Source: a virus. From it: a stretch of DNA of 24,368 nt. Both the position numbers and the translations under genes were made by a program. Location of the stretch: the IMG/VR virus record IMGVR_UViG_3300048588_000239, positions 1 to 24,368 of that record. One strand, given 5' to 3'. Position 1 is the stretch's first letter. Every line of letters begins with the position of its first letter. The notes beneath the pieces are model-generated. The model saw only the letters and a list, made by a program, of their open reading frames with translations, searched no databases and was not told where the DNA came from. This document shows positions 1 to 24,368 of the stretch, in pieces.

Positions 1-353
<353 letters not shown>

Positions 354-354
<1 letters not shown>

Positions 355-653
355 TGGCACCCGACCTGCTCGACCTCATCCCGGACTACGAACCCGACTA
401 CGGCCACAACGGCCCCGTCTACTTCCAACCCACCCCCGAAACCGAACACCGCGAAGCCGCCTACCGCGCCCTCGACGTCACCCTCCGCAAATGGGCCGAA
501 TCCGACGACACCTACCGGGCTGCGATCGCTGAACTCCGCGTCACGCTCACCCCCGCCGTCCGTCCCGCCATCACCGCCGACGAAGTAGCCGCACTTGCGG
601 TCGAGGCGCACCGCGCAACCCCACGCCGGTGGCTGCGGAAGGGCCGCGCATGA
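354..653 (+). CDS. Hypothetical phage protein (99 aa)
   Basis: This 99-residue protein begins at the ATG that overlaps the preceding stop (TAATG), which favours this start over the longer frame that begins at 228. The longer version would add an Arg/His-rich stretch typical of a shadow frame. The N-terminus is acidic and aromatic (LIPDYEPDYGHN). The C-terminal half looks helical and ends Arg-rich (TPRRWLRKGRA). There are no cysteines, signal peptide or membrane segment. The stop overlaps the next start (ATGA), consistent with translational coupling. The function is not recognised. Confidence 0.7.
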
Positions 654-1324
654 CCCCCAAGGCCCCCACCGTCCAAGACATCATCACCATCGTCGACGAA
701 CTCGCCAACATCAGCACCCCCACACCCGCATCCACCATCATCCGCGTCGGCCTCATCACCGAACTCCGCACCGAACTCCGACCCAACCTCGGACGCACCA
801 CCCCCGGCCGCGGCGACCGCAACCGACTCCCCATCGACACCACCGCGCTCGCCGTATGGGAAGACGTCACCACCCGCATCCAAGCCCTCCACATCGACCT
901 GAACGGCACCCCCGCCACCACCGGCAGCCTCGAACAGATCCTCAACGCATGGGCACGCGACCTCGTCGCCGCCGAGCTCACCACCCCGAACGGCCTCAAC
1001 GAACCCACCCTCCGGCTCATGCACCACCGAGTCACCAGCATCCGCAACCGCATCCGCAACCACCTCGACCCGTACCCCGCCGGCGACATCCCCGGCGCCC
1101 AATGCCCCGTCTGCGGTGCAGACATCGCCCACGTCCTCATCGACGGCGAAGAAGCACAAATGCCCGCCATCGGATGGAGCAAACCCCCCACCGGCCTCAC
1201 CGTCGAATGCCGCAACCCCGCCTGCCTCACCACCTGGACAGGCGACAACGAACTCCGCATCCTCGAACACGAGATCACCGTGTTCCGAACCCTCTTCGCC
1301 CCCACGAACGGAACACGATCATGA
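650..1324 (+). CDS. Zinc-ribbon phage protein of unknown function (224 aa)
   Basis: The start is taken at the ATG at 650, which overlaps the upstream TGA (ATGA); an in-frame ATG at 629 would add seven residues. Residues 1-145 look largely helical. Near the C-terminus is a four-cysteine zinc ribbon: CPVC at residues 152-155 and C187/C192 (CRNPAC), followed by a Trp (TTW) and a closing helix. The layout, a helical N-terminal part then a C-terminal ribbon, resembles a family common beside early genes of actinobacteriophages, but I cannot name it with confidence. Zinc binding is inferred from the cysteine spacing. A DNA- or RNA-contact role is possible but unproven. The stop overlaps the next start. 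Confidence 0.75.
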   Translation: MTPKAPTVQDIITIVDELANISTPTPASTIIRVGLITELRTELRPNLGRTTPGRGDRNRLPIDTTALAVWEDVTTRIQALHIDLNGTPATTGSLEQILNAWARDLVAAELTTPNGLNEPTLRLMHHRVTSIRNRIRNHLDPYPAGDIPGAQCPVCGADIAHVLIDGEEAQMPAIGWSKPPTGLTVECRNPACLTTWTGDNELRILEHEITVFRTLFAPTNGTRS

Positions 1325-1563
1325 AGACCCGCCGCGACCTCCGCGACCGCGTCGAGGAATACGAAGCCAACCTCAGATCCCTCGCCAGTCAGCTCGAGAA
1401 CGTCGTCAAACAGGTCGAAGTGGCACGCCCCGACGTCAACCCCGGCACGCAAGAGCTCCGCGACACCATCAGGCTCTACCGACTCATCGCGGACGACATC
1501 ACGAAGATCCTCGCCGGCCAGGAGCTGCAACCGTTCATCATCACCGGAGAGCTGCCGACATGA
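1321..1563 (+). CDS. Hypothetical coiled-coil phage protein (80 aa)
   Basis: This 80-residue protein starts at an ATG overlapping the previous stop (ATGA). Its first 40 residues (TRRDLRDRVEEYEANLRS and onward) are strongly helical and charged with heptad-like Leu/Val spacing, suggesting a short coiled coil. A second helix follows around residues 47-66. There are no cysteines, signal peptide or membrane segment. It ends with a TGA that overlaps the next ATG, so it is part of the same coupled operon. The function is not recognised. Confidence 0.7.
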   Translation: MKTRRDLRDRVEEYEANLRSLASQLENVVKQVEVARPDVNPGTQELRDTIRLYRLIADDITKILAGQELQPFIITGELPT

Positions 1564-1766
1564 CCACCACCCTCGCCTCCGTCATGTGCACGCTCTGCGG
1601 CGCAACCGGCACAGTCAACTCCGACATCACCAGCCCAGCCGGGCTCGCCACAGCAGCCGTGTGGGCGCTCCACATGGCCCGCAACCACCCGCAGATCACC
1701 GAGCGGGCAAGCCACTACATCGTGATGACCCCGGTCACGACGAAACCACAGGACAGGAGTGAGTGA
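1560..1766 (+). CDS. Small CxxC phage protein (68 aa)
   Basis: This 68-residue protein starts at an ATG overlapping the previous stop. Near the N-terminus is a CTLCG knuckle (residues 10-14), and around residues 40-43 there is HMARNH, so C-C-H-H zinc coordination (C2H2-like) is possible. The spacing between the pairs, about 27-30 residues, is longer than in a classical zinc finger. No other domain is seen. The stop overlaps the start of the next gene (TGATG). Function unknown; a small nucleic-acid-binding protein is a reasonable guess only. Confidence 0.65.
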   Translation: MTTTLASVMCTLCGATGTVNSDITSPAGLATAAVWALHMARNHPQITERASHYIVMTPVTTKPQDRSE

Positions 1767-2050
1767 TGTCGATTCTCCTCGCCGTGACCAAACGGGACGG
1801 TCACGAGACGAACGCCCAGTCCACCCTCCCTGCGCTCGTCACAGTGATCCTGACGCCGAGGTCGAAAGACGCCGCTCGCGGGATGAGCGTCCGCCACATC
1901 TTCGAGACGAACGCGTTTCGGAGGCTGGCGTCTGCTGACCGCGCGCCAGTCATCGAGGCCGCGGTGCCCGCAATTGCCACGACGGATTGCCCGAAGTGCC
2001 GCGAGAAGTGGCTCGCAGACCACGTGAACAGGAGCCAAGCAGGAGAATGA
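1766..2050 (+). CDS. Hypothetical phage protein with C-terminal CPKC (94 aa)
   Basis: The ATG at 1766 is preferred to the GTG one codon earlier because it overlaps the preceding stop and has an AGGAG-type site about 6-10 bases upstream (1755-1759). The N-terminal half is beta-like (SILLAVTKRDG, ALVTVILTP). The C-terminus carries one CPKC pair in TTDCPKCREKW, which could be half of a zinc site or a redox pair. There is no membrane segment. The stop overlaps the start of the next gene. Function not recognised. Confidence 0.65.
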   Translation: MSILLAVTKRDGHETNAQSTLPALVTVILTPRSKDAARGMSVRHIFETNAFRRLASADRAPVIEAAVPAIATTDCPKCREKWLADHVNRSQAGE

Positions 2051-2541
2051 GCGTCATGGAACAGGTCTACGCACAGCCGCATGAGGGAATCACTGGCACC
2101 GAGCGTTCGGGCGATCCGTTGCTCACCGAGGACGGCTCTCTCGTCGCCATCGAGCTGATGGGGATGCTCCACAAGGCGGTACTCGTCGGGAACCCCGCCC
2201 CGATCGTGGCGCAGATGTACGACCGCATCGCCAGTCCAGCAGCCGGGGATGCGGTCGTGGTGTTCGATGCTATCTATTCGAGGAACGACGATCACAAATA
2301 CAAGGGCGTCGGCTACCTGATCGCCCAACGCGCCGAGTGGGCGCAGACCGATGCGAAGTGGGCTGAGGCGCGCTCGGAGGATGGCAGCCTCACAGACGAC
2401 GACCGCTGGATCGAGCGCGATGCCTGGTACATCCAGTACGGCCCGGACGCCGTGGACGTGTGCCGGTGGTCGAATTGCCGAGTCCTCGCGATCCCGCGTA
2501 CCCATTCGTCCGGTTCGGGGTCTACAGAAGGGAACGAGTGA
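2047..2541 (+). CDS. Hypothetical acidic phage protein with SGSTEGNE tail (164 aa)
   Basis: Two starts are possible. The ATG at 2047 overlaps the previous stop (ATGA) and has AGGAG about 12 bases upstream. The ATG at 2056, three codons in, has another AGGAG 10 bases upstream; I keep 2047. The protein is acidic, rich in Trp and Asp, and has no membrane segment or cysteine motif. The C-terminus (GSGSTEGNE) is encoded by a 26-bp stretch that recurs exactly at the end of the next gene. The stop overlaps the next ATG (TGATG). Function not recognised. Confidence 0.65.
   Translation: MSVMEQVYAQPHEGITGTERSGDPLLTEDGSLVAIELMGMLHKAVLVGNPAPIVAQMYDRIASPAAGDAVVVFDAIYSRNDDHKYKGVGYLIAQRAEWAQTDAKWAEARSEDGSLTDDDRWIERDAWYIQYGPDAVDVCRWSNCRVLAIPRTHSSGSGSTEGNE
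2513..2538 (+). repeat. 26-bp direct repeat, copy 1 (3' end of gene plus RBS)
   Basis: This 26-base stretch is identical to 2914-2939. It encodes the C-terminal SGSTEGNE of the upstream gene and contains a purine-rich AGAAGGGA ribosome binding site just before the next start. The copies lie about 400 bp apart at equivalent places in consecutive genes, each ending a gene and launching the next. Confidence 0.9.
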
Positions 2542-2945
2542 TGCCCAGCGCGATCATCAAGCCGAAGCCAGACGAAGACTTCTACGCCCGGTACTCGACC
2601 ATCGTCGACAGTCCTTGCGAGTCGGGCACCCGAGAAGCCCTGCTCGCATATGGCATCGATCCCGAACGCCTCGACCGGGCCGACGAGACTGGCACATCCG
2701 CGCTGTGGGGGTACACCGAAGGCACGCTCTGGCTCGGTTGGCAGGACACGGATATCCAAGTGCGCGAGGGCGTCGTAGACCCGACTGCACCAGAAGACGC
2801 GTGGCGGGGCACGATCGCACGCGCAGACCTGCGCGCCTTCTGCGAGACGCTCGGCGAAGACGGCAACTTTCACCCGCCCGCGGGCATGGTCACGTGGTCG
2901 AAACCGGATTCGAGTTCGGGGTCTACAGAAGGGAACGAGACGTGA
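2541..2945 (+). CDS. Hypothetical acidic phage protein with SGSTEGNET tail (134 aa)
   Basis: The ATG at 2541 overlaps the previous stop (TGATG) and is served by the AGAAGGGA purine tract inside the repeat at 2513-2538. An upstream in-frame GTG at 2460 would add 27 residues that lie inside the previous gene. The protein is acidic with several Trp (WLGWQDTDIQV) and one or two isolated Cys. Its last residues (TWSKPDSSSGSTEGNET) match the tail of the previous protein (CRWSN...SGSTEGNE), so the two genes share a duplicated 3' end although their bodies do not look alike. Function not recognised. Confidence 0.65.
   Translation: MPSAIIKPKPDEDFYARYSTIVDSPCESGTREALLAYGIDPERLDRADETGTSALWGYTEGTLWLGWQDTDIQVREGVVDPTAPEDAWRGTIARADLRAFCETLGEDGNFHPPAGMVTWSKPDSSSGSTEGNET
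2914..2939 (+). repeat. 26-bp direct repeat, copy 2 (3' end of gene plus RBS)
   Basis: This is identical to 2513-2538. It encodes the C-terminal SGSTEGNE and supplies the purine-rich site upstream of the GTG start at 2942. A looser match (GTGGTCGAA) precedes both copies, so the duplicated module may be longer than the exact core. Confidence 0.9.
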
Positions 2946-3241
2946 AAAACTTCCTGCGCTGGCTGTCCTCGCTGATCCGCCGTCAGCCGTCCCCCGCCTC
3001 GCTAGCCGACTGGCGTGAGGACTACACCGGGCGGCACGTATGCACACTGTGGACGCCGTACGACGTCTGGGAGGAACGAGAGCGTTCCGGCCCCGGCCTG
3101 ACGTGCCGTCACTGGCACGCGCCGTGGCCCTACGCCACGTCCCCTGAGGACTATTGGTCCACGCACTGGCGGAACCGCCACGGCTACGTCCCCTGGGGGC
3201 GACCGCTGTGGCGCGACGGGACGAAGGAGGATGCGCGCTGA
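2942..3241 (+). CDS. Hypothetical Trp/Arg-rich phage protein (99 aa)
   Basis: The start is the GTG at 2942, overlapping the previous stop (GTGA) and preceded by the AGAAGGGA tract in the second repeat copy. The protein starts with a basic amphipathic stretch (KNFLRWLSSLIRR). It is then unusually rich in Trp, Tyr, His and Arg (for example HWHAPWPYATSPEDYWSTHW). Two Cys (VCTLW and LTCRHWH) with nearby His could coordinate a metal. No family is recognised. It is the last gene of the left-hand operon; the next 450 bases hold no clear gene. Confidence 0.6.
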   Translation: MKNFLRWLSSLIRRQPSPASLADWREDYTGRHVCTLWTPYDVWEERERSGPGLTCRHWHAPWPYATSPEDYWSTHWRNRHGYVPWGRPLWRDGTKEDAR

Positions 3242-3313
3242 GCGCACCCATTGACCCTGACTGTGCCCAGGGAAAGCACCCCGCGTGCATTGGTTGAGCG
3301 CAACCCTGAGAAT

Positions 3314-3400
3314 ATGGCGGATGACGACCGCATTCTGCCCCGCGCACCGGTCGGTAACGCGCTGTTCCCCGAATCGACCGGTTCGGAGTCCGAGGGTTGA
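3314..3400 (+). CDS. Possible 28-residue small ORF
   Basis: A short frame from the ATG at 3314 to the TGA at 3398-3400 encodes an acidic peptide, MADDDRILPRAPVG and onward, ending GSESEG. It is in the same frame as the preceding gene, after that gene's stop, and could start further up at a GTG at 3263 or TTG at 3290. Codon use is acceptable for this genome and the composition is protein-like, but there is no good ribosome binding site. It may be chance. It is listed because it is the only plausible coding stretch between 3242 and 3689. Confidence 0.2.
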   Translation: MADDDRILPRAPVGNALFPESTGSESEG

Positions 3401-3536
3401 AACTCCCGCGTTCCGCGCTCGCCGCAGAACACCCGCTCACGAGCCACACGCGCCCGACACGCGGACTCCCAATAGTCGCCACCTCATCGAAAGTGGTACA
3501 GTCAGCATCACGCGGGAGAAGTGTTCCTACCGCCAG

Positions 3537-3564
3537 ACGCCCCGAAGCAAACGCTCGGGGCGTT
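3537..3564 (+). terminator. Hairpin, probable terminator of the left operon
   Basis: ACGCCCCGA (3537-3545) is perfectly complementary to TCGGGGCGT (3555-3563), giving a 9-bp GC-rich stem with a 9-base loop. Only a weak T-rich tail (TTCGT) follows. It fits an intrinsic terminator of the L-shaped or short-tail kind seen in high-GC actinobacteria, but it could also be a leader-RNA structure. Confidence 0.5.
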
Positions 3565-3630
3565 CGTCATGTGCCGACGCGCCAAGCGCCTCGGCCGCGC
3601 CGCAGGTCCAGGGGGTCCTGCACAAGCGCA

Positions 3631-3666
3631 GCCCCCTCGGCCCGAACGGGTGCGGACCGAGGGGGC
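3631..3666 (+). terminator. Second hairpin, 24 bases upstream of the HNH gene
   Basis: GCCCCCTCGG (3631-3640) pairs perfectly with CCGAGGGGGC (3657-3666), a 10-bp stem. The 16-base loop contains its own CCC-GAAC-GGG mini-hairpin. No T tract follows, and the stem ends only 23 bases before the HNH start codon. It may be a terminator, an attenuator, or part of the packaging (cos) region. The assignment is open. Confidence 0.45.
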
Positions 3667-3689
3667 ACAACCCCCGCACCGGAGACACC

Positions 3690-3995
3690 ATGTCCACCAC
3701 ACACGCCGACCCCCGCCAAGCCCAAGCCCTTCGCGAACTCCGCGCTCGCGGCGAACACCAAACCTGCTGGTCCTGCGGCCGCGAACTCCTCGCCTCAGCC
3801 CGCAAACCCCACCCCGCGGCCATCACCGTCGGCCACTACGTCGACGTAGACCTTGGCCTCACCGACCCGTTCCACCCCGCGAACTACGGCGCCCAGTGCG
3901 GACCGTGCAACTACGCAGGCGGGGCACGACGCACCAACGCCAAGCGCCGCGGCATCACCGGCCGCGAGCTCACCGTCTCACCCGATTGGACCTGA
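3690..3995 (+). CDS. HNH endonuclease (101 aa)
   Basis: The start is the ATG at 3690 with a GGAG site five bases upstream; in-frame upstream extension would be Arg/Pro-rich shadow. Metal-binding and HNH residues are visible: CWSC (C26, C29), GHYVDVD (H49), DPFHPAN (H62, N65) and CGPCN (C70, C73, N74). The length is typical of the small HNH proteins encoded next to terminase genes in cos-type siphoviruses. In HK97-like phages these work with terminase to cut cos ends during packaging (established for HK97 gp74 and relatives). Position just upstream of TerS supports that role here. A homing or free-standing nuclease is the alternative. Confidence 0.88.
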   Translation: MSTTHADPRQAQALRELRARGEHQTCWSCGRELLASARKPHPAAITVGHYVDVDLGLTDPFHPANYGAQCGPCNYAGGARRTNAKRRGITGRELTVSPDWT

Positions 3996-4178
3996 ACACG
4001 CACACGCATCTGGCACTTCGCCTTCTCACGTTGGTACGACCACGACCTTGTCGGCCACAACCGCCGCGCGGCCGTCTGGGGCACCATGAGCGACCTCCTG
4101 TGCCGTGTTCTCTGGCCGAACCGGCGCGCGGATGCCTCACACCGCGTCACCACGGGCCCAGGACGACCGGTTTTTTAG
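3996..4178 (+). other. Start-less coding-like frame after the HNH gene
   Basis: Directly after the HNH stop, in the same frame, an open frame runs to the TAG at 4176-4178. It reads like real protein: TRIWHFAFSRWYDHDL, then VGHNRRAVWGT, then SDLLCRVLWPNRRAD, with G or C at most third positions. No ATG, GTG or TTG precedes this coding-like part. The only ATG is at 4086, which would give 30 residues. Possibilities are a small gene whose start was lost by a one-base indel near 3992-3996, stop-codon read-through of the HNH protein, or a start at an unusual codon. I do not recognise the product. Confidence 0.35.
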
Positions 4179-4245
4179 CCCGGACCCACCACACGAAGGA
4201 CCGCGCTCTCTTCCATTTCTCTCTCTCCGACCGACGGAGGCCGAT
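4179..4245. other. Short spacer with pyrimidine tract before TerS
   Basis: This spacer holds a pyrimidine-rich run (about 4206-4232, CTCTCTTCC and CTCTCTCTCC blocks) and the CGGAGG ribosome binding site of TerS at 4235-4240. A cos site in phages of this layout is usually near the HNH/TerS genes, so this or the neighbouring non-coding DNA is a candidate, but no cos sequence can be identified by eye. Confidence 0.35.
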
Positions 4246-4791
4246 GTGACACAGCGGCCAAAGCGTCCCGCGCACGGGACCGTGCAGCGGTACCGCCTCG
4301 AGCTCGCCGACAAGAAGGCCGGCCGGGGGAGTGGGCCCTGCGATCGTTGTCGTTCCGCGAACTCTGAGCGTGCGAAGACCGCTCGAGTGAACGCGGCCGC
4401 CCGGGCGCGACGCGCCGAGATGAAGGCGCTCCCCGATGTCACAACTTCCGGTCACGCGCAGGAGTCACCGCCCGCCCGCTCGAGCACCGCGGGACGGGGC
4501 AAGCGCAAGGTCGGCGTCATGGAGGGGTCCGTACAGCAGGACATCGAGGAGATCGACCCGAAGCTGCATGTTCCGTTCCACCGATCGTTGAGCGCTCTGG
4601 CCATCGAACTTGCTCAGGAGATCGACGAACCGGCCACCTCCGCCGCCGCTCGCCGCGACGCCCGCAAACAGCTCTTCGAGGTGCTCAGATCCCTGCGCAC
4701 CCAGAAGGAGGGCGACGATGGCTCGGCGCTCACGGTCCTCCTCGAGCAAGCAGGCTTTGGGGTTCCCCTCGTACCTGGACGTACCTCCTAG
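4246..4791 (+). CDS. terS: Terminase small subunit (181 aa)
   Basis: The GTG at 4246 is chosen because CGGAGG lies five bases upstream; a longer frame from 4105 is not supported. The N-terminus (AHGTVQRYRLELADKK, then PCDRC at residues 31-35, then a basic helix) matches a pattern frequent in actinophage small terminases, where a short Cys-containing basic segment precedes the helical core. The C-terminal half is helical (LSALAIELAQEID and onward). TerS recognises the packaging site and recruits TerL. The call rests mainly on position directly before TerL and size. The gene overlaps TerL by 74 bases, which is long for this genome. Confidence 0.8.
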   Translation: MTQRPKRPAHGTVQRYRLELADKKAGRGSGPCDRCRSANSERAKTARVNAAARARRAEMKALPDVTTSGHAQESPPARSSTAGRGKRKVGVMEGSVQQDIEEIDPKLHVPFHRSLSALAIELAQEIDEPATSAAARRDARKQLFEVLRSLRTQKEGDDGSALTVLLEQAGFGVPLVPGRTS

Positions 4792-6268
4792 GTTCGGCAC
4801 CCTCCGCAACTTCGACAACCCGACGTACGGTGACCGTCTCGCGCTGACCGCTCGCCTGCTGAACAAGCCGTACATCCCCTGGCAGCAGTACGTCGCTGAT
4901 GTGCTCGGCGAGGTCGACGCCCGCACCGGGATTCGCGTCTACCGTGAGGGGCTTGTCACCCTGATGCGTCAGGGCGGGAAGACGACGTTCATCGTCAGCT
5001 TCAAGTCGCACCGCGCCCTGGACTGCACTCCGCAGAACCCGCAGACGATCCAGTTCGCTGCGCAGGACGGCATCGAGGCGAAGAAGAAGTGGCTCCAACA
5101 CGCGAAGCTCATCAAGCGCACCGCGCTCGGCGTGCGGCTCGTCGAGGGAACACCGACCACCTCGAACGGCAAGGAGATCCTCGAGTGGGACACGGGCTCG
5201 ACGGAAGTCCCTCTCTCCGGCAGTGAGGGCTCCGGTCACGGAGACACCCTGAATCTCGGCGTCGTCACCGAGGCGTTCGCCCACAAGGACGACCGCTACA
5301 TGCTGACCATGCGGCCAGCCATGAACAACGACCCCAACGCGCAGCTGCTCGTCGAGTCGACCCAGGGCAACGCACAATCGATCTGGCTCAACGAGACCAC
5401 GCAGGAGTACCGCGACCGGTACGCCGTCGACGACGGCCGCGAGCTCACCGAGAGCCGCATCGCGTACTTCGACTGGTCCTTCGCTCCCGAGGACGACATC
5501 TTCTCCCCGGACACCTGGCGGCGGCGCATCCCGCAGCTGGGTCACCTCCTGCGTATCGAGGAAGTCGAGACCGCGGCGCGCAACGCGACAACGCCGAAGA
5601 AGATCCGCGCGTTCGCCCGCGGCTTCGGGAACGTCGCCGACCTGGGCGCCGGCGAAGGATCTCTCTTCGACGAGACGTACTGGGAGGACACGGAGACCGA
5701 CGACGACATCATCGGTCTCCGTGCGCTCACGTTCGACGTCACGAACGACCGAAGCTGGTCGAGCCTCGCCTGGGCCGGGGTGAACCGCGCTGGCGACATG
5801 CAGTCCGAGCTGATCAAGCACGAACGCTCCGTGCACTGGGTCGTCGCGGCCGCGGGCGACATCTTCGATCGCAACCCGAAGATGCGCCGCCGGATCTACT
5901 GCGCACCAGGCGGACAGGCCGTGACGCTCGAGTCCGCGTTCCGTCGCGCAGGGATCGACCTGATCATCCTCTCCCGCTCCGAGTACGCCGGCGCCGCCGG
6001 CCAGTACTTCGCAGGGTGCGGCGACTCAGACGAGCTCGCATCCGACGAACCCGAACCGCGGATCTTCCACAAGGCGTCGCTCGGCCAAACCCCGCTGCAC
6101 GTCGCGATTGGTGGAGCCGCGTGGACCACCATCAAGCCCCGTGTGTGGGACAGCGGCCGCTCGTCCACCGTCATCTCCCCGCTCGTCGCATGCTCGATCG
6201 CGCCGTGGGCCTACCAGATCGAGCTCGAGGCGAAGCCCGTCGACGACATCCTGCAGACGTTCGCCTGA
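4718..6268 (+). CDS. terL: Terminase large subunit (516 aa)
   Basis: The start is the ATG at 4718, with AAGGAGG about six bases upstream inside the terS coding region. The ATPase domain comes first: a Walker A-like loop LMRQGGKTTF (about residues 82-91), a Walker B-like strand LGVVTEAF ending in the catalytic Glu (about E185), and a coupling motif STQGN (214-218). The nuclease domain follows, with GSLFDETYW near 315-322, the FDVTND acidic strand (about D340), and a late WDSGRSSTVISP segment typical of the RNase H-like nuclease end. Length is normal for the family. It powers DNA translocation into the prohead and cuts the concatemer. The position before the Walker B Glu-Ala is Thr where many relatives have Asp. 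Confidence 0.95.
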   Translation: MARRSRSSSSKQALGFPSYLDVPPRFGTLRNFDNPTYGDRLALTARLLNKPYIPWQQYVADVLGEVDARTGIRVYREGLVTLMRQGGKTTFIVSFKSHRALDCTPQNPQTIQFAAQDGIEAKKKWLQHAKLIKRTALGVRLVEGTPTTSNGKEILEWDTGSTEVPLSGSEGSGHGDTLNLGVVTEAFAHKDDRYMLTMRPAMNNDPNAQLLVESTQGNAQSIWLNETTQEYRDRYAVDDGRELTESRIAYFDWSFAPEDDIFSPDTWRRRIPQLGHLLRIEEVETAARNATTPKKIRAFARGFGNVADLGAGEGSLFDETYWEDTETDDDIIGLRALTFDVTNDRSWSSLAWAGVNRAGDMQSELIKHERSVHWVVAAAGDIFDRNPKMRRRIYCAPGGQAVTLESAFRRAGIDLIILSRSEYAGAAGQYFAGCGDSDELASDEPEPRIFHKASLGQTPLHVAIGGAAWTTIKPRVWDSGRSSTVISPLVACSIAPWAYQIELEAKPVDDILQTFA

Positions 6269-6292
6269 CCCACCCGATCGGAGAACCACCTC

Positions 6293-6463
6293 ATGCCGAA
6301 GGCGATCGCCACCATCACCACCGTGCTCGAGCTCGTAGGACTCTCGCTCATCATCGCCGGCGTCTATGTGGCCTTCGGCCTGGCCTCGGCGCTCATCATC
6401 GCCGGCGCGCTGTTGCTCAGCATCTCGTTCCTGCTCACCACAACACGGGGAGGCCGCAAGTGA
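6293..6463 (+). CDS. Small two-helix membrane protein (56 aa)
   Basis: This short gene lies between TerL and portal. It starts at the ATG at 6293 with a CGGAG site nine bases upstream and ends in a TGA overlapped by the portal GTG. The product has a hydrophobic segment from about residue 10 (VLELVGLSLIIAGVYVAF) and a second (ALIIAGALLLSISFLL), then a basic end (TTTRGGRK). That suggests two membrane helices with a cytoplasmic basic C-terminus. Similar small membrane proteins occur at this place in other actinophages. The function is unknown; a holin-like or prohead-associated role would be guesswork. Confidence 0.75.
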   Translation: MPKAIATITTVLELVGLSLIIAGVYVAFGLASALIIAGALLLSISFLLTTTRGGRK

Positions 6464-7626
6464 GCTTCCTGTTCTCCCGCCGCGGTGTCGGCGCCGGCGG
6501 CATCATTCCATCACGGAGCAACTGGGGGCGCCTCCGTGGGCGGAAGGGAGCTCTCGCACAGTCGGCCGGGTGGGCCTGCATCCGTCTTCGCAGCGACCTG
6601 ATCTCGACGCTCCCCGTAGATACGTACCGGAAGACGCCGTACGGCCAGGTCGAAGTTCCGAAGCCCCCGATCCTCATTGACCCTGGCGGCTCCGAAGTCG
6701 ACATCATCGAGTGGCTCTACTCCACGCAGAGCGATCTTGACAGCGTCGGGAACGCGTTCGGATCGATCGTCGAACGTGACGGCGCGAACCTTCCGAAGCG
6801 CATCGAACTGATCGCGCAGGAAGACGTTCGCGTCACCAGCCGCGACGGCATCGTGACCTACTACGTCAAGGGCAAGAAGGCCGAGCGGGAGGATCTCTGG
6901 CACGAGCGCCAGTTCACCGCGTCGGGTGTTGTCGTGGGTCTCTCGCCGCTGTACTTCGCGGCGCTCTCTCTGCAGCAGCACTCGGCCGCCCAGGAGTTCG
7001 CCGCGGCCTGGTTCGGCGGCGGCCTCGTACCCCTCGGGCACCTGAAGTACTCCGAAGCAAAGGTGCCTGCCAACGAGGCTGAGGCCATCAAGCTGCGCCA
7101 CAAGCTCGCGATCGAGAACGGCGACCCCATGGTCACCGGGAAGGACTGGGAGTACAAGCCGATCGACGCGGCGCAGGCGCAAGCGAACTTCATTGCCGCA
7201 ATGCAGTTCAGCGATGTCGAGATGTGCCGCTACTTCGGCGTCCCCGGCGACCTCATCGATGCCAACGTGTCGGGCGCGTCGATCACCTACGCGAACATCA
7301 CGCAGCGCAACCTGCAGCTGCTCGTCATGAACCTCGGACCGGCCATCGCCCGGCGCGAGAGGGCACTGTCCAGGCTGCTCCCCGCACCTCGCTTTGTGAA
7401 GCTCAACAGCGACGCGCTCCTCCGCATGGATCCCGAGACAGTCGCGAGGATGCTCGGCCAGCAGATCCGCGATCGAGTCATCGCTCCCTCCGAGGCGCGC
7501 GACATCATCAACCGGCACCCGTTCACCGACGAGCAGATCGAAGAGTTCAAGATCCTCTTCCCCGCCCAGTACGCCAAGACCGACGCCGAGCGCGAGCTCG
7601 CACACACGATCGGAGCCCAGTCATGA
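6460..7626 (+). CDS. HK97-family portal protein (388 aa)
   Basis: The GTG at 6460 overlaps the previous stop (GTGA) and has GGGGAGG six bases upstream. The protein is the usual length for HK97-type portals. It has the N-terminal ALAQSAGWACIRLRSDLISTLP segment seen after the clip of this family, a HERQFTASGVVVGLSPL stretch in the wing, and a C-terminal part with DVEMCRYFGVPGDLI followed by NITQRNLQL. Twelve copies form the ring at one capsid vertex through which TerL pumps DNA. The place between terminase and protease agrees. No truncation is seen. Confidence 0.95.
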   Translation: MSFLFSRRGVGAGGIIPSRSNWGRLRGRKGALAQSAGWACIRLRSDLISTLPVDTYRKTPYGQVEVPKPPILIDPGGSEVDIIEWLYSTQSDLDSVGNAFGSIVERDGANLPKRIELIAQEDVRVTSRDGIVTYYVKGKKAEREDLWHERQFTASGVVVGLSPLYFAALSLQQHSAAQEFAAAWFGGGLVPLGHLKYSEAKVPANEAEAIKLRHKLAIENGDPMVTGKDWEYKPIDAAQAQANFIAAMQFSDVEMCRYFGVPGDLIDANVSGASITYANITQRNLQLLVMNLGPAIARRERALSRLLPAPRFVKLNSDALLRMDPETVARMLGQQIRDRVIAPSEARDIINRHPFTDEQIEEFKILFPAQYAKTDAERELAHTIGAQS

Positions 7627-8330
7627 TCCTCACCCTTGAGGCCGACGTCGCCGGCCGCCGCGCCGCGTGCTCAGCGCAGCCGACCCGCGCACCGTTCGAC
7701 GAGCACCGCGACAACGCGTTCACCGCGCAGATGCGCGCGGCCAAGATCGAGCGCGACGGCCGGGAGTACTTCCAGCTCGACGGCATCGCCTCAGTCGTCG
7801 ACACCTGGTACGAGATGTACGACTTCTGGGGACCCTACGAGGAGAAGGTCGCACCCGGCGCGTTCGACAACACCCTGGCCGCAGACCCCGATGTCGCGTT
7901 TCTCCTCAACCACAAGGGTGCCACCATGGCGCGCACCAAGAAGTCCCGCACCCTTGAGCTCTCGCTCGACGAGAGCGGATCACTCGCGACGCGCGCGTTC
8001 CTCAACCCAATCCGGCAGGACGTCAAGGACCTCATCACCGCGGTCGAAGACGGAGACATCGACCAGATGTCGTTCGCGTTCCGCATCAAGGCCGGCAACT
8101 GGAACCCCGACTACACGACGTACACGATCACCGAAGTAGACCTCGACCGAGGTGACGTCTCGGCCGTGAACTACGGAGCCAACCCGTACACGTCGATCGA
8201 GGCCCGCGCCCGACTGTCCTACCTCGAACGAGCCGTACAGGGTGCCCCTCGCGCTGAGGTGCGCGAGCTCACGAGTCGGGCGCCCCGATCCTTCATGGCC
8301 GCGGCGCTCCGCGTCGACCTGAACACCTGA
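7623..8330 (+). CDS. Prohead maturation protease, S78 family (235 aa)
   Basis: The start is the ATG at 7623 overlapping the portal stop (ATGA). The protein has the core layout of HK97-type prohead serine proteases: VAPGAFDNTL (residues 77-86), FLLNHKGATMART with the catalytic His at about H97, and IDQMSFAFRI with the catalytic Ser at about S150, followed by EVDLDRGDVSAVNYGANP. It cleaves the N-terminal delta (scaffold) domain of the capsid protein and itself during maturation. It stands just before the capsid gene, as usual. There is no separate scaffold gene, so the scaffold is presumably the capsid N-terminus. Confidence 0.93.
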   Translation: MILTLEADVAGRRAACSAQPTRAPFDEHRDNAFTAQMRAAKIERDGREYFQLDGIASVVDTWYEMYDFWGPYEEKVAPGAFDNTLAADPDVAFLLNHKGATMARTKKSRTLELSLDESGSLATRAFLNPIRQDVKDLITAVEDGDIDQMSFAFRIKAGNWNPDYTTYTITEVDLDRGDVSAVNYGANPYTSIEARARLSYLERAVQGAPRAEVRELTSRAPRSFMAAALRVDLNT

Positions 8331-8440
8331 ACCTCTGCCCGCCATCCCGGCGAAGCAGATACCCCGCGCACGCCCAATCCGGCTCACCAGAGGGGATGCC
8401 GGCGCCAGAGGAGCGACCCATAGGCAGCGCACACCTAACC

Positions 8441-8452
8441 GCCCCACGGGGC
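8441..8452 (+). promoter_or_regulatory. Short GC hairpin before the capsid RBS
   Basis: GCCC-CACG-GGGC forms a small four-base-loop hairpin seven bases upstream of the AAGGAG site of the capsid gene. The 138-base gap between protease and capsid (8331-8468) holds nothing else I can support. Such a gap before the most highly expressed phage gene may carry an mRNA-stability or processing element. That is inference. Confidence 0.3.
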
Positions 8453-8468
8453 AGAAAGGAGTCCAATC

Positions 8469-9872
8469 GTGGACTTCGAAAAGCTCCTCGCGCTGCGAAA
8501 CCAGCGGCGTGAGGCACTCAACGCGCGGCTCGCCGCGCTCGGCGCAGAGGGCCAGGCAATCCTCGACGGAGCCGAAGGCGACAACAGGCGCGCCCTCACC
8601 GACACGGAGGACGCTCGCGCATCGGAGATCATCGAGGAGCGCACCGCGCTTCGTGAGCAGATCGCGGCGGTCGACGCCGAGATCGCGGGCATCCGCGCCG
8701 AGCAGGCAGCGGATCAGCGGGCCACAGAGCTCGCGCAGGAGAGCCGCACCGTCGCGACCGCGGCTGGCGGTTCGGCCCGGGTGATCTCGGAGCCGAGGAC
8801 GTACGCGGAGGAGAACGACAAGCGCGGCGTCCAGTTCGCGCTCGACGTCGCCCGGTCGTACGCGTTCGGCGACATCCAGGCCCGCGAGCGACTCGCGCGC
8901 CACATGCAGGAAGAGCGGGTTGAGCGCGGCGATCTCATCGAGCGCGCCGCGGGCACGTCCGCCTTCTCCGGCCTCGTCGTCCCGCAGTACCTCGTCGACT
9001 CCTTCGCGCCGATGGCTCGCGCGGGCCGGCCCTTCGCCGACGCATGTCGCCACCACGACCTGCCCCCCAAGGGCATGAGCGTGAACATCGGCAGGGTCAC
9101 CACCGGAACCACGGTGGCAGACCAGTCGGCGGAGAACGCCGCGGTGTCCGACCAGGACATGGACGACACGCTTCTCACCATCCCGGTCGCCACGGCCGGT
9201 GGGTCGCAGACGCTGTCGCGCCAGGCAGTCGAGCGCGGCGAGGGCGTCGAAGACGTCACCGTCGAGGACCTCATCCGCGCCTACGCATCGAACCTCGACG
9301 CGCAGCTGCTGAACAAGGCCAGCACCGGTCTGACGAACGTCGCGACCGCGATCACCTACACCTCGGCTTCGCCCACCGCGACCGAGCTGTACCCGAAGCT
9401 GATCGGTGGAGCCGCGGCCGTGGAGGCTGCCCTCCTCGATCAGGGCGTCGGAGACACGATCGCATTCATGCACTCGCGTCGCTGGTACTGGCTGCAGACG
9501 CAGCTGTCGAGCACCTGGCCGCTGTTCGGGCAGCCCGGTGTCGCGGCGCAGCTCGCCGGAGCGAACTACGGCGAGCGGTACGGTGCGGGTTTCCGCGGCG
9601 TGCTTCCCAACGGAACCCCAGTCGTGGTCGACAACAACATCGCCACGAACCTCGGCGCCGGCACCAACCAGGACGAGATCTACTTCGGCGCACAGTCGGA
9701 ACTCCACCTGTGGGAGGACCCGAACGCGCCGCTGCTGATCCGCGCCGAGCAGCCCAAGGCGAAGAACCTCGGCATCGACCTGGTCGTGTACGGGTACTAC
9801 GCCTTCACCTTCGCGCGTCGTGTGCACGCGCAGAAGATCGCCGGCACCGGCCTGGTGGCGCCGACGTTCTGA
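8469..9872 (+). CDS. Major capsid protein, HK97 fold (467 aa)
   Basis: The GTG at 8469 has AAGGAG seven bases upstream. Residues 1 to about 100 are a charged coiled coil (MDFEKLLALRNQRREALNAR and onward, then AQESRTV), the delta domain that acts as built-in scaffold and is removed by the protease. The remainder has HK97 capsid features: SAFSGLVVPQYLVDSFAPMARAGRP, a TVADQSAENAAVSDQDM stretch, VATAGGSQTLSRQAVERG, and a late segment VVDNNIATNLGAGTNQDEIYFG. The length fits the family with a fused scaffold. It builds the icosahedral head shell. A hairpin follows the gene. Confidence 0.95.
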   Translation: MDFEKLLALRNQRREALNARLAALGAEGQAILDGAEGDNRRALTDTEDARASEIIEERTALREQIAAVDAEIAGIRAEQAADQRATELAQESRTVATAAGGSARVISEPRTYAEENDKRGVQFALDVARSYAFGDIQARERLARHMQEERVERGDLIERAAGTSAFSGLVVPQYLVDSFAPMARAGRPFADACRHHDLPPKGMSVNIGRVTTGTTVADQSAENAAVSDQDMDDTLLTIPVATAGGSQTLSRQAVERGEGVEDVTVEDLIRAYASNLDAQLLNKASTGLTNVATAITYTSASPTATELYPKLIGGAAAVEAALLDQGVGDTIAFMHSRRWYWLQTQLSSTWPLFGQPGVAAQLAGANYGERYGAGFRGVLPNGTPVVVDNNIATNLGAGTNQDEIYFGAQSELHLWEDPNAPLLIRAEQPKAKNLGIDLVVYGYYAFTFARRVHAQKIAGTGLVAPTF

Positions 9873-9880
9873 TCGTGAAC

Positions 9881-9914
9881 GGCCCGGGCGGGCGGGACTC
9901 CTCCCGTCCGGGCC
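9881..9914 (+). terminator. Hairpin after the capsid gene
   Basis: GGCCCGGGCGGG (9881-9892) can pair with CCCGTCCGGGCC (9903-9914), a 12-bp stem with one G-U wobble and a 10-base loop. No T tract follows. It lies just after the capsid stop and 33 bases before the next gene, so it may be a partial terminator or a 3' end stabiliser that sets the capsid transcript above the downstream genes. Confidence 0.55.
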
Positions 9915-9946
9915 CCCACGGTCCCCATCTCTGACAAGGAGCAGCC

Positions 9947-10171
9947 ATGGCAAGAACGCAGAAGAACGAGGCCGCCGAGTTCGCTGGCGAGCAGCGCAAG
10001 CAGTACGTCGACGCCCTCAAGGTCGAACTCGAGGGGTACAAGCGATCCGGCAACGAGGACCGTCAGAACGACGTCCTCGCCGAGATCAAGCGCGTGACCA
10101 GCCGTGCAGGCGCGCAGTCCGCGTCTGCACCGACAGCCAACACCGCGAGCACCCCGCCCGCGACCGCGTAA
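9947..10171 (+). CDS. Small head-region protein (74 aa)
   Basis: The start is the ATG at 9947 with AAGGAG six bases upstream. The first 50 residues are a highly charged helix (TQKNEAAEFAGEQRKQYVD and onward, then NEDRQNDVLAEIKRV). The rest is a low-complexity Ala/Ser/Thr/Pro tail. Small proteins of this kind are often found between the capsid and first connector in actinophages, but no function is established here. A capsid decoration or connector-assembly role is possible. Confidence 0.75.
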   Translation: MARTQKNEAAEFAGEQRKQYVDALKVELEGYKRSGNEDRQNDVLAEIKRVTSRAGAQSASAPTANTASTPPATA

Positions 10172-10183
10172 GAGGAGGACGGT

Positions 10184-10984
10184 ATGCCCATCGACCTCGG
10201 CACCACGACCACTGCACGGTGGGCCCGCGGCCCCGCGCTCGCCGGGCATACCGTCACCCTCACCGTGACTCGTCCCGACGGCACGGTCCTCACCCCGACC
10301 GTCACCGAGCAGGCTGGCGTCTACTCGGCGCCCGTCGTCGGGTCGCTTCCGGGCCGCTACCTGCTGACCTGGGCTGACACCACCGACAACGCGACCCGCA
10401 CCGACACGCTCGAGGTGTGGCCGGCCGATCCTCGGTTCATCATCAGCGAAGGCGACGCGTTCGAAGCGCTCGGCTGGAACGCGGCGAGCATCGCCAAGAA
10501 CGGCCCCGCGCTCCGCCTCTACATCGCCACCGCGACACACGTCATCGAAGACATCGTCGGCACCGTCCTCATTCGTACGATCGTTCAACCCGCGGACGGC
10601 GGCCGCACCGGCGTGCTCCTCTGGGAGCGACCCGCGTCGATCGACAGCGTCACCGTCGACGGGGAGCCCACGACGAACTACATCGTCAACGTCAACGCCG
10701 CCATCCTGTACGCCAAGCCTGCAGGGTCACAGTTCCCGCCCGGTCTGCAGAACATCATCGTGACCTACAAGACCGGCGGTACGGGGATCGCCCCGAACAT
10801 CCAACTCGCCGCCCGCGAGCTCGTGCGCCACCTGTGGCAGGTCGGGCAGCAGGTCCCCGCCCAACCCGGCCCCACCGGCGACTATGCACAGCAGCCGATG
10901 GGCATGACCCCCTCCGGGTTCGCCGTACCCAAGCGGGTGCTCGAGCTGTGCCGTCCCACCTACTCGCTGCCGGGGATGGCGTGA
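10184..10984 (+). CDS. Head-tail connector/adaptor with N-terminal Ig-like domain (266 aa)
   Basis: The start is the ATG at 10184 with AGGAGG five bases upstream. Residues 1 to about 83 look like an immunoglobulin-like beta domain (GHTVTLTVTRPDGTVLTP, then GVYSAPVVGSLPGRYLLTW). The rest resembles HK97 gp6/SPP1 gp15-type adaptors: helices (AALRLYIATATHVIEDI-like region), a RTIVQPADGGRTGVLLW strand, and PNIQLAARELVRHLWQ. Adaptors form the ring under the portal. The Ig-like domain in front of the adaptor makes it longer than the usual 100-200 residues. Placement after the capsid supports the role; the domain split is my reading by eye. Confidence 0.72.
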   Translation: MPIDLGTTTTARWARGPALAGHTVTLTVTRPDGTVLTPTVTEQAGVYSAPVVGSLPGRYLLTWADTTDNATRTDTLEVWPADPRFIISEGDAFEALGWNAASIAKNGPALRLYIATATHVIEDIVGTVLIRTIVQPADGGRTGVLLWERPASIDSVTVDGEPTTNYIVNVNAAILYAKPAGSQFPPGLQNIIVTYKTGGTGIAPNIQLAARELVRHLWQVGQQVPAQPGPTGDYAQQPMGMTPSGFAVPKRVLELCRPTYSLPGMA

Positions 10985-11448
10985 TGGCCGGCTTCCGCAC
11001 CACCACCGGCGTCTACGAGCTCAAGAAGGCGCTCTTCGACATCGCGGCCGCGCTGTGGGCGACCACGCACCCCGAGTTCGAACAGCACTGGGGGCAACCC
11101 CTCGCCCGACCCGACGAGTACGCACAGTGGGTCGACGGGATCGGCGAACAAGAACCCGCCACGATGAGCACCAACCGGTCCCGCGACGAGGTCGTGACCG
11201 TCGCGGTCGAGATGTTCTGCATCCGCCGCGGCGACGTCGACACCGCCCGCGAAGCCGAAGAGTACGTCTTCGCCCGCCTCGGCGAACTCGAACGCCACAT
11301 CCGAATGACCAACGCCACCGTCAACGGCGTCGCCATGTGGTGCGCCCTGACCCGCGTCGCCAACGAGACCGTTCCCGGCAAGAACTACCAGGGCCACCTC
11401 GCCGCGATCCGAGGCGAGTTCACCGCCCGCATCCGCATCACCGGTTAG
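10984..11448 (+). CDS. Tail terminator-like protein (154 aa)
   Basis: The start is the ATG at 10984 overlapping the adaptor stop (TGATG). The pattern fits phage tail terminators. It opens with a helix (VYELKKALFDIAAALW), continues through a middle strand (RDEVVTVAVEMFCIRRGD) and a helix (TAREAEEYVFARLGELERHIR), and ends in a strand (RGEFTARIRITG). Terminators cap the tail tube and join it to the head connector. The place between the adaptor and tail tube agrees. It could instead be a head-closure (stopper) protein, as no other stopper gene is obvious. Confidence 0.6.
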   Translation: MAGFRTTTGVYELKKALFDIAAALWATTHPEFEQHWGQPLARPDEYAQWVDGIGEQEPATMSTNRSRDEVVTVAVEMFCIRRGDVDTAREAEEYVFARLGELERHIRMTNATVNGVAMWCALTRVANETVPGKNYQGHLAAIRGEFTARIRITG

Positions 11449-11461
11449 GAGACCCCGCGCC

Positions 11462-11740
11462 ATGAAGACCCTTACCCACCACTCACCGCTCGGAGAGCTC
11501 GAGATCCCCACCGTCCTCGGCCCCGTCCCACCAGGCGTCCCCTTCGCCGTCGACGACGACATCGCCGACAGCCTCCTCGAGCAGACCGACATCTACCAGC
11601 TCGCCACCGCACCCAAACCCGGATCCCCCGCCGCGCTCCGCCTCGCCGCGGCCGCGCACGGCATCGACACCACCGGCATGACCAAGGCCGACATCACCGC
11701 CGCGCTCGCCGCGGCCGCAACGCAGGAGGCGCAAGCATGA
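11462..11740 (+). CDS. Small protein with SAP/HeH-like C-terminus (92 aa)
   Basis: The start is the ATG at 11462; GGAG is ten bases upstream. The N-terminal part is extended and Pro-rich (LGELEIPTVLGPVPPGVPF). The C-terminus, LRLAAAAHGIDTTGM followed by TKADITAAL, looks like a SAP/HeH-type helix-extension-helix, a fold that often binds DNA or acts as a small docking module. Similar short proteins stand just before the tail tube gene in other actinophages. Its role is unknown. It overlaps the tail tube start by four bases (ATGA). Confidence 0.7.
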   Translation: MKTLTHHSPLGELEIPTVLGPVPPGVPFAVDDDIADSLLEQTDIYQLATAPKPGSPAALRLAAAAHGIDTTGMTKADITAALAAAATQEAQA

Positions 11741-12756
11741 TTCAGGCGGACTGCTCAATCGGCTTCAAGAAGGAAACGACCTACGGGACACCGGTCACGG
11801 TCGACCGCTTCCTCGAATTCATCAGCGAGAGCCTCGACTACGAGCGCGAGTTCTACCAGGGTGAGGGACTCCGCCCCGGCACCCGGCTCGCCCGCTCCGC
11901 CCGCCGGTACCTGGCCAAGGACGGTGCCGCCGGAGACATCGAACTCGAGGTGCCGACCCGCGGGCTCGGTGCGTTCCTCGAGGCACTGCTCGGCGTCGGG
12001 TCCTCAACGGTCGTCGCGGGCGCGCTGTACCAGCAGCTGTTCACCCTCACCAAGGACGACTACCTCCCGTCGCTCACGATCCAGAAGGGCATCCCCCGGC
12101 TGGGTCAGAACACCGTCGACGCGTACACCTTCAAGGGTGCTGTCGCGAAGAGCTTCGAGATCTCGATGGGCAACGGTGAGGCCCTCAAGCTGAAGAGCAG
12201 CTGGCACGCCCGCGAGGTCGACACCTCGATCGCCTACGCGACACCGTCATACCCGGCCGCGTTCGAACTGTTCAGCTTCGTCGGCGCGTCCCTCATCGTC
12301 GGCGGCAGCGTCACCGTCCCCGGCGCCACCACCCTCGCGACCGGCGGCACCACGATCGCCAACGTCCGCGACTTCTCCATCGCCGTCGACCAGAAGCTCG
12401 ACGAGAACGGGTTCAACCTCGGCAGCGCGGGCAAGCGTTCGCGACGGGGTGCGGTCGGGATCGCGGAGGTGACCGGCAAGCTGACGGCCGAGTACGACGC
12501 GACGACGTTCCGGGATGCGGTGCGTGACCAGACGTCGATCGCGCTCGTCGCCACGTTCGTCGGCGCGACCGACATCACCGTCGGCAACAAGCCCACCCTG
12601 CAGGTCGTCTGCCCGGACATCCGATTCGAGGGTGAGCTGCCGAAGTCCAACGGTGGTGACGTGATCACCCAGTCGCTCGAGTTCACCGCGTTCGACGGGC
12701 TCGTGGCAGCGCACCCGCTGTACATCGCGACCCGCACCGCCGACACCGCGCTCTGA
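11737..12756 (+). CDS. Major tail (tube) protein (339 aa)
   Basis: The start is the ATG at 11737 overlapping the previous stop. The opening (DCSIGFKKETTYGTPVT) is typical of siphovirus tail tube proteins. The long beta-rich body has GDIELEVPTRGLGAFLEALLG, then a central IANVRDFSIAVDQKLDENGF stretch, and ends FEGELPKSNGGDVITQSLEF with a final TAFDG segment. Many copies stack in hexameric rings to form the tube. The position before the tail chaperones is standard. Length is in the upper normal range. Confidence 0.88.
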   Translation: MIQADCSIGFKKETTYGTPVTVDRFLEFISESLDYEREFYQGEGLRPGTRLARSARRYLAKDGAAGDIELEVPTRGLGAFLEALLGVGSSTVVAGALYQQLFTLTKDDYLPSLTIQKGIPRLGQNTVDAYTFKGAVAKSFEISMGNGEALKLKSSWHAREVDTSIAYATPSYPAAFELFSFVGASLIVGGSVTVPGATTLATGGTTIANVRDFSIAVDQKLDENGFNLGSAGKRSRRGAVGIAEVTGKLTAEYDATTFRDAVRDQTSIALVATFVGATDITVGNKPTLQVVCPDIRFEGELPKSNGGDVITQSLEFTAFDGLVAAHPLYIATRTADTAL

Positions 12757-13199
12757 TGGCCGACGGCATCGAGTTCGACATCAACTCACCCGACCTGCGA
12801 TCGCTGATCCAACAGGTCCGCGAGGTCGAACCGAAGCTCGCGACAGCGTTGCGCCGTGAGCTCCGCCAAGCCGGCACCGACATCATCGCCGATCAGCGCC
12901 AGCAGCTCGGCGGCGGAGAGGTCCGTGACCAGATCGCCGCCGGCCTGCGCACACGCATCACCGCGGGCCGCACACGACAGTCGGTATCGATCGTCAGCAG
13001 CGGCCCGCGCGTCGGCGGCGTCAGCCTCGGCAAGCTCTTCGAACGCCGACAGTTCCGCCACCCCGTGTTCGGCACCGACCAGTACGTCGACCAGGACGGG
13101 TACCCGTACTTCAACCGGCCTGCTCGAGCGGGATTCGACGCGATGCGCTCCCGGCTCGAGCAGGCCGTCGACGACACGATCCGGAGGATCACCACATGA
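12756..13199 (+). CDS. HK97 gp10-like morphogenesis protein (147 aa)
   Basis: The start is the ATG at 12756 overlapping the previous stop (TGATG). A helical start (SLIQQVREVEPKLATALRRE) is followed by GTDIIADQRQQL, a VSIVSSGPRVGG strand pair, and the motif PYFNRPARAGFDAMRSRLEQ, which resembles the C-terminal PA...F pattern of the HK97 gp10 family. That family is usually linked to head-tail joining or tail completion. Here it lies after the tail tube gene rather than before the terminator, a less common order. Confidence in the family is moderate. Confidence 0.65.
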   Translation: MADGIEFDINSPDLRSLIQQVREVEPKLATALRRELRQAGTDIIADQRQQLGGGEVRDQIAAGLRTRITAGRTRQSVSIVSSGPRVGGVSLGKLFERRQFRHPVFGTDQYVDQDGYPYFNRPARAGFDAMRSRLEQAVDDTIRRITT

Positions 13200-13576
13200 A
13201 GGTCAAGATCGACGGCCGCGAACTCCGCGTCGTGAAGTCCACAAGGACGCTCGCGGAGTGGCAACGCCAATCCGGCAAGAAGCTCCCGTGGCTCGCGACG
13301 GCCGAGGGGGAGATGTACGGCCTCGCGTTCATGGCCTTCTGTGCGCTGCAGAACGCCGGCTTCGAACCGAAGTGGGATGACCTCCTCGACGTCGACACCG
13401 AGGAATGGGAATGGATCCCGGAACCCTCCGACGCCACCGTCGAGGAGGTCGCACCCGCGGGCCCTCCGAACTCCCTCGCGGATTCCGCGGCGGCCGCCGC
13501 CGAGGGAGCACCAGTAGCGGCACGGCCCGCATCCAAGCCTTCGAAGAAGCCGAAGGGTGGGTCGAAGAACAAGTAG
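13196..13576 (+). CDS. Tail assembly chaperone, upstream part (gpG-like, 126 aa)
   Basis: The start is the ATG at 13196 overlapping the previous stop. The N-terminal 80 residues form a globular domain (RTLAEWQRQSGKKLPW, LAFMAFCALQNAGFEP). The C-terminus is a flexible Ala/Pro/Lys tail (SKPSKKPKGGSKNK). This, the place right before the tape measure, and a second coding frame that begins before this stop fit the lambda G/GT pair. These chaperones bind the tape measure and guide tube polymerisation. A fraction of ribosomes is expected to shift -1 near the tail to make a longer product. Confidence 0.82.
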   Translation: MKVKIDGRELRVVKSTRTLAEWQRQSGKKLPWLATAEGEMYGLAFMAFCALQNAGFEPKWDDLLDVDTEEWEWIPEPSDATVEEVAPAGPPNSLADSAAAAAEGAPVAARPASKPSKKPKGGSKNK

Positions 13577-13731
13577 CACGACGCCTCGCCGGCATCGGCC
13601 ACGTGTTCCCCGGATACACCTACCCGGTGCTCCTCGACCTCCCGTACGACCACTGGCTACTCCTCGCGTTCGCGTACGACGACTACGTCGCAGAAACGAA
13701 ACGCATCCGATCCCGCACCCGAAGGAGATGA
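13561..13731 (+). CDS. Tail assembly chaperone, downstream part (gpT-like), reached by -1 frameshift
   Basis: This frame has no start with a ribosome binding site, yet it is clearly coding from about 13525. It reads QAFEEAEGWVEEQVARR, then GHVFPGYTYPVLLDLPYDHW, and ends in a basic tail. It lies one base back from the gpG frame and ends at the TGA at 13729-13731, seven bases before the tape measure. The shift site must lie upstream of the gpG stop (13574-13576). GGGTGGG at 13555-13561 is a plausible slip site but not a canonical heptamer. If used, the fusion is about 178 residues. The junction is inferred, the downstream coding is not. Confidence 0.72.
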   Translation, partial: VEEQVARRLAGIGHVFPGYTYPVLLDLPYDHWLLLAFAYDDYVAETKRIRSRTRRR

Positions 13732-13737
13732 GCCCGC

Positions 13738-15483
13738 ATGGCATCCACCCGCGACCTCGTCATCAACATCGTCGGCAACGGTCAGTCCGCCGCCGACGCC
13801 TTCGACAAGGTCGGAGACGCTGCCACCCGCCAGGAAGGCAAGTTCACCAAGCTCAAGGCCGGCATCACCATCGCCTCCGCGGCGATCGTCGCAGGCGTCA
13901 CCAAGTTCGCCGCCGACAGCGTCGCCGCATACTCCGAAGCGGAACAGTCACAAGCAGCGCTCGAAGCCGCCTACGCCAAGTTCCCCGGCGTCACAAGCGT
14001 CTCGATCGACGCGCTCCGCGCCCTCAACACCGAGATCCAGCGCAAGACCGGATTCGACGACGACGCGCTCGCCGCCTCGCAGGCGACCCTCGCGCAGTTC
14101 GGTCTCACCGGCGAGCAGATCCAGCAGCTCACACCGCTCATGGCGGACTACGCCACGAAGACCGGTAAGGATCTCGCGACCGCCGCGGAGGACATGGGCA
14201 AGGCGGTGATGGGTCAGGGCCGCGCGCTCAAGCAGGTCGGCGTCGAATTCTCCGACACCGGAGACAAGGCGGGCAACTTCGAGCAGCTCGTCGCCGGGCT
14301 CGACGGCACCGTCGGCGGATTCGCCACCACAATGGGCGAGACCGCTGCTGGTAAGGCGCAGATCCTCGCGCAGAACTTCGGTGACATCCAGGAGACCGTC
14401 GGTCAGATGCTGATCCCGGCGCTCACCACCCTCACCGAGATCGGGTCGCAGGTGACCGCCTGGATGGCCGACAACCCCGCCGTCGTGCAGGCTGCCGCTA
14501 TCGCGGTCGGCGTGCTGACCGCGGCGATCGTCGCCGCGAACATCGCGATGTGGGCGATGGCCGCGAACCCGATCGTCCTCACGATCATGGCGATCATCCT
14601 CGCTGTCGGCCTGCTCGTCGCCGGCATCTGGCTCCTCGTCTCCAACTGGGATGCCGTGGTCGCCTGGATCACCGGCGTGTGGGGCGGTTTCGTCGGCTGG
14701 ATCACCGGCGTGATCAACGGGTTCGTCGGCTGGTGGAACGGGATATGGGCCGCGGTCGGGCGGGTGATCTCGAACGTCTGGCAGAACAACATCGTCAAGC
14801 CGATCAGCACCGCGTGGACGTGGGTGCAGAACATCGTCCGCCTCGGCCTGGCGTCGCTCAAGGCGGGCTGGGATTCGGTGTGGGGCGCCGTCGGCCGATT
14901 CATCAGTGACGTGTGGAACAACCGGATCGTGGCACCGATCCGGGCCGCGTGGACGTGGGTGCAGAACGCCGTCCGGGGTGGTCTGACCGCAATCCGCACC
15001 GTCTGGTCGTCGGTGTGGAACGGGCTCGGCGGGATCGTCCGCGGAGTGTGGAACGGGGTGCTCGGCTGGATCGAATCCGGCGTGAACGGTGCGATCCGCA
15101 TCATCAACGGCATGATCGGCGCAGTCAACTCCGTCGCCGGTGTCGTCGGCATCCAGATCGGCCTGATCCCCAGTGTCCGCATCCCGAGGCTCGCGACCGG
15201 CACGGTCACCAGCGGGCCCATGCTCGCCATGATCGGCGACAACCCGGGCGGCCGTGAGGTCGTCGCACCCTACGACTCGTACGTCGAAGAGATCCGGCGT
15301 GCAGCGGGCGTCGGCGGCACCGGCACGGGACGCCTGAACCGCGCAGACCTCGACTACCTGATCAAGGGCATCGCGCGGCAGCGAGGCGTGAGCCTCGTCG
15401 TCCACAACCCCGTGCACCGTGACACCGCTGACAGTGTGCGCGAGGGGGCGTCCATGCTTCGCACCGCAGGGCTGGTCGCCTGA
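13738..15483 (+). CDS. Tape measure protein (581 aa)
   Basis: The start is the ATG at 13738 with AAGGAG ten bases upstream. The N-terminal 240 residues have the phage tape-measure pattern, including ALNTEIQRKTGFDDDALA, TGKDLATAAEDMGKAVMG and QILAQNFGDIQETVGQML. A hydrophobic pair of helices follows (about 255-305, IAVGVLTAAIVAANIAMWA and LTIMAIILAVGLLVAGIWLL). Next comes a Trp-rich region with two 45-residue tandem repeats (VGRxISxVWxN and AWTWVQN) and a third degenerate unit. At roughly 0.15 nm per residue the tail would be about 85-90 nm, short for a siphovirus. It sets tail length and is expelled at infection. Confidence 0.93.
   Translation: MASTRDLVINIVGNGQSAADAFDKVGDAATRQEGKFTKLKAGITIASAAIVAGVTKFAADSVAAYSEAEQSQAALEAAYAKFPGVTSVSIDALRALNTEIQRKTGFDDDALAASQATLAQFGLTGEQIQQLTPLMADYATKTGKDLATAAEDMGKAVMGQGRALKQVGVEFSDTGDKAGNFEQLVAGLDGTVGGFATTMGETAAGKAQILAQNFGDIQETVGQMLIPALTTLTEIGSQVTAWMADNPAVVQAAAIAVGVLTAAIVAANIAMWAMAANPIVLTIMAIILAVGLLVAGIWLLVSNWDAVVAWITGVWGGFVGWITGVINGFVGWWNGIWAAVGRVISNVWQNNIVKPISTAWTWVQNIVRLGLASLKAGWDSVWGAVGRFISDVWNNRIVAPIRAAWTWVQNAVRGGLTAIRTVWSSVWNGLGGIVRGVWNGVLGWIESGVNGAIRIINGMIGAVNSVAGVVGIQIGLIPSVRIPRLATGTVTSGPMLAMIGDNPGGREVVAPYDSYVEEIRRAAGVGGTGTGRLNRADLDYLIKGIARQRGVSLVVHNPVHRDTADSVREGASMLRTAGLVA
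14811..14967 (+). repeat. Tandem 135-bp (45-residue) repeats in the tape measure
   Basis: CGCGTGGACGTGGGTGCAGA plus AC at 14811-14832 recurs exactly at 14946-14967, 135 bases apart. The repeats extend over the protein units that contain VGRVISNVWQN/VGRFISDVWNN and STAWTWVQN/RAAWTWVQN. A third, more diverged unit follows (VWSSVWNGLGGIVRGVWN). Repeat units in tape measures are a known route to changing tail length. Confidence 0.85.
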
Positions 15484-16274
15484 TGTACGCGCTCGATGGC
15501 GTCAGCCTCAACAACGACGCGTACGGCTGGTACCTCACTCCCGAATCGGAGATCGCCTTCGAGTACTCGATGAACCGGTCATCTGTGCAGTTCCCCGGGC
15601 GCGACGGTGTCGAGCCGTCCCCGGGGTGGCTCGAGGGCACGACGTCGAAGCTCGTCATCGAATGCCCGCTCAGCGCCCAAGGCACCGTTCTCGCGCTTCT
15701 CCGATCCGGGAAGCAACTCACGAGCGAAGCGTCGGGGTACGTTCTCGACGTCGAGTTCATGACATCCGCCGTGGTCGACCTGAACACGTTCCCCGCGATG
15801 TGCGAGATCACCGCCGTGTTCCGCACTCGCACGGCATGGCGTGACCCGCTCGAGGCGACATCGGCGCCCGCCGCGCTCACCGCGGCATCCGTCACGGTCG
15901 ACGTCCTCTCGGGCCTGTCGATGCCCGTGCGGGACGCGATCCTCCGCGTCGGCGGAGCAGTCACCGGGCTCCTGATCACGGACTCGTCGGGGGAGTGGGT
16001 GTCCTACGGGGCATCCCTCCCCGCGGGCTCCTACTGGCGTTTCCACGCCGACACCGGGCGGGCGTTCGTCACCGCGACGAACACGTGGACCGGGGGCACC
16101 GAGGTCACCGGCACGTCGGACTGGTCCGGCACCGGCACACCGTTTCAGATCGAACCGATGCGCCCCACCCCGACCGACCCGATCATCCGCGTCGGCAGGC
16201 TCACTGTCGCTACGGCCACCCGGTCCGGCGCCACTCTCGAAGTGAGGGCCCGCCGCGCGTTCGCAGCCGCTTAA
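15483..16274 (+). CDS. Distal tail / minor tail protein (263 aa)
   Basis: The start is the ATG at 15483 overlapping the tape measure stop (TGATG). The N-terminal half resembles distal tail (Dit-like) proteins: YALDGVSLNNDAYGWYL, then SSVQFPGRDG, then TSKLVIECPLSAQG. The second half is a beta-rich domain ending in PIIRVGRLTVATATRSG. Dit-type proteins form the hub at the tube end and anchor the fibre or tip proteins. The position directly after the tape measure is standard. Assignment is by order and N-terminal pattern. Confidence 0.75.
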   Translation: MYALDGVSLNNDAYGWYLTPESEIAFEYSMNRSSVQFPGRDGVEPSPGWLEGTTSKLVIECPLSAQGTVLALLRSGKQLTSEASGYVLDVEFMTSAVVDLNTFPAMCEITAVFRTRTAWRDPLEATSAPAALTAASVTVDVLSGLSMPVRDAILRVGGAVTGLLITDSSGEWVSYGASLPAGSYWRFHADTGRAFVTATNTWTGGTEVTGTSDWSGTGTPFQIEPMRPTPTDPIIRVGRLTVATATRSGATLEVRARRAFAAA

Positions 16275-16286
16275 GGAAGGTTCCAC

Positions 16287-18443
16287 ATGCCGATCCTTCG
16301 CAGCCGCCTCGTGCAGTACACCCCGCTCGGGGCCAGGCTCGGCGCATTCGCGACGCTCACACACGACGTCACCTGCCCGCTCAACGACGTGTCGACCGTC
16401 ACGTGGAAGCAGTCCGCGCTCCGCAAAGCCGCCGAAGGGTCCATCGTCGAAGTCGGCTTCGAAATCCTCTCCGGCACCACGTGGATCGAGCCGCCCGGCT
16501 GCCGGTTCGTCGCACCAGAGAAGTCCGGCGACCCGCTCGACGACGCAGAGCTCGGCAGCTACCAAGGTCAGAACCTGGTGTGCCGGATGCTGCGCGGCCT
16601 GCAGATCGAAGAAGGCAGCGCAGAGCTCGTCGACGGCGCCCGCCGATTCAACTCCTCGACTCCCGGCGCGATCCTCAAGACGCTCGTCGACGAGGGCCAC
16701 GCCCGCGGGTGGGCGGCCGCCATCACGATCGACTTCACCGCCAGCCTCGACAGCACCGGCGCACCATGGGCCACCACCCTCAGCATCGGCTACAAGCCCG
16801 GCGACGTGAACGTGCTCGAGGTACTCACCAACCTCAGCGACCAGGGCGTCATCGAATGGCGCACCGAAGGTCGCGTCCTCCGGGTATTCAACCCCGGCCA
16901 CGGCGTCGACCGCACCGTCCAGGCATCCCCGGTGATCCTCCGCCGCGTCAACAAGCTGCCCGTCAAAGCCAGCCTCGACTCGCTCGTCACCGACGTCACC
17001 CTCCGCGGAGAGCAAGGATTCCGCCTCGACCTGAACAACCCGGCCGCGACGAACGTCCTCGGCCGCCTCGAGGCAGCGATCTCGCAGGGCGGAGTCTCCG
17101 ACCCCGGCACCGCAACCCTCCTCGCCCAGCGCACCCTCGACGAGGGCGCACAGGTTCGTCGCGAGATCACCGCCACCATGCAACTCGCCGACAGCGAGTA
17201 CACCCCCTGGCTGGACTACGCGGTCGGCGACTGGGTGAAGGCCCGCATCAACGGGTGGGAGAAGGTCCGCATCCGCGAGCTCGTGTACGCGTTCAGCGCC
17301 GACGAGACGGTCGTGAGCCTCAAGCTCAACGACCGCTACATCGAGCTGCTCGAGAAGCTCGCGAAGAAGACCACCGGCATCGTCGGGGGAGCGCTCGCGG
17401 GAGGCTCCGGGGTGCGCCCCACTCCGGACTCGCGCCGCCCGAAAGCACCTGTCGACGTCGTCGCGTCGTCGGCGGGCTATTGGGCGGGGACTCTCGCCCA
17501 GTCGCAGGTGTCGATCGAGTGGACTCCTGTCACGCAGGGCGTGAACTCGGTCGCGATCGACGTGGACCTGTACGAGGTGTGGGCGGCGGAGGGTGACGGT
17601 GAGCTCAACGCGCTCACCACGACCACGAATGACACGGTGTCGTGGTCACCGTTCACACCGGAGTCGACGTGGCGGTTTGCGGTGCGAGCCCGCTCGAAGA
17701 ACGGCGTGTGGGGTGCCCTGTCGACACCGGTTGAGGTGTCGATGTCGACGCCGGTCGCGCAGCTGCTCGCCCCGTCCGCTCCGATCGTGACCACCGAGCA
17801 CGGTGTGATCGACGTGTCGTGGGATGGGTTGTTCGATGGGGAGACCCTCGCGCCGGTGTCGTTCATGCAGATGAACGTGGAGACGTCGGAGAACGCGACC
17901 GATGGGTTCGCGATCGTCGCGACCTTGTGGGAGACCGGGGAGCACCGGATCCTCCGCGGGCAGGGCGGCGACTCCCTGTACATCCGGTTCACACCTGTCG
18001 ATGTCCTGGGCCGGCCTGGTCCGTCGTCGACGGCGACGCTCGTCAACGTGGCGGACTTCATCCCGTCGGGGTACATCACCGCGGCGATGCTCGACGCGGG
18101 TGTCGGCGGGCAACTCGACATCACCGCGAACGACGCGGTCACGATCATCGTCGGGCAGATCGCTGCGGCGATGGCCGGTGTGGACGCCAACGCGTCGGAG
18201 ATCGCCGACCTGCGCACGTACTTCGCGTTCGAACCCGACGGCCTGTACATCTCCATGCCCGGTTCGTCGGCACGGTTGCGGCTCGCGAATGACCGCATCG
18301 AGATGCTCAACGGCGGTCAGGTCATCGGGTACTGGGAGGGTGGCGTGTTCGTCGCCACCTCGATCACCACCGCGCTCGCGCAGGTGGGAAATCACGTGAT
18401 CTCGGGTGAGATCCCGGGGCACACGACGTGGAGGCCGGTGTAA
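16287..18443 (+). CDS. Tail-tip / minor tail protein with Fn3-like domain (718 aa)
   Basis: The start is the ATG at 16287 with AAGGAAGG about eight bases upstream. Residues 1 to about 360 resemble tail-associated (Tal/gpJ-type) hub proteins, with YDRxI-like DRYIELLEKLAKKTTG closing the hub. Then comes a fibronectin III-like region (about 390-580, KAPVDVVASSAGYW, TWRFAVRARSKNGVWG). The C-terminal part has a helix (AVTIIVGQIAAAMAGV) and a beta tip (FEPDGLYISMPGSSARLRL) that reads like a fibre-attachment segment. It probably contributes to host contact or baseplate opening. No protease or lytic motif was seen. Confidence 0.78.
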   Translation: MPILRSRLVQYTPLGARLGAFATLTHDVTCPLNDVSTVTWKQSALRKAAEGSIVEVGFEILSGTTWIEPPGCRFVAPEKSGDPLDDAELGSYQGQNLVCRMLRGLQIEEGSAELVDGARRFNSSTPGAILKTLVDEGHARGWAAAITIDFTASLDSTGAPWATTLSIGYKPGDVNVLEVLTNLSDQGVIEWRTEGRVLRVFNPGHGVDRTVQASPVILRRVNKLPVKASLDSLVTDVTLRGEQGFRLDLNNPAATNVLGRLEAAISQGGVSDPGTATLLAQRTLDEGAQVRREITATMQLADSEYTPWLDYAVGDWVKARINGWEKVRIRELVYAFSADETVVSLKLNDRYIELLEKLAKKTTGIVGGALAGGSGVRPTPDSRRPKAPVDVVASSAGYWAGTLAQSQVSIEWTPVTQGVNSVAIDVDLYEVWAAEGDGELNALTTTTNDTVSWSPFTPESTWRFAVRARSKNGVWGALSTPVEVSMSTPVAQLLAPSAPIVTTEHGVIDVSWDGLFDGETLAPVSFMQMNVETSENATDGFAIVATLWETGEHRILRGQGGDSLYIRFTPVDVLGRPGPSSTATLVNVADFIPSGYITAAMLDAGVGGQLDITANDAVTIIVGQIAAAMAGVDANASEIADLRTYFAFEPDGLYISMPGSSARLRLANDRIEMLNGGQVIGYWEGGVFVATSITTALAQVGNHVISGEIPGHTTWRPV

Positions 18444-20185
18444 TGGCGAACCCGGTGCAGATGGATGGATCCGCGGACTTCCTGCTGTACATCGACTACG
18501 AGGTGTTGTCGCAGTCGGTGGCGTCGAACACGTCACAGGTGCGGCTCACGCTGCGGGCCGTCGATGCGGATTCGATCAACCTGACCTGGTCGAACTACTC
18601 CTCGTCGTGGTCGATCACGGGCGGGTCGACGTCGTCGGGCAACAAGGCTTCGTTCGACTTCCGTGACGGCGACACGGAGATCATCGCGCAGGTCACCCAG
18701 ACCATCACGCACAACACTGACGGGACGAAGACTCTCACCCTGTCGGGGTACTGGAACTCCGGTCACGGGTCGGTGGGGAAGGGGACAGCGTCCCGCTCGG
18801 TCACGCTGCCCACGATCCCCAGGGCGACGACACCGACGGTGTCGGCAGGGTCGGTGGATGCGGGTTCGTCGGTGACGATCAACACGCCCCGCGCGTCCGG
18901 GTCGTTCACACACACGCTGAAGTACTCCTTCCTGGGTGCGACGGGGACGATCGCGACCGGTGTCGCCACGTCCCACTCGTGGTCGGTGCCGTTGTCGCTG
19001 CTGAACCAGATCCCGTCTGCGACGTCGGGTGTGTGCGTGATCACCTGCGAAACGTACTCGGGTGCGACGCTCATCGGGTCGAAGACCGTGAACGTCACGA
19101 TCCGCGCAGGGTCCGGGGTCATCCCTGACTTCACCACTGTCACTCACTCCGAAGCGGTCGCCGCGGTCAACACTGCGGTGGGTGCGTACGTGCAGGGTCA
19201 GACGAAACTGAACCTCGCGATCACCGGCGCGGCCGGGATCTACGGGTCGACGATCACCGCGTACCAGATCACCGTTTCCGGGCAGACGTTGAGCAGCCAG
19301 TCGGGGGCAACCCCGAACGCGATCAGCGGATCAGGAACCGTGGTGATCACCGGGAAGGTGACAGACTCCCGCGGCCGCACCCGCACCCGCACCGTGAACA
19401 TCACCGTGCTGGCCCGGGCGGTGCCGACGATCACCAGCCTTCTGGTGCGGCGGTGTACGTCCGGAGGTACGGTCAGCGCCGACGGCACGTACCTGCGGGT
19501 CGACCTGAACGCGGCCGTGTCGTCGCTGATCAACGGCACCCAGCGGAACACGATCACGTACAAGGTGGAGACCCGCCCGACCGGGGGTTCCTGGTCAACG
19601 AAAGCGAACACCACTCCGGCGGGGATCACGTACAACAGCAACTTCGTGGTCGGGACCGGTGGGGAATACTCCGTCGCCGCGTCGTACGAGGTGCGGGTCA
19701 CCGTCTCCGACAAGTTCGGCAACGTCCTCGCATCCCGAACGATCGCCACGGCGCAGGTCCCGCTCGACGTCGCCGCGGCCGGGATCGGTATTGGGAAGGT
19801 GCACGAGCAAGGCGCGCTCGACATCCTCGGGGACGTGTACTCCGACGGAACCCTCGCCCCGTTGGGAGACACCGGGTGGCTCACACCGACCCTGGAAAAC
19901 AGCTTCACCGAAGGGCAGCCCATCCGCTACAAGCGGCTCAACGGGGTCGTCTACCTGCGAGGTGAACTCCTCCGCACCACAGCGCCCACGTCGTCCACAA
20001 CCGCATTCACGCTCCCGTCGGGATACCGACCAGCCGGCCGACTGCGCACCGTGAACTGGGCAGCCAACATCACCCAGTTCGTCGGCGTCACCGTGAACAC
20101 AGACGGAAAGGTCGATATCATCTGCGACTTCACCCGCACGTCGACACCCGGGTACAGCGTCGTGTTCGCGTTCCCCGCCGCCTGA
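18443..20185 (+). CDS. Minor tail / fibre protein, DUF859-like (580 aa)
   Basis: The ATG at 18443 overlaps the previous stop (TAATG) and is preferred to the in-frame upstream start at 18428. The protein is almost wholly beta, rich in Ser, Thr and Gly. It has NLTWSNYSSSWSI, VTLPTIPRATTPTV (start of Ig/Fn3-like units) and the motif GIGIGKVHEQGALDILGDVY, which recalls phage minor structural proteins of the DUF859 type. The last 100 residues form a C-terminal beta head (GWLTPTLENSF, RYKRLNGVVYLRGEL, TAFTLPSGYRP). Such heads often bind receptors, so this is the best candidate receptor-binding protein. Family naming is from memory of motifs. Confidence 0.75.
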   Translation: MANPVQMDGSADFLLYIDYEVLSQSVASNTSQVRLTLRAVDADSINLTWSNYSSSWSITGGSTSSGNKASFDFRDGDTEIIAQVTQTITHNTDGTKTLTLSGYWNSGHGSVGKGTASRSVTLPTIPRATTPTVSAGSVDAGSSVTINTPRASGSFTHTLKYSFLGATGTIATGVATSHSWSVPLSLLNQIPSATSGVCVITCETYSGATLIGSKTVNVTIRAGSGVIPDFTTVTHSEAVAAVNTAVGAYVQGQTKLNLAITGAAGIYGSTITAYQITVSGQTLSSQSGATPNAISGSGTVVITGKVTDSRGRTRTRTVNITVLARAVPTITSLLVRRCTSGGTVSADGTYLRVDLNAAVSSLINGTQRNTITYKVETRPTGGSWSTKANTTPAGITYNSNFVVGTGGEYSVAASYEVRVTVSDKFGNVLASRTIATAQVPLDVAAAGIGIGKVHEQGALDILGDVYSDGTLAPLGDTGWLTPTLENSFTEGQPIRYKRLNGVVYLRGELLRTTAPTSSTTAFTLPSGYRPAGRLRTVNWAANITQFVGVTVNTDGKVDIICDFTRTSTPGYSVVFAFPAA

Positions 20186-20209
20186 CCCCAACGAAAGGTC
20201 CCCACCTCG

Positions 20210-20503
20210 ATGGCCACGACACGTCAGCACATCGACGCCCGCAACGACACCGACCTGCAAGCCCGGTTCATCGCCGCGGCCGAGCAGGCCGGGATGCCTG
20301 CCGCGGAACAGTGGGTGAGAGCACACATGGGTGCCCTGGTCGCCGCGGCCGTCGACCAGGGGCAGACCGTCGCTGACATCCACGCCTACGCGACCACCGT
20401 CCGCGACGCCTACCTGGACGCCGCACCACCACCGCCCGGGGCGAACCTCGCCGCGGTCACCGACACCCACCTGACCGCGGCGATCACCGCACTCAACCCC
20501 TAA
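20210..20503 (+). CDS. Hypothetical phage protein (97 aa)
   Basis: The start is the ATG at 20210 with AAAGG upstream. The protein is alpha-helical and Ala-rich (DLQARFIAAAEQAGMPAAEQ, VAAAVDQGQTVADIHAYA), with a Pro-rich hinge (PPPPG). There is no membrane segment, signal peptide or cysteine. It sits between the tail fibre and the endolysin, and the terminator hairpin begins right after its stop. That suggests it is the last gene of the tail operon. Function unknown; a small structural or tail-fibre assembly protein is possible. Confidence 0.7.
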   Translation: MATTRQHIDARNDTDLQARFIAAAEQAGMPAAEQWVRAHMGALVAAAVDQGQTVADIHAYATTVRDAYLDAAPPPPGANLAAVTDTHLTAAITALNP

Positions 20504-20526
20504 CCCTCGCCACCCGGCGGGGGTTT
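20504..20526 (+). terminator. Intrinsic terminator after the tail operon
   Basis: Immediately after the TAA at 20501-20503, CCCTCGCC (20504-20511) pairs with GGCGGGGG (20516-20523) with one G-U wobble and a four-base loop, followed by TTT. It is compact and GC-rich. It separates the tail genes from the lysis cassette, probably as a partial terminator. Confidence 0.65.
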
Positions 20527-20544
20527 CGTGTGAAAGGACCCATG

Positions 20545-21162
20545 ATGTCGATCCTGAACGGGCGTCTGCCCTCGATCATGCTCACCCGCGTCGGCACCAA
20601 CCGGCACGGGAAGACCATGCTGCTCCGTTCGGGTGCAGCCGCCCGAACCTACCTGCTGCTGGTCAGGTTCGTGCGCCTGTTCCTCGGCCAACAGCTGGGC
20701 CTCGCCGACGCCTACCGCGACTACAAGGGGCAGCAGACCACCTGGCGGGTGTACCAGAACGGTGGGCCCGTCGCTGCCTGGCCCGGCACCTCCAACCACG
20801 GGTGGGGGCTCGCGGCGGACTTCGACACCCCGATGAACAACACCGGGTCGCAGATGCACGCGTTCGCCCGATGGTTCTTCCCCCTCCTCGGCTGGCATTG
20901 GACCGGCCGCGCCTGGAACGAACCCTGGCACTGGGACTTCAAGGGCATCCCCGCCCGCATCACCCTCCGCAACGGGTCCCGCGGGAACCTCGTCAAGCTC
21001 TGGCAAGGCTGGCTGTACCTCGCCGGCCACCGTCACCTGAAACTCGACGGGATCTTCGGGCCCGTCACGAGCAATGCGACCAAAGCGTGGCAGCGCGCGA
21101 ACCGGCTCACCGCTGACGGGATTGTGGGGCCGAAGTCGTGGAAGAAGGCGGGCCTCGCGTGA
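20545..21162 (+). CDS. Endolysin: M15 peptidase plus peptidoglycan-binding domain (205 aa)
   Basis: Two ATGs (20542, 20545) follow AAAGGA; the second is at the better spacing of six bases. The N-terminal catalytic domain is an M15 (VanY/Ply500-type) zinc peptidase, with SNHGWGLAADFD giving H85 and D92, and NEPWHWDF giving E126 and H129. The C-terminal domain (about 142-205) is a type 1 peptidoglycan-binding unit, LVKLWQGWL, KLDGIFGPVTSNATKAWQ and TADGIVGPKSW. It cuts peptide stems of the cell wall at lysis. There is no signal peptide, so it depends on the holins encoded next. Confidence 0.93.
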   Translation: MSILNGRLPSIMLTRVGTNRHGKTMLLRSGAAARTYLLLVRFVRLFLGQQLGLADAYRDYKGQQTTWRVYQNGGPVAAWPGTSNHGWGLAADFDTPMNNTGSQMHAFARWFFPLLGWHWTGRAWNEPWHWDFKGIPARITLRNGSRGNLVKLWQGWLYLAGHRHLKLDGIFGPVTSNATKAWQRANRLTADGIVGPKSWKKAGLA

Positions 21163-21455
21163 GCCACCCCAACGACGACCCGATCCTGCAGACCCGCCTC
21201 GACGTCGCCGAGATGAAAGGGATGCTGTCGCAGGTGATCAGCACCCACACCGCGCAGATCGAGTCGCAAGCATCCCGCCTGAACGTGCATGAGGCGCGAC
21301 TCAACGAGAAGAAGGCGACCCTCGCCCGCCACGACGAACGAATCAAGGGGCTCGAGGAGGACAACTCCGCCCGATGGGGCAGAGTCACCGGGCTCCTCGC
21401 CCTCCTCGTATCGGCTGCGGCCGTCGTCCTCACCCTCGTGACCCGGATGACCTGA
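21159..21455 (+). CDS. Coiled-coil protein with C-terminal membrane helix, holin-like (98 aa)
   Basis: The GTG at 21159 overlaps the endolysin stop (GTGA); an in-frame upstream start at 21138 is less likely. Residues 10-75 form a charged coiled coil (TRLDVAEMKGMLSQVIS, RLNEKKATLARHDERIKG). Residues about 76-95 are one membrane helix (VTGLLALLVSAAAVVLTLVT). This layout is common for XhlA/DUF2746-type lysis-associated proteins and some actinophage holins. It probably helps membrane lesion formation with the next gene. Confidence 0.75.
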   Translation: MSHPNDDPILQTRLDVAEMKGMLSQVISTHTAQIESQASRLNVHEARLNEKKATLARHDERIKGLEEDNSARWGRVTGLLALLVSAAAVVLTLVTRMT

Positions 21456-21465
21456 TGGAGAGAAA

Positions 21466-21840
21466 ATGAACATCACTCACTACGCCAAAGCACTGCTCTA
21501 CATCGCCCTCGCCGTCGTCGGAGTGCTCGTCACCGCGCTCGCCGACGAAACGCTCTCGACCGCTGAGCTCATCAACGTCGCGATCATCGCGGCCGGGGCG
21601 GTCACCGTGTATCTGGTCCCGAACCTTCCGACCGGACCGGGTTCCGTGCTCAAGACGCTTGTGGCGTTCACCACGGCCGCGCTCGTCGCCGTGCAGTCCT
21701 TCCTGAGCGGGGGGATCACCACCACGGAATGGCTGCAGGTCGCTGTCGCCGCGTTCGCCGGCATCGGGGTCTACATCATCCCCAACGAACCCGCGAAGGG
21801 ACCACCGATCCGGGTCGCGCAGAACTACCGCACGCCGTAA
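21466..21840 (+). CDS. Holin (124 aa)
   Basis: The start is the ATG at 21466 with GGAGAG about four to six bases upstream. There are three or four hydrophobic segments: ALLYIALAVVGVLVTALA, LINVAIIAAGAVTVYLV, VLKTLVAFTTAALVAVQSFL, and EWLQVAVAAFAGIGVYII, then a hydrophilic tail. Size and location after the endolysin are typical of actinophage holins. It would form membrane holes that let the endolysin reach the wall. The last late gene; a strong terminator follows. Confidence 0.82.
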   Translation: MNITHYAKALLYIALAVVGVLVTALADETLSTAELINVAIIAAGAVTVYLVPNLPTGPGSVLKTLVAFTTAALVAVQSFLSGGITTTEWLQVAVAAFAGIGVYIIPNEPAKGPPIRVAQNYRTP

Positions 21841-21867
21841 CTCTCCTCAGCCCGCCCGACCGCAGAT

Positions 21868-21924
21868 GCGCCCCCGGGGCGTCCTCCTCACTCAGAGGTG
21901 TGACGCCCCGGGGGCGCCCTTTTT
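21868..21924 (+). terminator. Strong intrinsic terminator at end of late genes
   Basis: GCGCCCCCGGGGCGTC (21868-21883) pairs perfectly with GACGCCCCGGGGGCGC (21902-21917), a 16-bp stem with an 18-base loop, followed by CC and five T (21920-21924). It is the strongest terminator in the window and ends the plus-strand late operon. The next gene is therefore expected to need its own promoter. Confidence 0.92.
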
Positions 21925-21953
21925 GTCGTGCCCGGAGCGGTCGCCTGGTTCGG

Positions 21954-21966
21954 TACGCTCGCGAGC
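21954..21966 (+). promoter_or_regulatory. Candidate -10 element for a leaderless channel transcript
   Basis: TACGCT (21954-21959) lies seven bases before the ATG at 21967, so transcription would begin at or near the start codon. Leaderless mRNAs with TAnnnT boxes are common in actinobacteria. No ribosome binding site precedes the ATG, and no convincing -35 is at the usual distance (TTGTCG at 21923-21928 is too far upstream). Confidence 0.45.
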
Positions 21967-22686
21967 ATGTATGGAGCTCGCCTCGCCCGCTGGGATCACG
22001 CCGCCGAGTGGCCGCTGACGGTCGCCGCGGTCCTGTTCCTGATCGCGTACGCGACGCAGATCCTCGCGCGAGACGCCGGCGTGTGGTCCGCGGCCGCGGA
22101 AGTTGTCCTGTGGGTCACGTGGGCGCTGTTCGCGATCGACTACGTCGTCCGGCTGACGATCACCGAGAACCGGCGCTCATGGTTCTTCCGACACCTCCTG
22201 GATCTCGCGATCGTCGTCCTGCCCATGCTGCGGCCGCTACGCCTCATGCGGTTTCTGACGATCCTCGCGATCATCCAACGCGGCGCGGGGTCCATGCTCC
22301 GCGGCCGTGTCGTGGTCTACACCGTCGGAGCGACCGCGCTCGTGATCCTCATCGCCGGGCTGGCTGTTCTCGACGCCGAGCAGGGGCAGGGGGGCAGCAT
22401 CCAGAACCTCGGAGACGCGATCTGGTGGGCGTTCGTCACGATCACGACCGTCGGGTACGGCGACTACTTCCCCGTGACTGTCACAGGGCGGATCGTCGCG
22501 GTCGGGCTCATGGTCGGCGGCATCGCGCTGATCGGTGTCGTGACCGCCACCCTCGCGTCGTGGATCGTCGAGCGGGTGTCCAACGAGACCACCGATAAGG
22601 CGGCGACGACGTCGCAGGTCGAGCAGCTGCGCGCCGAGGTCGCCGAGCTCAAGCAGATGATCAGCGAGCTGCGCCTATCGCGATGA
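21967..22686 (+). CDS. Voltage-gated-type potassium channel (239 aa)
   Basis: The product is a complete bacterial six-helix potassium channel subunit. Helices S1 and S2 are near residues 16-35 and 41-62. An S3/S4-like stretch is at about 76-104 (DLAIVVLPMLRPLRLMRFL), with spaced Arg as in a voltage sensor. S5 is near 115-135. The pore helix leads to the K+ selectivity filter TVGYGD (residues 161-166), and S6 follows (IVAVGLMVGGIALIGVVTA). The C-terminus is a short coiled coil (QVEQLRAEVAELKQMISEL) that could tetramerise. The ATG at 21967 is preferred to a GTG at 21928 because the -10 box lies just upstream of it. It is unrelated to virion assembly and looks like a cargo gene of host origin. 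Confidence 0.93.
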   Translation: MYGARLARWDHAAEWPLTVAAVLFLIAYATQILARDAGVWSAAAEVVLWVTWALFAIDYVVRLTITENRRSWFFRHLLDLAIVVLPMLRPLRLMRFLTILAIIQRGAGSMLRGRVVVYTVGATALVILIAGLAVLDAEQGQGGSIQNLGDAIWWAFVTITTVGYGDYFPVTVTGRIVAVGLMVGGIALIGVVTATLASWIVERVSNETTDKAATTSQVEQLRAEVAELKQMISELRLSR

Positions 22687-22691
22687 GTTCC

Positions 22692-22738
22692 GGTGCTCCC
22701 CCCGAGAATCGAACTCGGCACACCTGCCGTGTAAAGGC
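22692..22738 (-). other. Attachment-site core: 3' part of tRNA-Val (UAC)
   Basis: On the minus strand this is the last part of a tRNA. The anticodon loop TTTACAC (anticodon TAC, 22731-22733) is followed by stem GGCAG, variable loop GTGTG, T-stem CCGAG, loop TTCGATT, T-stem CTCGG, acceptor strand GGGGAGC, A and CC. The 5' side of the anticodon stem reads CAGCC instead of the CTGCC needed, so identity with a full tRNA ends near 22738. The D-arm and 5' acceptor are absent. Forty bases away is the 3' end of the integrase. This is best read as attP (or an att junction): integration would rebuild the host tRNA. The core length of about 47 bp is my estimate. Confidence 0.82.
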
Positions 22739-22776
22739 TGGTTGCTGACCCAGAGCGGAGAGCGTCGACCGAGAGT

Positions 22777-23652
22777 CTACGCGGCGCGACGGAACGACCG
22801 GTCGGGGATCGGTCGCGGTGGCAGCATGACGATGCCTTCACGCTTGAGTCGGTCGGAGACGCGAGTGTAGATCTGGGTGGTCGCGAGGGACTCGTGCATC
22901 ATGAGCTCCGAGACGACCCGGATGTCGACGCCCTGCTCGACGAGGTCGGTGCCGAAGGAGTGGCGGAGGCTGTGTGCTGTGAGTCGGGGGTCGGTGATGC
23001 CGGCGCGGCGGATCGCTTTGCCGATGAGGCCGGTCACCGCGTTGCCGGAGATGTGTCCGGGTCTTCCGCGTCGCGCGGGGAACCAGAACCCCTCGGGCAT
23101 GGATGCCGCGAGCTCCTCGATCACGGGGTGCAGCGGGAGGGTGCGTGTCTTGCTGCCCTTGCCGGTCGTGACGATCGTGCCCGAGCGGAGGTCGATGTGC
23201 CGGCCCTCGACGGCCGCGATCTGCGAAACCCGGAACCCCTGGTAGTACCCGAGGAGGATCATGGCCCGTGTGCGCCTGTACGCGCCGCTGTTGAGCATCG
23301 CGTCGATCTGTTGAGGGGTGAAGGGCCTGGGTTCATTCCTGGGCGCTCTGACGGGCTCCAGGCGCTCCGCAGGGTTGATCGCACAGTAGCCTTCGTCGAC
23401 CGCGAACCGGTAGAACGCGATCAGCACCGCCCGGTTCACCCGCCTCGTGCCGGGTGTGACACCATCCCGACCCATGAACATTCGCGCATCCCGCGCGGTC
23501 GCCTCGAGCAGCGGCACGGTCGCCGCGAACGTGTTCAGAATGCTCCGGTACGTGCGGATGGTCTGCGGGCTCAGGTTCCGCGCCCGCTGGCTCGCGGCGA
23601 AGTCCTCCAACGCGACCTGTTCGAGCGCGCGACAATCATCGGTGTCCATCAT
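22777..23652 (-). CDS. int: Tyrosine integrase (291 aa)
   Basis: The start is the ATG at 23652 (a second ATG follows directly), with a GGGGAAAG site just upstream. The N-terminal about 100 residues form a SAM-like core-binding domain (DFAASQRARNLSPQTIRTYR). The catalytic domain has all expected residues: R141 (QGFRVSQ), a Lys in the TGKGSKTR hairpin (165 or 168), H227-x-x-R230 (HSLRH), H253 (MMHES) and nucleophile Y262 (TQIYTRV). It is short and resembles XerC/D-type integrases without an arm-binding domain. Its 3' end lies next to the tRNA-Val core, the usual int/attP layout. It would insert the phage at the tRNA-Val gene. Confidence 0.95.
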   Translation of the reverse strand: MMDTDDCRALEQVALEDFAASQRARNLSPQTIRTYRSILNTFAATVPLLEATARDARMFMGRDGVTPGTRRVNRAVLIAFYRFAVDEGYCAINPAERLEPVRAPRNEPRPFTPQQIDAMLNSGAYRRTRAMILLGYYQGFRVSQIAAVEGRHIDLRSGTIVTTGKGSKTRTLPLHPVIEELAASMPEGFWFPARRGRPGHISGNAVTGLIGKAIRRAGITDPRLTAHSLRHSFGTDLVEQGVDIRVVSELMMHESLATTQIYTRVSDRLKREGIVMLPPRPIPDRSFRRAA

Positions 23653-23675
23653 GGTCTTTCCCCAGGTGTTCTCTC

Positions 23676-23695
23676 ACCCCCTTCGTCCCGGGGGT
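23676..23695 (-). promoter_or_regulatory. Hairpin in the integrase upstream gap
   Basis: ACCCCC (23676-23681) is complementary to GGGGGT (23690-23695) with an 8-base loop. It lies in the 81-base gap between the upstream minus-strand gene and the integrase. With no T tract it may be a weak terminator or attenuator. No clear integrase promoter or operator pair could be identified here. Confidence 0.35.
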
Positions 23696-23733
23696 CCCTT
23701 GGTCACCGTATGCGGCGCGGTCTGGGGGAGTGC

Positions 23734-23964
23734 TTAAAGCGGATCGTCGTACATGTCGCAGTAGGCATGCGCGTCGTGGAACTCGTCGATGAAGTGGTAA
23801 TCCTCACCTCGGGAGAACGCCCGAGCACCGCACGGGCACTGCGCCCAGGAGCGTGCAGAGGCCGGGAGCAGTCCGCGGTGGAAGAACAGCGCGTTCTCGC
23901 GACGGTGGGTCATGATCCGCTTGAGCCGATCATGCCGCCGGCGGCGCTTCATCTTCGCGCTCAT
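23734..23964 (-). CDS. Hypothetical small protein with CPCG motif (76 aa)
   Basis: The start is the ATG at 23964 overlapping the upstream stop (ATGA) with GGAGG about seven bases upstream. The N-terminus is very basic (AKMKRRRRHDRLKRIM), the middle contains CPCGARAF, and the C-terminus is acidic and aromatic with another Cys (FIDEFHDAHAYCDMYDDPL). The cysteines and His could bind a metal. It lies just upstream of the integrase on the same strand. An excisionase or regulatory role is possible from position, but no helix-turn-helix is visible. Confidence 0.7.
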   Translation of the reverse strand: MSAKMKRRRRHDRLKRIMTHRRENALFFHRGLLPASARSWAQCPCGARAFSRGEDYHFIDEFHDAHAYCDMYDDPL

Positions 23965-24182
23965 CGAGCGTCCTCCTGCTCAGCGAAGCGGAGAATCTCG
24001 AAGTCGCCGTTCGCGTAGACGTGACCCTCGGCCGTCTTTATCAGGCCCCTGTGACCGTCGATGACCTCAACGACGATCTCGGGCGCGCCCGCCTCGCGCG
24101 CGGGAGCGAGTCCGTGTGTGCGGTTGAGGGCGTACACGGTCGCGCCCATGATCCTGGGTGCAGCGCCGGTGAAGATGCTCAT
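23961..24182 (-). CDS. Hypothetical small phage protein (73 aa)
   Basis: The ATG at 24182 is chosen because it overlaps the upstream stop (ATGA) and has GGAG six bases upstream. An in-frame start at 24218 would add 12 residues inside the previous gene. The protein has an alternating strand pattern in its second half (EIVVEVIDGHRGLIKTAEG, VYANGDFEILRF), suggesting a small beta domain. No cysteines or membrane segment are present. The function is unknown. It is translationally coupled to its neighbours on both sides. Confidence 0.68.
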   Translation of the reverse strand: MSIFTGAAPRIMGATVYALNRTHGLAPAREAGAPEIVVEVIDGHRGLIKTAEGHVYANGDFEILRFAEQEDAR

Positions 24183-24358
24183 GACACGCTCCGCAGCGGG
24201 ATCACCGGCGCGAGCCACTCGGACTCAAACCGCACAGTTTGCACCGTTACTGACGGCGGTTCGCTCGGCAGGTCCAGGAACAGGGAGCGGTCACCGTCAG
24301 GATCGTCGAGCGTCACTGAGCGGTACGCCGCATAGAGCGCGTCCGGGTCGACTCGCAT
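24179..24358 (-). CDS. Hypothetical small protein, possibly incomplete (59 aa visible)
   Basis: A minus-strand frame runs from the ATG at 24358 to the TGA at 24179-24181. It encodes an acidic protein beginning MRVDPDALYAAYRSVTLDD, with FLDLPSEPPSVTVQTV in the middle and PVIPLRSVS at the end. The stop overlaps the next start, which supports it as a real operon member. The frame is open to the window edge, and the site before this ATG (GGGA, three bases away) is poor, so the true start may lie outside. Function not recognised. Confidence 0.6.
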   Translation of the reverse strand: MRVDPDALYAAYRSVTLDDPDGDRSLFLDLPSEPPSVTVQTVRFESEWLAPVIPLRSVS

Positions 24359-24368
24359 CGGTCCCGCG

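Follow-up and report, generated by a model that had tools for sequence, protein, structure and literature searches.

Phages acquire and shed many small genes and yet keep their overlapping operons translatable; how they do so is the question raised by a locus in IMGVR_UViG_3300048588_000239, a virus record of 24,368 bases that is a fragment of a genome and was analyzed over its whole length (hereafter the window). The phage is related to actinobacterial phages, and its structural genes, with a terminase and a portal protein identified by PHROGs, lie on the right side of the window. Three small genes, here designated A, B and C, overlap head to tail at 2047-3241, and the middle one stands between two copies of the same short sequence (Table 1).

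Table 1. Features of the window at the small-gene locus.
Feature	Positions	Strand	Description
Gene A	2047..2541	+	small phage protein, 164 aa; tail HSSGSGSTEGNE
Gene B	2541..2945	+	134 aa; ATG 2541; repeat on both flanks; tail SKPDSSSGSTEGNET
Gene C	2942..3241	+	99 aa; GTG start
Repeat copy 1	2513..2538	+	end of A and putative ribosome-binding site of B
Repeat copy 2	2914..2939	+	end of B and putative ribosome-binding site of C
AGAAGGGA, Shine-Dalgarno-like	2526..2533	+	for gene B
AGAAGGGA, Shine-Dalgarno-like	2927..2934	+	for gene C
GTGGTCGAA in A	2466..2474	+	within the CRW.NC motif of A; possible source of B's tail
GTGGTCGAA in B	2894..2902	+	at the end of the B module; possible fusion point
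B module conserved in DNA	2541..2897	+	shared with L015 and L016; ends exactly at TGG (W119)
Variable small-gene locus	1325..3432	+	between conserved flanks at 650-1324 and about 3433-3995

The two copies are identical at 26 of 26 nucleotides, as an earlier note on this DNA had reported. With up to three mismatches allowed, the window holds two matches against none in 100 dinucleotide shuffles, which rejects a chance origin, and the window has no other exact direct repeat of 26 nt beyond its first 200 bases. Gene A ends in HSSGSGSTEGNE and gene B in DSSSGSTEGNET, each directly before its stop codon, and each copy stops 2 nt before the next start (ATG 2541, GTG 2942), so that the spacing from AGAAGGGA to the start codon is equal at both junctions; the note's description of a gene end that also supplies the ribosome site of the following gene is thereby confirmed. 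Duplex energies, computed against an anti-Shine-Dalgarno sequence, indicate a strong site for gene B (-12.2 kcal/mol, against a background with mean -5.1 and 5th percentile -10.3) and a site near the edge for gene C (-10.0 kcal/mol, just short of the 5th percentile). We infer that translation of B and C starts from these putative ribosome sites.

Judged by protein and profile comparisons, A and B belong to separate homologous families with unrelated bodies. Gene A matches ten phage records, two of which are Phrappuccino and which include Frankenweenie and Kela. Relatives of gene B were found in Atuin, Big4, Zooman, L003, L015, L016 and L018, and also in Nesterenkonia and Microbacterium genomes, which correspond to L003 and L018. 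An alignment search for IMG/VR relatives led to four loci; gene A alone as the query was unsuccessful. None of the three genes was assigned a family by Pfam or PHROGs, and no phage relative of gene C was found. Between A and B, the 10-residue tail was the sole notable BLASTP match, the profile-profile comparison gave a probability of 0.3%, and DNA identity outside the repeat was 0.32 for positions 40-100 nt ahead of the starts and 0.25 for the first 60 nt downstream of them. The gene bodies are thus as dissimilar as the note had stated, the pair are not full-length duplicates, and BLASTP and the profile-profile comparison rule out paralogy of A and B. The repeated tail lies outside both families: matches to gene A are confined to residues 3-152 of 164 and leave the tail uncovered, and the protein matches of gene B in L003, L015, L016 and L018 end at residue 119-128 of 134.

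The DNA of gene B has a boundary of its own. With blastn, it matches L015 over 2537-2897 and L016 over 2527-2897, at 80% in both, and base 2897 is the last base of the TGG codon for W119, a residue that is invariant in the gene B family alignment. The 9-mer GTGGTCGAA, which had been noticed ahead of both repeat copies, is indeed there, at 2466 and 2894, and these are its only occurrences on the two strands of the window, but its distances to the two copies differ (47 vs 20 nt, start to start). The CRW.NC motif that holds its first occurrence is conserved across the gene A family. A common 9-mer arises by chance in such flanks in 5.6% of random in-frame coding pairs, and in 0.9% when limited to B's short tail; by itself it would point only weakly to a fusion at GTGG. 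When B's tail is aligned to the end of A, the score is 25.9, most of it owed to the 26-mer itself; among all other gene ends in the window, 5.1 is the highest score. No score was obtained when the extension was anchored at the 26-mer's left edge, and unanchored tests were therefore used. Taken together, the 9-mer and the module boundary suggest that the whole tail of B is a shortened copy of the end of A.

The three genes lie in a part of the genome that varies among relatives. The terminase is 65-77% identical in seven IMG/VR loci, the same seven being found again by an alignment-based terminase search (L068 is short and lies wholly within L067). L065 and L069 have the left-flank gene (650-1324) of the window, and segments of its right flank (3433-3995) recur in L063-L067 and L069. 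In the six loci that reach the region, just short, weak tblastx pieces fall within 2047-3241; these same-locus relatives are without A, B and C, their gene order is not conserved, and A joined directly to C was found in none of the relatives.

The reading that we favor, and consider probable, for the exact repeat, the unrelated bodies, the out-of-family tails, the module boundary, the variable locus and the parallel cases described below is that B was gained by recombination that duplicated the 3' end of A as the tail of B, with A, B and C remaining coupled. The repeat would then probably represent a duplicated gene tail with its ribosome site. In the recombination that would have brought gene B into an A|C junction with tight overlap, the two breakpoints would have been staggered: on the left, the start codon that follows A's tail; on the right, a few matching bases (GTGG) within the 3' end of A. 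The final ~25 codons of A would have been copied as a new tail for B, and this copy would have lost ~27 nt, either in the same event or afterwards. With the end of A duplicated, B's tail would bring C its ribosome-binding site, and B would be served by the original tail of A. Recombination between the two copies would delete exactly 401 nt and remove B cleanly; A would stay in frame (...GSTEGNET before the stop), and the ribosome site of C would be unaltered. From this arrangement we infer both the staggered exchange and a gain of B at this locus, as opposed to its loss in other lineages.

Similar arrangements were found in other genomes. The same-locus relative L063 carries a 30-nt repeat (28/30 identical) that ends two successive genes (...AEREDDRG before the stop) and includes GGGAGG together with the GTG start of the following gene; the two gene ends are weakly similar further up (37 residues), and a longer end may therefore have been copied. 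Before and after the gene B relative, GGTGAGGGG in L015 and GAGAGGGA[GA]AGCAATG in L018 each occur exactly twice in 39-40 kb, and no alike junction pair surrounds the gene B relative of L003 or Atuin. Junction scores around gene B and its relatives were 26 for the window, 10 for L015 and L018, 8 for Big4, 4 for Zooman and 3 for L003 and Atuin. In a permutation test of upstream against downstream junctions, the observed matching was reached by 18/5,040 permutations for the seven relatives with a following gene and by 18/720 without the window, in a set in which Big4 and Zooman are near-identical.

The mycobacteriophage Che8 has the same design as the window: its gene 93 (51825-51971) sits between two copies of a tail, ribosome site and start (GAGGGGGAAGACAAGTGAG). 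In its relatives Wachhund, Mahavrat and phi1_186019, a single junction copy joins the tail AEGEDK straight to the next gene (VSDVV...); other genes follow this tail in Jinglebell and Phatniss. The body of gene 93 occurs in 2 of 50,697 records, both of them Che8, which makes a gain simpler than many losses. In contrast to that of the window, the Che8 junction sequence is widespread in mycobacteriophages, and the two sequences are unrelated. Duplicated tails with the next ribosome site may represent a general route by which actinophages gain and lose small genes with coupled translation intact, although we advance this tentatively and at somewhat less than even confidence; the window, L063, L015, L018 and Che8 would then be independent scars of one recurrent process, in which tail, ribosome site and start codon act as a fixed unit and genes are dropped in or cut out.

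The earlier note had envisaged the repeat as a recombination joint for swapping small genes. In its shared form, a population-wide junction sequence would let phages exchange small genes, and B would have arrived with matching flanks. This is rather unlikely for the window, although mycobacteriophages show something of the kind: one 40-nt tail-plus-start junction of the Che8 type is present in 364 of their records, in genomes that differ widely in size. When 63 nt spanning the empty junction were used as the query, 337 records matched, 103 of them over at least 80%; among the 40 matches listed, 12 covered both sides (two as two pieces ~450 bp apart), 22 the tail side alone and 6 the gene side alone. 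All 22 tail-side matches end 2-10 nt past the GTG, so that homology tends to switch at the start codon, and 14 of them look like one event in similar phages. However, the tail shared by mycobacteriophages may simply belong to a widespread gene, and the junction pairs around gene B relatives are genome-specific. The exact 26-mer of the window was found in no other IMG/VR record and matched no other phage record; with up to three mismatches it was absent from 32 scanned records (12 + 20), its 20-nt core, the part searched there, was absent from GTDB genomes, and a search of IMG/VR with a degenerate tail pattern that ends in TGATG was likewise negative. A 26-mer shared between phages is rejected on these searches, and the two copies look locally made. 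A repeat unique to this genome, combined with one gene order in all relatives, had been put forward as speaking against a joint; the repeat is unique, but the order is not conserved. The proposed mechanism is right in kind and unproven for the window: the variable locus, the unrelated bodies, the clean in-frame removal expected from recombination and the single-copy junctions in relatives of Che8 agree with it, and its shared-joint version is unsupported for the 26-mer.

Other origins of the repeat are less probable than a shared joint. An SAS-like element, acting in translation or regulation and held identical by selection, is improbable, even though the repeat lies at a ribosome site and the L016 genome has GGAGTGAGTA at four starts. 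In the available text of PMC3203893 and PMC7302621, SAS are likewise conserved sequences at phage ribosome sites, described from mycobacteriophages of Cluster K and from EF phages of Microbacterium, but they measure 13 nt, occur in 10-19 copies and are common to related genomes, whereas the repeat of the window is 26 nt long, has just two copies in a 24-kb fragment with up to three mismatches allowed, lies in coding sequence, extends 13 nt upstream of the ribosome site and occurs in one genome. Diverged tandem duplication, with the ends alone retained, has a parallel in two of the ten junction pairs examined in the survey below, which are ordinary duplicated genes (Big4; Che8 49874/52189); for A and B it is very improbable, given the separate families, the lack of similarity between them and the tail found in neither family. 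Equally improbable is convergence through selection for a good ribosome site within an overlapping gene end: because of this constraint, tails of the EG[NS]E type are seen repeatedly among other phages, but the copies here share 26 identical nucleotides, including synonymous positions and the 13 nt upstream of the ribosome site, against 0 expected. We give least credence to an assembly artefact of the metagenome contig; the record is indeed a fragment whose first 170 bases are of low complexity, but finished phage genomes show the same design, and so does a prophage (L071) in a Microbacterium that has been cultured.

A published precedent for the arrangement in the window is known. According to the available text of PMC3029335, the last 18 residues of Island3 gene 68 match the end of the upstream gene 67, with ~50 bp of similar DNA; gene 68 has no homologues and is missing from Brujita; and Pope et al. 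2011, who name the case the first of its sort in mycobacteriophages, propose loss or gain through recombination between the repeats. As in Island3 67/68, successive genes in the window end nearly identically in DNA and have unrelated bodies. The two cases differ in that an empty site is known for Island3 (Brujita), whereas the same-locus relatives of the window are without A, B and C altogether, and in that the 26-nt repeat of the window is exact and includes the ribosome site of the next gene, a feature not mentioned for Island3 in that text. The window is thus a further case of a pattern already described. Short boundary sequences at gene borders, proposed to underlie phage mosaicism (cited in PMC3029335), resemble the repeat in being short and in standing at borders where modules exchange, but they are shared between phages, and no other record searched contained the repeat; most mosaic borders, according to the same text, show no shared sequence. 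The available part of the Tweety paper (PMC2884959) contains nothing on such repeats, and in the open-access literature no general account of gene gain through duplicated tails was found beyond Island3.

The point of interest is therefore how often the pattern recurs, not its type. Junctions were defined as coupled starts with a ribosome-site motif, and pairs were scored by the best ungapped match in the 32 nt before the two starts. For a set of 16 related sequences that includes the discovery cases, scores of at least 16 were obtained for 4/839 pairs closer than 600 nt, 0/1,513 at 0.6-1.5 kb, 1/3,943 at 1.5-4 kb and 0/27,508 beyond. For 15 phages chosen with no regard to the pattern, with TM4 and AnnaSerena as known SAS carriers, the corresponding counts were 3/982, 1/1,732, 1/4,514 and 1/21,558 (Fisher p 3e-4, nearest vs farthest pairs, two of the three near pairs coming from Che8); at scores of at least 12 they were 6/982 for the nearest and 24/21,558 for the farthest pairs (p 0.0016). 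Alike start junctions are thus enriched among close neighbors in the 15 sampled phages. The counts retain the pairs from Bxb1, which are probably stoperators. Among exact repeats of at least 16 nt in the first set, both copies lie at starts in 13/92 on the plus strand vs 1/92 on the minus strand, four of the 13 being second copies in the terminal repeats of Big4 and Atuin. If duplication of tail and ribosome site does recur, it would provide a readable scar of gene gain, and would predict genes that are removable in one step, a prediction testable in tractable phages such as Che8.

Several minor observations were made in the same sequences. Upstream of an HNH gene, for whose protein no match in phages was found, lies a stretch with no gene call (window ~3494-3572) that is kept in four relatives with the same locus (coordinates: L064 1110-1220, L069 8506-8616, L065 8755-8845). 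It contains two inverted repeats after TACAGT (in the relatives, GCGGTAGAAGTGTTTCTACCGC and GCCCCGAG...CTCGGGGC), gave no Rfam family at threshold, and could be a small RNA, a terminator or a packaging site. The window begins with a low-complexity GGC/GGA run (1-170) at the end of the contig, which may be an assembly edge or encode a glycine-rich stretch. The four gene starts with GGAGTGAGTA in the L016 genome (G002) lie within 2.4 kb (36103-38525), the motif being SAS-like and genome-specific, and two successive genes of that genome end in AADRS and AADRSE. On the minus strand of Porcelain (MF072690), two starts 229 nt apart (5514 and 5743) share TCACGGGGGAGATGAAATG, and their genes are unrelated. 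Further filled sites may exist in Harley (NC_051665, 50796-51245) and Sauce (NC_054722, 1969-2419), where the query for the Che8-type junction aligns as two separate segments ~450 bp apart.

Follow-up and report, generated by a model that had tools for sequence, protein, structure and literature searches.

A complete atypical tRNA-Val(UAC) gene beside the integrase gene of a probable Microbacteriaceae phage: a possible case of tRNA-dependent lysogeny

The minus-strand feature beside the integrase gene of the phage described here is a whole phage-encoded tRNA-Val(UAC) gene and not a tRNA 3' half, and on balance it probably serves a tRNA-dependent lysogeny, in which it would replace the host tRNA-Val(UAC) broken by integration. 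The window, that is, the whole stretch of DNA that we analysed, is a 24,368-base linear viral contig from IMG/VR with phage genes for portal, protease, capsid, tail tape-measure, tail and endolysin proteins. Its DNA and protein similarity points to phages of Microbacterium and other actinobacteria, and the host is probably a member of the Microbacteriaceae. The tRNA gene (22692..22763, minus strand, 72 nt), besides which no further tRNA was detected in the contig, stands on the same strand as the integrase gene, 13 nt downstream of the stop codon of the latter. A gene for an ion-channel-like protein of 252 aa (21928..22686, plus strand; PF07885 Ion_trans_2, E = 1.7e-17; also PF00520) runs convergently with the tRNA gene at a distance of 5 nt and is a neighbour only. 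No sigma-70-like promoter was seen near the tRNA gene.

The initial annotation had described positions 22692-22738 as the 3' part of a tRNA-Val(UAC) whose 5' half was missing. Indeed, the UAC anticodon loop, the T-arm and the 3' acceptor strand are all present there on the minus strand: the anticodon TAC (22731-22733) stands in a 7-nt loop (TTTACAC), the T-arm (22702-22718; CCGAG-TTCGATT-CTCGG) is perfect, and the 3' acceptor strand GGGGAGC (22695-22701) is followed by ACC, consisting of A73 (22694) and CC (22692-22693). The 3' part also includes the 5-nt stretch GTGTG on the minus strand. The 5' half, contrary to the annotation, is present as well. The 5' acceptor strand GCTCTCC (22757-22763) pairs 7/7 with GGGGAGC, with one G-U pair, and next to it is a D-arm (22744-22756) with a 3-bp D-stem (GCT/AGC) around a GGG-containing loop (CTGGGTC); the anticodon arm (22722-22742) is extended and has an A:A mismatch within its stem. 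Since 20% of shuffles offer a 7/7 partner within 32 nt, the acceptor pairing taken alone is not significant, and we dropped it as sole proof of a tRNA. The case for a complete tRNA is firm because it is built on homologous position and covariation.

Among phage sequences, this region is matched best by a tRNA annotated as tRNA-Val(tac) in Microbacterium phage Big4 (ON637770; 78% over 63 nt, gap-free), and the alignment spans the very half that had been supposed missing. The two tRNAs are alike in the length from acceptor to anticodon, the type of D-arm, the A28:A42 mismatch and the anticodon loop, but they differ in the sequences of the acceptor and T-stems, where the pairs are compensated; furthermore, Big4 is a 192-kb phage and its tRNA-Val(tac) is not beside an integrase. 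Pattern scans of viral contigs revealed further members of the family (L040, L041/L043, L042 and L083/L086), each placed among many other tRNAs, and the lineage of this aberrant tRNA-Val(UAC) is otherwise seen in the tRNA arrays of large phages. When six distinct sequences were aligned, standard pairing was found in 126 of 126 cells (21 modelled pairs in six sequences), compared to 44-47% of cells in a control with the partners slid by one column. Twelve of the 21 pairs had compensatory changes on both sides, and none of 500 shuffles matched the pairing and double-change values of this alignment. The A28:A42 mismatch, which had been read as the break in pairing where the tRNA ends, is real, but it is common to all six distinct members of the family and therefore is not a junction scar. 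In the shape common to the family, the acceptor adjoins the D-stem directly (0 nt), the D-stem has 3 bp and is separated by one base from the anticodon stem, which is extended by two pairs and contains an A:A, and the variable region has 3 nt. An extended anticodon stem and a shortened linker between acceptor and D-arm are also characteristic of metazoan mitochondrial tRNA-Ser(UGA), which is similar to the window tRNA in shape only and differs in isotype and origin.

For detection, we used a covariance model, R1, made from the tRNAs of other phages only (Microbacterium phage Big4 and IMG/VR contigs), with the window left out. R1 found the window copy with 81 bits (E = 2.6e-17), whereas the runner-up position in the window had 13.6 bits; with this score and the 126/126 pairing, the window copy shares its covarying secondary structure and the A28:A42 mismatch with the rest of the family. 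ARAGORN called a tRNA-Val(tac) at this place in its mitochondrial mode and did not call it in its bacterial mode, and Rfam RF00005 at the gathering threshold had zero matches in the window. At five family loci (L038, L041, L042, L083 and L086), 58 other tRNAs passed the RF00005 gathering score and no family member did. Standard tRNA models miss these tRNAs because they have no linker between acceptor and D-arm, a D-stem of 3 bp and an extended anticodon stem with the fixed A28:A42 mismatch. These results show that the short-D-arm phage tRNA is a conserved, covarying class that escapes Rfam at its gathering cut-off. In the part of the literature that we searched, we found no description of phage tRNAs with short D-arms. 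A survey of 400 Microbacteriaceae with R1 gave 18 with matches at 39-46 bits, of canonical type (tRNA-Val(CAC/GAC)) on those inspected; we rejected them as phage-type tRNAs, since the seven inspected were ordinary tRNA-Val(CAC) genes. Such canonical tRNA-Val(CAC) genes, which in small Microbacteriaceae genomes score 39-46 bits, may be distant kin of the phage family.

The gene upstream of the tRNA encodes a tyrosine integrase of 291 aa (22777..23652, minus strand; PF00589, E = 1.1e-26; PHROG integrase, E = 1.1e-52). Its stop codon is 39 nt from position 22738, and the annotation had thus correctly placed an integrase 3' end close by. The catalytic residues R141, K165, H227, R230, H253 and Y262 are invariant in the integrase alignment, and a separate N-terminal arm-binding domain is not apparent. 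Relatives with 47-66% identity were found in Curtobacterium, Microbacterium, Leucobacter and viral contigs, the closest being those of Curtobacterium (66%), and in the tree the window protein is nearest to the Curtobacterium Val-site integrases, its exact placement not being fixed by the tree. Most of the relatives have CACCGTGGATGTCGTCGGTTCGATCCCGGCAGGGCCCAC or a close variant of it upstream of the integrase gene on the opposite strand. This sequence is the 3' half of the host tRNA-Val(UAC), and it is preceded by a P-side motif like GCCAACCG that is shared among the relatives. At least 15 distinct loci of related integrases lie beside a tRNA-Val(UAC) 3' half and two at tRNA-Ala. We rejected the assignment of the relatives' cores to tRNA-Glu, based on CTC/TTC loops, since the genomes show tRNA-Val(UAC) 3' halves joined to P-side sequence. 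These comparisons place the window integrase in a group that integrates into the host tRNA-Val(UAC) gene.

At 3.09 Mb in the genome of Microbacterium sp. CBA3102, the two copies of a 40-bp repeat enclose an element of 16.8 kb whose far end holds an intact tRNA-Val(UAC); therefore, canonical elements rebuild tRNA-Val(UAC). The canonical tRNA-Val(UAC) prophages of Microbacterium and Curtobacterium resemble the window phage in having a related integrase (58-66%), the P-side motif and tRNA-Val(UAC) as the target, but they keep an exact core of ~40 bp and rebuild the tRNA, and no phage tRNA was detected beside their integrase genes.

Several other observations were made on these loci. In the two loci at tRNA-Ala, both in Leucobacter (L013, ~484-531; L018, ~5660-5740), the tRNA-Val site is replaced by a tRNA-Ala(UGC)-like 3' half, which is a target switch inside the integrase group. 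Elements of ~15-18 kb in Curtobacterium and Microbacterium, measured from the integrase-side fragment to the intact tRNA-Val(UAC) (L006, L007, L010, L011, L014, L015 and L125), are small for prophages and are possibly small siphoviruses or satellites. Predicted open reading frames ending in PEGLEPPTSSVKTRGLAT... (L003, 584-997; L004, 1606-1950) extend across the 3' half of tRNA-Val in the att site, so that any protein match in that part would be an artefact. A tRNA-Ser(CGA) gene (L017, 3073-3163) may be either a further target or a tRNA of a phage; the integrase ~3 kb away from it has 49% identity and lacks the tRNA-Val site. A 57%-identical integrase of the Val-site group (L098 in G800) has no tRNA-Val core within 1.5 kb on either side and is another candidate short-core system.

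The window has a candidate attP at 24221..24275 on the plus strand, ~570 nt upstream of the integrase gene, with strand and side as in the relatives; according to an att profile and the comparison with host tRNAs, it is a putative decayed tRNA-Val(UAC) 3' half. The profile was made from the att sites of 17 relatives and run over the whole window with nhmmer, and its best match was at 24221-24272 on the plus strand (E = 0.0029; second match, 0.3). Of 46 Microbacterium-genome tRNAs, tRNA-Val(UAC) was the closest to the candidate (26/36 ungapped; second, 21/36), and a gapped alignment with it reaches into the acceptor strand. The gapped score was equalled in 2 of 5000 simulated (Markov) upstream regions, and a gapped match as good occurred somewhere in 11 of 300 simulated whole windows. 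The exact common core is CACCGT (24242-24247), with 10/11 matches over GTTTnCACCGT. A hybrid of the host 5' and the phage 3' half was not called as a tRNA in bacterial mode; the lenient mode called it with 3/5 anticodon-stem pairs and a weak T-stem. The longest exact share between the window and the 46 host tRNAs was 14 nt, the same as in the reversed-window control, and the other host tRNAs were rejected as targets, since none had an exact share beyond this control. The sequence TCACCGT at 23703-23709 was also considered as attP and rejected as weaker and without profile support.

These comparisons showed that, as judged by sequence, 24221-24275 resembles the tRNA-Val(UAC) att site of the relatives, the match being a moderate one, and we infer that it is the active attP used by the window integrase. 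Because the contig is incomplete at its right end, a canonical attP could exist beyond position 24368. The earlier proposal that attB is the host tRNA-Val(UAC) gene thus finds support in the at least 15 sites of relatives and in the diverged upstream copy, and not in positions 22692-22738, from which it had been argued.

Lysogeny that depends on a phage tRNA was described for the phages Fionnbharth, LeBron, Gaia and Mollymur (Guerrero-Bustamante and Hatfull 2024, PMC10865867). In these systems, the core at which the tyrosine integrases act lies within a host tRNA gene and measures 8-17 bp; integration does not restore this gene, and the lysogen survives on a tRNA of matching isotype encoded by the phage. 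Related phages whose core is full restore the gene and carry no tRNA (PMC10865867). The scheme that we favour for the window phage is similar. The integrase would insert the phage into the host tRNA-Val(UAC) gene; because the attP copy at 24221-24275 appears decayed to a ~6-bp core, the host gene would lose its working 3' half upon integration, and its function would be taken over by the phage tRNA-Val(UAC) at 22692-22763. In this scheme, the tRNA would be expressed in the lysogen and needed there. The published systems and the window phage have in common a tyrosine integrase, full-core relatives that target a host tRNA gene and a short core kept by the phage; in Gaia, the phage tRNA is downstream of the integrase gene (PMC10865867), as it is in the window. 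They differ in isotype (Lys, Ile2 or Leu in the published systems versus Val(UAC)) and in host, the window phage being probably one of Microbacteriaceae and known here from sequence alone. Unlike the published integrases, which have an arm-binding domain, that of the window is short with none evident, and its tRNA, unlike theirs, is missed by standard tRNA models. The agreement of the tRNA isotype with that of the target gene of the integrase group speaks for tRNA-dependent lysogeny, whereas the exact core of ~6 bp, shorter than the 8-17 bp of the published cases, speaks against it. No lysogen with this integrase or tRNA was found, and no strong R1 match was obtained in 296 Microbacterium genomes (16 candidates scored per genome); as a control for this search, R1 did give matches in four phage records. 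Concerning the origin of the system, we see an evenly balanced possibility that it was caught in evolution, with an attP that keeps the decayed tRNA-Val 3' half, including part of the acceptor strand, after the aberrant tRNA-Val(UAC) had been acquired.

It is possible, if unlikely, that the tRNA-Val(UAC) is a working tRNA of lytic growth that supplements translation or replaces a nuclease-cut host tRNA, its proximity to the integrase gene being coincidental. All other family members found are in large tRNA arrays of phages with no evident link to integration, evasion of tRNA-cutting defences by phage tRNAs has been documented (PMC10264068, PMC11555353), and the unusual stem could aid such evasion. 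This is opposed by the presence of a single tRNA in the contig, by an isotype that is exactly that of the target gene of the integrase group, and by the attP-like site, apparently decayed from the same tRNA, that stands beside the integrase gene. Furthermore, GTA usage of the phage is not above that of the host sample (1.3-1.8 and 1.4-3.1 GTA codons per 1000, respectively); because this codon is equally rare in both, codon compensation is not needed, and we rejected it as the purpose of the tRNA. That the gene is a functionless, decaying remnant of a phage tRNA, as its non-canonical structure and its failure to be called by ARAGORN in bacterial mode and by Rfam might suggest, is very improbable: the oddities are common to other members, including the annotated Big4 tRNA-Val and those of intact arrays, the window copy forms 21 of 21 pairs and differs from its relatives by compensatory changes, and the T-loop, the GGG D-loop, the anticodon and A73 are intact. 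Scarcely credible is the reading of the initial annotation, in which 22692-22738 would be an attP core and would rebuild, on integration, a host tRNA-Val(UAC) gene with the same 3' half; the 3' half is tRNA-like and close to the integrase stop, but a full covarying 5' half exists, the att sites of the relatives differ in sequence and are on the other side of the integrase gene, upstream of it, and the core was absent from the genomes searched. An exact match to the 46-47-nt core was found neither in viral contigs nor in 84,980 bacterial and archaeal species genomes; none with up to three mismatches was present in 11 genomes carrying related integrases, and a looser pattern had no match in 395 genomes of the class. 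In Microbacteriaceae, the tRNA-Val(UAC) gene has a different sequence, and the ~30-50 bp of identity with a host tRNA 3' half that mark a core were not found for 22692-22738.

If tRNA-dependent lysogeny is the correct reading, the isotype Val, and probably also a new host family, would be added to a lysogeny strategy that was described only in 2024. It would also bear on the question left open in PMC10865867 of whether loss of the core or gain of the tRNA comes first, because the core in the window looks decayed rather than absent. Since Rfam misses the short-D-arm class at its own cut-off, phages that seem to be without a complementing tRNA may have one. Tool-dependent oversight of this kind would mean that tRNA-dependent lysogeny, if it operates here, may be under-counted, because standard tRNA finders miss such tRNAs.
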